Notes under the pieces: model-generated
The model's input: only the letters and a program-made list of their open reading frames with translations
Database searches by the model: none
What the model was told of the DNA's origin: nothing
Position numbers and translations under genes: made by a program
Shown here: positions 1 to 64,000 of the stretch, piece by piece
Layout: each line of letters begins with the position of its first letter
How positions within the stretch are numbered: the first letter of the stretch is position 1
Assembly: GCF_016904885.1 (NCBI RefSeq)
Contig: NZ_JADWYI010000001.1
Location: 4,464,001-4,528,000, forward strand
Origin: Archangium primigenium
GTDB lineage: Bacteria > Myxococcota > Myxococcia > Myxococcales > Myxococcaceae
Direction: 5' to 3'
DNA length: 64,000 bases

Positions 1-1
1 G

Positions 2-1003
2 ACCGCGCTCGTGACGGGGGACCCGGTCAAGGCGGACCGGCTGGCGAAGAAGTACGGGCTGAAGAGCTATCACTATGACGACTACGCGAAGCTCCTGGCC
101 TCCGGGGAGTGCGACGCCGTCTACGTGGCCACGCCCAACCACCTGCACACGCCCTACGTGATTCCCGCGCTCGAGGCGGGCATCCACGTGCTGTTGGAGA
201 AGCCCATGGCCACCAGCGAGGCGGACTGCCAGGCGATGCGGGCGGCGGCGAAGAAGTCGGGCGCGAAGTTGATGGTCGCCTACCGGCTGCACTTCGAGCC
301 GGGCACGGTGGAGCTCATCGAGCGGGTGCGGGCCGGGGAGTTCGGCCGCGTGAGCCTGTTCAACTCGACGTTCTCTCAAATGGTGCGTGAGTCCAACCAC
401 CGGGCGCACAGCGGCTACTGGGCGGGACCCGTGCCGGACATGGGGCCCTATCCCATCAACGCCGTGCGCAACCTCTTCGGCGCCGAGCCCATCGAGGTGC
501 GTGCCACGGGGCTGCGCATCTCCGAGCGGCACATGAACTTCGACGATGTGGTGTCCGTCACGCTCAAGTTCCCGGGGGAGCGGCTCGCCCAGTTCGTGGT
601 GAGCTACAGCCACAGCACGTCCCAGCGCTACGAGCTCGTCGGGGACAAGGGCTCGGTGGAGGTGTCCCCGGCGTACATGTACGGGCCGGACCAGGGCATC
701 GCCTACCGGACCGTCATCGGCGGCAACAAGGACCAGCGCAGCCACCGCCCGACGGAGCAGTTCGGCGGGGAGACGGAGTACTTCTCCCAATGCGTGCTGG
801 AGAACCGGGATCCGGAGCCGGATGGCGAGGAGGGCTGGCTGGACGTGCGGGTCCTGGCGGCCGTGGAGCGGGCGTTGACCACGGGCGAGCCCCAGAAGCT
901 CCAGGCCTACGAGCGCGCCAGGCGGCCGGTGCGCGCGCAGGTGCGCACGCTGGAGCCCGTGAAGCCGCCGGAGCTCATCAACACCGAGGAGCCGAGTGAG
1001 TAG
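2..1003 (+). CDS. Gfo/Idh/MocA family oxidoreductase, 5' truncated by window edge
   Basis: NAD(P)-dependent oxidoreductase of the Gfo/Idh/MocA family, which oxidises or reduces sugars and related polyols. The reading frame is open from the first codons of the window, and the N-terminal glycine-rich nucleotide-binding loop lies outside it. What remains begins inside the Rossmann fold. The family motif is seen in VATPNHLHTPYV and in LEKPMATSEADC, where Glu-Lys-Pro is the conserved EKP signature with its catalytic lysine. The C-terminal alpha/beta domain follows, with SYSHSTSQRYELVGDKGS typical of the family. Its 3' end overlaps the convergent acetate kinase gene by 26 bases. The substrate cannot be told from sequence. 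Confidence 0.9.
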   Translation, partial: TALVTGDPVKADRLAKKYGLKSYHYDDYAKLLASGECDAVYVATPNHLHTPYVIPALEAGIHVLLEKPMATSEADCQAMRAAAKKSGAKLMVAYRLHFEPGTVELIERVRAGEFGRVSLFNSTFSQMVRESNHRAHSGYWAGPVPDMGPYPINAVRNLFGAEPIEVRATGLRISERHMNFDDVVSVTLKFPGERLAQFVVSYSHSTSQRYELVGDKGSVEVSPAYMYGPDQGIAYRTVIGGNKDQRSHRPTEQFGGETEYFSQCVLENRDPEPDGEEGWLDVRVLAAVERALTTGEPQKLQAYERARRPVRAQVRTLEPVKPPELINTEEPSE

Positions 1004-2090
1004 CGAGCCGGTGCGTGTGGTGGGCGATCCGCTCCTCCTCGTCGCTCGGGAGCACGCGCACGTCCATGCGCAGGAAGGCGAGCCGGGCGAGGACCCGCTC
1101 GCGCACCTCGGGGCTGTTCTCCCCGATGCCCCCGGTGAACACGAGCAGGTCGATGCCCCCGAGCACCGTCGCGTAGGCGCCCACCGTCTTGGCGATGGCG
1201 CGCGTGAAGACGTCCAGGGCGAGCCGGGCCTGGACGTCTCCCCCCTGGGCCGCCTGGGAGAGCGCGCGCAGGTCGCTCGTGCCCCCCGAGAGCGCGTGCA
1301 GGCCCGCGTCGTGGTTGACCAGGGACTCCAGGGCGGCGGTGTCCAGATGGGCCTGGCGCTGCAACCACAGCAGCACGCCGGGGTCCAGGTCTCCCGAGCG
1401 CGTGCCCATGGGGATGCCGCCGGTGGGGGTGAAGCCCATGGACGTGTCCACGGAGCGGCCCTGGTGGAGTGCGGCGAGGCTCGCGCCACTGCCCAGGTGG
1501 GCCACCACGGTGCGCTCCGGCACCCGGGGTTCGAGCTGCCGCACGATGGACTCGTACGACAGGCCGTGGAAGCCGTACCGGTGCACGCCTTGCTCGCGGT
1601 ACGCGCGGGGCAGGGGATAGACGGCGGCCTCCTCGGGCAGGGTGCGGTGGAAGGCCGTGTCGAAGCAGGCGAACTGCGGCACGCCGGGATAGCGCGCGCG
1701 CGCATCGCGGATGAGGGTGAGCGCCGGGGGGATGTGCAGGGGCGCGAAGTGGGTGGCCTCCTCCAGGACATGGAGCACGTCGTCCGTCAGGGCCTGATGC
1801 TCGAGCAGGTGGGGCCCGCCGTGCACGACGCGGTGGCCCAGCGCGGACGGCGTGGGGTGGCCGAATGTGTCCAGCGTCTCCGCGACGCGCCGGAAGGCGT
1901 CCTCCTGGGTGGCGAAGCGGGCCGACTCCTGGGCGACGGCCTGGCCTTTCGCGTCCTGGAGGTCGAGCGAGCCCTGGGCGCCGCCAATGCCCCGCACGAC
2001 CCCCTTGAACACGGGGCGGGCGGGCGTCGCCGCGCCGTCGTAGAGGCCGAACTTGAGCGAGGACGAGCCACTGTTGATGACGAGGATCAT
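978..2090 (-). CDS. ackA: acetate kinase
   Basis: Acetate kinase interconverts acetyl phosphate and ADP with acetate and ATP in the cytosol. The N-terminus [18 protein letters not shown], the motif [11 protein letters not shown], the phosphate-binding [30 protein letters not shown] and [14 protein letters not shown] are all diagnostic of the acetate kinase (ASKHA) fold. The ATG at 2090 overlaps the TGA of the upstream phosphoketolase gene as ATGA, so I prefer it to an in-frame ATG four codons earlier. The product is about 370 residues, slightly short for the family (about 400), but the core motifs are present. Coupled to xfp, it would convert the acetyl phosphate made by phosphoketolase into ATP. 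Confidence 0.95.
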
Positions 2091-4450
2091 CGCGCCGTCC
2101 ACTTCCAGTCGCGCACCTCCGGCATGTCCTCGCCATGCTCGGAGACGTAGAGCTTGTGCCGCTGGCGCACCTCGGACAGCCGCTGCTCGGCCTCGGCCTC
2201 GCGGTGCTTCGTGTTGTGGGCCCGGCGGATGGCGTCGAAGGCGAGCGCGTAGCGGTCCAGGTCGTTGAGCACGGTCATGTCGAAGGGCGTGGTGGTGGTG
2301 CCCTCTTCCTTGTAGCCGTGGACGTGGAAGTTCTCGTGGTTGGCCCGGTTGTAGGTGAGCTTGTGGATGATGGTGGGGTAGCCGTGGAAGGCGAAGATGA
2401 CGGGCCGGTCCCGGGTGAAGAGCCGGTCGAAGTCGCAGTCATTGAGGCCGTGCGGATGGCCCGACACGGGCTCCAGGGTGAACAGGTCCACCACGTTGAC
2501 GACGCGCACGGTCAGCTCCGGCGCCCACGCGCGCAGCACGGTCACCGCCGCCAGGGTCTCCAGGGTCGGCACGTCGCCCGCGCAGGCCATCACCACGTCC
2601 GGCTCGCCCTCGCCCTCGTGACTGGCCCAATCCCAGACACCGATGCCCAGCGAGCAGTGGCGCACCGCGCTCACCATGTCCAGCCACACCGGCGCGGACT
2701 GCTTGCCCGCGATGATGAGGTTCACGTAGTTCTTGGAGCGCAGGCAGTGGTCCGCCACGGACAAGAGGGTGTTGGCGTCCGGGGGCAGGTAGATGCGCAC
2801 CGTGTCCGCGCGCTTGTTGGCCACGTGGTCGATGAAGCCTGGATCCTGGTGGGAGAAGCCGTTGTGATCCTGCCGCCACACGTGGGAACTCAGCAGGTAG
2901 TTCATCGAGGCGATGGGCGCGCGCCAGGCCAGGTCCTTCGCGGACTTGAGCCACTTGGCGTGCTGGTTGAACATCGAGTCGATGATGTGGATGAACGCCT
3001 CGTAGCAGGAGAAGAACCCGTGTCGGCCGGTGAGCAGGTAGCCCTCGAGCCAGCCCTGGCACAGGTGCTCGCTGAGGACCTCCATCACCCGGCCGTCGAC
3101 GGACAGGGACTCGTCCACGTCCTCGTAGCGGGCGTTCCACCGCTTGCCGCTCGCGGCGTAGACGTCCTGGAGCCGGTTGGAGGCGTTCTCGTCCGGGGCG
3201 AACATGCGGAAGTTCTTCTGGGGCAGGTTCTCGCGCATGACGTCGCGCAGGTAGCCGCCGAGCACCTTCGTGGCGCTCGTTTCGCCCGCGCCGGGCGTGT
3301 CCACGGCCACCGCGTAGTCGCGGAAGTGGGGCAGGGCGAGCGGCACCAGCAGCTGGCCCCCGTTGGCGTGGACGTTGGCGCCCATGCGCAGCCGGCCCTT
3401 GGGGGCCAGCTCCGCCAGGTGCTCGTGCAGGGTGCCCCGCTCGTCGAACAGCTCCTCGGGCCGGTAGCTGCGCAGCCACTCCTCCAGGAGCCGCAGGTGC
3501 TCGGGGTTGGTGCGCACCTCGTCGAGCGGCACCTGGTGGGCGCGCCACGTGCCCTCCACCGGCTTGCCGTCCACCACCGCGGGACAGGTCCAGCCCTTGG
3601 GCGTGCGCAAGATGAGCATCGGCCAGCGGGGCCGGGTCGGGTCGTTGCGCTCGCGCGCCTGGCGTTGGAGGTCGCGGATCTCCTGGTGGATCGTGTCGAG
3701 CACCTCGGCCATGCGCGAGTGCATGTCCTGGGGATCACTGCCCTCCAGGACATAAGGGTGGTAGCCGTAGCCGCGAAAGAGCGCCTCGAGCTCGTCCGGC
3801 TCGATGCGCGCGAGCAGGGTGGGGTTGGCGATCTTGTAGCCGTTGAGGTGGAGGATGGGCAGCACCGCGCCATCCGTGATGGGGTTGAGGAACTTGTTCG
3901 AGTGCCAGCTGGCCGCGAGCGGACCCGTCTCCGCCTCGCCATCGCCCACCACGCACGCGACGATGAGGTCCGGGTTGTCGAACGCCGCCCCGTAGGCGTG
4001 CAGCAGCGAGTAGCCCAGCTCCCCTCCCTCGCTGATGGAGCCGGGCACCTCGGGGGCGTTGTGGCTGGGCACGCCGTAGGGCCAGGAGAACTGGCGGAAC
4101 AGCCGCTTGAGCCCGTCCGCGTTGCGCTCGATGTTGGGATAGGTCTCCGTGTAGGAGCCTTCCAGGAAGGTGTTGGCGATGATGCCGGGGGCGCCGTGGC
4201 CCGGGCCGATGAGGTACATCATCCGCGCCTGGTGCCGCCGGATGACGCGGTTGAGGTGCACGTAGATGAAGTTGAGCCCGGGCGTGGTGCCGAAGTGCCC
4301 CAGCAGCCGGGGCTTGATGTCCTCGAGCTTCAAGGGCCGGGTGAGCAGCGGGTTGTCGCGCAGGTAGATCTGCCCCACGGACAGGTAGTTGGCGGCGCGC
4401 CAGTAGGCATGGATGTGCTCCAACTCGGACTCACTCAAGGGACCGGACAT
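2087..4450 (-). CDS. xfp: xylulose-5-phosphate/fructose-6-phosphate phosphoketolase
   Basis: Thiamine diphosphate enzyme that splits xylulose 5-phosphate (or fructose 6-phosphate) with phosphate to acetyl phosphate and glyceraldehyde 3-phosphate (or erythrose 4-phosphate). The 787-residue length is normal. Family motifs include GPGHGAPG at about 82-89, [16 protein letters not shown] at about 140-155, the cofactor-binding [18 protein letters not shown] at about 169-186, and [13 protein letters not shown] in the pyrimidine domain. A strong ribosome binding site (GAGGAGGAG) lies just before the ATG at 4450. It forms a translationally coupled operon with ackA: a bifid-type shunt giving ATP and acetate from sugar phosphates. 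The shared 200-base upstream region separates it from the divergent KaiC-like gene. Confidence 0.97.
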
Positions 4451-4651
4451 GGGGGCTCCTCCTCGCCCTTGGCCTTACCAGTGCCCATGGCGTGGGAGGC
4501 GGATGCTCCCTCGCCGAGTTGGGCATCAGACGGTGGGGTCGCGGGGGGTATGCCCTTGTTGTGTTCAGGGCTCGTCAACACCCTGTTCCCAGGTAGCAAG
4601 CTGTGCTAGCGCCAGGGGTCCCAGCGCGTTGAGCCAGAAAGAGAAAGAGCG

Positions 4652-6121
4652 ATGACTGCAGGTGGTCCAGGGCCGAGGCAACGGATCTCCACGGGTATTC
4701 CCGGCCTCGACACCGTGCTCCACGGGGGCTTCCTCCGGGGCCGGACGTACATGGTCATGGGACTGCCAGGAGCGGGCAAGACGATCCTCGCCAACCAGAC
4801 GTGCTTCCATCACATCCGCCAGGGCGAGCGGGTGCTGTACGTCACGCTGCTGGCCGAGTCGCACGCGGAGCTCGTCTCCAACATGCACACGCTGTCTTTC
4901 TTCGACACCAACCGCATTCCCGACACCGTCACCTACGTGAGCGCCTTCAACGCGCTGGAGGACGGTGGGCTGGAGGCCCTGCTGGAGCTCATCCGCAAGG
5001 AGATCCGGATTCGGGGCGCGTCCCTGCTGGTGCTCGATGGCCTGGTGGCCGCGGAGGAGGTGGCGTCGTCGCCGCAGGCCCTCAAGCGCTTCATCCACAG
5101 CCTCCAGGTGGTGACGCACCTGCTGGAGTGCACCACGCTCATCCTCACCACGGGGGCGGGCAAGGGCCTGCGGGCCGAGCACACCATGGTGGATGGCCTC
5201 ATCGTGCTGCAGCAGCGCACCCAGGGCGTGCGCACGCGGCGCGAGCTGTACGTGCGCAAGTTCCGGGGCGGCCCCCACCTGCTCGGCCGGCACGGCTTCG
5301 AGATCACCGCCGATGGGCTCGTCGTCTACCCGCGCCTGGAGAGCATGGTGGCGGACATCGGGGGAGAGGAGCAGCCGCCCTCGCTGCGGCGGCCGTTCGG
5401 CGTGCCGGGGCTGGACACGATGCTCCAGGGCGGCGTGGCCTCGGGGAGCACCACGCTCCTGTTCGGTCCCCCGGGTGGAGGCAAGACGCTGCTGGGCGTG
5501 AACTTCCTCGCGGAAGGCGCCCGCCGGGGGGAGCTCAGCCACTACTTCGCCTTCTACGACTCCCCGACGCGCATGATCGAGCAGGCCCGCGGCATTGGCG
5601 TGGACCTGCTGCCCCTGATGAAGCAGGGCACGTTCGAGGTGAGCTTCCGGCCGCCCACCGAGAACCTGCTCGACAAGCTGGGCACGCAATTGCTGACGCT
5701 CGTGCGCGAGCGCCGGGTGCGCCGGCTCTTCCTGGATGGGTACGACGCGCTCCAGAAGGCCGCGAGCCAGCGGGACCGGGTGGTGCGCTTCCTCGCGGCG
5801 CTGGTGAGCGAGTGCCGCCAGCGGGACGTGACCCTGCTGTTCTCCGCGGAGACGCCGTCCGCCTTCGGACCCCAGCTGCGCTTCCCGCTCCAGGGGTTGT
5901 CGATGGTGGCCGAGAACACCCTCTACCTGCGCACCGTGGAGCTCAACGCCCAGCTGCGGCGCTTCGTGTGTGTGCTCAAGATGCGCACCAGTGATTACGA
6001 TCCGTCCTTCCGCGAGCTGTTGATCGGATCGACGGGTTTGGAGGTGGGGCCCGTGCTCGAGGAGGGGCAGCAGCTTCTGACGGGAGTCGCCAGGTCTCCG
6101 TTCCTCCCGCGGGGCCAATAG
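4652..6121 (+). CDS. KaiC-like protein with two RecA-type ATPase domains
   Basis: Double-domain KaiC/RadA-superfamily ATPase of 489 residues. Domain 1 has Walker A GLPGAGKT at 37-44 and a Walker B-like LLVLDG; domain 2 has Walker A GPPGGGKT at 272-279 and RLFLDGYDA. In cyanobacterial KaiC a pair of glutamates follows the VFVTFEE strand. Here domain 1 keeps only one acidic residue at that place (VTLLAES), and domain 2 has FAFYDSP, so the usual catalytic pair is altered in both. No KaiA or KaiB gene is nearby. A purine-rich Shine-Dalgarno (GAGAAAGAG) precedes the ATG. The receiver-domain gene starts three bases after its stop, so the two probably act together in signalling. A true clock role is not implied. 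Confidence 0.88.
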   Translation: MTAGGPGPRQRISTGIPGLDTVLHGGFLRGRTYMVMGLPGAGKTILANQTCFHHIRQGERVLYVTLLAESHAELVSNMHTLSFFDTNRIPDTVTYVSAFNALEDGGLEALLELIRKEIRIRGASLLVLDGLVAAEEVASSPQALKRFIHSLQVVTHLLECTTLILTTGAGKGLRAEHTMVDGLIVLQQRTQGVRTRRELYVRKFRGGPHLLGRHGFEITADGLVVYPRLESMVADIGGEEQPPSLRRPFGVPGLDTMLQGGVASGSTTLLFGPPGGGKTLLGVNFLAEGARRGELSHYFAFYDSPTRMIEQARGIGVDLLPLMKQGTFEVSFRPPTENLLDKLGTQLLTLVRERRVRRLFLDGYDALQKAASQRDRVVRFLAALVSECRQRDVTLLFSAETPSAFGPQLRFPLQGLSMVAENTLYLRTVELNAQLRRFVCVLKMRTSDYDPSFRELLIGSTGLEVGPVLEEGQQLLTGVARSPFLPRGQ

Positions 6122-6124
6122 GTC

Positions 6125-6481
6125 ATGGGCCCGCTTCTCATCGTCGATGACGAGTTCGGAATGGCCGAGGCCTTGAGGGATCTCCTCCAGGACGAGGGCT
6201 ATCGCGTCCAGGTGGCGTTCAACGGCCGCCAGGCCCTGGACCGCATGGCGGAGGAGCTGCCCGCGCTGGTGCTGCTCGACTACATGATGCCGTCGATGAA
6301 CGGGCCGGAGCTGCTCGCGGCGATGCGCCAGGACGCGCGGCTGAGCGCGGTGCCCGTGGTGATGATGAGCGCGGCGCCGCCCTCGTTCTGGAAGCACCTG
6401 CCGTGCACGGCCTTCGTGCCCAAGCCCTTCACGCTCTCGCGCATGCTGCAGGTGGTGCGCGAGCTCGTGGGCACGCCGTGA
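6125..6481 (+). CDS. single-domain response regulator (receiver only)
   Basis: A 118-residue CheY-like receiver domain with no output domain. The acidic pair D8/D9 (LLIVDDE), the phospho-acceptor D52 in LLDYMMPSMNG, the switch Ser/Thr region VVMMSA and the conserved Lys100 in VPKPF are all present, so it should be phosphorylatable. It begins three bases after the KaiC-like gene and is almost certainly cotranscribed with it. KaiC-like ATPases next to receiver or kinase genes are common in proteobacteria, which suggests the ATPase modulates or reads the phosphorylation state of this receiver. No histidine kinase lies alongside. Confidence 0.93.
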   Translation: MGPLLIVDDEFGMAEALRDLLQDEGYRVQVAFNGRQALDRMAEELPALVLLDYMMPSMNGPELLAAMRQDARLSAVPVVMMSAAPPSFWKHLPCTAFVPKPFTLSRMLQVVRELVGTP

Positions 6482-6482
6482 C

Positions 6483-6935
6483 TCAGGGCGCGGCGTCCAG
6501 GCGCCGCCGCATGTGGACGTGGGGGATGCCCACCTCCACGAACGGCTCGCCGTACACCGCGTAGCCGAGCGTGCCGTAGAAGCCCGCCACGTGGGCGCGC
6601 GCGTGCATCGTCACCTCCTGGATGCCGCGCGCCCGGAGCGCCTCCTCCAGGTGCCGCACCAGCCGCGCGCCCAGGCCCCCTCGCTGGCGCGTGGGGCTCA
6701 CGGCCATCTGGAAGAGCCGCCCGGTGTGGGGGCCCTCGGGGTGGAAGAGCACGCAGCCCACCACCTCCAGGGCCTCGGGCGGGCCCTCCACGGCCACCAG
6801 GTGCAGGCTCTGCGCGTCGAAGGGGAACTTCACCGAGGCGCGATCCATGCCGAGCGGCGCCCGGAGCACCTGGTAGCGCAGCTCCAACTCCTGGGGATAG
6901 AGGGGGTGGGCGGGGTCGATGAAGCGCAGGTCCAT
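6483..6935 (-). CDS. GNAT family N-acetyltransferase
   Basis: A 150-residue protein with the GNAT fold. The acetyl-CoA pyrophosphate loop is seen in SPTRQRGGLGARLVRHLEEAL (about residues 82-102), with the Q/R-x-x-G-x-G/A pattern. A late segment, MHARAHVAGFYGTLGYAVYGEPFVEVGIPHVHM, resembles the motif B region of the ElaA/YjcF-like GNAT subgroup, in which a Tyr-Gly near the C-terminus and repeated histidines are typical. The substrate is unknown. It is convergent with the response regulator (one base between stops) and upstream of the methionine aminopeptidase stop on the same strand with only 15 bases between, so it may be read through from map. Confidence 0.88.
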   Translation of the reverse strand: MDLRFIDPAHPLYPQELELRYQVLRAPLGMDRASVKFPFDAQSLHLVAVEGPPEALEVVGCVLFHPEGPHTGRLFQMAVSPTRQRGGLGARLVRHLEEALRARGIQEVTMHARAHVAGFYGTLGYAVYGEPFVEVGIPHVHMRRRLDAAP

Positions 6936-6950
6936 GCCGCCCCTTCTACC

Positions 6951-7724
6951 TCACGCGCCCGGGAAGTCCTCGGGCGTCGGGGTGAGCACCTCGCACCCCT
7001 CGCGGGTGATGAGCACGGTGTGCTCGAACTGCGCCGAGAGGCGGCCGTCTTCGGTGACGACCGTCCACCCGTCCGGCAGCAGGCGGATGCCCGCGCGGCC
7101 CAGGTTCACCATGGGCTCGATGGTGATGACCATGCCCGAGCGCAGGGTGATGCCCGTGCCCTTCTTGCCCACGTGGGACACATGGGGCGGCCCGTGCATC
7201 TGGTGGCCGATGCCATGGCCGCCGAACTCGGACACCACGCTGCAGCCCTCCTGCTGGGCCAATTCCTGGATGGCGGCGCCGATGTCCCCGAGCTTCGCCC
7301 CGTGGCGCACCACGGCGATGCCCGCGTCCCGGCACCGCCGCGCCACGTCCACCACGTGCCGGGCCTCGTCGGACACCTCGCCGATGAGGAACGTGGCCGA
7401 GGTGTCGCCATGAAAGCCATGGAGGCACGTGGTGACGTCCACGTTGAGGATGTCCCCGGGGCCCACCCGCTCGTCCGCGCGGGGGATGCCGTGGCACACC
7501 ACGTGGTTGCGGCTCGTGCAGACGGCCGCCGGAAAGCCCTTGTAGCCGAGCTGGCTCGGGGTGCCGCCCCGCCGGGCCGTGTCCTCGCGCACCCACCCGT
7601 CGATGTCCGCCGTGGTGATGCCCGGTGCCAGCCTCGACGCCACGTAGGCGAGCGTCCCGGCCGCCGCCCGGCCCGCCAGGCGCAGCCGCTCGACCTCTCC
7701 GTCCTTCATCAATGGAATGCCCAT
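6951..7724 (-). CDS. map: type I methionine aminopeptidase
   Basis: Removes the initiator methionine from new proteins whose second residue is small; a dinuclear metal enzyme of the cytosol. The five metal ligands are recognisable: the two aspartates in LNVDVTTCLHGFHGDTSATF, the histidine in the signature GGHGIGHQMHGPPHVSH, and glutamates in ITIEPMVNLG and FEHTVLI. I start at the ATG at 7724 (MGIPLMKDGEVERL), giving 257 residues, the usual length for the short type Ia enzyme without an N-terminal zinc finger. A longer frame to 7829 would overlap the divergent LysR-like gene and adds no conserved sequence. Myxobacteria commonly carry several map copies, so this may be a paralogue. Confidence 0.94.
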   Translation of the reverse strand: MGIPLMKDGEVERLRLAGRAAAGTLAYVASRLAPGITTADIDGWVREDTARRGGTPSQLGYKGFPAAVCTSRNHVVCHGIPRADERVGPGDILNVDVTTCLHGFHGDTSATFLIGEVSDEARHVVDVARRCRDAGIAVVRHGAKLGDIGAAIQELAQQEGCSVVSEFGGHGIGHQMHGPPHVSHVGKKGTGITLRSGMVITIEPMVNLGRAGIRLLPDGWTVVTEDGRLSAQFEHTVLITREGCEVLTPTPEDFPGA

Positions 7725-7812
7725 GGCGCCACGGTGGCCGCGCCCCGCGCCCGGCGTCCAATGCTGGATGCGCATGAGGCGGGGGGACCGGGAAGCGGTT
7801 AGACTTGGACGC

Positions 7813-8094
7813 GTGAGCCTCACGCACATCCAATCCTTCGTCGCGGTGGCCGAGGAAGGCCACGTGGGCCGTGCCGCGCGCCGGCTCCACCTGTCCCAGC
7901 CGCCGCTCAGCCGTCACATCCTGGCGCTCGAGGATGAACTGGGCGCGCCGCTCTTCGAGCGCACCGCCCGGGGGATGCGCCTGCTGCCCGCGGGCGAGGC
8001 CTTCCTCTCGCACGCCCGCCGCATCCTCGCCGAGGTGGACGCCGCGGTGCACACCGTGCGCGGCGTGGCGGCGGACCGCTCCGGCGGCGCCTGA
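7813..8094 (+). CDS. stand-alone LysR-type DNA-binding domain (effector domain absent)
   Basis: From the GTG at 7813 this gives 93 residues that are only the N-terminal winged helix-turn-helix of a LysR-type regulator: LTHIQSFVAVAEEGHVGRAA, then the recognition helix LHLSQPPLSRHILALE and the wing LGAPLFERTARGMRLLPAGE, ending in the start of the linker helix. A full LysR protein has about 300 residues. The following 130 bases contain no effector domain in any frame, so this is either a truncated regulator or a DNA-binding minimal protein. The linker helix that normally makes dimers is mostly kept. It is divergent from map and 132 bases upstream of the DUF72 gene. Confidence 0.8.
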   Translation: MSLTHIQSFVAVAEEGHVGRAARRLHLSQPPLSRHILALEDELGAPLFERTARGMRLLPAGEAFLSHARRILAEVDAAVHTVRGVAADRSGGA

Positions 8095-8171
8095 CCCCAC
8101 GCCCTCCCGCCCGCCCTCCAGGGGACGCGTGCGCCGCGCGCCCGTCCCGACGTGTTTCCCGCGAGAGAACC

Positions 8172-8200
8172 TTGGAAGTCTGGCCGTTCCGCCGTACTCT
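8172..8200 (+). promoter_or_regulatory. candidate housekeeping promoter of the DUF72 gene
   Basis: TTGGAA (8172-8177), 17-base spacer, TACTCT (8195-8200). Each box matches the sigma-70 consensus only partly (4 of 6 and 3 of 6), but spacing and distance to the ATG at 8227 fit. Confidence 0.35.
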
Positions 8201-8211
8201 AGAAATAGAGT
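8196..8211. promoter_or_regulatory. perfect inverted repeat before the DUF72 start
   Basis: ACTCTA-GAAA-TAGAGT is a perfect six-base inverted repeat around a GAAA centre, lying 15 bases before the ATG at 8227. It could be an operator at the transcription start (for example for the LysR-type domain encoded just upstream), or a GNRA-tetraloop hairpin in the 5' leader beside the ribosome binding site. Confidence 0.4.
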
Positions 8212-8226
8212 CACGAGGAGCGCGCC

Positions 8227-9273
8227 ATGGCCGAGCAGGATCCTTCCCAACTCGATCTCTTCACCGGAGCGCCCAGCCCCGGGGGGCCCAAGGGCCGCCG
8301 GAGCCGGGGCGAGCCCGTGGGGCCCGCCGGGCAGCCCGAGGACGTCCAGGCGCTGGGGCAGGGGCTGCCCGCGGGCCTCTTCCTGGGCACGTCCTCCTGG
8401 ACCTTTCCGGGCTGGTCGGGGCTCGTCTACGACCGGGAGGCCACGCCCGCGCGCCTGTCCCGGGAGGGGCTCGCGGCCTACGCCCGGCACCCCGTGTTGC
8501 GCACCGTGGGGGTGGACCGGACGTTCTACGCCCCCATCCCGGCCACCACCTTCGCGGAGTACGCCGCCCAGGTGCCCGAGGGCTTCCGCTTCCTCGTGAA
8601 GGCCCATGAAGCCTGCACGCTCGCCCGCTGGCCGCTGCACGCGCGTTATGGCGACGTGCGAGGTCAGCCCAACGAGCGCTTCCTGGACGCCGCCTACGCC
8701 ACGGACCTCGTGGTGGCGCCGTGTGTGGAGGGCCTGGGGGAGAAGGCGGGCCCCATCGTCTTCCAACTGCCGCCGCAGGACGTGCAGGAACTGGGCGGCG
8801 CGGCCCCCTTCATCGAGCGGCTGCACGCCTTCCTCGCGGCGCTGCCCCGGGGGCCGCTCTATGCCGTCGAGGTGCGCAACGAGGCCCTGATGACCGAGGC
8901 CCTGGCCCAGGCGCTCGCGGACGTGGGGGCGGCGCCGGTGCTGGCCGTGTGGAAGAACCTTCCCCCCGTGGAGAAGCAGGCGGTGCGCCTCCGGGCCCTC
9001 CAGGGCCCCGCGCTGGTCGCCCGGTGGATGCTGCCGCCGAACCTGGACTACGAGGAGGCGAGGAAGCGCTACTTCCCCTTCGACCGCCTGGTGGACGAGG
9101 ACCCGAGGACCCGGGAGGGACTCGCCCGCGTGGCCACCGCCGCGCTCAACCTGGGCCGGCCGGTCTTCATCACCCTGAACAACAAGGCCGAGGGCAGCGC
9201 GCCCCTCACCGCCGTGCAGCTTGCGCGGAGCGTCATGTCGCGTAGGCGAAACACTCCGGGTGTGGGCTCTTGA
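8227..9273 (+). CDS. DUF72 family protein
   Basis: A 348-residue member of DUF72 (YecE family), a TIM-barrel-like protein of unknown biochemical role. The family pattern is clear: LFLGTSSWTFPGWSGLVYD near residue 50, VDRTFYAPIPATTFAEYAAQVPEGFRFLVKAHE, then FQLPPQ, and YAVEVRNEAL. The N-terminal 45 residues (Pro/Gly-rich, QLDLF at the start) are extra to the domain. The Shine-Dalgarno ACGAGGAG stands six bases before ATG 8227. The preceding gene is a LysR DNA-binding domain in the same direction. No function is proposed beyond the family name; DUF72 proteins have been linked to DNA repair context in some genomes, but nothing here shows it. Confidence 0.9.
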   Translation: MAEQDPSQLDLFTGAPSPGGPKGRRSRGEPVGPAGQPEDVQALGQGLPAGLFLGTSSWTFPGWSGLVYDREATPARLSREGLAAYARHPVLRTVGVDRTFYAPIPATTFAEYAAQVPEGFRFLVKAHEACTLARWPLHARYGDVRGQPNERFLDAAYATDLVVAPCVEGLGEKAGPIVFQLPPQDVQELGGAAPFIERLHAFLAALPRGPLYAVEVRNEALMTEALAQALADVGAAPVLAVWKNLPPVEKQAVRLRALQGPALVARWMLPPNLDYEEARKRYFPFDRLVDEDPRTREGLARVATAALNLGRPVFITLNNKAEGSAPLTAVQLARSVMSRRRNTPGVGS

Positions 9274-9329
9274 TCACCCTCCGTCCCGGGGTACGCTTCG
9301 CTCGTGGGGCCCTCAACAGCTCTGACCAT

Positions 9330-9345
9330 TGGCACGCGGCTTGCT
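9330..9345 (+). promoter_or_regulatory. sigma-54 promoter (-24/-12), perfect consensus
   Basis: TGGCACGCGGCTTGCT carries the -24 GG (9331-9332) and -12 GC (9343-9344) dinucleotides at the right spacing and fits the full extended consensus YTGGCACG-N4-TTGCW, including the flanking T at 9329 and the A at 9348. Transcription would start near 9356, only about three bases before the ATG at 9359. The downstream small ORF would therefore be nearly leaderless, or the region would act as a leader for the Smr gene. A sigma-54 promoter needs an enhancer-binding protein, of which myxobacteria have many; none is encoded in this window. Confidence 0.75.
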
Positions 9346-9358
9346 TCAAGGGAGAAGC

Positions 9359-9607
9359 ATGAAATCGGTCCTAGTCGCGGCGATGGTGGTACGCATGGCA
9401 GCGGCCGGTGGTGCCGGCTCGGGGGTCGAGTCCCAGGCCCAAACCGTGCGAGCGGGAGATAGCTGGGAAGACGTGCGTAAACATTTTTCCGCCCTGCGTA
9501 GCGAGGTCTCCACCTTGGAGAGCGAGTATCAGAGCGCGCTGGAGCGGCGGCGGCAGGAAGCACTGCGTCGTCACGACGAGTCAGAGCGCGCGCGCCGTGG
9601 GCGTTGA
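9359..9607 (+). CDS. small hypothetical protein, possible signal peptide and coiled coil
   Basis: ORF of 82 codons from ATG 9359. Residues 1-25 ([18 protein letters not shown]...) resemble a signal peptide, though an arginine interrupts the hydrophobic core. The rest is charged and helical ([35 protein letters not shown]), with heptad-like spacing suggesting a short coiled coil. The sequence AAGGGAGAAG before the ATG looks like a ribosome binding site. However, the sigma-54 promoter at 9330-9345 predicts a transcript starting at about 9356, which would exclude that site. The ORF overlaps the likely start of the Smr gene by 11 bases. I do not recognise a family; it could be a real small exported protein or a leader. 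Confidence 0.5.
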
Positions 9608-9917
9608 GGAGGACAGGGACGGGTCCGACGACGATTTCGACCCCGAGGCGCCGGTCGCGCTGCCTCTGGACGGGACCCTGGACCTGCACCTCTTCCGCCC
9701 CCAGGACGTGAAGGACGTCGTGACGGAGTACCTGCGGGCGTGCCGGGACGCGGGCGTGCTGGACATCCGCATCATCCACGGCAAGGGCACGGGCGCGCTG
9801 CGGCGCACGGTCCAGACGCTGCTCCCCCGATTGCCCGAGGTCGAGTCGTTCCGGTCCGCCTCCGAGGCCGATGGCGGATGGGGCGCCACGTGGGTGCGGT
9901 TGAAAAGGTCCGGCTGA
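9597..9917 (+). CDS. Smr/MutS2 C-terminal domain protein
   Basis: Small stand-alone Smr domain protein, about 106 residues from GTG 9597. The hallmarks are the [19 protein letters not shown] helix-start motif (L-D-L-H) and the loop [16 protein letters not shown] (H-G-K-G-T/S-G), which form the nicking-endonuclease-like active region of Smr proteins. The C-terminal strand [12 protein letters not shown] closes the domain. Stand-alone Smr proteins act on branched DNA or, as recently shown for other members, on RNA in ribosome rescue; which applies here is unknown. The true start is uncertain: the frame is open upstream to 9408, but that part is out-of-family and overlaps the small ORF. It probably shares the sigma-54 promoter. 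Confidence 0.85.
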
Positions 9918-9930
9918 AACCCTGAAGGGC

Positions 9931-10251
9931 TTAGTGGGTGTCCGGCAGGGTGTCCGGAAGAATCTTCAGGATCTGCTGGTAGAAATCTTCCCGCTCGCTC
10001 ACGGGATCCACCGCATAGCAGCCGCCCGTGGAGCCCCCCTGGCCCGGCGGAATCACCGCCATGACGCGGGCCTTGGGACAGATGTCCATGCAGCTCATCT
10101 TGAGGATGTGCACGTCATCCTCGTGCCCCTCGGCGCGCAGCTTGTGCTCGAGCCACTTGCGCAGATCAATCTTGTCGTTGCCCGAGCACTTCTTGCACAC
10201 GAGCACGAAGCCAGACTTCCAGGGCGGTCGGACGGGTCGAGCGGCGGCCAT
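9931..10251 (-). CDS. (2Fe-2S) ferredoxin domain protein, thioredoxin-like fold
   Basis: A 106-residue protein resembling the thioredoxin-like [2Fe-2S] ferredoxins (shethna protein/NuoE-type fold). The cysteines appear as FVLVCKKCSGN near the start and MSCMDICPKARVMAVIPPG in the second half; Cys-x3-Cys-Pro-Lys with the following VMA(V/I) strand is the typical ligand pair. GGCY adds another cysteine. It probably carries electrons in the cytosol. It is convergent with the Smr gene (13 bases between stops) and divergent from the acyl-CoA ligase gene. No partner reductase is adjacent. Confidence 0.87.
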   Translation of the reverse strand: MAAARPVRPPWKSGFVLVCKKCSGNDKIDLRKWLEHKLRAEGHEDDVHILKMSCMDICPKARVMAVIPPGQGGSTGGCYAVDPVSEREDFYQQILKILPDTLPDTH

Positions 10252-10367
10252 GAAGGCAAGGTAACGACCGCTCCTTCCGTTGGCCCGGCCATTCTCACCA
10301 GCTCTCTCGGAGAGCAGGCGGCCTGTGCCATCATCCGACGCCCTCGGAGTGGCAAGGAGATCCCCAC

Positions 10368-11984
10368 GTGGAGAAGCGCTGGCTCAATCACTATCCCCCG
10401 GAAGTTCCCGCTGAGATCGACGGTGCGCGCTCCACCTCGCTCGTCCAGTTCCTGGAGGCGTCCTTCCACCAGTTCGCCGAGCGTCCGGCGTTCGAGTGCC
10501 TGGGCCAATCCCTGACCTACGGCGAGCTGGACGCCCGGTCACGCCAGGTGGCGGCGTGGCTTCAGGCCCGGGGGCTCGGGCGAGGCGCGGCCGTGGCGCT
10601 CATGATGCCCAACACCCTGGCCTATCCCGTCTGGGTCGCGGCCCTCCTGCGCGCGGGCTGCACCGTGGTGAACGTCAACCCGCTCTTCACCCCGCGCGAG
10701 CTGGAGTACCAACTCCAGGACAGCGGGGCGGTGGCGCTCGTCATTTTGGAGGCCTTCGTCCCCACCTTCCAGAAGGTCCAGGGGCGCACGGCCGTGCGGC
10801 ACGTGGTGACGGTCTCCGCGGGCGCGCCGGGGAGTGCCTCCGTCCTGCCCGAGGCCATTCCTTTCGAGCGGGTGCTGGCCGAGGGCCAATCGCTGTCATT
10901 CACGCCCGTTCCGGTATCGCCAGAGGACGTCGCCTTCCTCCAATACACGGGCGGCACCACGGGCGTGGTCAAGGGCGCGATGCTGCTGCACCGCAACCTC
11001 CTCGCGAGCCTGGCGCAGACCGAGGCCTGGCTGCGGCCCGCCTTGCGCAAGCGGCCCGATCAACCCCTGACCTTCGTGTGCGTGCTGCCGCTCTACCATA
11101 TCTACGCGCTCAACAACTGCGCGCTGCTGGGCATGCGGCTGGGCGCGCTGAACATCCTCCTCCCCAACCCGAGGGACCTGGCGGGCATCATCCAGACACT
11201 GGCGGGGCGGCCCCTGCATGTGCTGCCGGCGGTGAACACCTTCTTCAACGCGCTCCTCCACCATCCGGAGCTGGGCCGGCTGGACTTGTCCCAGTTGCTC
11301 ATCGCCAACACCGGAGGCGAGGCGGCGCAGCGGGCGGTGGCGGAGAAGTGGTTCGCGCTCACGGGCGTGCCGCTCATCGAGAGCTATGGCCTGACGGAGA
11401 CGTCGCCCGGGGTGGCGAGCAATCCGGTCACCGCCCCGGAGTTCTCCGGAGGCATCGGCATGCCACTGCCGTCCACCGAGGTCGCCCTGCGGGATGACGA
11501 GGGCAGGGACGTGGCGCTGCACGAGCCCGGGGAGATCTGCATCCGCGGCCCCCAGGTGATGGCGGGCTACTGGAACCGCCCGGAGGAGACGGTCCGGGTG
11601 ATGACGGCGGACGGCTTCCTCAAGTCTGGCGACATCGGGGTCATGGACGAGCGCGGCTTCCTGCGCATCGTGGACCGCAAGAAGGACATGATCCTCGTGT
11701 CTGGGTTCAACGTCTATCCCAACGAGGTCGAGGGCGTGGTGGCCGCGCACCCCGGCGTGCTGGAGGTGGCGGCCGTGGGCGTGCCCGACGAGCGCTCGGG
11801 CGAGGCGGTGAAGCTCTTCGTGGTGAAGAAGGACGCGGCGCTCACCGAGGAGCAATTGCAGGCGTTCTGCCGGGAGCAGCTCACGGGCTACAAGCGGCCC
11901 AAGCTCATCGAGTTCCGCGCCGAGCTGCCCAAGAGCAACGTGGGGAAGATCCTCCGCCGGGAATTGAGGGCGCCCGCGGGCTGA
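10368..11984 (+). CDS. long-chain fatty acid--CoA ligase (AMP-forming)
   Basis: Member of the ANL adenylating superfamily, closest in layout to FadD: it activates a fatty acid with ATP to acyl-AMP and then makes the CoA thioester. Length is 538 residues. The motifs in order are the phosphate loop YTGGTTGVVKGAMLLHRN, the substrate/adenine motif SYGLTETSPGV, the hinge GDIGVMDERGFLRIVDRKKDMI with the conserved Asp and Arg, VSGFNVYPNEVE, and the catalytic lysine near the end in PKSNVGKILRREL. The GTG start at 10368 has a good Shine-Dalgarno, AAGGAGA. It is monocistronic here. It could feed beta-oxidation such as the acyl-CoA enzymes at 36616-40730, or lipid synthesis. Confidence 0.93.
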   Translation: MEKRWLNHYPPEVPAEIDGARSTSLVQFLEASFHQFAERPAFECLGQSLTYGELDARSRQVAAWLQARGLGRGAAVALMMPNTLAYPVWVAALLRAGCTVVNVNPLFTPRELEYQLQDSGAVALVILEAFVPTFQKVQGRTAVRHVVTVSAGAPGSASVLPEAIPFERVLAEGQSLSFTPVPVSPEDVAFLQYTGGTTGVVKGAMLLHRNLLASLAQTEAWLRPALRKRPDQPLTFVCVLPLYHIYALNNCALLGMRLGALNILLPNPRDLAGIIQTLAGRPLHVLPAVNTFFNALLHHPELGRLDLSQLLIANTGGEAAQRAVAEKWFALTGVPLIESYGLTETSPGVASNPVTAPEFSGGIGMPLPSTEVALRDDEGRDVALHEPGEICIRGPQVMAGYWNRPEETVRVMTADGFLKSGDIGVMDERGFLRIVDRKKDMILVSGFNVYPNEVEGVVAAHPGVLEVAAVGVPDERSGEAVKLFVVKKDAALTEEQLQAFCREQLTGYKRPKLIEFRAELPKSNVGKILRRELRAPAG

Positions 11985-12079
11985 GATGACAGTGCCCCGA
12001 GAGGGCGTCAGAGAACGTGAGTGGCCCAGGGGACGCGTTCACCGGGTCATGCGCGGGGTCCGGGCCTTGGGCGGACCCG

Positions 12080-12271
12080 TCAGTGGTCGTGCTTGCGCGC
12101 GCCCTTCCCCTTGCCCTTGTGTCGGCAATGGTGCCCATCCCAGTACTCACTGGGCCGGCAACCGGGCCGGTCCCGGTCGTCCTTGTGAGGTCTGTGGGCA
12201 TCATGACGGACGATGAAGCAGCCCGGCAGGGCAAGGAGGACGGCGCAGAGGAGACAAAGGTGGAGCTTCAT
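12080..12271 (-). CDS. small histidine/lysine-rich lipoprotein
   Basis: A 63-residue protein from the ATG at 12271. The first 18 residues (MKLHLCLLCAVLLALPGC) are a lipoprotein signal with lipobox LPGC, so Cys18 would be lipidated. The mature part is very polar, rich in His, Lys, Arg and Asp (HRPHKDDRDRPG, then HHCRHKGKGKGARKHDH), with two more cysteines. Such a composition could bind metal ions or polyanions, but no family is recognised. It lies convergent with the acyl-CoA ligase gene, separated by about 95 bases. Confidence 0.72.
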   Translation of the reverse strand: MKLHLCLLCAVLLALPGCFIVRHDAHRPHKDDRDRPGCRPSEYWDGHHCRHKGKGKGARKHDH

Positions 12272-12481
12272 GGTGTGCACGAGCTTATCCGCACGGCCGG
12301 GCCGAGTGGGACTGCTCCGCTCTCGTGGCGCTCCCGCACTGCATGTGCTTCACCGATGGTCGGGGCTAGGGTCATCCGTGTCATGCATGGAGTGGAGCGG
12401 GACGGGCCACGCCCAGGTCGCGGCGGCCTCGTTTCCGAGGGGAACGGTGTGTCGGCGCATGGATTGCAAAGGGGCCCGGGC

Positions 12482-13123
12482 ATGATCCCTCAAGCGCGTG
12501 TCGTCCCGACCCTTCTCCTGTGGTCCCTGCTGTCCCTGCTGCTGCTCGTTCCGCTCCCGAGCCTCGCGGGGCAAGCGCCCGCCGACGAGGACGTTCCCGC
12601 GGAGACGACGGAGGCGCCGAGCGAGTCCTTCGTGCCCGAGTCCGCGCGGTTGCTGGACGCGTCCGAACGCCCCCCCGCCGTGCTGCGCATCCTGGCGGAG
12701 ATGGGCGGCGTCCTCGTGGGCCAGTTCGTGGGGACGTTCGTCGGACTCATCGCCGCGAGCGGGGCCCGCATGCTCGCGGACAACACGTCCCTGACCTACG
12801 CCGCCTTCTTCGTCCCCTTCGGGAGCGCCGTGGCCCTGGGGGCCTATATCCCTGGACAGCTCATGGGCGGCGAAGCGCGGTGGGCGGGACCCTTCCTGGG
12901 TGCTCTGGTGGGCTGCGCGGCGGGCCTGCTGATCAACGCCTCCATCGGCTACGAGCACCTGGGCCCGTTCTTCATGTCCGTCCTCATCCCCATGCCCTTC
13001 ATGATGCTCGGCGCCATCATCGGCTACGAGGTCACCGAGCATGGGGGGAAGCCGCGGACGATCCAGCCCCTGGTGAGCTTCTCGTCCCGGGGCGCGGCGG
13101 TGGGCCTGGCCGGCACCTTCTGA
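12482..13123 (+). CDS. exported multi-pass membrane protein, function unknown
   Basis: About 213 residues from the ATG at 12482. An N-terminal signal sequence (VVPTLLLWSLLSLLLLVPLPSLAGQA) is followed by a short acidic stretch (DEDVPAETTEAPSES). About four glycine/alanine-rich hydrophobic segments then follow (for example GGVLVGQFVGTFVGLIAASGA, LTYAAFFVPFGSAVALGAYIPG, GPFLGALVGCAAGLLINASIG and MPFMMLGAIIGYEV). The glycine-zipper look of these helices recalls small outer- or inner-membrane proteins of myxobacteria, but no named family is certain. The long upstream open frame (to 12017) lacks protein-like sequence and overlaps the opposite-strand lipoprotein, so I reject it. Confidence 0.72.
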   Translation: MIPQARVVPTLLLWSLLSLLLLVPLPSLAGQAPADEDVPAETTEAPSESFVPESARLLDASERPPAVLRILAEMGGVLVGQFVGTFVGLIAASGARMLADNTSLTYAAFFVPFGSAVALGAYIPGQLMGGEARWAGPFLGALVGCAAGLLINASIGYEHLGPFFMSVLIPMPFMMLGAIIGYEVTEHGGKPRTIQPLVSFSSRGAAVGLAGTF

Positions 13124-13125
13124 GC

Positions 13126-13881
13126 TCAGCCGGCCTTTCGCGCCCAGGCGCCGAACACCATCTCCCAGAGGCAGGTGCCGTGGGCCGTCCGCAGCTCCTC
13201 GGCGAGCCGCGCGTCGATCGTGTCCAGCGCGAGTTCCTCCTCGGTCGCGACCCCCTTCTCCACGATGCGCCCGCGCATGGCGCGCAGGATGTGGCCAATG
13301 GGGTGCGACTGCGTGGGCGTGAGGACGGTGGCCTCGGCGCGGACCCGCTCGACCGTGAACCCGGCCTTCTCCAGCGCCGGGGCGAGGTGCAGGCCCATGC
13401 GCAGGTCCGCGCCCTCGCGCGCGACGGTCTCCCACATCCAGCCGCTCACCTGGCGGTGCAGCGGCAATTCCGGCTGACACACGGGCATCGCCGTCGCGTC
13501 ATGCTCCTGCAGGACGATGAGGCCCCCGGGCGCCAGCACGGCGGCGAGCCGGGTGAGGCAGGCCACCGCGTCGGGCTGGTACATCAGCACGCGCCGTCCA
13601 ATCACCGCGTCGAATGGCCCGTGCCCCTCCAACGGTGAGCCCAGGTCGGCGCACACGAAGTCGACATGCGTCACCCCGAGCTCGCGGGCGCGCTGGCGTC
13701 CCGCCTCGAGTGGCGCCGCGTCCCGATCGAGGCCCACCACGTGCCCCCGTGCCCCGACGAGCTCCGCCGCCAGGAAGGTGACGTTGCCTCCGCCACAACC
13801 GATGTCGAGCACGCGCATGCCCTCGCGCACGCCCGCATCGACGAGCAACCGCCGCGTCCACTCTTCCGCCAAGTTCTTCAT
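13126..13881 (-). CDS. class I SAM-dependent methyltransferase
   Basis: A 251-residue methyltransferase. Motif I, VLDIGCGGGNVTFLAAELVG, binds S-adenosylmethionine. An acidic residue follows at the end of the second strand (HVVGLDRDAAPLEAGR), and motif IV-like FDAVIGRRVLMYQPD and motif post-IV LAPGGLIVLQEHDA complete the Rossmann fold. The start at 13881 has an excellent Shine-Dalgarno (GAGAGGAGA), so the upstream 48-codon extension is rejected. The substrate is unknown; the UbiE/Coq5-like layout suits a small molecule or quinone-like acceptor. It lies 119 bases downstream of the redoxin gene on the same strand and has its own strong ribosome binding site. Confidence 0.9.
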   Translation of the reverse strand: MKNLAEEWTRRLLVDAGVREGMRVLDIGCGGGNVTFLAAELVGARGHVVGLDRDAAPLEAGRQRARELGVTHVDFVCADLGSPLEGHGPFDAVIGRRVLMYQPDAVACLTRLAAVLAPGGLIVLQEHDATAMPVCQPELPLHRQVSGWMWETVAREGADLRMGLHLAPALEKAGFTVERVRAEATVLTPTQSHPIGHILRAMRGRIVEKGVATEEELALDTIDARLAEELRTAHGTCLWEMVFGAWARKAG

Positions 13882-14000
13882 GAGGTCTCCTCTCCTCGCG
13901 AGGGATACCACCCGGTACGCATGGCCCCTAGGGGACGGACCGGGTGCGGCATCATGTCGCGGCGCGAAAGGCCGAGGATTCTGGAGAGGGGGGACGCGTG

Positions 14001-14561
14001 TCAGCCGCGCGTGGGCAGCGCGCACCCTTGCGCATCGCAGCCCGGGGCCGGCGCCACCGGCTCGGGACGCGGTCGGTCGAGCGAGACGTCACGGGCCTCG
14101 AGCAGCAGGGTCTGGATCTCGGCGCCGAGCAGCAGGTCGTCGTGGGCGCCGAAGACGTGGCGCCGCAGCCGGCCTTGTGCGTCGATAAGCAGCGTGGTCG
14201 GCGTCCCCTGCATCGCATAGGCCTTCATCGTCCGGGGGATGGCGCCTCCGTCGGGGTCGGGCGCGTCCACGCCGACGGGGAAGCGGATGCGGTACTCGTG
14301 GACGAACGCCTTGAGCGACGCGAGCTTCATCGCCTCGTGGTGCTCGAAGACCGTGTGCAGGCCCACGACCACGAGCGGGGCCCCGGCGAAGGCCTCGGCG
14401 ACACGCTGGGCCTGGGGAATGCTCCGCGAGACACATCCGGGGCAGAGCATCTGGAACGCATGGAGGAGGACGACCTGTCCGCGAAGCTGCTCGAGCGAGA
14501 GGGGCTTCGGGGTGTTGAGCCAGTCCGTCGTGTGCCACGCGGGGGCGGGTTGGGGCGCCAT
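14001..14561 (-). CDS. redoxin / TlpA-like thiol-disulfide protein
   Basis: A 186-residue thioredoxin-fold protein. The redox motif is MLCPGCVSRS (Cys-Pro-Gly-Cys) after the first strand (GQVVLLHAFQ), and the cis-proline region is seen in MQGTPTTLLIDAQGRLRRHVFG. No signal peptide is present, so it should be cytosolic. The C-terminus has a second cysteine pair in GCDAQGC. AhpC/TSA or TlpA-type proteins reduce peroxides or disulfides. Its ATG overlaps the stop of the protoglobin gene by one base (TAATG), so the two are translated together. This pairs a heme gas-binding protein with a thiol oxidoreductase. Confidence 0.88.
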   Translation of the reverse strand: MAPQPAPAWHTTDWLNTPKPLSLEQLRGQVVLLHAFQMLCPGCVSRSIPQAQRVAEAFAGAPLVVVGLHTVFEHHEAMKLASLKAFVHEYRIRFPVGVDAPDPDGGAIPRTMKAYAMQGTPTTLLIDAQGRLRRHVFGAHDDLLLGAEIQTLLLEARDVSLDRPRPEPVAPAPGCDAQGCALPTRG

Positions 14562-15148
14562 TAGAAGTCACCGTCCTTCACGTAGGGGTGGCTCCAGAGC
14601 GTGACCTGCAGCAGGCACGACTTGAGCCACGCCGCGTGCATCTTGTCGACGTCCTCGCTCGAGTGGCCCTTCTTGGCGAGGAAGGGCCGCAGGGTGAAGG
14701 TCACCGGGAAGATGAGCGCGAAGAGGTTGCGGAACGGGACGATGTCGGTCGACGGCGCGCCATCCGTCTGGTTCTTCTGCACGCGGTGATGGCGCAGTCC
14801 GACCTCGTGCTGGTAGTCGAGCCACTTCTGGTCGTACTCGGCGCGCGCCGTGTCGAGGATCCACTGACCGAAGCGCTTGCGCACGGCGCCGAGGTAGTCC
14901 CCGAGGGGCTTTCCATTCGTCTTGCCGGTGAACGAGGCGAGCAGGTGGGGCTGGCTTCCCACGAAGCCATACCAGACATCGAGGATCTCCTCGACGTGGT
15001 CCTTCACGATGTCGTGCGACATCCGGAGGGACTTCAGGTCCTCGTCTCCGAGGAGCGTGCTCGCCTTCATCTGCTCGAAGTCGGCGAGCGTGACGGGTGA
15101 GCGCGGAAGCGACGGGGTGCCGAGGGTATAGCCGGGGATGTTGTTCAT
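14561..15148 (-). CDS. protoglobin domain protein
   Basis: A 195-residue protein of the protoglobin/globin-coupled-sensor heme family, with only the globin domain. The N-terminal part, LADFEQMKASTLLGDEDLKSLRMSHDIVKDHVEEILDVWYGFVGSQPHLLASF, matches the pre-A and A-C helices. The F-helix region with the candidate proximal histidine is YQHEVGLRHHRVQKNQ, and the later FRNLFALIFPVTFTLRPFLAKKG is the G helix. Such proteins bind O2, CO or NO. The start at 15148 follows AAGGAGGAAC, a strong ribosome binding site. It is the first gene of a two-gene operon with the redoxin, and the MarR regulator lies just upstream on the same strand. Confidence 0.88.
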   Translation of the reverse strand: MNNIPGYTLGTPSLPRSPVTLADFEQMKASTLLGDEDLKSLRMSHDIVKDHVEEILDVWYGFVGSQPHLLASFTGKTNGKPLGDYLGAVRKRFGQWILDTARAEYDQKWLDYQHEVGLRHHRVQKNQTDGAPSTDIVPFRNLFALIFPVTFTLRPFLAKKGHSSEDVDKMHAAWLKSCLLQVTLWSHPYVKDGDF

Positions 15149-15238
15149 GGATGTTCCTCCTTGGAGCAAAGCTCCGCTTTCGCCGTCGGCCAGCAGGGCC
15201 GCGGAAACCGGGGTGAGGCAGGGGGGGCGGGTAGGGCG

Positions 15239-15898
15239 TCAGCCGCGCCGCAAGAACTGCTCCCAGACTTGCTGGCGCACGGTGTCCTCCGCGCGCACCT
15301 GCTCTGGGCAATCGAGGCGAAGTTGCTCTCCCGCCAGCGGCGCATCGACGAGCGCGCAGTGGTGAGGGGAGGCTCCCGGACGCACGTTCGGGCGGAAGTG
15401 CTTGCAGGTGACACACATGCCGCTGAGCGGGATGAGCCCCTGCTCCTGCAGCGAGCGGATCATCTTCATGACCCCGGCGAAGAACGCGCGTTGCTCCTCG
15501 GGAGCCAGGTCGGCGACGGCCTCCGCCATGAACTCCGGCCAGGACCGCGCGCGGGCGCCCAGCGCGGCCCCCCTCTCCGTGGGCGTCAGCAGGCTCGCTC
15601 GCGGATGACGCGGATCCGGCGACTTCGTCACGAGCTGCTTGGTGCCGAGCACGCGCACGGAGTCACTGATGGTCGGCAGCGTCACCCCGAGGCGCTCGCT
15701 CAGCTCCGTGCCGGTGAGCGGGCCATGCCCCACCAGCGCCGCGAGGATCTGCCCTTGGGTCGCGGAGAGGCCCTCCTCGTTCGCCTGCTGCCAGGCCTGC
15801 TGCTTCATCGCCAGCCCGATCTTGTGCAGACCCGTGGCGATGCGCGTGGCGACGGGCTCGGTGTGCGCGTCGAAGTACGGGGGACGCCGGTCGGTCAT
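15239..15898 (-). CDS. MarR family regulator with C-terminal cysteine cluster
   Basis: Winged helix-turn-helix regulator of 219 residues. The MarR DNA-binding part is seen in LSATQGQILAALVGHGPLTGTELSERLGVTLPTISDSVRVLGTKQLVTKSPDPRHPRASLLTPT, with the Asp-x-Arg wing. The last 55 residues carry a cysteine/histidine set: CVTC, then HHCALVDAP, then LRLDCPEQ. This suggests a bound metal or iron-sulfur centre, known in a MarR subgroup. The ATG at 15898 lies just nine bases after a good promoter -10, so the mRNA may be leaderless. A perfect palindrome in the promoter implies autoregulation. The adjacent protoglobin-redoxin operon is the likely target. Confidence 0.9.
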   Translation of the reverse strand: MTDRRPPYFDAHTEPVATRIATGLHKIGLAMKQQAWQQANEEGLSATQGQILAALVGHGPLTGTELSERLGVTLPTISDSVRVLGTKQLVTKSPDPRHPRASLLTPTERGAALGARARSWPEFMAEAVADLAPEEQRAFFAGVMKMIRSLQEQGLIPLSGMCVTCKHFRPNVRPGASPHHCALVDAPLAGEQLRLDCPEQVRAEDTVRQQVWEQFLRRG

Positions 15899-15907
15899 GA
15901 TGGGAAG

Positions 15908-15936
15908 ATACTGAGTTAGGACTCCTAAGTTGTCAA
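15908..15936 (-). promoter_or_regulatory. promoter of the MarR-type regulator gene
   Basis: On the minus strand a perfect TTGACA (15936-15931), a 17-base spacer and CAGTAT (15913-15908). The -10 ends nine bases before the ATG at 15898, so the transcript should start at or very near the start codon. Confidence 0.65.
15916..15928. promoter_or_regulatory. palindromic operator, likely MarR binding site
   Basis: TTAGGACTCCTAA is a perfect inverted repeat of six-base arms around one base. It sits inside the 17-base spacer between the -35 and -10 of the marR-type gene, the place where a bound dimer would block RNA polymerase. No second full copy was noticed before the protoglobin gene. Confidence 0.65.
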
Positions 15937-15945
15937 GGCGCGGGT

Positions 15946-17409
15946 TCACCGCGAGACACAGCGCGCGAGCGCGTCACAGATGCGCGAGAGCTCGTCCGGC
16001 TCGTGCGCGGCGAACCCGAAGCGCAGGGCGTCCAAGGGCCCCACTGGGAGGTGGGTCGAGCCTGGCGCGATGAGCAGCCGCTCCTCGCGGGCGCGCGCCA
16101 CCAGGGCCTCCGCGCTCCCCCGGCGAAGCTTCAACCACAGCGCCAGTCCCCCCGCGGGCACCGTGTACTCGAAGTGCTCGCGCAGGGAGGGCAGGGCGCT
16201 CAGCCTCGCGTGAAGGTGGTCCCGGCGGGCCTTGTAGGTGCGGCGTGCCCGCCGCGCGTGGCGCTGGATGGTCCCGTCCTCGAACAGCTCGACGATGGCG
16301 CGCTCGAGGACCGTGTCGCCCTGCCGCTCGAGCACCGCCCGTATCTCCCTCAGCTTGCGAATGCACGCGTCCGAGGCGACGAGGTAGCCGAGCCGGACCG
16401 TCGGTGCCAACAGCTTCGAGAGGGACGCGATGTAGACGACGTGCCGCGAGCCGCCGGTCGCATGGAGCGGCAGCAAGGGCTCGCCCTCGAAGTGGTACTC
16501 GTAATCATAGTCGTCCTCGAGCACCGTGAAGTCGAAGCGCTCGGCGAGCTGCAACAGCTTCATCCGCCGCTCCGGCGCCAGGGCGACCGAGGTGGGGTAC
16601 TGGTGGTGCGGCGTCACGTAGACGGCCTTCAACCTGCCCGCCAGCCGTCGCGCCGTCTTCTCGAGGAGGTCGGTTCTCAGGCCATCCCCGTCGATGGGGA
16701 TGTGGGTGACCCGGGCTCCCGCGAACTCGAACGCGCGCCACGCGGGCGCGTATCCCGGCACCTCCGCCGCGACCACGTCGCCGGGGCCGAGCATCGCCAG
16801 CGCATAGAGGCCCAGCGCGCCCTGGGCCCCTCGGGTGAGGAACACCTCGTCACGGGTCGTGGAGAGGCCGCGCGCCTGGTTGACGAAGCCGGAGAGCACC
16901 TCGCGCAGGCCTGGATCGCCCGCGGGGTCTCCGTAGCCCACCGCCGTCCGGTGAACGGAGCGGAGCGCCCGGGCGTACGCGCGCGACAGCTCGGTGAGCG
17001 GCGCGAGCCGCGGGTCGGGCAGGCCATCGGTGATGGAGACGAACGGCGCCTCCCGGCGGCTCGGGCCCGTCTTGCGCGGTGGGGGGAGTTCCACGTCGGC
17101 GACCGCCGAGCGGGGCAGGGACGCGGCCACCCGTGTCCCCGAGGCCGGACGGGTCTCGAGCCAGCCCTGGCCCACGAGCTCCTCGACGGCCGCCACGACG
17201 ACCTTCCGGTTCACGCCGAGCTGGTCGGCCAGCGTGCGGCTGCCGGGCAGCATCGCGCCCGGTTGAAGCCGCCCGCGCTGGATTTCACGAACGATGGCGC
17301 GCGTGAGCTGGGTCTGCCGGGAGACCGTCCCGTCGTGTTCGAGCGCGAAATCGAACCGCCACGGGCGCTGCCCTGGACCCTCGGTCCGGGTGCTTCTGGA
17401 GCGTTCCAT
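15946..17409 (-). CDS. MocR/PdxR-type regulator (GntR wHTH + aminotransferase domain)
   Basis: A 487-residue fusion from ATG 17409. An N-terminal GntR-type winged helix (LTRAIVREIQRGRLQPGAMLPGSRTLADQLGVNRKVVVAAVEELVGQGWLE, about residues 36-86) is followed by a class I aminotransferase-like domain. The latter keeps the PLP features: Asp in LEDDYDYEY, and the Schiff-base lysine in IASLSKLLAPTVRLGYLV. Such proteins sense pyridoxal phosphate or a PLP-amino acid adduct. The gene is divergent from the cupin-aldolase operon (166 bases between starts), its probable target. An upstream in-frame extension to 17535 would run over the shared promoter region and adds no domain. Confidence 0.92.
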   Translation of the reverse strand: MERSRSTRTEGPGQRPWRFDFALEHDGTVSRQTQLTRAIVREIQRGRLQPGAMLPGSRTLADQLGVNRKVVVAAVEELVGQGWLETRPASGTRVAASLPRSAVADVELPPPRKTGPSRREAPFVSITDGLPDPRLAPLTELSRAYARALRSVHRTAVGYGDPAGDPGLREVLSGFVNQARGLSTTRDEVFLTRGAQGALGLYALAMLGPGDVVAAEVPGYAPAWRAFEFAGARVTHIPIDGDGLRTDLLEKTARRLAGRLKAVYVTPHHQYPTSVALAPERRMKLLQLAERFDFTVLEDDYDYEYHFEGEPLLPLHATGGSRHVVYIASLSKLLAPTVRLGYLVASDACIRKLREIRAVLERQGDTVLERAIVELFEDGTIQRHARRARRTYKARRDHLHARLSALPSLREHFEYTVPAGGLALWLKLRRGSAEALVARAREERLLIAPGSTHLPVGPLDALRFGFAAHEPDELSRICDALARCVSR

Positions 17410-17575
17410 GGGTCCAGGCTGCCGCGACGCGAGCGCTCGCTCAATGGCAAGCAAGCCCCGCCATGCCTCCACCAACTGGACCCCTGCCCATTTCGATTCT
17501 GGAGGATTCGGGGGGTCCAGCTTCTGGCTACACACGGACTCGCGTCACGACACGCCCCAACCCCTGGAGCCAAGA

Positions 17576-18073
17576 ATGGCCGACACATTTCATTCCGCCG
17601 ACTTCGACAAGACCCCGCCCCGACCCCGGGTGGTGATGCCAGACAGGCTCGCCCATCCCGCCGTCGAGAGCGCGGGCCAGCACGGCGACTACTCGAAGGC
17701 GCGCAAGCATCCGGTGTTCTTCGTGGACTTGCCCTCGCATGCCCTCAGCATGACCATTGGTTGGTTGGAGCCTGGCCAGTCCTCCAACCGTCACCGTCAC
17801 ACCTACGAGACGATCCTGTTCGTGCTCGAGGGCGAGGGGTACTCGTACGTCGGTGGGAAGCGGATCCCCTGGAAGGCGGGCGACGCCGTGTACGTGCCCG
17901 TGTGGGCGTGGCACAACCACGTGAACACCGGCAAGGGCCGGGCGCGGTACCTGGCGTGTGAGAACGCTCCGATGTTGCAGAACATGGGGGGCGTGGCGCT
18001 GCGCGAGGAGGTGCCGGACCGCGGCGACGAGTTCTTCGACAAGAACCACGAGACGGAAGGGGGTGCCGCGTGA
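17576..18073 (+). CDS. cupin domain protein
   Basis: A 165-residue single-cupin protein. Motif 1 with metal ligands is seen in GQSSNRHRHTYETILFVLEGEG (His-x-His and Glu), and motif 2 in WKAGDAVYVPVWAWHNHVN (His). The small barrel would bind Fe(II), Mn or Zn and may act as a dioxygenase, isomerase or sensor. The ATG at 17576 follows TGGAGCC. The next gene starts inside its stop codon (GTGA), so cupin and DapA-type aldolase are translated together and very probably act in one pathway. The divergent MocR regulator suggests control by PLP or an amino compound. The substrate is not apparent. Confidence 0.88.
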   Translation: MADTFHSADFDKTPPRPRVVMPDRLAHPAVESAGQHGDYSKARKHPVFFVDLPSHALSMTIGWLEPGQSSNRHRHTYETILFVLEGEGYSYVGGKRIPWKAGDAVYVPVWAWHNHVNTGKGRARYLACENAPMLQNMGGVALREEVPDRGDEFFDKNHETEGGAA

Positions 18074-18972
18074 ACGCCCCGCTCAAAGGCATCGTGGCCT
18101 ATCCGATCACGCCGTTCACGACGAGCGGTCGCGTCGACGAGGCCCTGCTCGGCCGGATCGTCGATGACATGGTGAAGGCGGGCGTCCACGCGATCGCGCC
18201 CCTGGGCAGCACCGGCGTGTTGCCGTACCTCTCCGACGAGGAGCGGGAGCAGGTCGCGGAGGTGGTCATCCAGCGGGTCGCGGGACGCGTGCCCACGCTC
18301 GTGGGGGTGTCGAGTCTCACCACGGAGCGGACCCTCCACCACGCCAGGCACGCCGAGAAGCTCGGCGCCAGCGCGGTGATGATCATCCCCATGAGCTACT
18401 GGAAGCTGAGCGACGCGGAAATCGTCGGCCACTTCGACGCGGTGGCCCGGGGCATCTCCACGCCGATCGCCGCCTACAACAACCCCGCCACGGGGGGCCT
18501 CGACCTGAGCCCCGACGTCATCTCCCGACTGCTCGAGATTCCCAACGTCACCATGGTGAAGGAGAGCACCGGCGACGTGAACCGCATGCACCGGCTCGTC
18601 CAGCTGTGCGGCGAGGACGTGGCCTTCTACAACGGCAGCAATCCGTTGGCGCTGGCGGCGTTCGTCGCGGGGGCGCGCGGCTGGTGCACCGCCGCGCCCC
18701 ACATCATCCCGAAGCTCAACCTCGAGCTCTACGAGGCCATCCAGCGAGGCGATCTCGCCGGGGCCCGCCGGAGCTTCTATCGCCAGCTGCCGTTGCTGCG
18801 GTTCATCGTCGCGCACGGCCTGCCGCGCGCCATCACCGCGGCCCTGGAGTTGATGGGGACCACGGTGGGGCCGCTCCGGGCCCCACTGCGAGCGCTCCCT
18901 CCCGAGCACGTCGCCGAGCTGCGCCAGATTCTCGTCGAGCTCGAGGTGCTGCCGGGAGGGCGGGTGAGCTGA
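18070..18972 (+). CDS. dihydrodipicolinate synthase/N-acetylneuraminate lyase family aldolase
   Basis: A 300-residue (beta/alpha)8 class I aldolase of the DapA/NanA family. The glycine-rich GSTGVLPYLSDEER motif binds the pyruvate carboxylate. The catalytic tyrosine is in IAAYNNPATGG and the Schiff-base lysine in VTMVKESTGDV. DapA proper has Thr-Thr-Gly-Glu at the first motif; here it is Gly-Ser-Thr-Gly-Val, so a different pyruvate-linked aldol reaction is more likely than lysine synthesis. The GTG start overlaps the cupin stop. The pair cupin plus aldolase behind a MocR regulator suggests catabolism of an amino or keto acid. Confidence 0.9.
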   Translation: MNAPLKGIVAYPITPFTTSGRVDEALLGRIVDDMVKAGVHAIAPLGSTGVLPYLSDEEREQVAEVVIQRVAGRVPTLVGVSSLTTERTLHHARHAEKLGASAVMIIPMSYWKLSDAEIVGHFDAVARGISTPIAAYNNPATGGLDLSPDVISRLLEIPNVTMVKESTGDVNRMHRLVQLCGEDVAFYNGSNPLALAAFVAGARGWCTAAPHIIPKLNLELYEAIQRGDLAGARRSFYRQLPLLRFIVAHGLPRAITAALELMGTTVGPLRAPLRALPPEHVAELRQILVELEVLPGGRVS

Positions 18973-19332
<360 letters not shown>

Positions 19333-19362
19333 GGCACTTCCTTTCAAGGGGTGGGGCAAAAA

Positions 19363-19383
19363 CTGGAATAAATTGAATACCAG
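19363..19383. promoter_or_regulatory. imperfect palindrome in AT-rich upstream region
   Basis: CTGG-x-AT-(N7)-AT-x-CCAG inverted repeat, 31 bases upstream of the Cys-rich lipoprotein start and within an AT-rich tract that also resembles a promoter. It is a candidate operator. Confidence 0.35.
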
Positions 19384-19405
19384 AAATAAGCTCCACACAA
19401 GCATT

Positions 19406-21808
19406 TCAGGTGCGCTGTCCGCGGGCCTTGGGGCTGGCCTTCGGCGCGCCGCCGACGAAGGCCGCCAGGTGCTCGCCCGTCAGCGTCGACTTCGCCGCCA
19501 CCAGCGCGGCCGGGGTGCCCTCGAACACGATCCGCCCGCCGTCGTGGCCCGCGCCCGGCCCCAGGTCGATGATCCAATCGGCGTGCGCCATCACCGCCTG
19601 GTTGTGCTCGATCACGATGACGGACTTGCCGGAGTCGACCAGTCGGTCCAACAGGCCGAGCAGTTGCTTGAGGTCGGCCAGATGCAGGCCGGTGGTCGGC
19701 TCGTCGAGCACGTAGACACCGCCCTCGGCGCCCATGTGCGTGGCGAGCTTGAGCCGCTGCCGCTCTCCGCCCGACAGCGTGGTGAGCGGTTGTCCGAGCC
19801 GGAGGTAGCCGAGTCCCACGTCGGCCATGCGCCGCAGGATCGCGTGCGCGGCCGGCGTGCGCGCCTCGCCGGTGCCGAAGAAGCCGACCGCGTCCGCGAC
19901 CGGCAGATCGAGCACCTCGGCGATGTTGAGGCCGCCGAAGCGGTACTCCAGCACCGACGCCTGGAACCGCCGACCCTCGCACTCCTCGCAGACCGTGGTG
20001 ACGCCGGCCATCATGCCCAGGTCGGTGTAGATGACCCCGGCGCCGTTGCAGGTCGGACAGGCGCCCTCGGAGTTGGCGCTGAACAGGGCGGGCTTCACGC
20101 CATTGGCCTTCGCGAACGCCTTGCGAATGGGCTCCAGCAGGTCGGTGTACGTCGCCGGGTTGCTGCGCCGCGAGCCGCGGATGGGCGCCTGATCCACCGA
20201 CACCACGCCCTCCTGGGTCCCCACCGAGCCGTGGATGAGCGAGCTCTTGCCCGACCCGGCCACGCCCGTCACCACCACCAGCACGCCGAGCGGGATGTCG
20301 ACATCCACGTTCTTGAGGTTGTGGGAGCGGGCGCCGCGCACCTTCATCACCCCCGAGGCCTTGCGCACCGAGGGCTTCAGGGCGATCCGGTCGTTCAGGT
20401 GGCGCCCGGTGAGCGTGCCGCTGGCTTGCAGGCCCTCGACGGTCCCCTGGAAGACCACCTGGCCGCCCGCGGTGCCCGCGCCGGGGCCGATGTCGACGAC
20501 GTGGTCGGCGATCGCGATCAACTCCGGCTTGTGCTCGACCACGAGAACGGTGTTGCCCTTGTCGCGCAGCCGCAGCAGCAGATCGTTCATCCGCTGGATG
20601 TCGTGGGGGTGCAGCCCGACCGTGGGCTCGTCGAAGACATAGGTCACGTCGGTGAGCGACGAGCCGAGGTGACGGATCATCTTGGTGCGCTGCGCCTCAC
20701 CGCCCGACAGGGTGCCCGCCGGCCGGTCCAGGCTGAGATAACCCAGCCCGATCTCCACGAACGAGTCGAGCGTGTGCCGCAGCGAGGCCAGCAGGGGCGC
20801 GACGTTCGGCGCGTCCAGACCGCGCACCCACGCGGCCAGGTCGCTGATCTGCATCGCGCAGGCTTCGGCGATGTGGATGCCCTTGATCTTGGAGGAGCGG
20901 GCGGCCTCGCTCAGCCGGGTGCCACCGCACTCGGGACACGGGGCGAAGGTGACCGCGCGCTCCACGAACGCGCGGATGTGCGGCTGCATCGCGTCGACGT
21001 CCTTGGTCAGGAACGACTTCTGGATCCTCGGGATCAAGCCCTCGTAGGTGAGGTTCATCTTCTCGACCTTCACCTTGGTCGGCTCTTTGTAGAGGAAGTC
21101 CTGGCGCTCCTGGGGGGTGTAGTCCCGGATCGGCTTGTCCGGGTCGACGAAGCCCGAGGCGCCGAAGATGCGCACGAGCCAGCCATCCGCCGTGTAGCCG
21201 GGAATGGTGAGGGCACCCTCGTTGAGGGACTTGCTGTCGTCGTAGAGCCGCGACAAGTCGATGTCGGAGACCGAGCCCATGCCCTCACAGCGCGGGCACA
21301 TGCCGCCCACGGACGTGAAGACGCGCTCCTCGGTCTTTCCCTCGCCCTTCTCGATGGAAATCTTCCCGGCCCCGCGCACCGACGGGATGTTGAAGGAGAA
21401 GGCGTTGGACGGGCCGATGTACGGCTGGCCGAGGCGGCTGAAGAGCACCCGCAGCATCGCGTTGGCGTCGGTGGCCGTGCCGACCGTCGAGCGGGAATTG
21501 GCGCCCATGCGCTCCTGGTCGACGATGATGGCGGTCGTCAGTCCGTCCAGCACGTCGACCTCGGGCCGGCCCAGCGTCGGCATGAAGTTCTGCACGAACG
21601 TGCTGTAGGTCTCGTTGATCAGCCGCTGGGACTCGGCCGCGATGGTGCTGAACACCAGCGACGACTTGCCCGAGCCCGAGACGCCGGTGAACACCGTCAG
21701 CCGCCGCTTGGGGATGTCGAGGCTGACGTCCTTCAGGTTGTTCTCCCGAGCGCCTTGGACGCGAATCAGGTCGTGGCGGTCGGCGGGGTGTCGGGTGGAA
21801 GAGGTCAT
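19406..21808 (-). CDS. short UvrA paralogue (UvrA2-like ABC excinuclease subunit)
   Basis: About 800 residues from ATG 21808, shorter than true UvrA (about 940). Two ABC modules are complete: Walker A GVSGSGKSS and AGSGKSSLIHG, signatures LSGGEAQRTKM and LSGGERQRLKL, Walker B VTYVFDEPTVGLH and VYVLDEPTTGLH. The zinc-module cysteines are present (CPRCEGMG, CPECGGTR, CPTCNGAG, CEECEGRR). The missing length fits loss of the UvrB-binding part, as in UvrA2 proteins that accompany DNA-damaging or intercalating compounds and provide resistance or tolerance. A true uvrA should be elsewhere in the genome. It stands alone here, with an inverted repeat just upstream of its start. Confidence 0.9.
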   Translation of the reverse strand: MTSSTRHPADRHDLIRVQGARENNLKDVSLDIPKRRLTVFTGVSGSGKSSLVFSTIAAESQRLINETYSTFVQNFMPTLGRPEVDVLDGLTTAIIVDQERMGANSRSTVGTATDANAMLRVLFSRLGQPYIGPSNAFSFNIPSVRGAGKISIEKGEGKTEERVFTSVGGMCPRCEGMGSVSDIDLSRLYDDSKSLNEGALTIPGYTADGWLVRIFGASGFVDPDKPIRDYTPQERQDFLYKEPTKVKVEKMNLTYEGLIPRIQKSFLTKDVDAMQPHIRAFVERAVTFAPCPECGGTRLSEAARSSKIKGIHIAEACAMQISDLAAWVRGLDAPNVAPLLASLRHTLDSFVEIGLGYLSLDRPAGTLSGGEAQRTKMIRHLGSSLTDVTYVFDEPTVGLHPHDIQRMNDLLLRLRDKGNTVLVVEHKPELIAIADHVVDIGPGAGTAGGQVVFQGTVEGLQASGTLTGRHLNDRIALKPSVRKASGVMKVRGARSHNLKNVDVDIPLGVLVVVTGVAGSGKSSLIHGSVGTQEGVVSVDQAPIRGSRRSNPATYTDLLEPIRKAFAKANGVKPALFSANSEGACPTCNGAGVIYTDLGMMAGVTTVCEECEGRRFQASVLEYRFGGLNIAEVLDLPVADAVGFFGTGEARTPAAHAILRRMADVGLGYLRLGQPLTTLSGGERQRLKLATHMGAEGGVYVLDEPTTGLHLADLKQLLGLLDRLVDSGKSVIVIEHNQAVMAHADWIIDLGPGAGHDGGRIVFEGTPAALVAAKSTLTGEHLAAFVGGAPKASPKARGQRT

Positions 21809-21817
21809 GGGTGCACG

Positions 21818-21835
21818 CATAAGTTTGGGCTTATG
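21818..21835. promoter_or_regulatory. inverted repeat upstream of the UvrA paralogue
   Basis: CATAAG-TTTGGG-CTTATG is a perfect six-base inverted repeat ten bases before the ATG at 21808 (minus strand). It resembles a repressor half-site pair overlapping the transcription start and could regulate the UvrA paralogue. Confidence 0.45.
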
Positions 21836-21893
21836 GGATGTCAAGCACGCGGATCGCCCCGTCAGGCGGTGACCGCGTGGCTAGGATGCGCGC

Positions 21894-22562
21894 ATGCGCA
21901 TGACGCGGGAGGGCAGGACCCGGATTCTCATGGCAGCGGGCGTCCTGGGAGGAGGGCTCTACCTGTTGGGCATCGCGCTGGCGAACGCTCCGCTGCGCCT
22001 GGGCGTCAAGGGCATTCCCATCGTCTGCCTGATGCTGTGGCTGGGGCCCGCGTCCACGCGCTATGCGCGGCGGGTCCTCGGGGGGCTCGTGCTCTCGTTG
22101 GCCGGAGACCTGTTGCTGGAGTTTCCCCGCCTGTTCCTGCCGGGCCTGGGAGCGTTCCTGCTCGCCCATGTCTCCTATGTGGCCGCCTTCCTCTCGGTGA
22201 CACGCGCGCCGGCCCTCGCGCGGGGCCTGCCTTTCGCGCTGTTCGCCATGGGGGCGACGGCGTTCCTCTGGCCTCGGCTCGGAGACCTGGCACCGCCGGT
22301 GGCGGCCTATGTCGTCGTCATCTGCACGATGATGTGGCGCGCGGCGGCCCTGTGGGGCGGGGCGGGACTGACGCCGCGCGCGCAAGGGTTGGCGCTGGCC
22401 GGCGCCCTGGCGTTCGCCACGAGCGATGGCGGGCTCGCCATCCAACTCTTCGTCCACCCCACGGCCTGGGCGGGCTACCCCATCATGCTGCTGTACTGGG
22501 CCGGTCAGCTCGGCATCGCCTTGTCGGCGGAGGCGCCTGCCTCCATGTCAGACTCTCCGTGA
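21894..22562 (+). CDS. lysoplasmalogenase-like membrane protein (YhhN/TMEM86 family)
   Basis: A 222-residue protein with about seven to eight hydrophobic segments over its whole length. The YhhN/TMEM86 pattern is visible: a lysine before the second helix (LGVKGIPIVCLMLWL), LSLAGDLLLEF with the conserved Gly-Asp, LGAFLLAHVSYVAAF with the conserved Phe and His, and later GALAFATSDGGLA. TMEM86B hydrolyses the vinyl-ether bond of lysoplasmalogens. Myxobacteria make ether lipids, including plasmalogens used as developmental signals, so this activity would make sense here. That link is inference. The gene is divergent from the UvrA paralogue with 85 bases between starts. Confidence 0.85.
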   Translation: MRMTREGRTRILMAAGVLGGGLYLLGIALANAPLRLGVKGIPIVCLMLWLGPASTRYARRVLGGLVLSLAGDLLLEFPRLFLPGLGAFLLAHVSYVAAFLSVTRAPALARGLPFALFAMGATAFLWPRLGDLAPPVAAYVVVICTMMWRAAALWGGAGLTPRAQGLALAGALAFATSDGGLAIQLFVHPTAWAGYPIMLLYWAGQLGIALSAEAPASMSDSP

Positions 22563-22601
22563 AAATGTCTCATCGTCCCTACCGGACCGGAAGGTCCCAG
22601 G

Positions 22602-25600
22602 ATGGAAGACATGCCTGCGCGCCGCCACGATGCCCGCGTTCTTGGACTGTTGTGGATGTTGCTGATGGGCTGTGGTGAAGCCCTCGGACCCTCCGCCGAG
22701 CCTTTGGAATCCGGAGCCCACCAGGCCGGTGTCGTCACGCTTCCGGGAGCGGAGCTGTTGGACGGAGTCCCCGTCACCGTCAGCGGCGATGCGTCTTCGC
22801 TGACCTACTTCCAGGTCAGGGTTCCAGCGGGGCTGACGGAGGTCTCCTTCGCGCTGACGGGCGGAACCGGCAATGCGCACCTGGCCATCCGGCGCGGCGA
22901 GATTCCCACCTCCACTGTCTACGATTGCAGTTCCCGCGGCTTTTCCAACGAGGAACGGTGCAACGTCCCATCACCGGTCGCCGACACCTGGAGCGTGAGG
23001 GTCGAGGGATCCTCGGCGTATGCGAACGCGAAGCTGGTGGTCTATTTCAACCAGCCCCTGCCGCTGTTCCCCAACACCGTGGTGTCCGCGACGACCAACA
23101 AGCCGACGATGTACTTCGTCGATGTCCCGGCGGCCAAGGGCAGGCTTCAGTTCCAGGTGACAGGCAACAGCCTGGTGAAGGCCCGGTTCGGGGCCCGCCC
23201 CACCGAGACGCTCCACGACTGCGTCGGGGCGGCGTGTGACATCTTCAAGCCCAGATCCGGTCGCTACTACGTCCTGTTGTCGAATCAGGTCTCGGGCAAT
23301 CAGTTGATGGCCTCGGTGACGGGGACCGTGAAACCCACCGTGACGCTTTCGTCAGGGCAGACGGTGACGGGCATCAGCGCCTCTCGGGATGATCTGCTCT
23401 ATTACACCCTCAACGTCCCGACGGGTCAGGCCCGGCTCGCGGTGGAGACCTCGAGCGTCGTGAGAGCGTTGTCCGTGCAGCCCTCGGATCCGTACCCTGG
23501 CAGCGCGGCGGTGGATTGTCTCGCCACCGCGCCGACGAGCGGCGGCGCCTCCTGCACGATCGACAATCCCAAGGCGGGCACCTGGTACGTGGTGCTCCGG
23601 GCGACGAATGTCTTCTCGGGGTTGAACCTGACGGCCCGCGTGGTGGCCAGCACGGGCAGCGGAACGGTGACGGTGCTGCAGAACCACCAGCAGGTGACGG
23701 GCCTCTCCGGCGGGACGATGGAAGACCGATACTATTCCTTGAGCGTTCCCGCGGGCATGCCCTTCCTGAATGTCCGGACGACACAACAGACGGGCCTCGC
23801 CGAGGTGTTCGTCCAGCAGGGTGTGTCACCCAAGCGAGGGGAGGGCACCTCGTGTGGGTCGGGTTGCACGTTCCCGTCTCCGGCACCGGGCACCTGGTTC
23901 ATCCTGGTGCGTGGCTACACGACCTTCTCCGGGCTGAGCTTCTCCGCGGGCGTTCCCTCCGTGTCTGCGTTGTGGAAGGACACGTCACTGCAATACAGCT
24001 CCGAGCGGCTGTACTACGTCGTCGATGTCCCGGAGGGACAGACGGAGGCCACCTTCACGCTCGCGTCCGAGCACAACAACTGGGCCATGGTGAAGTACGG
24101 GGCCTGGTCGACCCACTTCAGCGACGGTTGCAGATCTCCCTGCACGCTGTACCGCCCCCAGGCCGGGCGCTACTACGTCACGGTGTATTACACGTCGGGG
24201 ATTGTCTTTGGCTCCCTGACCGCGGGGTATGGGGGAGGGCCCGTCGCCGCCCTGACGGATGGCGTTCCCGAGGCCTTCACCTCGGGCGTTCCGCGGGAGT
24301 TCCGGTACTGGCGGCTCGACGTGCCGGCGGGCCAGACACACTTGCGCGTGGACCATGCCTTCCCGCGCGCCACCCAGACGCAGCTTTACGTCCGTTACGG
24401 AGAGGCCCCCGCGACGTTCCAGTTCACCTGCAAGGCCACGGCATGGACCTACAACGACGCTCCACCCGGACAGTCCTGTCTCATCGAGCAGCCCCAAGAG
24501 GGGGCGTGGTACGTGCTGGTGGCCAGTGCGTCCGCGTTCGACGGCATCGTCCGGGCGACGACCAGCTCCACCCTTCCAGGTCTGACGCCGGGTCTGGAGG
24601 AACCACCGTTTGGTGGAGCGCCGGGCGGTGAGCGGGTGTGGACGGTCGAGGTTCCGCCGGGCCTCAGCGACTTCCGGGTGATGCTCACGGGCGGCACGGG
24701 AAACGCGGACCTGTATGTGAAACACGGCGAGGCCCCGGGGACGACCTATGACTGTGCCTCCATGCATCCCAACAACGAGGAGGATTGCGAGTTCGCCCAT
24801 CCGCTGCCGGGGACCTGGTACGTCGCGGTCCGGGGGACGGAAAGCTTCGCGAATGCCCGTCTGCTCACGACCCTGGCGACGACGCCGGGGGAGGGCGTGA
24901 GGACGCTGGGCAACGGAGAGAACGTGGTGGCCCTCAAGGGAAGCCTGGGCTCCGTCCAGTACTTCCAGGTGGAGGTGCCGCCGGGCAAGAACCGGCTGAT
25001 GGTGGGGCTGTCGGGAGGTCGTGGCAATGCGAACCTCGCGATCCGTCAGGGGGCCCGTCCGACGCTGTCCGAGGCGGATTGCCGGAGCCAGTCCTCCACC
25101 AACCTGGAGATCTGTGTCATCGAGAACCCGACCCCCGGAACGTGGCTCATCCGGGTCGAGGGCGAGACGGACTTCAAGGACGGGGTGCTGACCGCGCGCC
25201 ACGGTGTCGCCCAGGAAGTCATTCCCCTGACGCTCGGCACGCCCGTGCCCAACATCTACCTCGGTCCCAACGAGACGCAGGTCTTCTCCGTCACCATCCC
25301 CTCGAGCAGCGACATGATGCGGGTGGATGTGCAGGCGGGGGTGAACGCGCCCACCGATGTGCGCTTCGCGGACGTGGGCGTCAACAGCCACCTCTCCTGC
25401 ACGACGTCTGGCCCCTTCACGCTCTGTCCGCATCCCTTCGTCCTGGGCGGCCCCAAGGGGCAGCGGCTCGTGTCGGTCAGGTCTCGCACGCCCGCGTCCG
25501 CCTCCTGGGGAACGCAGGTCACCGTCGTCGCGGGCATCACCTCGTGGAACGCGGACACGACCCATCCCTCGTTGATGAATGGCGTGGCCGTGGCGGAGTT

Positions 25601-25874
25601 GACCGGCGATCAGGGGTTCCGGATTCAAGTGCCCACCGGCGCGCGCAAGCTGACGTTCTCCACGCGGGGTCCCACGGAGACGGCGAGCGACCCGGGGCGG
25701 GTCGCGCTGTACGTCCAGAACCTCAAGCCCGCGTCGAGCACGAAGTACGTCTGTTCATCGACGGGTCCGGGCATCTCGCAGGGCTGTACCTATACCGACC
25801 CGCCCGCTGGCACCTGGTACCTCGCGACCTCGTGGACCAGCGGCGCCTACGACGTGAAGGTCACGTTCGAGTAG
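22602..25874 (+). CDS. large surface lipoprotein of about ten PPC-like modules
   Basis: A 1090-residue protein. The signal (VLGLLWMLLMGCGEALG) has a lipobox with Cys near residue 24. The rest divides into about ten modules of 90-110 residues. Each has a strand such as YFQVRVPAGLTEVSF or YFQVEVPPGKNRL, a GGTGNAHLAIRRG or GGTGNADLYVKHG segment, a Cys pair (YDC...C), and a closing PGTWYVAVRG strand. This is the pattern of bacterial pre-peptidase C-terminal (PPC) domains, normally found singly behind secreted proteases. Modules 1, 7 and 8 are the most typical; 2, 5, 9 and 10 are divergent. No peptidase domain exists here. Adhesion, glycan binding or a scaffold role on the outer membrane is plausible. 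Confidence 0.85.
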   Translation: MEDMPARRHDARVLGLLWMLLMGCGEALGPSAEPLESGAHQAGVVTLPGAELLDGVPVTVSGDASSLTYFQVRVPAGLTEVSFALTGGTGNAHLAIRRGEIPTSTVYDCSSRGFSNEERCNVPSPVADTWSVRVEGSSAYANAKLVVYFNQPLPLFPNTVVSATTNKPTMYFVDVPAAKGRLQFQVTGNSLVKARFGARPTETLHDCVGAACDIFKPRSGRYYVLLSNQVSGNQLMASVTGTVKPTVTLSSGQTVTGISASRDDLLYYTLNVPTGQARLAVETSSVVRALSVQPSDPYPGSAAVDCLATAPTSGGASCTIDNPKAGTWYVVLRATNVFSGLNLTARVVASTGSGTVTVLQNHQQVTGLSGGTMEDRYYSLSVPAGMPFLNVRTTQQTGLAEVFVQQGVSPKRGEGTSCGSGCTFPSPAPGTWFILVRGYTTFSGLSFSAGVPSVSALWKDTSLQYSSERLYYVVDVPEGQTEATFTLASEHNNWAMVKYGAWSTHFSDGCRSPCTLYRPQAGRYYVTVYYTSGIVFGSLTAGYGGGPVAALTDGVPEAFTSGVPREFRYWRLDVPAGQTHLRVDHAFPRATQTQLYVRYGEAPATFQFTCKATAWTYNDAPPGQSCLIEQPQEGAWYVLVASASAFDGIVRATTSSTLPGLTPGLEEPPFGGAPGGERVWTVEVPPGLSDFRVMLTGGTGNADLYVKHGEAPGTTYDCASMHPNNEEDCEFAHPLPGTWYVAVRGTESFANARLLTTLATTPGEGVRTLGNGENVVALKGSLGSVQYFQVEVPPGKNRLMVGLSGGRGNANLAIRQGARPTLSEADCRSQSSTNLEICVIENPTPGTWLIRVEGETDFKDGVLTARHGVAQEVIPLTLGTPVPNIYLGPNETQVFSVTIPSSSDMMRVDVQAGVNAPTDVRFADVGVNSHLSCTTSGPFTLCPHPFVLGGPKGQRLVSVRSRTPASASWGTQVTVVAGITSWNADTTHPSLMNGVAVAELTGDQGFRIQVPTGARKLTFSTRGPTETASDPGRVALYVQNLKPASSTKYVCSSTGPGISQGCTYTDPPAGTWYLATSWTSGAYDVKVTFE

Positions 25875-25896
25875 CCCACTCGATCTCGGAGGGCAC

Positions 25897-26835
25897 TCAC
25901 AGCTTCGCGCCGGGCAATGCGGCGGCCTGTTTCACCCAGGCCGCCACCTGCTTCTCGTCGAACGCATCGTCTTCGTGGAGGTCGAGGTAGCGCGTGTTCG
26001 GATCCTTGCTGGGGCCGGGGGGAACCGGTCGCAGGGACGCGCCTCGGAAGAAGCTCACCTTGATGTAGCGGGCGAAGACGTGGAGCCCCAGGAACCAGCC
26101 ACCTTCCGTGCCGTACAAGGGCGAGTTCCACTTCACCGCCTTGCGCACGTGGGGCACGCTCCGCACGATGAGCGCGTCGAGCCTCTGCCCGACGTCACGC
26201 TTCCAGCCCGGCATCGCGGCGAGGTACGCCTGCACCGGGGCGTCGCCATCCCCCTTGGCGATTTGCGGATTGCCACCCGACAGGAGCTTCACCGGCCGGG
26301 CCTTGCTCGCCGTGGGCCTGGCCTTCTTCTTCGAGGCGGCATTCAGGGCCACCGCGGCCTTCACGAGCGCCTTGAACGCGCGCGCGTTGACCTTGGCGCC
26401 CTCGGGGAGGTCGATGGCCCGGCGCGTGTTGCCCTCCAGGCTGGAGTTGAAGAGGCCCGAGGGGTCCGGGAGCTTGGCGCCCTGGGCGAACGTGAGCTTC
26501 ACGGCCTTCGTGTACGACTCGCCGGTGCAGAGGATGCCGTCAAGGGACCAGACCGGGGTACCCCTCCACTTCACTTCCTCGAGCACCTCGGGCACGGCCT
26601 CCTGGATGAGCGCGCGCATGCGGGCCAGGGTCTCGCCGCGCCATCCGCCCAGCTCTCGGATGCGCTGGTCGATGCGCTGGGACGCGGCGTCTCCGGAGGC
26701 TTGCCCCGTGCTCGCCTTCTTCGCCGTGGTGGGCGCGGGGCGCTTCAGGGGTCGGCTCGGGGTGGCGGTCTTCCGCGTGGTCTTCCGGGCGGCCGACGTG
26801 CTCCTGGCCTTGGGCTTCGCCTTGCTCTCGGTCAT
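25897..26835 (-). CDS. protein with two DUF1801 domains
   Basis: About 312 residues. A basic, Ala/Lys-rich leader of about 50 residues is followed by two DUF1801 (YdhG-like) domains in tandem. The first has WRGETLARMRALIQEAVPEVLEEVKWRGTPVWSLDGILC, and the second MPGWKRDVGQRLDALIVRSVPHVRKAVKWNSPLYG. Each has the hallmark E/A-V-K-W-x-x-P followed by KLTFAQGAKL or KVSFFRGASL. Single-domain members resemble iron chaperones (frataxin-like fold), but a role here is not shown. A second Ala/Lys-rich linker joins the domains. It is on the opposite strand from and converges with the PPC protein gene. Confidence 0.88.
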   Translation of the reverse strand: MTESKAKPKARSTSAARKTTRKTATPSRPLKRPAPTTAKKASTGQASGDAASQRIDQRIRELGGWRGETLARMRALIQEAVPEVLEEVKWRGTPVWSLDGILCTGESYTKAVKLTFAQGAKLPDPSGLFNSSLEGNTRRAIDLPEGAKVNARAFKALVKAAVALNAASKKKARPTASKARPVKLLSGGNPQIAKGDGDAPVQAYLAAMPGWKRDVGQRLDALIVRSVPHVRKAVKWNSPLYGTEGGWFLGLHVFARYIKVSFFRGASLRPVPPGPSKDPNTRYLDLHEDDAFDEKQVAAWVKQAAALPGAKL

Positions 26836-26915
26836 CACTCGTCCCTTGGGTGTTCGTCCCAGCGCCCCACATCGTAGGGCATCCGGGTCCGGACGGGCGT
26901 GAGAGAGCGCCGACC

Positions 26916-29693
26916 CTAGACGAGCCAGAAGTACGCGGAGGCGATGAGCGAGCGCTTCTCGGTGACCTTGGACTTGGTGATGAGGTCGGAGATCTGCCGA
27001 TCCTTGGCCGCGTAGCGCTTCTCCTCCTCGTTGCGCAGCGAGGCCAGCTTCTTGCGGTACTCGCGCTCCATGCGCTCGGCGTGGGCCCGGGCCTTCATGC
27101 GCTCGGACGGGTCCTCGTACGAGCCCACCTCACGGCGCGCCTCCTGCCAGTGCGCGCGCGCCCGCTCCACGGCCTCGCGCGACTCCAGCAGACAGTCCTC
27201 GGCGTAGCGGTCCGCGCGCTCGCGCGCCACGTCCAGCTCCAGGGCGTTGCGGCGCTCGGCGGCGCGCAGCACCTCGTCCTTGGCGGCCATGAGGGCCTGC
27301 TCCTGCATGAGCGACACGGACACCGGGGGCGGACGCAGGCGGGCCTCCTCCTCGCCCACGAGCTTCATGAAGTGCTCGCCGTCCGCCAGGGGCAGGGCGC
27401 GAAAGCCCTTGCCGTCCCGCTCGAGCAGCAGCACCAGGTGCAGCATGCGCTCCTCGGCCTTGAGGCCCGTCGTCTCGCACTTGTAGACGAACCACCAGCC
27501 CTCCTGGCCGGCGAGCCGGGCCATCTTCGCCGGCAGGCCCGCGGCGTTCAGGCGCAGGTAGTTGATGGCGTCGTGGGTGCGGTCGCGCACGGCGTAGGCG
27601 GCCTTGGCCACCTGGAGCCGGCCCGAGGCGTTGCTGCCGAGCACCGAGCCCGTGAGCGCCCGCGCGCCCTGCTGGCGCTTCTCCAGCGCCTCCTTGGTCA
27701 TCGCGCCCGCGATGCGCAGCCGTCGGCGCACGTCGCCGTCGAAGCGCTCCATGAGCACCGAGCGCGCCTCGGTCATGCGCTCGCTGATGCGGCCCTCCAT
27801 GTCCGAGCGCAGCTTGTCGAAGGCGGCGTTGATGTCGTTGGGGTGGCGGCAGGACTGGTAGATGTCGAAGATGCGCCGCTCGAAGTCCACGCCGCTCTCC
27901 AGCGCGCCGAGGATCTCGTCCGACGCGCCGAACACGCCGTCGAACAGGCTGAGCTTCTTCTCCAGGAGCTCGTACAGGCGCGCGTCCGCGGCGTTGCGGC
28001 GGTTGAGGAAGTTGATGACGAGCACGTCGCGCTGCTGGCCGTAGCGGTGGCAGCGGCCGATGCGCTGCTCCACGCGCTGCGGGTTCCAGGGCAGGTCGTA
28101 GTTCACCACCAGGTTGCAGAACTGGAGGTTGAGGCCCTCGGCGCCCGCCTCGGTGCAGATGAGGATCTGCGTCTTGTCGCGGAACTCGTACACGAGCGCC
28201 CGGCGCTCCTCGGGGCCGCCGCCCGAGTCTCCCGAGAGCAGGGAGATCTTCCCCTCGTAGCCGTTCTGGGACAGCAGCGTGCACAGGTACTGCTGGGTGC
28301 GCTTGGACTCGGTGAAGATGAGGGCCTTCTCCGGCCAGCCCTGGCCCTTCATCACCTTGAAGGTGCGATCCAGCGCGCGCGTGAGGGCCTCGCCCTTGGC
28401 GTTCACCTTGATGGAGTCGGCCAGGTCCGCGTACTGCTTGAGCTCCCACATCTCGTTCTCGAGCGTGCGGAGGCTCACGGGCTTGTCGGCGGAGGAGGAG
28501 GAGCCGTCCTGCCAGTCCTCGCCGTCCTCGGCGAACTGACGGGCCTCCTCGGGCTCGAAGAAGCCCAGGGCGCGCTGGCCCAGGCGCGCGGCCTCCAGGC
28601 GCTTGGTGAGGTTCTCGCTCAGCCGGCGCAAGGTGGGGGCGATGGCGTAGGTGCTCGAGGCCAGGAGCTTGCGGTAGCACAGCGTGAGCAGGGTCTTCTT
28701 GCCCGGCTCGATCGCGGCGACCTCGGAGCGGCGCAGGTACTCGCTCACCTTCTCGTAGAGGTCGTGCTCCTCGGGCGAGGGCGCGAAGTCCTCCACGATG
28801 GAGCGGCGGTTGGTGTAGCGCACGTACTCGCGCACCTGGCGGCGCAGGGTGCGCTGGACCACGGGGGCGAGCCGCTCCTTGAGCTCACTGGCGGCGTCCC
28901 CGGGCAGGCCCCCGGTCTCGCCCTCCAGGCGGTAGCGGCTGCGAAAGGCGTGCTCGGGGCCGAGGATCTGCTCGTCCAGCAGCGTCACCAGGCCGAACAG
29001 CTCCATCAAGTCATTCTGCAGGGGCGTGGCGGTGAGCAGCAGCTTGGGGCGACCCTGGAGCGAGGCGCGCAGGGCCTGGCCCGTCTTGTGGCCCGCCTTG
29101 TAGGCGTTGCGGAGGCGGTGGGCCTCGTCGATGATGACCACGTCCCAGGGAATCTCCGACACCAGCGCGGCCTTGTTGGCGGCGAAGGGGTGCGAGCAGA
29201 TGACGGGGTAGGGCTGATCGAAGCAGTTGCCCGTGGCGCGCACGGTGCGGCCGTCGACCATGACGGACTCCAGGTCGAACTTCTCGCGCAGCTCGCTGTT
29301 CCACTGCGCGCGCAGCACCGCCGGGGCGAGGATGAGGATGCGCGTCTTGCCCTCGGCCATGAGCTGGGCGATGACCATGCCCGCCTCGATCGTCTTGCCC
29401 AGGCCCACCTCGTCCGCGAGCATGCAGCCGCCGCGCGACAGCGAGTCCATGGCGAAGCACGCCGCCTCGAGCTGGTGCGGGTTCAGGTCCACGCGCGCCT
29501 CGGCGAGCGCCCCGGCCAGCCGCTCGCGCGAGTCCGAACTCTTGATGGTGAGCTCCTCCGCGAGCAGCCGCTCGTGGAAGGGCGTCAACGCCTGCCGACC
29601 GGACTCCTCGCTGGGGGCGTCCTCCGCCGAGGCGATCACCGCCGCCGCGTCCGCCACCACCCGCAGCTCCCTGAACTCCCTCACCTCCGCCAA
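26916..29693 (-). CDS. SNF2/RapA-type DEAH helicase
   Basis: A 925-residue superfamily 2 ATPase. The RapA/HepA-type Walker A is ADEVGLGKTIEAGMV, motif Ia LILAPAVLRAQW, motif II IDEAHRLRN and motif III LLTATPLQND. The helicase C half has ILICTEAGAEGLNLQFCNLVVNYDLPWNPQRVEQRIGRCHRYGQ, with arginine fingers. The C-terminal 300 residues are alpha-helical and charged, probably a coiled coil (ERADRYAEDCLLESREAVERARAHWQEARREV). The TTG at 29693 has GGAGACAGG before it. Such proteins remodel RNA polymerase or translocate on dsDNA. No methylase, nuclease or DrmB-type neighbour is present, so I do not call it a defence protein. Confidence 0.9.
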   Translation of the reverse strand: MAEVREFRELRVVADAAAVIASAEDAPSEESGRQALTPFHERLLAEELTIKSSDSRERLAGALAEARVDLNPHQLEAACFAMDSLSRGGCMLADEVGLGKTIEAGMVIAQLMAEGKTRILILAPAVLRAQWNSELREKFDLESVMVDGRTVRATGNCFDQPYPVICSHPFAANKAALVSEIPWDVVIIDEAHRLRNAYKAGHKTGQALRASLQGRPKLLLTATPLQNDLMELFGLVTLLDEQILGPEHAFRSRYRLEGETGGLPGDAASELKERLAPVVQRTLRRQVREYVRYTNRRSIVEDFAPSPEEHDLYEKVSEYLRRSEVAAIEPGKKTLLTLCYRKLLASSTYAIAPTLRRLSENLTKRLEAARLGQRALGFFEPEEARQFAEDGEDWQDGSSSSADKPVSLRTLENEMWELKQYADLADSIKVNAKGEALTRALDRTFKVMKGQGWPEKALIFTESKRTQQYLCTLLSQNGYEGKISLLSGDSGGGPEERRALVYEFRDKTQILICTEAGAEGLNLQFCNLVVNYDLPWNPQRVEQRIGRCHRYGQQRDVLVINFLNRRNAADARLYELLEKKLSLFDGVFGASDEILGALESGVDFERRIFDIYQSCRHPNDINAAFDKLRSDMEGRISERMTEARSVLMERFDGDVRRRLRIAGAMTKEALEKRQQGARALTGSVLGSNASGRLQVAKAAYAVRDRTHDAINYLRLNAAGLPAKMARLAGQEGWWFVYKCETTGLKAEERMLHLVLLLERDGKGFRALPLADGEHFMKLVGEEEARLRPPPVSVSLMQEQALMAAKDEVLRAAERRNALELDVARERADRYAEDCLLESREAVERARAHWQEARREVGSYEDPSERMKARAHAERMEREYRKKLASLRNEEEKRYAAKDRQISDLITKSKVTEKRSLIASAYFWLV

Positions 29694-29793
29694 GCGCCTG
29701 TCTCCGTCCGTTCGAGCGTGCTCACACAGGCGTGTAGCACGAATGGGCGGCCATTTTGTTGACGCAATCGCGCGTGTAAAGGGGGTCTTCGCG

Positions 29794-29813
29794 GAGGCCG
29801 GAAAATCGGCCTC
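29794..29813. other. hairpin between helicase and DUF58 genes
   Basis: GAGGCCG-(GAAAAT)-CGGCCTC is a perfect seven-base stem, 38 bases past the stop of the DUF58 gene (minus strand). It has no U-tract on the minus strand, so it is only a possible transcript 3' end or processing hairpin. Confidence 0.3.
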
Positions 29814-29850
29814 GGAACGCTTGGCACGCTTTTTCGTCGGAAGCGTGGCG

Positions 29851-31172
29851 CTACAGCAGGCCGCGCGTTTTTACATGCAGATAGGTATTGACGGCCGCGG
29901 CGCCAAAACCCCGCGCGGGAGCGCGTACCACGAGTGCGCCCGCGTCCCGGAGCGTGAGGGTGGTGCGCTGGTAGTCTTCCTCCAGGCGCACCGCGGCCTG
30001 GCGCGCGTAGGCGTCCGACAGGGTGGGGGGCACGTGGGTGGCGGCGCGCTGGAGATCCTCGTCCAGGAGCGAGGCCACCACGGGCAGGTGGCGGGGGCGC
30101 AGGGCCAGGGTGCGCGAGAGCAGGGTGCCCGAGGCGTCGGGGTCCACCAGGTCCGTGAAGAGCACCACCAGCGAGCGGCGCGAGGAGCGCGCGAAGGCGA
30201 AGTCGTAGGCGCGCCCGTAGTCGCTCTCCTCGAGCGCGGCCTCGGCGCGGTAGAGGGCGGCGGTGAGCAGGCGCAGGTGCTCGCCGCCCTTGCGCGGCGG
30301 GAGGAAGGCGCGCACGTCCCGGGCGAAGGCGAGCACGCCCACCTGGTCCCCCGCGTCCAGGCTCACCTTGGCCAGGCGCAGGGCCGCGTCCACGGCGTGA
30401 TCCAGCTTGCGGCGGCCCTCCACCCGGCCCGCCATGTGGCGCCCGCAGTCGAGCAGCAGGAGCACGGGTTGGTTGCGCTCGGGCTGGTACACCCGCACGG
30501 TGGTGCGGCCGCGCCGGGCCGTGGCCTTCCAGTCCACCGAGCGCAGATCATCCCCCGCGCGGTACTCGCGCAGGGACTCGAACTCCCGGCCCTCGGCGGC
30601 GCGGCGCAGGGTGCGCTCGGCGGGCGCGTCCGACGCGAGGGTGAGCGCGAGCGCCTCGCGCGTGAGCCCGGTGAGGTCCGGGTACACCTTCACCTCCTGG
30701 GCGGCGGCCACGCGCACCTGCCGCGCGCACAGGCCCAGGGGCCCCATGAGGCGCAGGTGCACGTCGCCCAGGCGCAGGTCGCCCCGCGCCGAGGGCGTGA
30801 GCGTATAGGCGCACGTGGCCTCGGAGGCCTGGGGCGAGAGGGCGAAGGCCTGCTGGTGGCCCCGCGCGTCCACGCCCGGCGGCACCTCGTCCCGGACCAG
30901 GCCGCGCAGGGCCTTGGGGCCGCGCAGCTCCAGCACCAGGCGCACCGGGTTGGCGAGGCCCGAGGACAGCACGGGCTCCACCTCGCGCCGGACCGCCACG
31001 TGCGCGGCGCGCGGCGCGGCGAGGAAGTCCGCCACGCACAGCGCGAGCACGGCCACGTCCAGGGCGAGCGCGAGCCCGAGGAAGGCGGGGCCCGCCACGG
31101 CGAGCGCCGCGGGCACGAGCGCGAGCGCCACGAGCGCCACGGCGAGTCCCGAGGGGACGGGCCGGCCGGACG

Positions 31173-31176
<4 letters not shown>
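29851..31176 (-). CDS. DUF58 domain membrane protein with vWA-like fold
   Basis: A 441-residue protein from the GTG at 31176, which overlaps the stop of the MoxR gene as GTGA. Two hydrophobic helices lie near the N-terminus ([21 protein letters not shown] and [21 protein letters not shown]). The DUF58 signature follows in [37 protein letters not shown], then a von Willebrand A-like strand [13 protein letters not shown] with a partial MIDAS motif (Asp-x-Gly). DUF58 proteins always travel with MoxR ATPases and are thought to be clients or adaptors in envelope maintenance. The usual third group of genes (transglutaminase, vWA-TPR) is missing here. Confidence 0.93.
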
Positions 31177-32122
<946 letters not shown>

Positions 32123-32126
<4 letters not shown>

Positions 32127-33055
32127 GCCGGCTTCTCCTTCAGGCCGAGCAGGGTGCCCACGAGGCTGCCCACCGAGCCGAGCAGGCCCAGGTAGGCGCC
32201 GAACACGGGCGCGGAGTTGGTGATGGTGGAGTTGCCGATGGGCGAGGGCACCTCGGTGGCGTCGTACGAGAGCTTCATGAAGATGAGGCACCACACGAGG
32301 CACACGAGGGACATGAACAACTGGGTCAGCCACGGGGCGAGCGCGTTGAGCTGGGGCAGGAGCTTGCGCGCGCGCACCGTGAGCGCGCCGATCACGCCGA
32401 GCGACAGCAGCACGCAGATGAAGCCCAGGCTCAGCAGGCCCAGGTTCTCGCCGTCCTCGGCCGTCTCCACCCAGGGCATGACGGACGAGAAGACGACGAC
32501 GAGCGCGCTCCAGAAGGCGATGCGATCGGCGCGGCTCAGCTCGCCGACGAACTCCCGGAAGTCGGCGACGACCTGCTCGGGATCTTCCACCGGGCCGGAG
32601 CTCGAGCGGCGCGAGGAGGGAGCGTCGGCCTCGTCGTCATCGGCCTGCCGACGGGGGGCGGGCCGGCTTGCGGCGCCCGCGGCGGCACGCGGTGCGGAGG
32701 CCGGACGGGCGGCGCGCGGCGGCGCGTTGCGCAGGATTTCCTCGGCGGAGCGGATGTTGGTGGCGTCGTCCCGCGCGGGCTCCGCGTCGGGCTCGGGCGC
32801 GGCGGGACGGGCCCTCGCGGAGGGCGCGGCGCTTCGGGAACCACTGCCGGCGCGCGCGGGACGGGCCGTCCTCGGTGCGCCGCCCTGCTTGCGCGATGCG
32901 CCGGACGACTCGCCATCCGAGGTGTCCGACGAGATGAAGGAAGAGTCGATGATGTAATCGCACGAGGGGCAGATGGCGGTGCCATCCGCGACCTGCGTCT
33001 TACAGCCGGGGCAGTTCAGGACCGGTGCTCCTTGAAGCGGGAACGCGCCGTCCAT
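32123..33055 (-). CDS. zinc-ribbon membrane protein, function unknown
   Basis: A 310-residue protein from ATG 33055. A zinc-ribbon pair begins it ([23 protein letters not shown]), followed by about 130 residues of disordered Ser/Arg/Pro/Ala-rich sequence, a short acidic patch, and four predicted transmembrane helices ([56 protein letters not shown] and [23 protein letters not shown]). The ribbon sits at the cytosolic end and could bind a protein or nucleic acid. It is the first gene of the MoxR-DUF58 operon, translationally coupled to it, so it may be the membrane scaffold or client of the MoxR ATPase. No named family is recognised beyond zinc-ribbon. Confidence 0.8.
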
Positions 33056-33142
33056 CTTCCGGTGCGCGCGCACCGCAAGTCAAACGCCAAGAAAAACCTA
33101 ACCCCTGGATTTTCGCGAGGAATTGGCCTACGCGCCGACCCC

Positions 33143-35203
33143 ATGTCCCTTCCTCGCGCCGCGCGTGTCCTCGGGTGTCTCTGGGGTCTCGTGCTCCCGG
33201 GTTGTGTCCGCTCCATCCCCGCCGCCGAGCGGGAGTCCGCCGCCCTCGAGTCCATCGCGCGCTGGGAGGATCACCGCTCGCTGGGTGAGGGGCGGCTGGT
33301 GGCCCTGGCCTCCGAGGGCTCACCCGAGGTGCGCGTGCGCGCCCTACGGGCCCTGGCCCGCATCCAGGAGCCCTCCACGCTCGAGGTGTTCGTCCAGGCA
33401 CTCAAGGCCCCCGCGGTGTCCGTGCGTGAGGAGGCCGCGTTTGGACTCGGGGTGATGGCCCTCGCCTGGGAGCCGCTCGTGCCGGAGGAGAAGGCCCGGA
33501 TGACCCGCGCGCTGCTCGCCGCGGAGGCGACGGAGGCGGACGTGAACACGCGGCTCACGCTGCTCGAGGCGCTGGGTCGGCTCGCCACGCCGGACGCGGT
33601 GGCGCGGCTGGGCGCGCGGCTGGCGCATGGCCCGGGAGAGCTCGCGGGTCGGGCGGCCCTCGCGCTCGGGGTGGCGATGCGCCAGGGGGCCCTCCTGGAC
33701 AAGCCGCCCCTCGCGCGGGCCGGCGAACTGATGCGCGCCGCCCAGCCCGAGACCTCGCGCTACGGGGGCGCCTACCTCCTGGCGAACGCGAAGCGGGCGG
33801 ACGCGCTGCCGGGATTGCGGCGTGGGCTGGGGGATGCGTCGCCGGACATCCGGGCCCTGTGCGTCAAGGGCCTGGGGGAGCTGGGCGGGCCGGAAGACGC
33901 GGCGGTGGTGGCCGCGCGGCTCGAGGACGAGGTGCCGCGCGTGGCGGCCGAGGCGTCTCGCGCGCTCGCGAAGCTGGCGGCGCGGTGCATGGGCGACTGC
34001 ACGGCCCTGGATTCACTGGAGCGCCTGGCTCCGCGGGCCGAGCGGGTGGCGCGCGGAGACGCCGCCGCGGGGCACGCGCTGCTCGCGCTCGCGCAGCAGG
34101 GCCTTCCCGAGGCGGGGCGTCGGGTGTGGCCGACCTTGCGGCGGGCGCTGCGCGAGGCCCTGCCGCGGGCCGCGTCCGACGTGGCCCGGGGCGATCTGCT
34201 GAACCTGGACTGCCGGCTGGCGGCGGCGATGGATCGCCAGCGGGGCACGCTCGAGGAGACGCCGCGGTGTGGCGAGCGCGAGCCCCCCGAGGCGTGGCGG
34301 CTGGCGCTGGGACTCCAGGAGGTGGCGCGCGCCCCGTCGGCGGCGGGCGCGGCGGTCGCGGTGCGCCACCTGACGCATCCGGAGCCGCGGGTACGGCTGG
34401 CGGCGCTCGCGGTGGTGGCGGCCCATCCCGTGCCCGAGGCCGCCGAGCCCGTGCGCGCCTTGCTCTCGGGGGCGGATGCCGTGGTGGCGGCGTCGGCGGC
34501 GAGCACCGCGGGCGCGTTGAAGGACGCACGGGCGCTGCCCCAGGTCCGCGCGCTCGTGGACCGCGTCCCCGGGGAGCCGGATCTGGCCGAGCCCGTGGCC
34601 CAGGGCTGGGTGGCGCTCGCGGGCAAGGACGCTGAGCCGGCGCTGCGCACCTGGCTGACGCATCCGCATGCCCACGTGCGCCGTGTGGCGGCCGCGGCGC
34701 TGACGTCACTCACGGGCCAGCCGGTGCGGGCCCCGCACCAGGCGCTGCCCGATGACGTCTTCTCCCCCGAGCCCGCGGCGCCGGGCACCACGCTCACCTT
34801 CCGCACGCGCAAGGGGGACTTCACCGTGGCGCTGGACGCAGGTGCGCCGAGGACGTCGGGCAACCTCGTGACGCTCGCGCGGCGGGGGTATTTCCGGGGG
34901 CTCGGCTTCCACCGCGTGGTGCCGGACTTCGTGGCGCAGGGGGGAGACCCGCGCGGCGATGGGGAAGGGGGCCCGGGCTACTCCATCCGCTGCGAGATCA
35001 CCCGCCGGGCCTACCGTCGGGGCGTGCTGGGGATGGCGCTGTCGGGCAAGGACACGGGCGGCAGCCAGTTCTTCTTCACGCACGCGCCCCAGCCGCACCT
35101 GGATGGCCGCTACACGGCCTTCGGCGAGGTGACGGGCGGCATGGCCGTGGTGGATGCCCTGCTGGAGGGCGACACCTTGATCGACGTCGAGGTGTCGCCC
35201 TGA
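33143..35203 (+). CDS. HEAT-repeat lipoprotein with C-terminal cyclophilin domain
   Basis: A 686-residue protein from ATG 33143. The signal is MSLPRAARVLGCLWGLVLPGC with lipobox LPGC. Residues about 45-545 are Ala/Arg/Leu-rich helical HEAT-like repeats (for example GSPEVRVRALRALARIQEP, and VSVREEAAFGLGVMAL). Residues about 550-686 are a cyclophilin-type peptidyl-prolyl isomerase: TFRTRKGDFTVALDAGAPRTSGNL, FHRVVPDFVAQGGDPRGDGEGGPG, SGKDTGGSQFFFTHAPQPHLDGRYTAFG. The active-site Arg, Phe, Gln and Phe of cyclophilins are kept. It is probably anchored in the outer membrane facing the periplasm, as a chaperone or assembly factor. The HEAT-cyclophilin pairing occurs in myxobacteria and some Bacteroidetes. 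Confidence 0.92.
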   Translation: MSLPRAARVLGCLWGLVLPGCVRSIPAAERESAALESIARWEDHRSLGEGRLVALASEGSPEVRVRALRALARIQEPSTLEVFVQALKAPAVSVREEAAFGLGVMALAWEPLVPEEKARMTRALLAAEATEADVNTRLTLLEALGRLATPDAVARLGARLAHGPGELAGRAALALGVAMRQGALLDKPPLARAGELMRAAQPETSRYGGAYLLANAKRADALPGLRRGLGDASPDIRALCVKGLGELGGPEDAAVVAARLEDEVPRVAAEASRALAKLAARCMGDCTALDSLERLAPRAERVARGDAAAGHALLALAQQGLPEAGRRVWPTLRRALREALPRAASDVARGDLLNLDCRLAAAMDRQRGTLEETPRCGEREPPEAWRLALGLQEVARAPSAAGAAVAVRHLTHPEPRVRLAALAVVAAHPVPEAAEPVRALLSGADAVVAASAASTAGALKDARALPQVRALVDRVPGEPDLAEPVAQGWVALAGKDAEPALRTWLTHPHAHVRRVAAAALTSLTGQPVRAPHQALPDDVFSPEPAAPGTTLTFRTRKGDFTVALDAGAPRTSGNLVTLARRGYFRGLGFHRVVPDFVAQGGDPRGDGEGGPGYSIRCEITRRAYRRGVLGMALSGKDTGGSQFFFTHAPQPHLDGRYTAFGEVTGGMAVVDALLEGDTLIDVEVSP

Positions 35204-35246
35204 TCAGCTGGCCCTGAGCCATGGGCCTTGAACGACGGGGGAGGGC

Positions 35247-36353
35247 TCAGCTCGCGACGCGGCTGGGCACCTTGCCGGGGGTGAAGCCCGCCCAGAGGGC
35301 GTTCTCGGCGTTCTCCATGTCCTCGACCTTCTTGCGGATGCGCTGCCACTCGGCATCGGGGATGCGCAGGAAGGCCTCGGCCACCTCGGGATCGAACTGC
35401 GTGCCCGAGCAGCGCTTGATCTCGTCGCGCGCCACCGACATGGGCCGGCCCTTGCGGTACGGGCGGTCCGAGGTGATGGCGTCCACCGTGTCGGCGATGG
35501 CGAAGATGCGCGCGCCGATGGAGATGTCCCGGCTCTTGAGCCCCTGCGGGTAGCCCTTGCCGTCCCAGCGCTCCTGGTGGTGCAGCACGATGAGCGAGGC
35601 GTCGTGCAGGTAGGGCATCTTCGCGAGGATCTTGTAGCCGTACTCGGGATGCTTGCGCATCTCCACCCACTCCTCGGGGGAGAGGGGGCCGGGCTTGAGC
35701 AGGATGGTGTCGCTCACGCCGATCTTCCCGATGTCGTGCAGGAGCGCGCCCTGCTCCACCACCTCCAACTGGGTGGGCGTCAGGCCGATCTCCTCGCCGA
35801 TGCGGCGCGAGTAGAGCGACACGCGACGCGAGTGCCACTGGGTCTCGGTGTCGCGGTAGTCCAGCGCGCTGATGAGGCCGTCGAGCAGACCGTTGGTGCG
35901 CTCGACCACCATGCGCTCCAGGTCGCGATTGATGGCCGTGAGCTCGGCGTTCTTTTCCGCCACCTCCCGGGTCAGCCGCTCGTTGGACTCCACCAGCCGG
36001 AAGTGCTCGATGGCCTGACGCACCGCGCTCGTCAGCTCGCTGAGCGACCACGGCTTGCCGAGCAGTCGGAACACCTCGCCGCGGTTGACCGCCTCCGAGG
36101 CCGTGCGGAAGTCCGCCGCCGCCGTGAGCATCAGGCGCACCGCTCTTGGGTTCTTCTCGCGCAGGGTGCGCAACAGCTCCACGCCGTTGAGCAGCGGCAT
36201 CATGAAGTCCGTCAGCACGACCTGGAAGCCCTCCTCCTTGGCGGCCTGGGCGGGATCCGTGTGCGTGATGACCTCATAACCCTCCGATTGGAGGATGCGC
36301 GAGAGCGCGGCCAGAATGAGCGGATCGTCATCCACCACGAGGATGCGGTCCAT
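35247..36353 (-). CDS. RpfG-type response regulator: receiver + HD-GYP phosphodiesterase
   Basis: A 368-residue two-domain protein from ATG 36353. The receiver has the acidic cluster VVDDD (D8-D10), phospho-acceptor D49 in VVLTDFMMP and Lys100 (LLGKPW). A coiled-coil linker (residues about 118-155) leads to an HD-GYP domain with HDIGKIG at 206-212 and HHQERWDGKGYP at 258-269, both complete. The enzyme should hydrolyse cyclic di-GMP (to pGpG or GMP), switched by phosphorylation. No partner kinase is adjacent. GGGAGG precedes the start. Two c-di-GMP-binding-type MshEN proteins lie 6.5 kb away, but a link is inference. It converges with the HEAT-cyclophilin gene. Confidence 0.95.
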   Translation of the reverse strand: MDRILVVDDDPLILAALSRILQSEGYEVITHTDPAQAAKEEGFQVVLTDFMMPLLNGVELLRTLREKNPRAVRLMLTAAADFRTASEAVNRGEVFRLLGKPWSLSELTSAVRQAIEHFRLVESNERLTREVAEKNAELTAINRDLERMVVERTNGLLDGLISALDYRDTETQWHSRRVSLYSRRIGEEIGLTPTQLEVVEQGALLHDIGKIGVSDTILLKPGPLSPEEWVEMRKHPEYGYKILAKMPYLHDASLIVLHHQERWDGKGYPQGLKSRDISIGARIFAIADTVDAITSDRPYRKGRPMSVARDEIKRCSGTQFDPEVAEAFLRIPDAEWQRIRKKVEDMENAENALWAGFTPGKVPSRVAS

Positions 36354-36404
36354 GAATACAGCCTCCCAAACCGAGTGAAGAACAGACGTTGAAGAACGGT
36401 GCCG

Positions 36405-36434
36405 GTTATACACGGCTTCCCCCCCAAAGGTCAC
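36405..36434 (-). promoter_or_regulatory. candidate sigma-70 promoter of the HD-GYP gene
   Basis: On the minus strand GTGACC (36434-36429), an 18-base spacer and TATAAC (36410-36405, five of six consensus). Transcription would begin near 36398, giving a leader of about 45 bases. Confidence 0.45.
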
Positions 36435-36532
36435 ACCCTCTGCATGGGCGCCACGTGTTCCTGCTTGCTTGACAAGCCCTTGGAACTTTTGCCCTTTCTG
36501 CACACCCGGGTGCGGCCCACCTCACGAGCCGC

Positions 36533-36562
36533 TTGCCTGTCCGGCTGGGGGTGGTCTATGGT
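36533..36562 (+). promoter_or_regulatory. candidate sigma-70 promoter of the acyl-CoA gene cluster
   Basis: TTGCCT (36533-36538), an 18-base spacer and TATGGT (36557-36562), each matching four of six consensus bases. It sits 54 bases before the ATG at 36616. Confidence 0.38.
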
Positions 36563-36563
36563 G

Positions 36564-36576
36564 CGCGGGACCCGCG
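36564..36576. promoter_or_regulatory. palindromic operator candidate at the transcription start
   Basis: CGCGGG-A-CCCGCG is a perfect 13-base palindrome immediately after the proposed -10, where a bound repressor would cover the start of transcription of the acyl-CoA cluster. Confidence 0.42.
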
Positions 36577-36615
36577 ATATGGGTCGTAACTCCTTGATAT
36601 TTGGAGAGTTCTCCG

Positions 36616-37617
36616 ATGCCTAGAGCCTCCGCAGGGCCGGTCCCGGTGGTGGTCATGGGGTTGGGAGTCATCGGGCAGGAGATCGCCAGGGCCGCCCAAC
36701 AGTCGCCCGAGGTGGAGCTGCTCGGCGCGATCGACGCCAACCCCCAACTGGTGGGACGCCCCTTGTCGGAAGTGCTGGGGGTGGCAGGAGTGAAGGGCAA
36801 GGTCGTCGGCACCCTGGAGGCCGCCGTGGGGCGGCGCAAGGGTGTCGTGCTGCTGCATGCCACGGGCTCCCGCCTCGCGCAGGTGATGGATCAGCTGCTC
36901 GAGGCCATCGGCCTGGGCATGTCGGTGGTGTCCACCTGCGAGGAGCTCGCCTTCCCCTTCCTCAAGTACCCGGAGCTCGCGCAGAAGCTGGAGGACGCGG
37001 CGCAGGCGGCCGGGGTGGCGGTGCTGGGCACGGGCGTCAACCCGGGCTTCGTGATGGATCGGCTGGTGGCCACGGTGGGCCAGGCGTGCGGGCCGGTGCG
37101 TCATGCCACGGTGACGCGGGTGGTGGACGCGCGCGATCGGCGCGAGTCGCTGCAGCGCAAGGTGGGCGCGGGCCTGACCGAGGATGAGTTCTTCGCCCTG
37201 GTGGACCGGGATCAACTGGGCCACGTGGGGCTGGTGGAGAGCGCGGCCTTGTGCGCGCTCGGGCTGGGCCTGGACTGTGACGACTTCGAGGAGGAGATCG
37301 TCCCGGTGTTCGCCGAGGAGGACATCTCCGGCGGGGCCTTCCCCGTGAAGAAGGGACGGGTGGCGGGAATCTTCCAGTCCGCGGTGGGTCTGGAGGAGGG
37401 ACAGGAGCGCGTCCGGTTGGAGTTGACGATCGCGGTGGGCGCGGATGATCCCGGCGACCGCATCGAGATCGAAGCGGAGCCGAAGCTGGTCGTGGACATT
37501 CGCGGGGGGGTGCCTGGCGACCGGGCAGCCGCACACATGCTGGTGAACGCCGCCCCGCGCGTAACGGCCGCCGAGGCCGGTCTTTTGACCGTGCTCGAGC
37601 TTCCGGCCGGTCGTTAA
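36616..37617 (+). CDS. DapB-fold NAD(P)-dependent dehydrogenase (2,4-diaminopentanoate dehydrogenase-like)
   Basis: A 333-residue oxidoreductase. The N-terminal Rossmann motif is VVVMGLGVIGQEIARAA (G-x-G-x-x-G), followed by LLGAIDANPQLVG (acidic residue at the second strand) and STCEELAFPFLKYPELAQKLEDAA. The conserved GTGVNPGFVMDRLVATV and HATVTRVVDARDRRESLQRKVG match the dihydrodipicolinate reductase superfamily, subgroup of 2,4-diaminopentanoate dehydrogenases. True DapB is about 250 residues. GGAGAG at 36603-36608 is its ribosome site. With two MaoC-type dehydratases and an acyl-CoA dehydrogenase behind it, an amino acid or branched carboxylate breakdown path is possible; the substrate is not shown. 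Confidence 0.82.
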   Translation: MPRASAGPVPVVVMGLGVIGQEIARAAQQSPEVELLGAIDANPQLVGRPLSEVLGVAGVKGKVVGTLEAAVGRRKGVVLLHATGSRLAQVMDQLLEAIGLGMSVVSTCEELAFPFLKYPELAQKLEDAAQAAGVAVLGTGVNPGFVMDRLVATVGQACGPVRHATVTRVVDARDRRESLQRKVGAGLTEDEFFALVDRDQLGHVGLVESAALCALGLGLDCDDFEEEIVPVFAEEDISGGAFPVKKGRVAGIFQSAVGLEEGQERVRLELTIAVGADDPGDRIEIEAEPKLVVDIRGGVPGDRAAAHMLVNAAPRVTAAEAGLLTVLELPAGR

Positions 37618-37629
37618 AGGGAGAGGGAC

Positions 37630-38079
37630 ATGCTGGACAAGAATGCGATTGGCCGGGCCTCACCGCCATTCCTGAACGAGGTGGAGAAGGGCGCCATCCG
37701 GCGCTTCGCCGAGTCCCTCGGCGACTACAACCCCATCTATTACGACGAGGAGTACGCGCGCGCCTCGGGCTACCCCACGGTGGTGGCCCCGCCCACGTTC
37801 CCCGCCTCGTTCAGCTCCGCGGCGGACCTGCGCGAGCTTTTGGGCGTGGGCATCAAGAGCCTGCTGCACGCCGAGCAGTCGTTCGAGTACGAGCGGCCCA
37901 TCTTCGCCGGCGACCGCATCTTCGTCGCCACGCGCGTGGCCGAGGTGCTCGAGCGCACGGGCCCCGCGGGCAAGATGGATGTCGCCGTCATCGAGGACGA
38001 GGGCCGCGATGAAGAGGGCAACCTCGTCTTCCGCGCCCGCCGCACCCTCATCGTCCGCGCCGCCAAGGAGAATTCGTGA
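37630..38079 (+). CDS. MaoC-like dehydratase, N-terminal type (FAS1-like) subunit
   Basis: A 149-residue single hot-dog fold. The family pattern is seen in VEKGAIRRFAESLGDYNPIYYDEEYARASGYPTVVAPPTFPASF, where the Asp-x-Asn-Pro-x-(H/Y) of MaoC is changed: the usual active-site His is a Tyr (GDYNPIYYDEEYA). The lower half, QSFEYERPIFAGDRIFVATRVAEVLERTG, is typical of FAS1-like dehydratase domain proteins. These pair with a catalytic MaoC partner, as in HadA/HadB. It is 12 bases after the DapB-type gene and overlaps the next gene at TGATG, so the two subunits are cotranslated. Its own active site looks degenerate, a point that supports a non-catalytic partner role. Confidence 0.88.
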   Translation: MLDKNAIGRASPPFLNEVEKGAIRRFAESLGDYNPIYYDEEYARASGYPTVVAPPTFPASFSSAADLRELLGVGIKSLLHAEQSFEYERPIFAGDRIFVATRVAEVLERTGPAGKMDVAVIEDEGRDEEGNLVFRARRTLIVRAAKENS

Positions 38080-38717
38080 TGCCCGCGCGCAAGTTGTACT
38101 TCGAAGGCATTCGTGTCGGTGACGAGCTGCCGGCGCTCGCCAAGGCCCCCATCGATCGCGTGCAGTTGTCGCGCTACGCCGGCGCCTCGGGCGACTTCAA
38201 CCCCGTCCACGTGGACGAGCTGTACGCCAAGAGCGTGGGCATGCCGTCCGTCTACGCCCCGGGCATGCTCATCATGGGCATGCTCGGCCAGCTCATCAGT
38301 GACTGGGCGCGCGGCGGGCAGTTGCGCCGCTACCACGTGCGCTTCATCAAGATGGTGTGGCCGGGCGACACCGTCGTGTGCAAGGGCCGCGTGAGCGACC
38401 GGCACGGCGAGGGTGGCCGCTACTTCGTCGAGGTGGACCTCTGGGCGGAGAACCAGAAGGGCGAGCTGGTGATGAAGGGCAGCTCCGTCATCCAGCTCTT
38501 CTACTCGCTCGAGGACGAGAACCGGCAGCGCTCCGGCCAGTCCCCCATCGTCGTGGACGTGCCGCGCGAGAGCCTCCTGCAGGCCTCCGCCACCGCCGCG
38601 CCCCCGGGCGAGGAGGACGACACCAAGGGCGGCAGTCTGTCCGGCAAGAAGACGACGTCCAAGCCCGCCGCCAAGACGGCCGTGGCCCCGGACGCCACGA
38701 AGAAGGCCTCGAAGTAG
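38079..38717 (+). CDS. MaoC-like dehydratase, catalytic subunit
   Basis: A 212-residue hot-dog fold hydratase. The MaoC signature is complete: SRYAGASGDFNPVHVDELYAKSVGMPSVYAPGMLIMG, with the Asp (GDFNP) and the His (PVHVD) that form the catalytic dyad. It should hydrate or dehydrate (R)-3-hydroxyacyl thioesters as a heterodimer with the preceding subunit. The last 60 residues are a disordered Lys/Ala/Thr-rich tail (KTTSKPAAKTAVAPDATKKASK), unusual for the family. The ATG at 38079 overlaps the TGA of the first subunit (TGATG); a GTG one codon earlier is possible. Cluster partners are the acyl-CoA dehydrogenase and DapB-fold enzyme. Confidence 0.9.
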   Translation: MPARKLYFEGIRVGDELPALAKAPIDRVQLSRYAGASGDFNPVHVDELYAKSVGMPSVYAPGMLIMGMLGQLISDWARGGQLRRYHVRFIKMVWPGDTVVCKGRVSDRHGEGGRYFVEVDLWAENQKGELVMKGSSVIQLFYSLEDENRQRSGQSPIVVDVPRESLLQASATAAPPGEEDDTKGGSLSGKKTTSKPAAKTAVAPDATKKASK

Positions 38718-38891
38718 GGGATTTTTCACTCGCGGTAGTCCCGGGGGGGAGGTCTTCTGGCACCCCTCCAACGCGAGGTGTCAATCTCGGTTGACTCCAG
38801 AATCAATCGACGTAACCTTCCCCGCATCCCACTCGGGGCCTGGCTCACGCACGTCGTCCGGCCGGGCGCCCTTCACGTACGGGGAAGAGCC

Positions 38892-40730
38892 ATGTCCGCC
38901 GGTATCAACACCTTCAAGACCGACCTCCGCGAAGTCTTCTTCACGCTGTTCGAGCAGTTCGGCTTCGGCCAGGTCGTCGGACAGGCCCCGTTCGACGCCT
39001 GGGGCCCGGACGAGGCCAAGGCCGTCCTCAACGAGACGTACCGCTTCGCCAAGGACGTGCTCGGGCCCCTCAACTCCACGGGTGATCGCGAGGGCTGCCG
39101 GGTGGAGAACGGCGCCGTCATCACGCCCAAGGGCTTCAAGGACGCGTGGAACAAGCTCTACGAGCAGGGCTTCATGACGGTCTCGGTGAGCCCGGAGCAC
39201 GGTGGCCAGGGCGGCCCCATGATGCTGCAGGTGCTCATCCAGGAGATCCTCTCGGGCGCCAACTCCGCGTTCAACATGTACCCCGGCCTGTCCTTCGGCG
39301 CCGCGGAGCTGCTCGCCGAGTGCGGCACGCCCGAGCAGAAGAAGCTCTACGTCGAGCGCATGCTCAACGGCGCCTGGAGCGGCACCATGTGCCTCACCGA
39401 GCCGCAGGCGGGCTCGGACGTGGGCGCGGCCAAGACGACGGCGCGCAAGAACGCGGACGGCACCTACAACATCCGCGGCACGAAGATCTTCATCTCCGGC
39501 GGTGACAACGATCTGTCCGCCAACGTGGTGCACCTGGTGCTCGCGCGCATCGACGGCGCGGTGCCCGGCACCAAGGGCCTCTCGCTCTTCATCGTGCCCA
39601 AGCTGCGCGTCAAGCCGGACGGCACCGTCGAGGGCTCCAACGACGTGTCCCTGGGCTCCATCGAGCACAAGATGGGCATCCGCGCCTCGGCCACCTGTGT
39701 GCTCAACTTCGGCGAGAACGACGCGTGTGTGGGCGAGCTCGTGGGCGGCATCGAGAACGTCGGCATGAGCCAGATGTTCAAGATGATGAACGGCGCGCGC
39801 ATCGCCGTGGGCATCCAGGGCCTGTCGCTCGCGAGCGCCGCGTACTTCAACGCGCTCGACTACGCGAAGGACCGCAAGCAGGGCGCCCCCATGAACAAGT
39901 GGAAGGACCCGACCGCGCCCCGCGCCGCCATCATCGAGCACGCGGACGTGCGCCGCATGCTGCTGGACATGAAGGCCCACGTGGAGGGCATCCGCGCGCT
40001 CATCATCAAGCTGGCCATGCACACGGACAAGGCGCACCAGCTCTCGGGCAAGGACGATGATCAGGCCGCCTACCACCGCGGCCAGGTGGAGCTGCTCACC
40101 CCGCTCGTGAAGTCCTACGGCTCGGATCAGTCCTACCGCCTGTGCTCGCAGGCCATCCAGGTGTACGGCGGCGCCGGCTACTGCCAGGACTACCCGGTGG
40201 AGCAGTACACGCGCGACTCGAAGATCTTCTCCATCTACGAGGGCACCAACCACATCCAGGCCATGGACCTCGTGGGCCGCAAGATGGGCCAGGCCGGTGG
40301 CGCGCACTTCCAGCAGTTCATGTCGGACGTGGGCGCGTTCATCGAGGCCCACCGCGAGCACAAGGTCTATGGCGAGTCCGTCAAGCTGCTCGCCGCGGCG
40401 CAGGAGGGCGTGATGGCGAGCGCCATGGCGGTGCTCGGCTGGTCGCAGGATGCCGCGAAGGTGAACCTCATCCCGCTGTCGGCCAACCGCTTCCTCAACA
40501 TGATGTCCGAGCTGGCGGTGGGCTGGCTGCTGCTGGACGCGGCCGTCATCGCCGAGCGCGTGGGCGCGAGCGCCACGGGCGACGAGAAGGCCTTCTACGA
40601 GGGCAAGAAGTGGAGCGCCCTGTGGTTCGCCCGCAACGTGCTGCCCAACGTGGAGCAGGCCGCGCGCCTGATGGCCACCGAGGACACCTCGTCCGTGGAC
40701 ATCTCGCTCGAGGCGTTCGGGGCCGTCTAG
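38892..40730 (+). CDS. acyl-CoA dehydrogenase (large, with C-terminal extension)
   Basis: A 612-residue FAD enzyme that oxidises acyl-CoA to trans-2-enoyl-CoA and passes electrons to electron-transfer flavoprotein. The AcylCoA_dh motifs are SGTMCLTEPQAGSDVGAAKTTA (FAD/substrate), IRGTKIFISGGDND, LGSIEHKMGIRASATC, FKMMNGARIAVGIQGLS, and the catalytic Glu region IFSIYEGTNHIQAMDLV. Residues about 470-612 form the extra C-terminal domain of the larger AcdA/DmdC-like group. GGGGAAGAG is the ribosome site before the ATG at 38892; an upstream open frame to 38778 adds no conserved sequence. It is the last gene of the acyl-CoA cluster, before a strong terminator. Confidence 0.94.
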   Translation: MSAGINTFKTDLREVFFTLFEQFGFGQVVGQAPFDAWGPDEAKAVLNETYRFAKDVLGPLNSTGDREGCRVENGAVITPKGFKDAWNKLYEQGFMTVSVSPEHGGQGGPMMLQVLIQEILSGANSAFNMYPGLSFGAAELLAECGTPEQKKLYVERMLNGAWSGTMCLTEPQAGSDVGAAKTTARKNADGTYNIRGTKIFISGGDNDLSANVVHLVLARIDGAVPGTKGLSLFIVPKLRVKPDGTVEGSNDVSLGSIEHKMGIRASATCVLNFGENDACVGELVGGIENVGMSQMFKMMNGARIAVGIQGLSLASAAYFNALDYAKDRKQGAPMNKWKDPTAPRAAIIEHADVRRMLLDMKAHVEGIRALIIKLAMHTDKAHQLSGKDDDQAAYHRGQVELLTPLVKSYGSDQSYRLCSQAIQVYGGAGYCQDYPVEQYTRDSKIFSIYEGTNHIQAMDLVGRKMGQAGGAHFQQFMSDVGAFIEAHREHKVYGESVKLLAAAQEGVMASAMAVLGWSQDAAKVNLIPLSANRFLNMMSELAVGWLLLDAAVIAERVGASATGDEKAFYEGKKWSALWFARNVLPNVEQAARLMATEDTSSVDISLEAFGAV

Positions 40731-40760
40731 TCCGACACACGGCCCCTCGGGTCCGCTAAG

Positions 40761-40792
40761 CCCCGCCGGGAGACCGGCGGGGTTTTTCTTTT
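40761..40792 (+). terminator. intrinsic terminator of the acyl-CoA cluster
   Basis: Nine-base perfect stem CCCCGCCGG/CCGGCGGGG around GAGA (40761-40782), followed by TTTTTCTTTT (40783-40792). It begins 30 bases after the acyl-CoA dehydrogenase stop and ends at the stop of the convergent exbD-type gene, isolating the two transcripts. Confidence 0.93.
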
Positions 40793-41244
40793 CAGGGGTT
40801 CTCGCGCACGCCGATGGCGAGCTGGCCCAGGCCGGCGCTCTTGGCGAGCTCCATCACCACCACGACCGTGCCGTGGGGCACGCCCTCGTCCGCCTGGACG
40901 ATGACGACGGTGTCCGGATCCTTCTGGTGGGCCTCGGCGAAGGTGCGCTTGAGCTCGTCCTCGCTCACCACGTTGCCGCCGAGCACGAAGCGCCCGTCGG
41001 ACAGGATGGCCACGGACAGGTCCGTGGCGCGCGCGGTGACGTCCGTGGCGCCGCCCTTGGGCAGGTTCACCTTGAGGCCCTGTTGGGCCCCGCCGCTGGG
41101 TGCCTGCTGGACGATGACCGAGCTGGTCACCATGAAGATGATGAGCAGCACGAGGAAGATGTCGGTGAGCGGGGTGATGTTGATCTCCGCGAAGCCGACG
41201 TCCTCGCCGCCCTCGCCGTCCCCGGGTGCCTTGCCCATCGCCAT
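40792..41244 (-). CDS. ExbD/TolR family biopolymer transporter
   Basis: A 150-residue membrane protein with one N-terminal transmembrane helix. The proton-conducting aspartate is present in FAEINITPLTDIFLVLLIIFMVTSS (Asp in the L-T-D-I-F motif). The periplasmic C-terminal domain includes VVIVQADEGVPHGTVVVVMELAKSAGLGQLAIGV, typical of ExbD/TolR. It works with the MotA/TolQ/ExbB-type gene ten bases upstream on the same strand: the pair forms a proton-motive-force-driven motor that energises outer-membrane transport or envelope integrity. No TonB, TolA or receptor gene is adjacent. Myxobacteria carry many such pairs for transport and motility. Confidence 0.94.
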   Translation of the reverse strand: MAMGKAPGDGEGGEDVGFAEINITPLTDIFLVLLIIFMVTSSVIVQQAPSGGAQQGLKVNLPKGGATDVTARATDLSVAILSDGRFVLGGNVVSEDELKRTFAEAHQKDPDTVVIVQADEGVPHGTVVVVMELAKSAGLGQLAIGVRENP

Positions 41245-41254
41245 GGAAGAGTCC

Positions 41255-41956
41255 TCAGGAGTCCTGCGCGGGGGAGGATGCGGGCGGCGGAGTGGGGGAG
41301 GGCGCGGGCAGCGTCAGGGGCCGTTCGCGCAAGAGCTCGACGAACTCGTCCCCGAGCAGGCGCAGCTCCACGAGCACCCGCGCCAGCCGCGCCTGGAAAT
41401 AGTTGTAGAAGGCCATGGCCTGCACGGCCACGAGGATGCCCACCGCGGTGGCCACCAGCGCCTCGGAGATGCCCGTCATCACCGCGCCGGTGCCGCCCGT
41501 GCCTCCGCCCGCCACGTCCAGGCCCAGGTCCTTGAAGGACTTCATGATGCCGGCCACGGTGCCGAACAGGCCCACGAAGGGCGTCAGCGAGCCGATGGTG
41601 GCCAGCAGCCACAGGTTGCGCCGCAGCCGCATGCCCACCTGGGCCCGCTCGCGCTCCACCGCCGACTCCAGGCCCTCGCCTCCGCCGCGCGTGCGCTCGA
41701 GCCGGGTGAAGCCCGCCAGGAACATGTCCGCCACGGCGGCGTCCGAGCGCTCGGTGGCGGAGCGGGCCGCCGCGATGTCGCCGCGCAGCAGGTGCTTGTG
41801 CACCGTGTCCGCCAGCAGCCGCGAGCGCTCGCTCACGCCCCAGAGGGTCATGATCCGCTCGACGGCCACCACCAGCGCCACCGTGGAAGCCAACAGGAGA
41901 AGGGCGAGCGTGAAGCCGCCGATGCGCAGGTAATGGAGGATGTCGGAAAGGCTCAT
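41255..41956 (-). CDS. MotA/TolQ/ExbB family proton channel
   Basis: A 233-residue membrane protein with three predicted transmembrane helices, at about residues 13-35, 117-138 and 163-190. The channel signature is GSLTPFVGLFGTVAGIMKSF, with the conserved Gly-x-x-Gly-Thr-Val, then VMTGISEALVATAVGILVAVQAMAFYNYF. The C-terminus is a Pro-rich tail (APSPTPPPASSPAQDS). It forms the ExbB/TolQ pentamer around the ExbD-type protein encoded ten bases downstream. It is divergent from the DUF4292 lipoprotein gene with only 42 bases between starts, so promoters must overlap. Confidence 0.94.
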   Translation of the reverse strand: MSLSDILHYLRIGGFTLALLLLASTVALVVAVERIMTLWGVSERSRLLADTVHKHLLRGDIAAARSATERSDAAVADMFLAGFTRLERTRGGGEGLESAVERERAQVGMRLRRNLWLLATIGSLTPFVGLFGTVAGIMKSFKDLGLDVAGGGTGGTGAVMTGISEALVATAVGILVAVQAMAFYNYFQARLARVLVELRLLGDEFVELLRERPLTLPAPSPTPPPASSPAQDS

Positions 41957-41998
41957 ACGGAAGTGGCCAGGGAGTTCGCCGGGCGCGAGACTTAAGCC

Positions 41999-42820
41999 AT
42001 GAACCGCGCCGCCGCCGCAATCTTCCTGGCCCTCATCTGTTCAGGTTGTCCCAAGCGCATGGATTTCGGCCCCCGGGGCCGCATCACCGAGGCCGAGGAG
42101 CTGCTGCGCCTCACGCGCGCCGCCCAGGACACGACCAGCACCCTCAAGGGCGACGGGAAGATCCGCGTCGAGTCGCCCCAGGGCTCGGGCACCGTCTCGG
42201 CCTTCCTGGCCGTCAGCCGACCAGGCCTGCTGCGCGTGGACATGTTCGACTTCTTCAACCGCCCCATCGCCACCCTGGTGACCGACGGCCAGCGCTTCGG
42301 GCTGACGCAGTACCAGGAGAACAAGCACTACCAGGGGCCCGCCACGCCCCGGAACCTCTCTCGCTTCCTGCCCGTGGCCCTGCCGAGCGAGGAACTCGTC
42401 GCCGTGATGCTCGGTCGGGTGCCCTTCATCCCCGCGGAGCGGATGGAGCTCGCGCTCGACGAGAAGCAGGGCCTCTACGCGCTCACCCTCCACACGGGCG
42501 CCGTGTCCCAGGTGCTGCACATCCACCCCCGCTACCTGCGCGTGGTGAGCAGCCGCGTCCAGGGCACGCGCGCCTACGGCCTGGACTACGCGCGCTTCGA
42601 GCCCCATGGGGACGGGGTCTTCCCCCACGAGGTGAAGCTCGTGGCGGAGTCGGCCGAGACCTCCCTGGGCCTGCGCTACACCTCTGTCACGCTCGACCAA
42701 TCCCCGGATCTCACTCATTTCGATCTCTCCGCGCCCGAGGGCGTGCCCGTGGTCGACGTGGACGAGGGGGGGCAGGCACTGCCTCCGGTCGCATTGCCCC
42801 CTGCCGCACCGGGCTCGTGA
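41999..42820 (+). CDS. DUF4292 family lipoprotein
   Basis: A 273-residue lipoprotein. Signal and lipobox: MNRAAAAIFLALICSGCPKRM (Cys17). The fold resembles LolA/LolB-like outer-membrane lipoprotein carriers: TSTLKGDGKIRVESPQGSGTVSAFLAVSRPGLLRVDMFDFF, then a strand set FGLTQYQENKHYQG and YLRVVSSRVQGTRAYGLDYARFEP. DUF4292 proteins are proposed to act in lipoprotein or lipid passage. It is divergent from exbB/exbD and 88 bases upstream of the first MshEN gene. A short Pro/Ala-rich C-terminus ends it. Confidence 0.85.
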   Translation: MNRAAAAIFLALICSGCPKRMDFGPRGRITEAEELLRLTRAAQDTTSTLKGDGKIRVESPQGSGTVSAFLAVSRPGLLRVDMFDFFNRPIATLVTDGQRFGLTQYQENKHYQGPATPRNLSRFLPVALPSEELVAVMLGRVPFIPAERMELALDEKQGLYALTLHTGAVSQVLHIHPRYLRVVSSRVQGTRAYGLDYARFEPHGDGVFPHEVKLVAESAETSLGLRYTSVTLDQSPDLTHFDLSAPEGVPVVDVDEGGQALPPVALPPAAPGS

Positions 42821-42908
42821 CCGGGCAGATCAAGAACTCAGCAACCGTTGGATTCTCAGGTACAGTGCCCGGACCGGCGGGTCCGTTCGGGCTCCCACGA
42901 CTAGCGAC

Positions 42909-43658
42909 ATGGCACAGATCAAACTCGGCGAACTGCTCATCAAGGCGAACGTGCTCCAGGAGGGCCAGCTCAAGGCGGCGCTCGCGGAGCAGGCGAAATG
43001 GGGCGGCAAGCTGGGAGAAATCCTGGTGCGGATGAACCTCGTGTCCGAGGACATCCTGGTGCGGGCGCTGTCCAAGCAGCTCGCCATCCCGGCGGTGAAC
43101 CTGGATGCCCTCAAGGACATCCCCAAGCACGTGCTCAACCGGGTGCCCGTGCAGACGGCGCGCGACTTCGCCCTGCTGCCCATGCAGCTGCGCGATGATG
43201 GCAAGACGCTCGTGGTGGCCATCGCGGACCCGCTCAACGTGCGGCAGTTGGACGAGCTGCGCGCCATCACCAAGTGCCGCATCGTGCCCAACGTGGCGGG
43301 CCGCACGGCCATCGCCCGGGCCATGGCGCGCTTCTACGATGAGGTGAGCGAGCTGGAGGACGCGGACACCAACTTCAAGGTGGTGGACTCGCACGGCCGC
43401 ACCGTGGTGCGCCACATGAAGGATCCGGTGCCGGCCCCCGCGCCCGCGCCGGCTCCCCCGCCCGCTCCCGTGCCCGTGCCCTCGCGCGAGACCCCCACGG
43501 TGCGGGGCGGCTCGGGCGGCGGCAGCCCGGTGGAGCTCCTGCGCAGCGTGGAGGAAGTGCAGCGCAAGGAGGTCGCGGCCCTCAAGGCCATGGTGGAGTT
43601 GCTCATCGAGAAGGGCGTCTTCACCCGCGAGGAGTATCTGGCGAAGGTCAAGCGTTAG
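42909..43658 (+). CDS. stand-alone MshEN domain protein (first of two)
   Basis: A 249-residue protein whose first 145 residues are a MshEN/GspE_N (type II secretion ATPase N-terminal) domain: IKLGELLIKANVLQEGQLKAALAEQ, then GGKLGEILVRMNLVSEDILVRALSKQLAIPAV. MshEN domains bind cyclic di-GMP with paired R/K-L-G-x-x-L motifs; here KLGELL and KLGEIL fit this pattern, with Lys in place of Arg. No ATPase follows. Instead there is an Ala/Pro-rich linker (PAPAPAPPPAPVPVPS, about 175-195) and a conserved C-terminal helix (KEVAALKAMVELLIEKGVFTREEYLAKVKR). It is probably a c-di-GMP sensor that binds a partner by its C-terminal helix. Confidence 0.85.
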   Translation: MAQIKLGELLIKANVLQEGQLKAALAEQAKWGGKLGEILVRMNLVSEDILVRALSKQLAIPAVNLDALKDIPKHVLNRVPVQTARDFALLPMQLRDDGKTLVVAIADPLNVRQLDELRAITKCRIVPNVAGRTAIARAMARFYDEVSELEDADTNFKVVDSHGRTVVRHMKDPVPAPAPAPAPPPAPVPVPSRETPTVRGGSGGGSPVELLRSVEEVQRKEVAALKAMVELLIEKGVFTREEYLAKVKR

Positions 43659-43684
43659 CCGTCCCCTCACCCCTCGGACCTCGC

Positions 43685-44767
43685 ATGCGTAAGAAGATCG
43701 GTGAGCTGCTCCTCGAATCCGGTGCGGTCAATCCGGAGCAGATCCGCACGGCGCTCGGTCAGCAGCGCCACCGCGGCAACAGCCAGCGGTTGGGCTCGGT
43801 GATCGTCACCCTGGGCTTCGCCTCGTCCACCGAGGTGGCCAGGGCCCTGGCGCGTCAGGCGAACCTGCCGTTCGTCCAACTCTCGGACATCCCCGCGGAC
43901 GTGCGCGCGCTCGTGCCCATCGACTTCCAGGTCGAGCACCGCATCGTCCCCTTCCTGCTGGAGCGGGAAGGGCGCAGCGAGCGGCTGCACGTGGCGGTGG
44001 ACGATCCGTCGGATCTCTCGCTCGTGGACGAGCTGAGCTTCCAACTCAACAAGCCCATTCGCGTGCACGTGGCGTCCGAGGATGACCTGGATCAGGTGTT
44101 GGATCTGGTCAGCGGCCGCGTGGTGGCCGGGGTCGACCTGGACGACGACGCCAGCGAGCCCATGGAAATCGAGCACGGCAACGCCAGCGTGGCCGGAGGC
44201 CACTGGCATGCTTCGCCGGCCCCGGGCCCGAGCGAAGCCGCATCCGATCTGCCCCTGATGGACTGGGATCTGACCCCTTCCTCGACGAGGTCCGCCTTGA
44301 AGCCCAAGCCCCCGGCGCCGCCGCCTTTCTCCGACGACGACGACTCCATCACCCTCATCACGCCCAAGCATGCCCAGAAGGGCCGGGCCTCGACGCCGGC
44401 GCCTCCGCCGCCTCCGCAGGAGAGCGAGGAGGTGCTCGACGAACTCCTGGGCGAGCCCGACGACGAGCAGACGCCGCTGCCCGCGACGCCGCCCCCCTCG
44501 CACAAGAAGGGCGGCGTGCCGGTGGTCGTGTTCGGCGGCGCCGCCAAGGGCGCGCCCCAGCCCACGCCCCGTCCGGAGCTGCCCGACATCTCCGAGGACG
44601 ACCTGAAGGTCCTCGAGGACATCGAGCGCATGGCCGATGGCGCCGAGGCGGAGCTGCACACGGAGAAGGTGAAGCCCGCGCGCATGGTGGCCAGCCTCAT
44701 CCGGCTGCTCATCCGCAAGCGCCTCATCCGCGAGGAGGAGTTCCTCGAGGAGCTGTCGCGCAAGTAG
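43685..44767 (+). CDS. stand-alone MshEN domain protein (second of two)
   Basis: A 360-residue paralogue-like protein. The MshEN domain covers residues 1-150: [25 protein letters not shown], then [32 protein letters not shown] (the R-L-G-x-x-x motif of cyclic di-GMP binding). A long disordered middle (about 155-305, rich in Pro, Asp and Ser) follows, and the end repeats the same type of helix as the previous gene ([29 protein letters not shown]). The shared C-terminal helix suggests a common partner, such as a secretion or motility ATPase encoded elsewhere. It lies 26 bases after the first MshEN gene and 10 before the Opp-type ABC genes. Confidence 0.85.
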
Positions 44768-44777
44768 CGCCGCGCCC

Positions 44778-45770
44778 ATGGCCGAGCCCCTGCTGGATGT
44801 TCGTGGACTCAAGACCCGGCTGTGGCGGGAGGCGGGCCCGGTGTGGGCCGTGGACGACGTGTCGTTCTCCATTCCACCGGGCGGCACGCTCGGGGTGGTG
44901 GGGGAGAGCGGCTGTGGCAAGAGCCTCACCGCCCTGTCGGTGATGCGCCTGGTGCCGGATCCGCCGGTCCGCGTGGAGGGCGGCAGCATCCGCTTCCAGG
45001 GCGAGGAGCTGCTCGGCTTGCCGGAGGCGCGCATGCGCCGGCTGCGCGGGCGCCACCTGTCCATGATCTTCCAGGAGCCCATGACGTCGCTCAACCCCGT
45101 CTACACGGCGGGCGAGCAGATCGCCGAGGGCACTCGACTGCACCTGGGCCTGTCGCGCTCGGCGGCGCGCGAGCACGCGGTGGAGATGCTGCGGCAGGTG
45201 GGCATCTCCGCGCCCGAGCAGCGCGTGGACAGCTACCCGCACCAGCTCTCCGGGGGCATGCGCCAGCGGGTGATGATCGCCATGGCGCTCGCCAGCGGGC
45301 CGGAACTGCTCATCGCCGACGAGCCCACCACGGCGCTGGACGTCACCATCCAGGCGCAGATCCTCGAGCTGCTCAAGCGACTGCAGCAGGAGCGGCGCAT
45401 GGCGGTGATGCTCATCACGCACGACCTGGGCGTGGTGGCGGGCAGCTGTGACGCGGTGGTGGTGATGTACGCGGGCCGCGTGGTGGAGCGCGCCCCGGTA
45501 CGTCCCCTGTTCCGTCAGCCGGCACACCCGTACACGGCGGGCCTGCTGCGCTCCATCCCCTCGCTCCAGGGGGACGCGGCGCCCGGGCAGCGCCCCCGGC
45601 TCAAGACGATCCCGGGCATGGTGCCGAGCCTGGGCCAGTGGCCCGGAGGCTGCCGCTTCCGCGACCGGTGCGAGCGCGCGCTGGACGTCTGCGCGCGGGT
45701 GGAGCCCGTCCTGGAGTCCAAACGCGACGGCCAGGAGGCCGCCTGCCACAACCCGGTTCCCGCGCCATGA
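44778..45770 (+). CDS. oligopeptide/dipeptide ABC transporter ATP-binding protein (OppD/DppD type)
   Basis: A 330-residue ABC ATPase. Walker [12 protein letters not shown]-loop [13 protein letters not shown], signature [12 protein letters not shown], Walker [17 protein letters not shown] and His-switch ITHDLGVVA are complete. The C-terminal oligopeptide/dipeptide extension has the cysteine cluster [16 protein letters not shown] plus CHN, which binds an iron-sulfur cluster in studied family members. The next gene starts inside its stop codon. Permease and substrate-binding genes are not in the window, so the ATPase pair must serve partners encoded elsewhere. Confidence 0.94.
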
Positions 45771-46768
45771 GTGACGAGCCCCTGCTGCGAGTCCGGGACG
45801 TGAAGACGCACTTCCCCGTGCGAGGGGGACTGCTCGGGCGGGTGCGGGGTCACGTCAAGGCGGTGGATGGCGTCAGCTTCGACGTGCGGCGGGGCGAGAC
45901 GCTCGGGCTGGTGGGCGAGAGCGGCTGTGGCAAGAGCACCCTGGGCCGGACGTTGCTGCGGCTCGTGGAGCCCACGGCGGGCTCCATCCAGTTCGAGGGC
46001 CGGGAGCTGACGGGCCTGTCCCAGCGCGAGCTGCGCCCCTTGCGGCGGCGCATGCAGCTCGTCTTCCAGGATCCGTACGCCTCGCTCAACCCCCGCATGT
46101 CCGTGCGAGAGATCCTGGGCGAGCCCTTCGCCATCCATGGCCTGGAGCGGGGCCGGGAGCGCGAGGAGAAGGTCGCCACGCTGCTGGAGTGGATGGGGCT
46201 GCCGCGAGAGGCCCTGGACCGACAGCCGCACGAGTTCTCCGGAGGCCAGCGCCAGCGCATCGGCATCGCGCGCGCCATCGCCCTGCGGCCCGACCTCATC
46301 ATCGCCGACGAGCCGATCAGCGCGCTGGACGTCTCCATCCAGGCGCAGATCGTCAACCTGCTGGTGGACCTGCAGCGCGAGCTGGAGCTCACCTACGTCT
46401 TCATCGCGCATGACTTGAAGATCGTGGAGTACGTCTCCACCCGCGTGGCGGTGATGTACCTGGGCCGCATCGTGGAGCTGGCGGACGCGGCGGACCTCTA
46501 CCGCGCGCCTCGTCACCCCTACACGCAAGCCCTGCTGTCGGCGGTGCCGGTGCCCGACCCCGACCATCCCCGCGCGCGCATCCTCCTCAAGGGGGATGTG
46601 CCCTCGCCGCTCGCGCCCCCGCCGGGGTGTGCCTTCCACCCGCGGTGCCCCCACGCGATGGAGCGCTGCCGACGGGAGAGCCCCCCGCTGTACACACTGG
46701 ACAACGGACATACCGCCGCGTGCTTCCTCGTGGAGGACGACGCGCGCCCGCCGAAGGGAGGAGGGTAG
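45767..46768 (+). CDS. oligopeptide/dipeptide ABC transporter ATP-binding protein (OppF/DppF type)
   Basis: A 333-residue ABC ATPase from ATG 45767, overlapping the preceding stop as ATGA. Walker [15 protein letters not shown]-loop [16 protein letters not shown], signature [12 protein letters not shown], Walker [17 protein letters not shown] and [12 protein letters not shown] are complete. The C-terminal domain has the family Cys set [15 protein letters not shown] with a later Cys (AACF). OppD and OppF form the heterodimeric motor for peptide import. It is followed after one base by the DUF2085 gene, suggesting readthrough. Confidence 0.94.
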
Positions 46769-46769
46769 G

Positions 46770-47174
46770 GTGTTCTGGCTCAGCCACCATCACGCCGAGG
46801 AGTACAACCGCACCTACGTGCTCGGAGGGGTCCGCGTCTGCGCCCGGTGTCTGGGCACCTATCCGGTCCTGCTGGCCACGCTGGTGGGCCTGTTCAAGCT
46901 GCGCGCCCCCCTGGCCTGGCCCTGGGACATTCCCGTCGTGCTGGGGCTGACCCTGCCCGCGGTGGTGGACTGGGCGGTGGGTCGCTTCCGCCCTCGGTCC
47001 GGCTCCAACGCCGTGCGCACCCTCACCGGGGTGCTGCTGGGCCTGGCGCTCGGCCGCTCCCTGTTCATCCATGTCCAGAAGCCCCTGCCACCCGTCCTGG
47101 TATGGCAGGCGGCACTGGTGGCGGTCGTCGCGATTCCCGTTCTGATCGCCTCGGCCCGCGGCTCCAAACCGTGA
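46770..47174 (+). CDS. DUF2085 family membrane protein
   Basis: A 134-residue protein from the GTG at 46770, with a strong GGGAGGAGGG upstream. The DUF2085 pattern is seen in FWLSHHHAEEYNRTYVLGG, VCARCLGTYP (a CxxC pair), VVDWAVGRFRPRSGSNAVRTLTGVLLGLALG. Three to four hydrophobic segments follow. The CARC pair and the histidines near the N-terminus may bind a metal; the function is unknown. It begins one base after the OppF-type stop and is probably cotranscribed, but the family is not otherwise tied to peptide transport. Confidence 0.83.
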   Translation: MFWLSHHHAEEYNRTYVLGGVRVCARCLGTYPVLLATLVGLFKLRAPLAWPWDIPVVLGLTLPAVVDWAVGRFRPRSGSNAVRTLTGVLLGLALGRSLFIHVQKPLPPVLVWQAALVAVVAIPVLIASARGSKP

Positions 47175-47314
47175 GGCGTGAGGCGTGACAGCCGCTCCAC
47201 GCCCTGTCATTCTCACCACTTACGCGCGCCTCGCGAAAGCGTAGACCCGAATCGGCCCCGGCTCGTTGAAGACGCTCGTGGGAAGCGGGAGGGTACGGGG
47301 CCCTGATTGGGGGA

Positions 47315-47947
47315 GTGGTGGGACCGGAAATCTCAGACGAACGGTTGATGCTCGCCTTCCGGGCGGGAGATGTCCGTGCGTTCGAGACCCTGGTGCACAG
47401 GCACCGGATGCCGGTCTTCAACTTCATCCTCCGGTTCACCGGACACCGTGCACGGGCGGAAGATGTCCTTCAAGAAACGTGGTTGAAGGTGGTGCGCAGC
47501 GCTCCCGAGTACGAGACGCGGGCGAAATTCACCACCTGGCTCTATACGATCGCGAGGAACCTCTGCGTGGACAGCGCGCGTAAAGAGAGCTACCGGCAGA
47601 CGGCCTCGCTCGATGCTCCTTCGGCGGGTGGCGAGATGGATGAGGGACGGGAGCTGGGAGCGACCCTCGCCGACGAGGGACCGAGTCCCGAGCGGGGTGC
47701 CTACAACGTCCGCGTGCGGCCCCTCTTGGAGCGGGCGCTGGCGGGTCTCCCCGAGGAGCAGCGCGAGGTGTTCGTGCTGCGCGAGTACAACGGCATTCCC
47801 TTCAAGGAGATCGCCGAGGTCACGGGCGTGCCCGAGAACACGGTGAAGAGCCGCATGCGGTATGCCCTGGAGGGCCTGCGGCGACGCCTGGCGGAGTTGG
47901 GTGTGGACGGAGATCTGGCCGAGGACGGAAAGACGGTGGCGGGATGA
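47315..47947 (+). CDS. ECF-type RNA polymerase sigma factor
   Basis: A 210-residue extracytoplasmic function sigma factor. Region 2 covers DERLMLAFRAGDVRAFETLVHRHRMPVFNFILRFTGHRARAEDVLQETWLKVVRSA (about 8-65) with AKFTTWLYTIARNLCVDSAR. Region 4 is LPEEQREVFVLREYNGIPFKEIAEVTGVPENTVKSRMRYALEGLRRRL. A longer linker (about 85-130) than usual joins them. GTG at 47315 and GTG at 47318 are both possible starts. The anti-sigma gene overlaps its stop (ATGA), so the sigma is held by that membrane protein until a signal releases it. The target promoters are unknown; the neighbouring Tad genes are candidates. Confidence 0.93.
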   Translation: MVGPEISDERLMLAFRAGDVRAFETLVHRHRMPVFNFILRFTGHRARAEDVLQETWLKVVRSAPEYETRAKFTTWLYTIARNLCVDSARKESYRQTASLDAPSAGGEMDEGRELGATLADEGPSPERGAYNVRVRPLLERALAGLPEEQREVFVLREYNGIPFKEIAEVTGVPENTVKSRMRYALEGLRRRLAELGVDGDLAEDGKTVAG

Positions 47948-49035
47948 AGACCCAGAGCACCCACGCACACGAGGACCGTCTGCTGGACTTCGCCTATGAC
48001 GAGCTGCCCCGCGCCGAGGCGGTGCTGGTGGAGCAGCACCTCGAAGGGTGCTCGCGCTGTACGGCGACCCTGAGGGACATCCGGAGCGTACGGGGCACCA
48101 TGTCCCATCTGCCCCGCGTCTCCGCGCCCGACGCGGGCCTGGAGTCCTTGCTGGCCTACGCGCAGCAGTCCGCGCGCCGCTCCGCCACCGGCGCCGAGCC
48201 CACCCCGCGCTGGTGGCGCCGCCTGCTGGCGCCCGCGTTGAGCGTGGCGACCCTGGGCGTCGTGGGCCTCGTGGTCGTCCGGACGAATCAGGAGTTGTCG
48301 CCCCCGTCCCTCCAGGCCGCCCCCGCGGTCCCCGTCAGCGCGCAGCGCGAGGCCGAGTCCGCCATGGCCGCCGCTCCGGCTCCCGCGGCCCCGCAGTCGC
48401 CTCGGGTCTCCGAGGAGGTCAGCGAGCGGCACACGCGCTACGACAACCGCGTTCGCGAGCAGCAGCGCGTCGAGCCCCTGGCCAAGGCCCTGCCCTCGCG
48501 GGGCGCGCCGTCCAAGGGCCTCTTCGGGTTGAACCGCGCGGCGTCCGACGACGAGGCCGAGGGTTATGGCAGTGGGGGAGGCTTTCCCGCCAAGAAGCGC
48601 GCGGCGGAGCCGACCGCCGCGGCACGCCAGCAGCCCGCGTCCAGCAAGACCTCGGCGGCGCTCCCCGCCCGCGACAAGGACTCGTCCGACGCCCTGATGA
48701 TGGCCGAGGCCCCGCCGCCGCCGCCACCCGCGCCTGTCGCCGCCGCCGCCGCTCCGGAGATGAAGTCCCCGGGCGCCTCCGTGGAAGCGTCTCGGGGGCG
48801 GGCGGAAGCGGCCCCCCAGCGCAAGGCGTGGGAGCGGGAGGTCGTCTCCCTCCGGAGCGCCGTGGCCGCGGGCTCCCGGGACGTGTCCATCCTCTTCCGG
48901 CTGTGCCAGGCGGAGGCCGCGTTGGGCCAGCACGACCAGGCGATGAAGTCCTGTGGGCGCGTGGTGTTGGAGGCCCCGGACTCGAACGAGGCCCGGCAGG
49001 CCCAGCGCCTCATCGACGAGCAATTGCTCCCGTAG
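47944..49035 (+). CDS. zf-HC2 anti-sigma factor with long periplasmic domain
   Basis: A 363-residue membrane protein. The cytosolic N-terminus has the zinc-binding anti-sigma motif VEQHLEGCSRCTATL (His32, Cys36, Cys39), with His9 as possible fourth ligand. One transmembrane helix follows at about 94-112 (LLAPALSVATLGVVGLVVV). The periplasmic part is about 240 residues: a disordered Ala/Pro/Ser-rich stretch with a run of prolines (PPPPPPAP), then a helical end resembling a tetratricopeptide hairpin (SVLFRLCQAEAALGQHDQAMKSCGRVVLEAPDSNEARQAQRL in approximate form). It is translated with the sigma factor through ATGA overlap and should sense envelope state. Confidence 0.93.
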   Translation: MKTQSTHAHEDRLLDFAYDELPRAEAVLVEQHLEGCSRCTATLRDIRSVRGTMSHLPRVSAPDAGLESLLAYAQQSARRSATGAEPTPRWWRRLLAPALSVATLGVVGLVVVRTNQELSPPSLQAAPAVPVSAQREAESAMAAAPAPAAPQSPRVSEEVSERHTRYDNRVREQQRVEPLAKALPSRGAPSKGLFGLNRAASDDEAEGYGSGGGFPAKKRAAEPTAAARQQPASSKTSAALPARDKDSSDALMMAEAPPPPPPAPVAAAAAPEMKSPGASVEASRGRAEAAPQRKAWEREVVSLRSAVAAGSRDVSILFRLCQAEAALGQHDQAMKSCGRVVLEAPDSNEARQAQRLIDEQLLP

Positions 49036-49050
49036 CCACCCAGGCGTGCG

Positions 49051-49791
49051 CTACGGCGCGGGCGCCCGCATGTCGATCTCCGGGTTGAAGGCCCCGCGGA
49101 AGACGACGGGCTCGTGATCGGTCGACTGTTCGAGCCGCCAGGGCTGTCCCTCGGGGGAAATGCCGATGGCCTGCAGCTCGTAGGCGAGCCCGCCTTTCAT
49201 CACGTAGAGCACCAGGGTGCCGGGGGACAGCTCCTCGGGCAGCGTGTCGGGCGCGGCCACCTGGACGATCGAGTAGGGCATGGCCTCGAACACGTTCGAG
49301 TACACGGTCGTGAACTCGCCATGGGTGGTCTGCTGGAGCGCCGCGCGCCAGGACTCGAGGTCCTCGCCGATGTGCCCCCGGCTCTGCAGTTCGGGCACCT
49401 GGAGCCCGTGCAGGGCTCGCGCCGTCTGGAGGATCTTCAGGTTGGCGGCGTGGGAGTTGCGTCCGGGGACGGGCCCCTCGCGATCGCTCCACAGCACGAC
49501 GCTCAAGGCGCCGAGGACGAGGGCGGACCAGGCCACGTGGGCGCTGCGTCGGCGGAGCGCCTGGATCAGGATGACGCCCATGCCGACGAGCGCCACGAGC
49601 ACCGCCATCATCACCGTCCAGCGGGGCGGCAGGCCCGCGATGAACGGCTGCTGGAAGGCGCGCAGGAGCTGCTCGAACTCGGGGGCGCCCACCACGACGG
49701 TGATGGCGGTGAAGCCGCCGAAGAGGATGCCATGCACGAGCCGCAGCGCCGCCGAGGTGTCGGCCGCCACGGGAGGAGTCGCGGGCTTCAC
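49051..49791 (-). CDS. membrane protein at the end of the Tad-type operon, unknown function
   Basis: A 246-residue protein starting at GTG 49791, which overlaps the stop of the preceding pilin-like gene as GTGA. Three hydrophobic helices are seen (LVHGILFGGFTAITVVVG at about 17-34, MMAVLVALVGMGVILIQAL, VAWSALVLGALSVVLW). A soluble domain of about 145 residues follows, presumably periplasmic, with no cysteine and no family I recognise. It is the last gene of the leftward operon carrying TadE/TadG-like proteins, so it is likely part of the same apparatus or its regulation. It converges with the anti-sigma gene. Confidence 0.78.
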   Translation of the reverse strand: MKPATPPVAADTSAALRLVHGILFGGFTAITVVVGAPEFEQLLRAFQQPFIAGLPPRWTVMMAVLVALVGMGVILIQALRRRSAHVAWSALVLGALSVVLWSDREGPVPGRNSHAANLKILQTARALHGLQVPELQSRGHIGEDLESWRAALQQTTHGEFTTVYSNVFEAMPYSIVQVAAPDTLPEELSPGTLVLYVMKGGLAYELQAIGISPEGQPWRLEQSTDHEPVVFRGAFNPEIDMRAPAP

Positions 49792-50018
49792 GGGAACGGC
49801 AGGTTCAGCACGAAGTAGAACGAGTCGTAGTAGACCTGATAGGCGCGCATGAAGGCGTGGATGATGTTCACCTTCTGCTCACCGGAGCCGAAGTTGATGG
49901 TCAGGCCCAGCATGAGACCCATCGCGAGCACGTAGTTGATGTAGGAGTACTCGACCATGGCCTGTCCTCGGCGGACACGGCGAGAGGTCTTCCTGGGACG
50001 GCGGACGGGCGTCTTCAT
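49788..50018 (-). CDS. candidate Flp-type pilin (76 residues)
   Basis: A small gene with an ATG at 50018 overlapping the preceding stop as ATGA. After a basic leader (MKTPVRRPRKTSRRVRRG) comes the prepilin motif G-QAMV-EY (Gly, four residues, Glu-Tyr), exactly the Flp/Tad prepilin-peptidase pattern, then a hydrophobic helix YINYVLAMGLMLGLTINF. The C-terminal half (EQKVNIIHAFMRAYQVYYDSFYFVLNLPF) is unusually aromatic. Mature length would be about 58 residues, normal for Flp pilins. It may instead be a TadE-like minor pseudopilin; the size and motif favour Flp. It is not first in its operon, as major pilin genes usually are. Confidence 0.75.
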   Translation of the reverse strand: MKTPVRRPRKTSRRVRRGQAMVEYSYINYVLAMGLMLGLTINFGSGEQKVNIIHAFMRAYQVYYDSFYFVLNLPFP

Positions 50019-50824
50019 GGGCGGGGGTCCTTGTCCTGAGCGGAGTCCGGCGTGGCCGGGAAGAGCTGCGAGGGGAGCACGGGCGTGGCCGTCCCGGGCT
50101 CCAGGGTGATCTTCTTGTCGGTCGGAGCGGGGAGCACCATGCGGGGCTTGGCGTCCACGCCGTAGTCTCGCATTTCCAGGGCATATTTGATCGACGGAAA
50201 CTCGATCTTCGCCAGGTGCAGCACGGGCACCTCCCGGCTGAGCCAGTAGCGCTTGAGCACGAGCTGGCGGTAGCGGACCTCCATGGGCTCGGCCGTCACG
50301 GTGCCCGCGAGCGTCATGAGCCGCGAGGGCTTGCCCCGGAGCACCGTCGTGTCCGCGCCGGCGGGCAGCGAGTCCACGGCGGCGGGCGCGGGCCCGCGCG
50401 ACGCGGGAGCCTCGCCCTCGCCCGGCTTGAAGAAGAAGGGCAGGGCGGTGGCATCCACCTCCTGCACCTTCTCGTAGCCCTGGGTGACGAACAGCCGGGA
50501 CACGCCTTCCTGGCTCACGCCCACGTCGCGCGTCACCAACATGCGGAACTGGGCCAGGGGGGACTTGAGTTCCCAGTGCTTGCCGAACTCCATCTCCAGC
50601 CACACCGCGTCGCGGCCCTTGGCGTCCTTCTCCTCGCCCACGATGGCCAGGCGCACGAAGCCCTGCTGGGGACCGCCGTCGAGCTGGTACGTCACCCACT
50701 CGCCCACCTGGGCGGCGAGCCGCTCCGGCGCGGCCTCGAAGAGCATGCGGCCCTCGCGGCCCATCCGAGGCGGAGGCGCGGCGCCCATCAACACCACGGC
50801 CAGCGCGCACACCAGCGCCCTCAT
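50015..50824 (-). CDS. exported protein of the Tad-type operon, unknown function
   Basis: A 269-residue protein from ATG 50824, overlapping the preceding stop as ATGA. A signal peptide (MRALVCALAVVLMGAAPPPRMG) is followed by a beta-rich domain: VGEWVTYQLDGGPQQGFVRLAIVGEE, then LEMEFGKHWELKSPLAQFRMLVTRD. A Pro/Ala-rich loop (GEGEAPASRGPAPAAV) separates it from a second part, PMEVRYRQLVLKRYWLSREVPVLHLAKIEFPSIKYALEMRDYG, resembling in outline the LolA-like or DUF3108-like sheets. I recognise no family with certainty. The location between TadE-type pseudopilins and the pilin-like gene suggests assembly or outer-membrane delivery. Confidence 0.75.
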   Translation of the reverse strand: MRALVCALAVVLMGAAPPPRMGREGRMLFEAAPERLAAQVGEWVTYQLDGGPQQGFVRLAIVGEEKDAKGRDAVWLEMEFGKHWELKSPLAQFRMLVTRDVGVSQEGVSRLFVTQGYEKVQEVDATALPFFFKPGEGEAPASRGPAPAAVDSLPAGADTTVLRGKPSRLMTLAGTVTAEPMEVRYRQLVLKRYWLSREVPVLHLAKIEFPSIKYALEMRDYGVDAKPRMVLPAPTDKKITLEPGTATPVLPSQLFPATPDSAQDKDPRP

Positions 50825-51594
50825 GGCTTCTTTCCCTGGGGCCTGGCGCGCGCCGCCTCCTCGCGGCTGCGCTGGACGGCGTCCTGGTTGGGCATGCCGT
50901 CGGGACGATCCGTGCCCACCCACGACTGGGACACGGCCACCTGGGTCTCGTCGAGCTCCACCAGGGTGGTGAGCGTCTGCTCGGCGCCGCGTGCGTACTC
51001 GAGCACCACGGTGCGCTGGCCATCCAGCTTGCCGCCGGACTCGCGCACCAGCTTGAAGCCCAGGGCGGTCAGCTTCGCGGTCAGCTCCTGGCGGACGGCA
51101 TCCATTCCGCGCTCCACGATCTCGGTCCGGCTGCGCGTGGCGCCCGCCTCGTCGCGCGAGCCCACGTCCGAGCTGAAGAGCGAGTTCTCCATCTTCACGA
51201 AGGGCGGCTTGTGGGCATCCGACGGCTTCTCGTACAGCCACATGTCCTTGAGCACGCTGAAGCCCACGGTCTTGCCCATGTGCTTGCGCAGCACGATCGC
51301 GCGCTGCAGGCCCTCGCGCGTGTAGAAGGCCGCCACCACGGCCTCGTCCTTCAAGTCCCCCTCCACGACGACCGGGTAGCCCTGGCGGGTCCACAGGTCG
51401 TGGAAGTACCTGGCCACCTGGGCAATGGAGTCCTTGGTGGTGAAGTAGGCCATGCGGTGGTACTCGCCGCCGATGACCAGGTCGTTGCCGATGCGGGTGT
51501 GGACGGTGCCCGGGTAGACGGCGAGCTCCTGCTCGGCCAGGGCCGGGCGGGCCCAGAGCCCCAGGAGCACGAGAAACAGGACGCTTATTCGCAC
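50821..51594 (-). CDS. exported protein of the Tad-type operon, unknown function
   Basis: A 257-residue protein from GTG 51594. A signal peptide (ISVLFLVLLGLWARPALAEQE) is followed by two similar halves. The first contains FTTKDSIAQVARYFHDLWTRQGYPVVVEGDLKDEAVVAAF; the second has ERGMDAVRQELTAKLTALGFKLVRESGGKLDGQRTVVLEYARGAEQTLTTLVELDETQVAVSQSWVG. The halves suggest tandem ferredoxin-like or ACT-like folds. The C-terminus is charged (QRSREEAARARPQGKKP). The gene overlaps the upstream TadE-type gene by ten bases and the following gene by four. No family name is certain. Confidence 0.75.
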   Translation of the reverse strand: MRISVLFLVLLGLWARPALAEQELAVYPGTVHTRIGNDLVIGGEYHRMAYFTTKDSIAQVARYFHDLWTRQGYPVVVEGDLKDEAVVAAFYTREGLQRAIVLRKHMGKTVGFSVLKDMWLYEKPSDAHKPPFVKMENSLFSSDVGSRDEAGATRSRTEIVERGMDAVRQELTAKLTALGFKLVRESGGKLDGQRTVVLEYARGAEQTLTTLVELDETQVAVSQSWVGTDRPDGMPNQDAVQRSREEAARARPQGKKP

Positions 51595-52730
51595 GTGATC
51601 TTCTGCTCGTTCTTGTCCCGGCCCGTGCCTTCACCGGTGCCGCGGCTGTTGGGCATGTCGGCCATGGCCTTCTTGCAGCCCATGAAGTGCTCGCCCCGGG
51701 CCTCGAAGATGTTCTTGTAGAGGGAGCGCGAATAGGTCTGGGTGTCACGGAAGGGCGCGGTGTCGAAGCAGCGCTGGTTCTTGTCGATGTCCGTGTCGTC
51801 CAGGCCGGGGATCTCCTGCAGGTTGTTGAGGCCGACGGACGCGGTGTGCTGATCCTTGTTGCAGCCGCGCGAGCCGCTGGGCGAGGGCTTGTAGTTGTGC
51901 GCCGTGACGAAGGTGCCGAAGAAGGCGGGGAAGGCGAAGTCGAACACCTTCGTGACGCGGTCCAGCTTGGTGTCCGCCAGAAAGTTGCCCGCGCCCAGGA
52001 ACTTCATGCGATCCACCTGCAGGGCGATGCCGTGCCGGGTGCCGCCCCCCTTGTGGTCGCCCGCGCGCTTGTCGCTCATCACCGCGTCACCGCCGTCCGG
52101 CAGGTGCCAGCCGTTGGCGATGAGCGTGTAGCGGTTCTTGATGGACATGTTGCGCAGGTCCCGCCCGCCCCAATTGTCCACCGTGTAGAAGCCGCCCTGC
52201 TCCTTCTGCAGGTAGCCGCGCGGCATCAGGTTGTTGGCGGAGAGCCTGCTGGTGAGCTCCACCTCCACCTGCCCCTTGGTGTTGAACTTGAAGTGATCCA
52301 ACAGGTAGTTCAGGGGCTGGCCGGCGCTGCCGCCCCCGCTGGTGACGGCGCTCAGGTCGATGCCCGCCACGGCCTGGTTGGTGACCTTCACCTCGGGCGC
52401 GGAGGCGCTCAGGAGCGTGCCGAACTTGCTGCCGACGTCGACCGAGTCGAGGTCGTCGAAGCGCGAGGTCGCCTCCTGCTTGGCGGAGTCCAGGGCGGTC
52501 TGGAAGGCCTGATCGTGGTTCGCGCTGCCGAAGTCGCTCAGCGTGTAGCTGCTCATCTCCCACGCGACGTAGCGGCTGGCTTCCTGGAGCTTGTACTTGG
52601 CCCGGATGATGTCGGTCAGATAGATGCTGAAGAAGAGGATGGACACCAGGATGGGCGCCACGAGCGCGAACTCGACCATGGCACCGCCGCGCTGGCGACG
52701 TCGGGTGCGATGAAGACCGAAGCGGAGCAT
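51585..52730 (-). CDS. TadE-type pseudopilin with large C-terminal domain
   Basis: A 381-residue protein from ATG 52730. A basic leader (FGLHRTRRRQRGG) is followed by the TadE motif GAMVEFALVAPILVSILFFSIYL (Glu at the fifth position, hydrophobic helix). After it comes a large exported domain of about 320 residues with four cysteines (RGCNKD, RCFDT, GCKKAM and the terminal ITCE). TadE proteins are usually 150-200 residues, so this is a long member. It sits after the TadG-type gene and before exported proteins in an operon with tight overlaps. It is processed by a prepilin peptidase that must be encoded elsewhere. Confidence 0.88.
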   Translation of the reverse strand: MLRFGLHRTRRRQRGGAMVEFALVAPILVSILFFSIYLTDIIRAKYKLQEASRYVAWEMSSYTLSDFGSANHDQAFQTALDSAKQEATSRFDDLDSVDVGSKFGTLLSASAPEVKVTNQAVAGIDLSAVTSGGGSAGQPLNYLLDHFKFNTKGQVEVELTSRLSANNLMPRGYLQKEQGGFYTVDNWGGRDLRNMSIKNRYTLIANGWHLPDGGDAVMSDKRAGDHKGGGTRHGIALQVDRMKFLGAGNFLADTKLDRVTKVFDFAFPAFFGTFVTAHNYKPSPSGSRGCNKDQHTASVGLNNLQEIPGLDDTDIDKNQRCFDTAPFRDTQTYSRSLYKNIFEARGEHFMGCKKAMADMPNSRGTGEGTGRDKNEQKITCE

Positions 52731-52738
52731 GGCGGGCC

Positions 52739-54754
52739 TTAGTGGGTGATGATCTTGGCGGGCGCGTCCTTGACCGCGGCCGGCAGGGCATTGGAGATCT
52801 GGTTGATGAGCGGCAGGGAGTTCTTGCCCTGCCACACGGCCGCGAGACGAGGCCGCCAGTAGGGGTTGAAGAAGTTGGGCTGCTCGGCCCAGTTGCCCGG
52901 CCGGTGGTAGTACGTCTGGCCGCGCGAGATGACGTTCATGCCCTCGGCGAACCCCAAGAACTTCTTGCGATCGTTGTCCAGGTCCAGCGTCTCCGTGCCG
53001 GCGGCGCCCAGCGAGAAGGAGACCTTGCCCGTGGAGTTGAGCAGGCCCGGGCTGTTGTGGGTGGCCCCGGTGGCGTCGGCCTGGGTGTTGTGCAACTGCT
53101 GGGTGTTCTTGTTGAGCATCACCCAGGTGGAGGGCTGATTGAAGTCGTGCTCGCGCGAGGCCATGTTGCCGGTGCTGGCCTTGGCGAAGGCCCCCACGGC
53201 GCAGTCGTTGGCGTAGTCACCCGGCTCGAAGTGGGGGAACGGGACGATGCCCTCCCAGGGGTGGTTGTTGTCGTTCTTGTCGATGTGCGTGTTGGCCACG
53301 AACACGTCGATCTTCGGGAAGCACAACGAGCCGATGCCCGGCAGGGGGCAGAAGTCGAACTGGTACATGCCCACGTCCTTGTCGGGCTTCTTCTTGGCCT
53401 CTCCCGGGAACACGACCCGCCAGTGGATGCCCTTGTTGCGGTAGTCGCCGCGGCTCATGGCCCAGATGCTCGTCTTGAGCGTGCTGTCGCGATCCTCGCG
53501 CGGGTCTCCATAGCACTTGCGCCAGGTGCGCTTGTCCAGGAGCCCGGGGTACTGGGGGCAGCTGAACGGATTCTTGATGGCGCCGGCCAGCGAGGAGGGT
53601 CCCAGCTTGATGTAGTACGGATCGTCCGAGGCCAACACGTCACCCTGGGCGATCATGCCCATGGGCTTGTCGGGCAGGTCCCGGTGCTCGCGGATCTTGT
53701 TCCAGCCCTTGGCCTTCGACTTGCTCGTGCCCTCGTTGATGTCGCCGTAGCCGAGCCGGTAGGTGAGAAAGCGCGTCTGGCCCCACTTGGGGATCGCGTC
53801 GAGCAGGATCTCGATGGGCTTGAGCCAGTCCGGGATGGGCAGCAGCTTGCCCAGGCGCCGGTCGGTGACGAGCGTCTCCGGGCAGAGGCTGACGTCGCCC
53901 TTGTTGCAGGCGTAGCGGGTGGCGTTGGTGATGCCGCCCATGACGCGCTTGGCGCGCGCCACCTTGTCGTCCTCGTTGCGCGCCGCGGGGTCGAGCGCGC
54001 TCATGGGGTTGGCGGGACTCAGCGGCTTGCCGTTGGCTTCGTCGTAGTGGGACCGGCTGTAGAGGCACTGGTTGATGAGCCCGGTGATGGCCTGCGACGC
54101 CTTGGAGTTCACGTTGGGATCATTGGCCTGGATGATGGCGTTGGAGGTGCCGAGCACATAGGTGGAGGTGGACAACATCACCGCGGTGGCCGCCCCCGCC
54201 ATCACCGAATTGAGCACCCGGTGCGCCGGGATGATCACCCTGCCGATCATCTGGTCGGCGAAGTCCAGGATGGGCTTGAGCACCAGCAGCATGCCCTTGA
54301 GCACCGAGACGATGGCATCCAGGGCCTTCATGACCACGCCCACGTAGGGCAGGTTGTCGAGCACGGCGCAGACGACCGGCCAGATGACCCCGCTGCGGCT
54401 GTCCTTGGGGAAGCACGGCCCGATGGTGCGGATGAACCCGTAGATGTCCGTGAGGAAGGCCTGCACGGAGAACAGGAACGAGTCCGTGGACTGCCAGATC
54501 ATCGCCGACACGTAGTGCGACACCTGGGTGCGGTTGGTGAAGGCGTAGAAGTTGAAGGCGCGCGCCTCCATGGCGGCCGTGGAGTAGGCCGCCGCGTCCG
54601 CCGTGTTCTGCAGGCGGATGCGCTCGTGCACGCTGTGCCCGATGTTGACCGTGGTCATGAGCGCGATGCTCAGGATGAACATCAGGAGACAGGCGAGGAC
54701 GAGGGCCTGGCCTTCCTGGCGCCGAAGGCCGCGTCGCAATGCGCGAGTCACCAT
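52739..54754 (-). CDS. TadG-type pilus assembly protein (Tad_N)
   Basis: A 671-residue protein. The N-terminus RRQEGQALVLACLLMFILSIALMTTVNIGHSVHERIRLQNTADAAAYSTAA is the Tad_N motif, with a transmembrane helix and the Q-N-x-A-D-A-A-A-Y-S/A signature of TadG. Unlike TadE/Flp, position +5 lacks Glu (QALVL). The rest is a large exported domain with several cysteines (GPCFPKD, VVCAVLDNL, NQCLYSRS, YACNKGDVSLCPE, CPQYPG, KCYGD, FDFCPLPGIGSLCFP, NDCAVG), unusual for a TadG vWA protein; no clear MIDAS is visible. It lies nine bases upstream of the long TadE-type gene. Confidence 0.88.
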   Translation of the reverse strand: MVTRALRRGLRRQEGQALVLACLLMFILSIALMTTVNIGHSVHERIRLQNTADAAAYSTAAMEARAFNFYAFTNRTQVSHYVSAMIWQSTDSFLFSVQAFLTDIYGFIRTIGPCFPKDSRSGVIWPVVCAVLDNLPYVGVVMKALDAIVSVLKGMLLVLKPILDFADQMIGRVIIPAHRVLNSVMAGAATAVMLSTSTYVLGTSNAIIQANDPNVNSKASQAITGLINQCLYSRSHYDEANGKPLSPANPMSALDPAARNEDDKVARAKRVMGGITNATRYACNKGDVSLCPETLVTDRRLGKLLPIPDWLKPIEILLDAIPKWGQTRFLTYRLGYGDINEGTSKSKAKGWNKIREHRDLPDKPMGMIAQGDVLASDDPYYIKLGPSSLAGAIKNPFSCPQYPGLLDKRTWRKCYGDPREDRDSTLKTSIWAMSRGDYRNKGIHWRVVFPGEAKKKPDKDVGMYQFDFCPLPGIGSLCFPKIDVFVANTHIDKNDNNHPWEGIVPFPHFEPGDYANDCAVGAFAKASTGNMASREHDFNQPSTWVMLNKNTQQLHNTQADATGATHNSPGLLNSTGKVSFSLGAAGTETLDLDNDRKKFLGFAEGMNVISRGQTYYHRPGNWAEQPNFFNPYWRPRLAAVWQGKNSLPLINQISNALPAAVKDAPAKIITH

Positions 54755-54755
54755 G

Positions 54756-55733
54756 TTACAGGCCCCAATCCGGGTTCAGGTGCATCAACCACTTGTAGTA
54801 GAAGTTGGACTGCATCCGCATGCTGTACGTCGCCGTCAGCGGGATGAAGTAGCGCTTGCCGATGACGCTCGAGAGCAGCGGGATGCTGCCGGTGGCCAGG
54901 CCCCAGAGCACCGTCATCTCCAGGCGGTAGAGCGTGTTGTAGCCGCGCTCGTGCGCGAGCCCCCGCACCGGCGCCATGGCCACCTGGTTCATGCCGCCCT
55001 GCTGGTTGGTCATGCTCACCCGGGTGTTGAGCGTGGGCTTGTAGATGGCGCCGCCGAGCGACACACCGGCGTTGGCCGCCCACCACGCGGTGAAGATGAT
55101 CCAGTTGGCGAAGGGCACCCGCAGCTCGTACCAGTAGCGCACGCGGATGCTCAGCACGGTGGCCTTGCGGTAGACCTCCTCGCCATTGTCCGGCAGGGGG
55201 AGGTTGAAGAACTTGGCGATCTTCGACTCGAGCTCCGGCACCTCGGGGTAGGTGTCCGGGCCGTCGAAGTCCAGCTCCTTCCAGTTGTGGCCCGAGCGCA
55301 GCTTCCACACGCTCTGGATGGGCGAGTACCAGGAGGGGCTCACCGTATCGACGCGCACCTGGCCGAAGAGGTTGGAGCCGTTGACCGTGGCGGGCACCAC
55401 CGAGTTCTTGTTCGGCCAGGCCAGCAGCTGCATCGCCTGGTCGTAGGCCTGGGCGATCGCCCACGTCTTGCCCAGGTTGAGGATGTCGTCCGTGCGCCCC
55501 ATGGTGGGCAGCAGCGCCACGATGGCCGCGTCGTGCATGCGCTCGTTGTTGCCGTTCCACACGATGCCGGTGCGGGCCGCGGAGTACGCCGCGTACTCCG
55601 TCATCAGCTTCGCCTGTTGCATCATCGTGAGCTGGATGAGCCCCAGGCCGAGGAACACCATCAACGGAAGGACCAGCGCCGACTCGACCGCTGCTTGGCC
55701 AGATTGCCGGGGCGGGGGGGGATGTTCACTCAT
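54756..55733 (-). CDS. TadE-type pseudopilin
   Basis: A 325-residue protein from ATG 55733, preceded by a strong GGAGG. The prepilin-like motif is PRQSGQAAVESALVLPLMVFLGLGLIQLTMMQQAKL, with Glu at +5 and a hydrophobic helix, then the TadE-typical AAYSAARTGIV. The exported part has no cysteine but several aromatic clusters (WYSPIQSVWKLRSGHNWKELDF, IIFTAWWAANAG). It is the first gene of the leftward Tad-type operon and lies divergent from cpaB by 278 bases. The stop is followed one base later by the TadG-type start. Confidence 0.9.
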   Translation of the reverse strand: MSEHPPPPRQSGQAAVESALVLPLMVFLGLGLIQLTMMQQAKLMTEYAAYSAARTGIVWNGNNERMHDAAIVALLPTMGRTDDILNLGKTWAIAQAYDQAMQLLAWPNKNSVVPATVNGSNLFGQVRVDTVSPSWYSPIQSVWKLRSGHNWKELDFDGPDTYPEVPELESKIAKFFNLPLPDNGEEVYRKATVLSIRVRYWYELRVPFANWIIFTAWWAANAGVSLGGAIYKPTLNTRVSMTNQQGGMNQVAMAPVRGLAHERGYNTLYRLEMTVLWGLATGSIPLLSSVIGKRYFIPLTATYSMRMQSNFYYKWLMHLNPDWGL

Positions 55734-55879
55734 GGATACCTCCATGTAGCGACATCCCTCGGAAAGAGGGTATCGGTCAGGTGGACGCCGCCGGGAGAGG
55801 GAGCCGCATCCTGCCCTCATCCGAGGGGGCACGACAAGACGTCACTCGGAAGCAAGCTGCCAACCACGGCGGCATGACT

Positions 55880-55907
55880 TTGACACTTTCCCTGACTACT
55901 GGATAAC
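55880..55907 (+). promoter_or_regulatory. sigma-70 promoter of the cpaB-tadB-tadC operon
   Basis: TTGACA (55880-55885), a 16-base spacer and GATAAC (55902-55907, ATAA of the -10 matched). Transcription would start near 55914, with a leader of about 98 bases before ATG 56012. It is among the best housekeeping promoter matches in the window. Confidence 0.6.
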
Positions 55908-56011
55908 ATCACGGGCCGCTGGTGCCCCGGGCCCCCAGCTTGCAGCGCCGTCCTGCACATCCAGCCTTCCGCGCCCCGGGCGCCCCCCATTCCGTTGGAG
56001 GTCCTCGAGAC

Positions 56012-56827
56012 ATGTTGAAGGGCAAGACTCCTCTTTTCATCGCATTGGGCCTGGGCCTGCTTGCCGGACTCATCGCGTGGTCCGCGATCAAGAAGAAGGA
56101 AGCCGATGTGCGCAGGGGCTGGAACCTGGTGCCAGTGGTCGTGGCCACCCAGGACATCCCCGAGGGTACGGTCATCACCTTCGACATGATCAGCCAGCGA
56201 CAGGTCCCCGAGCAGTTCGTGACGTCCTCGGTGGTCAAGCCCGACTCGGCCAACTACGTGGTGGGCCAGAAGGTGCTGGTGGCGCTGCAGACGGGTGACG
56301 CGCTGCTCTGGAGCCAGTTCGAGACGACCAAGGCCGCCGAGCGCCTGTCCACCAAGGTGCAGAAGAAGGTCCGCGCGGTCGCCATCGAGGCGCGCAACAC
56401 CACGTCCGTGGGCGGCTGGGTGCGCCCCAACGATCACGTGGACGTGATCGGCACCTTCCGCGACCCGCAGACGGACGAGAACGTGGCGGTGACGCTCCTG
56501 CAGAACGTCATCGTGCTGGCCACCGGCAAGGTGACGGGCACCACCAACGTCAACCTCATCCCGGAGAACCAGCGCGAGTACAACAACATCACGCTCATGG
56601 TCATCCCCGAGGAGGCGGAGATCCTCACCCTGGCCGCGGAGCTCGGCAGCCTCACGCTGTCGCTGCGCAACGAGGACGACGTGGACATGATCGAGGAGCG
56701 GGGTCGCGCCACCATCACCACGCTGCTGTCGGGTGAGCGCACGCGCGTGCTCGAGGCCAAGCGCCGCGAGATCATCCAGATCATCAAGGGCAACCCGACC
56801 GAGAAGAGCGCGGCGTCGTCGCCTTGA
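56012..56827 (+). CDS. cpaB: Flp pilus assembly protein CpaB/RcpC
   Basis: A 271-residue inner-membrane/periplasmic protein. A signal-anchor helix (TPLFIALGLGLLAGLIAWSAI) leads to a SAF/beta-clip domain: LVPVVVATQDIPEGTVITFDMISQRQVPEQFV, then the RcpC-like domain VRAVAIEARNTTSVGGWVRPNDHVDVIGTFRDPQTDENVAVTLLQNVIVLA. CpaB/RcpC helps gate or stabilise the secretin of the Tad pilus. The start at 56012 follows TTGGAGG. Downstream, tadB and tadC are in the same direction. A secretin gene (cpaC/rcpA), usually next to cpaB, is absent, as are the ATPase genes. Confidence 0.94.
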   Translation: MLKGKTPLFIALGLGLLAGLIAWSAIKKKEADVRRGWNLVPVVVATQDIPEGTVITFDMISQRQVPEQFVTSSVVKPDSANYVVGQKVLVALQTGDALLWSQFETTKAAERLSTKVQKKVRAVAIEARNTTSVGGWVRPNDHVDVIGTFRDPQTDENVAVTLLQNVIVLATGKVTGTTNVNLIPENQREYNNITLMVIPEEAEILTLAAELGSLTLSLRNEDDVDMIEERGRATITTLLSGERTRVLEAKRREIIQIIKGNPTEKSAASSP

Positions 56828-56877
56828 GCGCGTCCGCGTCGTTGTCCTTCCCCCGCCGCTGAAGGAAGTCCTCGCCC

Positions 56878-57723
56878 ATGTTGGCCGGAATCGTCCTCCT
56901 CCTCGTCACCGGATCGGTCTTCTTCTTCAGCTTGGTGATCTTCACCGTGCTGGCGAAGGCCTACGAGCAGTACCAGGAGCGCTACGTCGTCAAGTCGATG
57001 AACGACTTGAGCGACATGTTCCTCTTCATCGATGCCCGTCAGTTGCTGGTGCTCAACATCGCCAGCATGTGTTTGTTGGGCATCCTGTCGTACATCATCT
57101 TCAACCCCATCCTGTGCGTGCTCAGCACGATCTTCGGCTTCTTCCTGCCGATCATCCTGGTGAAGCACTACCGCAAGCGCCGCATCAAGAAGTTCAACGT
57201 GCAGTTGGTGGACGCGCTGCAGGCCATGGCCAACGCCTTCAAGGCCGGTCTCACGTTCCCCCAGGCCATCGAGCACGTGGCGCGTGAGGCACAGCCGCCC
57301 CTGTCGCAGGAGTTCGGGCTGTTCGTGAAGGAAGTGAAGCTCGGCGTGCCGCTGGAAGAGGCCCTCATCAACATGGGCCGCCGCGTGGGCAGTGACGACC
57401 TGGAACTGGTCGTGGTGGCCACGAACATCGCCCGGCAGCTGGGCGGCAACATGGCGGAGATGTTCGAGACCATCTCCAGCGTCATCCGCGAGCGCTTCCG
57501 GCTCGAGGGCAAGATCGACGCGCTCACCTCCCAGGGCAAGCTGCAGGGCTGGGTGGTGGCGGCCATGCCGGCCATCCTCGGCCTCGTGCTCAACTACATG
57601 CGCCCCGACCTGATGGAGCCCATGATGGACCACTGGTTCGGCTACGTGCTCGTCACCGTGATCGCCATCATGGAGCTGTTGGGCATCTTCATCATCCGGC
57701 GCATCGTCAACATCGACATCTGA
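56878..57723 (+). CDS. tadB: Tad-type inner-membrane platform protein TadB
   Basis: A 281-residue type II secretion system F-family protein. Two N-terminal transmembrane helices (LAGIVLLLVTGSVFFFSLVIFTVLA and MCLLGILSYIIFNPILCVLSTIFGFFLPIILV) and two C-terminal ones (VVAAMPAILGLVLNYM, YVLVTVIAIMELLGIFIIRRIV) flank a cytosolic T2SSF domain with QLVDALQAMANAFKAGLTFPQAIEHVAREAQPPLSQEFGLFVKEVKLGVPLEEALINMGRRV and LVVVATNIARQLGGNMAEMFETIS. It forms the platform that the TadA ATPase turns, with TadC. It lies 50 bases after cpaB and nine before tadC. Confidence 0.94.
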   Translation: MLAGIVLLLVTGSVFFFSLVIFTVLAKAYEQYQERYVVKSMNDLSDMFLFIDARQLLVLNIASMCLLGILSYIIFNPILCVLSTIFGFFLPIILVKHYRKRRIKKFNVQLVDALQAMANAFKAGLTFPQAIEHVAREAQPPLSQEFGLFVKEVKLGVPLEEALINMGRRVGSDDLELVVVATNIARQLGGNMAEMFETISSVIRERFRLEGKIDALTSQGKLQGWVVAAMPAILGLVLNYMRPDLMEPMMDHWFGYVLVTVIAIMELLGIFIIRRIVNIDI

Positions 57724-57732
57724 GGACACTCC

Positions 57733-58629
57733 GTGAGCGACATCCTGACGGAAACGTTGATGGGAGGCTCGGCGCTGATGGTCGTGGCGTCGGTGGGCTT
57801 CTTCGGCTTCGGCATCTACCAGAACTACTTCTCCCAGTTCGTGGCCGAGGTGCAGGACGAGTCGGCCGGTGGCATGTCGGGCATGGGCTCGGTGGCCATC
57901 CGCAAGCTGGGCGCCATGAACCGCCGCATCATGTGGCCGGGCTACGAGTCCAAGATGCGCCGCAAGCTCATCAAGGCGGGTGAGCCCCAGGCGTTCAAGC
58001 CCGAGGACATCATGGCCCTCCAGGAGGTCTCCTCGGTGGTCGGCCTGCTGATGGGCCTCATCCTGGTGAACTTCGTGGGGGAGAACCTGGCCTGGTCGCT
58101 GCTGTTCGCGCTCTTCGGCATGTACTACCCGCTTATCTGGGTGAACGACCAGGTGAAGAAGCGCCACCTGCAGATCTCCCGCGCGCTGCCCTACAGCCTG
58201 GACCTGCTGACGCTGTCGGTGGAAGCCGGTCTGGACTTCACGGGCGCGCTGGCCAAGGTGGTGGAGAAGGGCAAGGTGGGCCCGCTGCGCGAGGAGTTCC
58301 AGATCGTCCTCAAGCAGCTCAAGATGGGCAAGACGCGCGAGGAGTGCCTCAAGGCGATGATCGCCCGTGTGGATCTGCCGTCGCTCACCACGTTCGTCAC
58401 CGCGCTCGTGCAGGCGGACAAGATGGGCACCAGCCTGGGCAAGGTGCTGCGCATCCAGTCCACCCAGTTGCGCATCGACCGCACCCAGCGCGCCGAGAAG
58501 CTGGCGGGTGAGGCCCCGGTGAAGATGCTCTTCCCGCTCATCGCGTGCATCTTCCCCACAGTGTTCCTGGTGCTCTTCGGGCCGATCGTGTTCCAGTTCA
58601 TGTTCGGCGACATCACCGCCTCCGCGTAG
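57733..58629 (+). CDS. tadC: Tad-type inner-membrane platform protein TadC
   Basis: A 298-residue T2SSF-family protein starting at GTG 57733. One N-terminal helix (GSALMVVASVGFFGFGIYQNYF), two central (VVGLLMGLILVNFVGENLAWSLLFALFGMYYPLIWV) and one C-terminal (MLFPLIACIFPTVFLVLFGPIVFQFMF) surround a T2SSF cytosolic domain: RALPYSLDLLTLSVEAGLDFTGALAKVVEKGKVGPLREEFQIVLKQLKMGKTREECLKAMIARVDLPSLTTFVTALVQADKMGTSLGKVLRIQS. It pairs with TadB. The next gene begins 88 bases downstream past a hairpin with a T-tract. Confidence 0.94.
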   Translation: MSDILTETLMGGSALMVVASVGFFGFGIYQNYFSQFVAEVQDESAGGMSGMGSVAIRKLGAMNRRIMWPGYESKMRRKLIKAGEPQAFKPEDIMALQEVSSVVGLLMGLILVNFVGENLAWSLLFALFGMYYPLIWVNDQVKKRHLQISRALPYSLDLLTLSVEAGLDFTGALAKVVEKGKVGPLREEFQIVLKQLKMGKTREECLKAMIARVDLPSLTTFVTALVQADKMGTSLGKVLRIQSTQLRIDRTQRAEKLAGEAPVKMLFPLIACIFPTVFLVLFGPIVFQFMFGDITASA

Positions 58630-58665
58630 GCGCACGCCGGACACGCGCATCATCGTCAAGGGACT

Positions 58666-58705
58666 CACGTGGGACGTCGCTCCCACGTGGGCTCCGTTTT
58701 TTTTT
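58666..58705 (+). terminator. hairpin with T-tract between tadC and the next gene
   Basis: CACGTGGGA/TCCCACGTG is a perfect nine-base stem around a six-base loop (58666-58689), with a run of nine T at 58697-58705 after a seven-base gap. It ends 12 bases before the ATG at 58718. It may terminate part of the tad transcript, acting as an attenuator, or be a leader structure next to the ribosome site. Confidence 0.55.
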
Positions 58706-58717
58706 CCAGGGCCGGCC

Positions 58718-60196
58718 ATGAGCGAGAAAGACACCAAGCTACCCCCGCGTCGGGGTGGTCGTCAGGAAGCCCCGTCGGTGATGGGCACCGACGACGACAT
58801 GCTGGCGCCTTCCTCGGACCCCGATTCGATTCCACCCGAGTCCGAGTCCGCGGGCAGGTCCGAGCGGACGGCCGTGTTCCGGGCCCCGGCGCACGGGGAG
58901 CGTCCGTCCTCCGAGGACGAGCCGCCCGCGTCGGAGGCCACCGTCATCCGCATGGCGCCCGAGCGCCCCCCGCCCAAGGCCGAGCCGCCCGCGTCGGAGG
59001 CCACCGTCATCCGCATGGCGCCCGAGCGCCCGCCGTCCAAGGCCACGCCCAAGGTGCCCGCGCGTCCCTCGCGCTCCACGGAGTCCGTGCACGACAAGGA
59101 GACGCTGCCTCCGGGGAGCGCGGCGCTGGCCCGCTCCGGGCCTCGTGCCCCCGTCAAGGCGGCCAAGCCCGCGTCGTCGGCCCCCGTGAAGGCCTCGGCC
59201 AGCGGGCGGGCCCTGGCCTCGCGGCCCTCCGCTCCGGACGCGGGCTCCGCCCTGTCCGCTTCCGACAAGGCCCGCCGCCGCCGCGAGGCGGGCGAGACGC
59301 TGGGCGGTCAGTTGTCGCTGTGGTGGGGCGACATGTCCGCCAAGGGCAAGAGCATCGTGGGCCTGCTGGTCGGAGGCCTGCTGGTGGGCATGCTCGCGGC
59401 GCTGGTCATCGTCTTCAAGCCGAAGATCGAGCAGCGCTTCAAGGGAGACGAGCCCGTGGACCTCACGGTCAAGGTCCTCAAGGACTCCTTCGGTCTGGGC
59501 GAGGGCGTGGATTGGAACCAGCCCAACGAGAAGGAGTTCACGTTCGACTTCGTGTCTCCCACGCGCGCTGTGGCGGTCATCCGCTACCACGCGAGCGGCA
59601 TCTCCAAGGACGAGGTGTCCATCGCGGTCAACGCGGTGAACGTGGGCTGGGTGCCTCCGGATACCGTCAACACCGCCGAGCGCGAGGTGCAGCTCATCCT
59701 CACCCCCGGCATGCTCAAGCGGGGCGAGGGCAACCGGGTCCTCTTCGACAACGTGCGCAACCCCCCCGGCGAGGACAGCTGGCGCATCTGGAACCTGCGC
59801 ATCGAGGTCATCCCCGTGCCCAACCTGCCGCCCCAGGAGCTCCTGGAGGCCGCGCGGACCACCGCCCGTCGGGCCCGCAGCTACTATGACCGCCGGGTCG
59901 TGGGACCGGAGAACCTGCTGCTCGCCTGGGAGAACTACCGCTCGGCGTGGATCACCCTCGAGGCCCTGGACGAGAAGCCCGACCTCTACGATGACGTCCG
60001 CCACATGCTCGCCGAGATCTCGGTGGAGCTGGACCGCAAGTGCGGACAGTTGTTGCTGGATTTCCAACGGAACATCCAGTTCAAGGACATGACGCGGGCG
60101 GCCCTGGTATTGGAGGACATCAACCGGACCTTCCCCACGCCCTCCCATCGCTGCCACAATCTGTCGATCGAGAAAGCCAACCAATACGAGCTCTAG
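58718..60196 (+). CDS. one-pass membrane protein with disordered repeat-bearing N-terminus, unknown function
   Basis: A 492-residue protein. The cytosolic N-terminus (about 205 residues) is disordered, rich in Pro, Ser, Ala and Arg, and carries a perfect-looking 21-residue tandem repeat. A transmembrane helix (IVGLLVGGLLVGMLAALVIVF, about 211-231) leads to a periplasmic part: VDLTVKVLKDSFGLGEGVDW, a beta-domain AVAVIRYHASGISKDEVSIAVNAVNVGWVP, and a helical end (LLAWENYRSAWITLEALDEKPDLYDDVRHMLAEISVEL). I know no family with this full layout. It follows tadC and precedes the FHA protein, which has a matching design; both may be parts of the Tad-linked envelope complex. Confidence 0.82.
   Translation: MSEKDTKLPPRRGGRQEAPSVMGTDDDMLAPSSDPDSIPPESESAGRSERTAVFRAPAHGERPSSEDEPPASEATVIRMAPERPPPKAEPPASEATVIRMAPERPPSKATPKVPARPSRSTESVHDKETLPPGSAALARSGPRAPVKAAKPASSAPVKASASGRALASRPSAPDAGSALSASDKARRRREAGETLGGQLSLWWGDMSAKGKSIVGLLVGGLLVGMLAALVIVFKPKIEQRFKGDEPVDLTVKVLKDSFGLGEGVDWNQPNEKEFTFDFVSPTRAVAVIRYHASGISKDEVSIAVNAVNVGWVPPDTVNTAEREVQLILTPGMLKRGEGNRVLFDNVRNPPGEDSWRIWNLRIEVIPVPNLPPQELLEAARTTARRARSYYDRRVVGPENLLLAWENYRSAWITLEALDEKPDLYDDVRHMLAEISVELDRKCGQLLLDFQRNIQFKDMTRAALVLEDINRTFPTPSHRCHNLSIEKANQYEL
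58919..59044 (+). repeat. 63-base tandem repeat in the membrane protein gene
   Basis: Two near-identical direct copies (58919-58981 and 58982-59044) encode Glu-Pro-Pro-Ala-Ser-Glu-Ala-Thr-Val-Ile-Arg-Met-Ala-Pro-Glu-Arg-Pro-Pro-x-Lys-Ala twice. The copies differ at about one codon, pointing to a recent duplication. The ATVIRMAPER core resembles a phospho-Thr recognition or FHA-binding motif. Confidence 0.9.
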
Positions 60197-60233
60197 GCTC
60201 GTCTTCGTTGCTTCACTGAAGTGGTGACCCCCC

Positions 60234-62030
60234 ATGTCGAACGGTTCTCCCCCCACTCGCCGTCGTCCTTCCTCGGCTTCCTCGTCGGATGGGCCCCCCG
60301 CGGGCGTCACACGGCAGCGCCCTTCCGTGAAGGCCCCGTCCGCGCCGGACACGTTGCCCATCTCGGGCACCAAGCTGGTGTGCACGGCGGGTCCTTGCGA
60401 GGGACAGGAGTTCGGGCTGGAGGAGGGGGAGTACGTCATTGGCCGCTCCAACGACAACCCCATCTGCATCCCGGACACCTCGGTGTCGCGCAAGCACGTG
60501 CTCATCCGGCGCCTGGGCGGGGGCTGGACGGCGAATGATCTCGGCTCGGGCAACGGCACCCTGCTCAACGGCGAGCCGCTCACCGACGAGACGCCCCTGT
60601 CCTCGGGCAGCGTGCTGACGCTGGGCGACACGGAGCTGACGTTCAACGACGCCTCCAACGCCACGATGATGATGCCGATGCCGCCTCCGGCGCCGGCCTC
60701 GCGTCCGGCGCGCCGCTCCGCGCCCGCGGCGCCCGCGCCGGCACCCGCCGAGGACGAGGCTCCGGGGGCGGGTGAGGCCATCGCACCGCGCCGTCCCACG
60801 GCCCGGCCCGAGGGGCGCATCCGCTCGGCGCGCGGGCGCGCCGCGGCGCCGGATCCCGAGGCGCAGAAGCGCAAGAAGCGCTTGGTGATCATCTCCGCGG
60901 GCGTCTTCGTGCTGCTCGTGGGCCTGCTCATCGCCATCAAGGTGCAGCAGCAGCAGGACGCCGAGGCGTCGCAGGTCAAGGCGCTGGCCGCCCAGGAAGA
61001 GCGCGAGCAGATCGAGGGCATGTTCCAGGACGCCAAGAACCTCATCCGCGACGGCAAGTGGGCGGATGCCAAGACGCGTCTGCTCGAGCTCCAGGAGGCG
61101 CAGCCGGAGCACCCGCAGCTGCAGGACTATCTCACGCGCGTCGAGAAGGAGATCCCCAACCAGGCGGCGATCGACGCGGCCAAGGCGGCGCTGGAGAAGG
61201 ATCAGCTCGGCCCGGCCGCCACCTCGCTCGCCAAGGTGAGCCGGGACACCCAGCTCTTCGAGAGCATGGCGCAACTGCGCCGCGCGCTCCAGGACAAGGC
61301 CGACAAGCGCGCCCGCGACGCGCTGAGCATGCTGGAGCAGAAGCAGATCGATCAGGCCAAGGCCATCACCGACGACATCCTGGTGGCCAACCCCAACCAC
61401 CGCGACGCCAAGGTCATCAACGAGCAGGCCGCTCGGCTCATCGGCATCCGTGACGCGCCGCCGCCTCCTCCCGTGGTGACGCCCGCCGCCAAGCCCTGGG
61501 ACCTGGCCGTGGAGCGCTACCGCGATGGGGACCTCAACGGCGCCATGGCCATGGCCAACGCCTGCGCGGCCAAGGCGCCCCAGTGCAAGGCGCTCATGAC
61601 GTCGCTCACGGACTTCGGCAACCTCTACAAGAAGGTGGAGGAGCTGGACGTGAAGGGCCTGTCGCGCCTGATGGATCTGGACAAGAAGATCACCAACGGG
61701 CGCGGCAGCAAGCTCATCGGCAACGCGGGCAAGCGCGCCGCCAACCTCTTCTACAAGATGGCGTCCTCGGCCAAGGTGGCCGGCCAGTGGGGCCGCGCCA
61801 TGGAGAACGCCCAGCGCGCGCTCCAGGCGGATCCCTCCCACGTGGGCGCCACCGCCATCGTCACCGAGATGCGCGGCAAGGCCAAGGACGTCTACTGGAG
61901 CGCCTACGCCATCAAGGACAGCACGCCCGAGGATGCCCTGCCCAAGTTCCGGGACGTCGTGAACATGACGCCTCCGGACGACGAGCTGCACCAGAAGGCG
62001 AAGGTCTGGGTCGAGAAGCTCCAGCGATGA
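60234..62030 (+). CDS. FHA domain membrane protein with TPR-like periplasmic part
   Basis: A 598-residue protein. The FHA domain (about residues 46-138) keeps the phospho-threonine binding residues: Gly-Arg (YVIGRSN, R71), Ser-Arg-Lys-His (85-88) and Asn-Gly-Thr (GSGNGT, N107). A disordered Ala/Pro-rich linker leads to a transmembrane helix at about 217-235 (LVIISAGVFVLLVGLLIAI), then a helical, TPR-like region (AKNLIRDGKWADAKTRLLELQEAQPEHPQL) with repeated 30-40-residue helical pairs to the end. The cytosolic FHA could bind a phosphorylated partner, perhaps the TVIRM repeat of the preceding protein. Its stop overlaps the xseA start (ATGA). Confidence 0.9.
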   Translation: MSNGSPPTRRRPSSASSSDGPPAGVTRQRPSVKAPSAPDTLPISGTKLVCTAGPCEGQEFGLEEGEYVIGRSNDNPICIPDTSVSRKHVLIRRLGGGWTANDLGSGNGTLLNGEPLTDETPLSSGSVLTLGDTELTFNDASNATMMMPMPPPAPASRPARRSAPAAPAPAPAEDEAPGAGEAIAPRRPTARPEGRIRSARGRAAAPDPEAQKRKKRLVIISAGVFVLLVGLLIAIKVQQQQDAEASQVKALAAQEEREQIEGMFQDAKNLIRDGKWADAKTRLLELQEAQPEHPQLQDYLTRVEKEIPNQAAIDAAKAALEKDQLGPAATSLAKVSRDTQLFESMAQLRRALQDKADKRARDALSMLEQKQIDQAKAITDDILVANPNHRDAKVINEQAARLIGIRDAPPPPPVVTPAAKPWDLAVERYRDGDLNGAMAMANACAAKAPQCKALMTSLTDFGNLYKKVEELDVKGLSRLMDLDKKITNGRGSKLIGNAGKRAANLFYKMASSAKVAGQWGRAMENAQRALQADPSHVGATAIVTEMRGKAKDVYWSAYAIKDSTPEDALPKFRDVVNMTPPDDELHQKAKVWVEKLQR

Positions 62031-63745
62031 AGAAGCGGCGAGGCACCACCGAGTCCCCGCCGGCGAATCCCGCCGAGCAGGGGGATCTCTTCGGGGCGCC
62101 AAGCCAGAGCGTGGCGGCCAGGCCGGCGCCACCCGAGCCCGTCCCGGCCCGCCCGGCGCCGCTTCCTCCGGCGGAACTGCCAGACGTGTCCTCGGCGCTC
62201 GCCCCCCTGCCGGGGGCGCCCGTCCGGGCCGCGCCCACCCGCACGGTGCTGAGCGTGGGGGAGCTCACCCAGCAGCTCAAGGCGACGCTCGAGTCGCGCT
62301 TTCCCCGGGTGATGGTGCGCGGGGAGGTGTCCGGCTTCCGGGGCGCCAATGCACGCGGCCACCTGTACTTCACGCTCAAGGACGCCGAGGCGGCGATCGA
62401 CGTGAAGATGTGGGCCTCGCAGGCGGCGCGGCTGCGCTTCCACCTGCGCGATGGTCTGGCGCTGGTGGTCGAGGGCAGCGTGGACGTGTACGCGCCCGCC
62501 GGACGCTACAGCCTCATCGCCTTCAAGATGGAGCCGGAGGGGGAGGGCGCGCTGGCGCTCGCCTTCGAGCAGCTCAAGGAGCGGCTCGCCGCGGAGGGGC
62601 TCATCGGGGACAAGCGCAAGCGCGCGCCCCGGCCCCTGCCCCTGGTGCCCCGGCGCATCGGCGTGGTGACGAGCCGGACGGGCGCGGCCCTGCAGGACTT
62701 CCTGCGCGTGCTGCACGCCCGGCATCCCCGCCTGTCGGTGTTGCTGCGCGACGCGCGCGTGCAGGGCGAGGGCTCGGCGGAGGACGTGGCGCGCGGCATC
62801 GAGCAGCTGGCCCGCACGGACGTGGACGTCATCGTCGTCACGCGGGGCGGTGGCTCGAAGGAGGACCTCTGGACGTTCAACGAGGAGCGCGTGGCGCGCG
62901 CCATCTTCGCCTCGCCCGTGCCGGTCGTCTCCGCCATCGGGCATGAGATCGACTTCACCATCGCGGACTTCGTGGCGGACTGGCGTGCCCCCACGCCCAG
63001 CGCGGCGGCGGAGCGCCTGGCGCCCGTGCTCCAGGACATGGAGTACACGCTGGCCACCTGGTCGGTGCGCCTGCGCAAGGCCGCCGAGCGGCAGGTGCTG
63101 GAGGCCCGGAGCGAGCTGGGCCTGTTGCGCTCGCGGGTGGTGGATCCCCGTCGGCGGCTGAGCACCGAGCGGCTGCGCCTGGCGGATGCCGAGGACGCCA
63201 TGACGCGCGCCATGCGGCAGGTGCTCCGGCAGCGGCGCGAGACCCTCAAGGCCCATGGCGATCACCTGCAGCGGCAGCGGCCCCAGGCCCGGCTCGCCGA
63301 GCAGCGGGCGCGGCTGGCGCAGTTGTCCGCGCGTCTCAAGGATGCCCTGCGGGCGGACGTGGCGGCCCGGCGCGCCCAGGCGGCGCAGGCCCGGCTGCGG
63401 CTGGAGCGGGTGTCCCCCATGGCCCGGGTGGCGGAGCTGCGTGCCCGGCTGACCGAGCACCGCACCCGCCTGGTGGCGCTGCAGAAGGACTCCCTCGCGC
63501 ATGCCCTGGGCCACTTCCAGCGGCTCGGCGGACAGCTGGATGCCCTGAGCCCGCTCAAGGTCATGTCCCGCGGCTACGCGGTGGCCCTGCGACGGCGCGA
63601 CGGGGGCGTGGTGCGCTCCGTGGCGGATGTCGTCCCGGGAGACGTGCTCGGCATCCGCTTCGCGAGCGCCGGAGCCCGGACTCTCCAGTCATGCGAGGAA
63701 ATCGAGGCCACGGTCACCGCGGTGAAGGGTCCGACGGATTGCTGA
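62027..63745 (+). CDS. xseA: exodeoxyribonuclease VII large subunit
   Basis: A 572-residue subunit of exonuclease VII, which degrades single-stranded DNA to oligonucleotides in repair. An N-terminal Pro/Ala-rich extension (about 1-70) is unusual; the OB-fold begins at VLSVGELTQQLKATLESRFPRVMVRGEVSG. The XseA catalytic domain has RRIGVVTSRTGAALQDFLRVLHARHP, VIVVTRGGGSKEDLWTFNEERVARAIFASPVPVVSAIGHEIDFTIADFVAD. Long coiled coils (about 335-500) follow. The start at 62027 overlaps the FHA gene as ATGA, and xseB follows. Translational coupling to an envelope protein is odd and may be only an operon accident. Confidence 0.95.
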   Translation: MKKRRGTTESPPANPAEQGDLFGAPSQSVAARPAPPEPVPARPAPLPPAELPDVSSALAPLPGAPVRAAPTRTVLSVGELTQQLKATLESRFPRVMVRGEVSGFRGANARGHLYFTLKDAEAAIDVKMWASQAARLRFHLRDGLALVVEGSVDVYAPAGRYSLIAFKMEPEGEGALALAFEQLKERLAAEGLIGDKRKRAPRPLPLVPRRIGVVTSRTGAALQDFLRVLHARHPRLSVLLRDARVQGEGSAEDVARGIEQLARTDVDVIVVTRGGGSKEDLWTFNEERVARAIFASPVPVVSAIGHEIDFTIADFVADWRAPTPSAAAERLAPVLQDMEYTLATWSVRLRKAAERQVLEARSELGLLRSRVVDPRRRLSTERLRLADAEDAMTRAMRQVLRQRRETLKAHGDHLQRQRPQARLAEQRARLAQLSARLKDALRADVAARRAQAAQARLRLERVSPMARVAELRARLTEHRTRLVALQKDSLAHALGHFQRLGGQLDALSPLKVMSRGYAVALRRRDGGVVRSVADVVPGDVLGIRFASAGARTLQSCEEIEATVTAVKGPTDC

Positions 63746-63827
63746 CGTGTCCCTCCGCTCTGTGCTGGCACCCCAGGGGGGTGCTCCACTAGAGTCCCAC
63801 GGCTCTTTTTTTCGAGGTGGACTGGCC

Positions 63828-64000
63828 GTGGCGAAGGACAGCAGGGGCAAGGCGGCGGAGGACGTTCCCGAGCAGTACGGGGACGTGGTGCAGCGTCTGG
63901 AGGAGATGGTGGCCCGGCTGGAGGGCGGGACCCTCTCGCTCGAGGACTCGCTCAAATCGTTCGAGGAGGGCATCAAGCTGGTCCGCCGGGGCGAGCAGCT
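63828..64000 (+). CDS. xseB: exodeoxyribonuclease VII small subunit, 3' truncated by window edge
   Basis: The first 57 residues of XseB from the GTG at 63828, preceded by CGAGGTGG. The family segment YGDVVQRLEEMVARLEGGTLSLEDSLKSFEEGIKLVRRGEQ is visible. The start is 82 bases after the xseA stop. The gap holds a GC-rich hairpin (GCACCCC-AGG-GGGGTGC, 63768-63784) and a T-tract at 63805-63812. The gene runs past the window edge. Confidence 0.93.
   Translation, partial: MAKDSRGKAAEDVPEQYGDVVQRLEEMVARLEGGTLSLEDSLKSFEEGIKLVRRGEQ

Follow-up and report, generated by a model that had tools for sequence, protein, structure and literature searches.

We report that a 64,000-nt stretch of DNA (hereafter the window) carries a full match to the sigma-54 promoter consensus directly before a conserved small open reading frame (ORF), the end of which overlaps a gene for an Smr-domain protein. 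On balance, and going by sequence comparison, we favor the reading that a sigma-54-type promoter placed 0-3 nt before the ATG of the small ORF would give a leaderless message, that Smr would be translated by coupling, and that the locus would represent one case of a layout that recurs in the Myxococcota. This reading builds on the motif, its fixed spacing to the ATG, the coding small ORF, the Smr overlap and the recurrence of the layout, all of which are observed. Specifically, the sigma-54 polymerase, opened by an activator protein, would start transcription 0-3 nt before the ATG; the message, with a 5' UTR of 0-3 nt, would be read leaderless, and Smr, with its start codon inside the small ORF, would be translated off the same message. 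In the window's own genus a message read through from the upstream DUF72 gene would carry a Shine-Dalgarno sequence, and a second, leadered mode of translation may coexist there. The features at the locus are given below, with positions counted in the window.

8227-9273, + strand: DUF72 gene, 348 aa, conserved upstream neighbor and possible source of read-through
9330-9335, + strand: -24 element TGGCAC, matching the consensus, with the GG of -25/-24 at 9331-9332
9341-9345, + strand: -12 element TTGCT, matching the consensus, with the GC of -13/-12 at 9343-9344
9350-9354, + strand: Shine-Dalgarno-like GGGAG, 5' of the predicted +1
9356, + strand: predicted transcription start, placed 12 nt past C9344 taken as -12
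9359-9607, + strand: small ORF, 82 aa, conserved, with no Pfam or NCBIfam family
9597-9917, + strand: gene for an Smr-domain protein (PF01713), 106 aa, with a GTG start inside the end of the small ORF

The sequence TGGCACGCGGCTTGCT (9330-9345, + strand) matches all fixed positions of the sigma-54 consensus, and the correct -24/-12 spacing given in the preliminary description was confirmed. It is the single exact match to TGGCACN5TTGCW in the window and is still the sole match when one mismatch is allowed (1.56 expected). If C9344 is -12 and +1 is 9356, the ATG at 9359-9361 begins at base +4; the geometry of a predicted start three bases before the ATG, described earlier, holds, as does the earlier point that GGGAG at 9350-9354 lies upstream of the predicted +1 and would stay off a transcript starting at 9356. 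With respect to activator binding, no Nla28 half site, the only activator site type modelled, was found in 9101-9330, and no dyad of at least 7 bases in 9150-9329.

The 9.49 Mb source genome has one Sigma54_DBD match (E 1.5e-64), and by this domain it carries rpoN, the product of which is reported to be essential in M. xanthus (PMC12316311). TGGCACN5TTGCW has seven exact sites in this genome versus none for the reversed pattern; composition alone predicts 5.5, so the genome count argues only weakly for function. That the motif in the window is a chance match is instead ruled out by its conservation amid a background that has turned over, and it is this conservation that places the site above chance.

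The pattern GC[A/G][C/T]-N5-TTGC[T/C] precedes the ATG in all 64 small-ORF loci read, in rows gathered with a regular expression in which GC, N5 and TTGC close to the ORF were already a requirement. Seventy loci were read in total and the six without the pattern are accounted for, so that absence of the motif excluded no small-ORF locus: L095 is a contig edge and the promoter of the same genome is seen in L127, L104-L107 have Smr but no credible small ORF, and L108 is a spurious weak hit. The distance from the GC of the -24 element to the ATG is 27 nt in 59 loci, 26 nt in three and 28 nt in two. TTGC is invariant and T at -11 is present in 63/64. Loss of the GG and GC dinucleotides in relatives was the point that the preliminary description had singled out: the -24 G and the -13/-12 GC are kept in 64/64 loci, at the correct spacing, and the -25 G is found in only six (4/4 in the own genus, plus G001 and G073), so that the outcome is mixed and in part goes against the promoter. 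The description of the promoter as perfect consequently applies to the window's genus and not to the family.

Around these positions the sequence has changed extensively. Between genera, GCAC differs on average by 0.052 and TTGCT by 0.008, compared to means of 0.504 for N5, 0.609 for the 11 nt that follow TTGCT, 0.645 for the upstream sequence and 0.639 for third codon positions, i.e. the two elements and their distance to the ATG have been held while the surroundings have turned over. An ATG at a constrained distance from the promoter is what is looked for in a leaderless mRNA, and here it lies within 26-28 nt in every locus; since this spacing is fixed while the intervening bases have turned over, a leaderless message fits the data.

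Unlikely, although to be taken seriously, is the alternative that most translation of the small ORF and Smr draws on a leadered message, either read through from DUF72 or begun at an unseen upstream start, by way of the Shine-Dalgarno sequence at 9350-9354, with the -24/-12 site being minor or conditional. The DUF72 gene runs in the same direction, with its end 56 nt upstream of the motif; it was present upstream of Smr in 13/13 named loci tested (66 fetched), 12 of which carry the motif, and in a more distant relative (L193) DUF72 and Smr are neighbors with neither the motif nor, at the locus read in that genome (L104), a credible small ORF. Moreover, the Shine-Dalgarno 4-mer is present in 4/4 members of the own genus, where pairing is strong (mean energy -10.6), and such a good Shine-Dalgarno-like sequence, needless for a purely leaderless gene, counts against the leaderless reading. 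However, among 62 loci (the two with 28 nt spacing being left out of these tests) the 4-mer is present in 23 and absent in 39, including all 15 from Corallococcus, and yet the spacing between motif and ATG is fixed; nor was any sigma-70-like promoter found at 9200-10400.

We consider it rather improbable that the box in most relatives is the site of another promoter or regulator, e.g. an extended -10 (TGnT...) sigma-70 promoter that would also give a leaderless message, and that the own genus has drifted to the sigma-54 consensus. Position -25 is A, T or C in 58/64 loci while -26 is G in 55/64, which makes sigma-54 use less certain in the relatives and weakens the case for family-wide sigma-54 control, and the -25 G is nearly universal at the other layout sites of the family (see below). 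An extended -10, TGnTA, has also been described upstream of leaderless mRNAs in the excerpted text on Bradyrhizobium (PMC4842269). For TGnTA, however, an A is expected after TTGCT, and this base is A in only nine of the 64 loci (T in 52, G in three); an extended -10 would also leave the conserved GCAC ten bases upstream unexplained. Furthermore, one-base deviations are reported for sigma-54 promoters of M. xanthus: according to the excerpted text of PMC7910581, 1-bp changes in GG or GC occur among the characterised promoters, and one tested promoter has GA.

Turning to the product, the small ORF, as judged from comparative analysis, encodes a conserved protein and lies upstream of Smr in the Myxococcaceae. 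It was found in 66 of 145 genomes of the order, a few of these being weak second hits or probably spurious (G043). By eye, the N-terminus of the protein is basic and hydrophobic and includes a nearly invariant AGGAG, and the rest of the chain is charged and resembles a coiled coil; no family match was obtained in Pfam or NCBIfam. When the entire ORF is counted, third codon positions change most often in 5/5 genera, and the same excess is seen in codons 2-22 in 4/5, Archangium being even between first and third positions. Non-synonymous codon differences outnumber synonymous ones in 4/5 genera, so the small protein is fast-evolving. An upstream extension of the ORF through the motif, which the open frame of the window would allow (TTG at 9329), was rejected since a stop or a one-base shift interrupts it in some relatives (by eye).

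It is very improbable that 9356-9596 instead is a structured leader or small RNA for Smr with the small ORF untranslated, and this was rejected on folding and codon-position evidence: although the Smr ORF follows directly and the excess of non-synonymous differences over the whole ORF would suit it, RNA 9356-9607 folds no better than its shuffles (z +1.09; 171 of 200 fold at least as well), changes concentrate at third positions, and the small ORF is kept in two genomes in which no Smr was detected. A leaderless small ORF and a structured leader or small RNA were the two options offered in the preliminary description; the former gains from the fixed spacing and the frequent absence of the Shine-Dalgarno 4-mer, and the latter finds no support.

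The Smr domain (PF01713) scores 82.5 bits against a cut-off of 25.7 over profile positions 1-77 of 77. The protein falls below the NCBIfam cut-offs for SmrA (43.5 versus 180), SmrB (31.1 versus 128) and MutS2, and the four solved sequences that match it are MutS2 proteins, the Smr domain of which it resembles. It thereby shares with stand-alone Smr proteins, SmrA, SmrB and the C-terminal domain of MutS2 an Smr domain well over the Pfam cut-off, and unlike SmrA, SmrB and MutS2 it is below their NCBIfam cut-offs and overlaps a small ORF. E. coli SmrB is, in the excerpted text of PMC10897456, a nuclease that cleaves mRNA at ribosome collisions, and by analogy a role in ribosome rescue is possible for the protein encoded here.

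The two genes, which had been described as abutting, are adjacent and in fact overlap by 11 nt given the GTG start of Smr. Start codons (ATG, GTG or TTG) in the Smr frame lie inside the small ORF in 61/61 genomes examined, five of which have a further candidate Smr start codon just past it; the overlap suggests that translation of Smr may be coupled to that of the small ORF. Relatives of Smr were found in 67 of 96 family genomes, and the named ones include Archangium, Corallococcus, Hyalangium, Myxococcus and Pyxidicoccus, which places the window in a myxobacterium of this family. A record titled Comamonas sp. KCTC 72670 (L175) has a Myxococcus-type Smr locus and is probably mislabelled. Two genomes (G014 and G015) keep the order DUF72, promoter and small ORF, and no Smr was found there when sought. 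From this comparison the promoter and the small ORF look to travel together with Smr as an optional member, and the persistence of this pair in both genomes, where Smr was not detected, suggests that the promoter mainly serves the small protein. Sigma-54 control of Smr, as first proposed, hence needs rewording: Smr is the downstream, overlapping cistron of a unit that persists without it in two genomes. At loci of the G014/G015 type (L083, L084) the ORF downstream of the small ORF is convergent and by eye helicase-like.

As judged from pattern counts, a -24/-12 layout abutting start codons recurs in the phylum of the window (Myxococcota, judged from named relatives). In 96 family genomes GCACN5TTGCTN{12,13}ATG has 318 matches versus 35 for the reversed pattern, and GGCACN5TTGCTN{12,13}ATG has 228 versus 10. 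The small-ORF locus makes up about 58 of the 318, which by subtraction leaves about 37 sites without the -25 G versus 25 in the control; elsewhere in the family the layout would thus almost always include the -25 G. With the spacer one base short there were 69 matches in the same 96 genomes versus 9 for its own reversed pattern, so that the correct spacing is 3.3 times commoner (228 versus 69, with orthologs counted separately in both); because the shorter spacer also exceeds its own control, some of the enrichment is independent of sigma-54 spacing. Repeats of near-identical sequence help to lift the shorter-spacer count above background: by eye, 38 of its 69 matches belong to six such groups, and one group may represent a further promoter family. 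A shorter-spacer sequence, GGCACGT(T/A)CTTGCTCAG..., lies 12 nt before an ATG in 20 genomes of the genus Myxococcus (by eye); this may be another conserved unit.

In eight family genomes the distance from TTGCT to the ATG shows a peak at 12-13 nt, with 44 of 145 matches where about 9 would be expected if the distribution were flat; these are 145 of 169 matches, all from eight of ten genomes (G059 and G081 were left out). A further histogram, drawn from 107 of 150 listed matches, has a second peak four bases further on that consists partly of repeated orthologs. Outside the family but within the phylum the layout has 123 matches versus 5 in the control (70 genomes). No gap peak was found in 27 genomes titled as other groups, compared regardless of GC content and including four titled only 'Deltaproteobacteria', the phylum of which is unsettled: 9 of 134 matches have gaps of 12-13 (134 of 139, the five omitted being near-duplicates with gaps of 24-26). 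This contradicts the idea that such words show the peak before ATG codons in general. The distance peak is built on exact patterns and on ATG codons as found rather than on annotated genes.

Of 40 layout sites, drawn from 11 genomes, 35 begin an ORF of 77 aa or longer, and these 35 proteins include a single ortholog cluster, with four members, and a single weak match between two proteins, by which ortholog redundancy was rejected as the source of the distance peak. A signal-like N-terminus was predicted for 16 of the 35 versus 9 of 70 ORFs from the window, and a crude regular expression for lipoproteins matched 5/35 versus 0/70. Many of the layout ORFs extend further upstream in frame; their ATG was taken as found and is a putative start. 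In L289 a sigma-factor-like start lies 24 residues on, and the true start may be elsewhere.

Taken further, and with the chances in our view somewhat short of even, these patterns might reflect a Myxococcota-wide gene class, rich in envelope and secreted proteins, in which sigma-54 promoters are placed for leaderless messages and activator control would be tied to Shine-Dalgarno-free translation; the small-ORF/Smr operon would be among its most conserved members and would link it to a possible ribosome-rescue nuclease.

Leaderless messages and sigma-54 promoters are each known on their own. No account of a class that joins them turned up in the open-license literature, which was the scope of the search (subscription journals, preprints and supplementary tables lie outside it). 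The sigma-54 promoters of M. xanthus, e.g. those regulated by Nla28, have the consensus TGGCACG-N4-TTGC(T/A) in the excerpted text of PMC7910581, and the site in the window shares with them the GG/GC hallmarks, the spacing and the tolerated single-base deviations. The Nla28-regulated promoters in that text are often inside coding sequence; in contrast to the M. xanthus promoters treated there, the start codon here would be at about +3/+4 and the -25 position is not conserved in relatives. Among leaderless systems, the available portions of the sources describe a -10 motif that abuts the ORF in Deinococcus-Thermus (PMC12340547) and sigma-70-type leaderless promoters in Campylobacter (PMC3847290) and Bradyrhizobium (PMC4842269). 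Common to these and the present case is a promoter element a short distance from the start codon; however, the element is a sigma-70-type -10 in those three and a -24/-12 here, hence presumably activator-dependent. If the favored reading is true, a promoter under activator control would supply messages for leaderless initiation, and the way in which myxobacterial start codons are annotated and expression is modelled would change.

The other exact TGGCACN5TTGCW sites in the source genome are of interest in their own right. Three of the seven (3111448, 6526852 and 6933332) lie upstream of genes for sigma-70-family sigma factors, which suggests a cascade from sigma-54 to the sigma-70 family. One lies 58 nt before an amidohydrolase-like ORF, another 177 nt before a GGDEF ORF, and the one at 3465456 between a sigma-54 activator gene and a type II secretion C gene. 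The type II secretion C promoter is present with TGG kept in 15 of 25 genomes from six genera (by eye), at a variable distance to the ATG; the search pattern finds TGG-keeping sites only, and the number therefore speaks to retention and cannot show loss. Five of the 14 loci outside the source genome were checked and are orthologs with 69-85% identity.

Finally, two neighboring ORFs in the window were noted. The one at 9931-10251 (- strand) encodes a 106-aa cysteine-containing protein that by eye is ferredoxin-like, with no Pfam or NCBIfam match. The short ORF at 7717-8094 has a LysR-type helix-turn-helix (PF00126) as its only Pfam match, with no effector domain, and is by its predicted domain content a truncated regulator or pseudogene.
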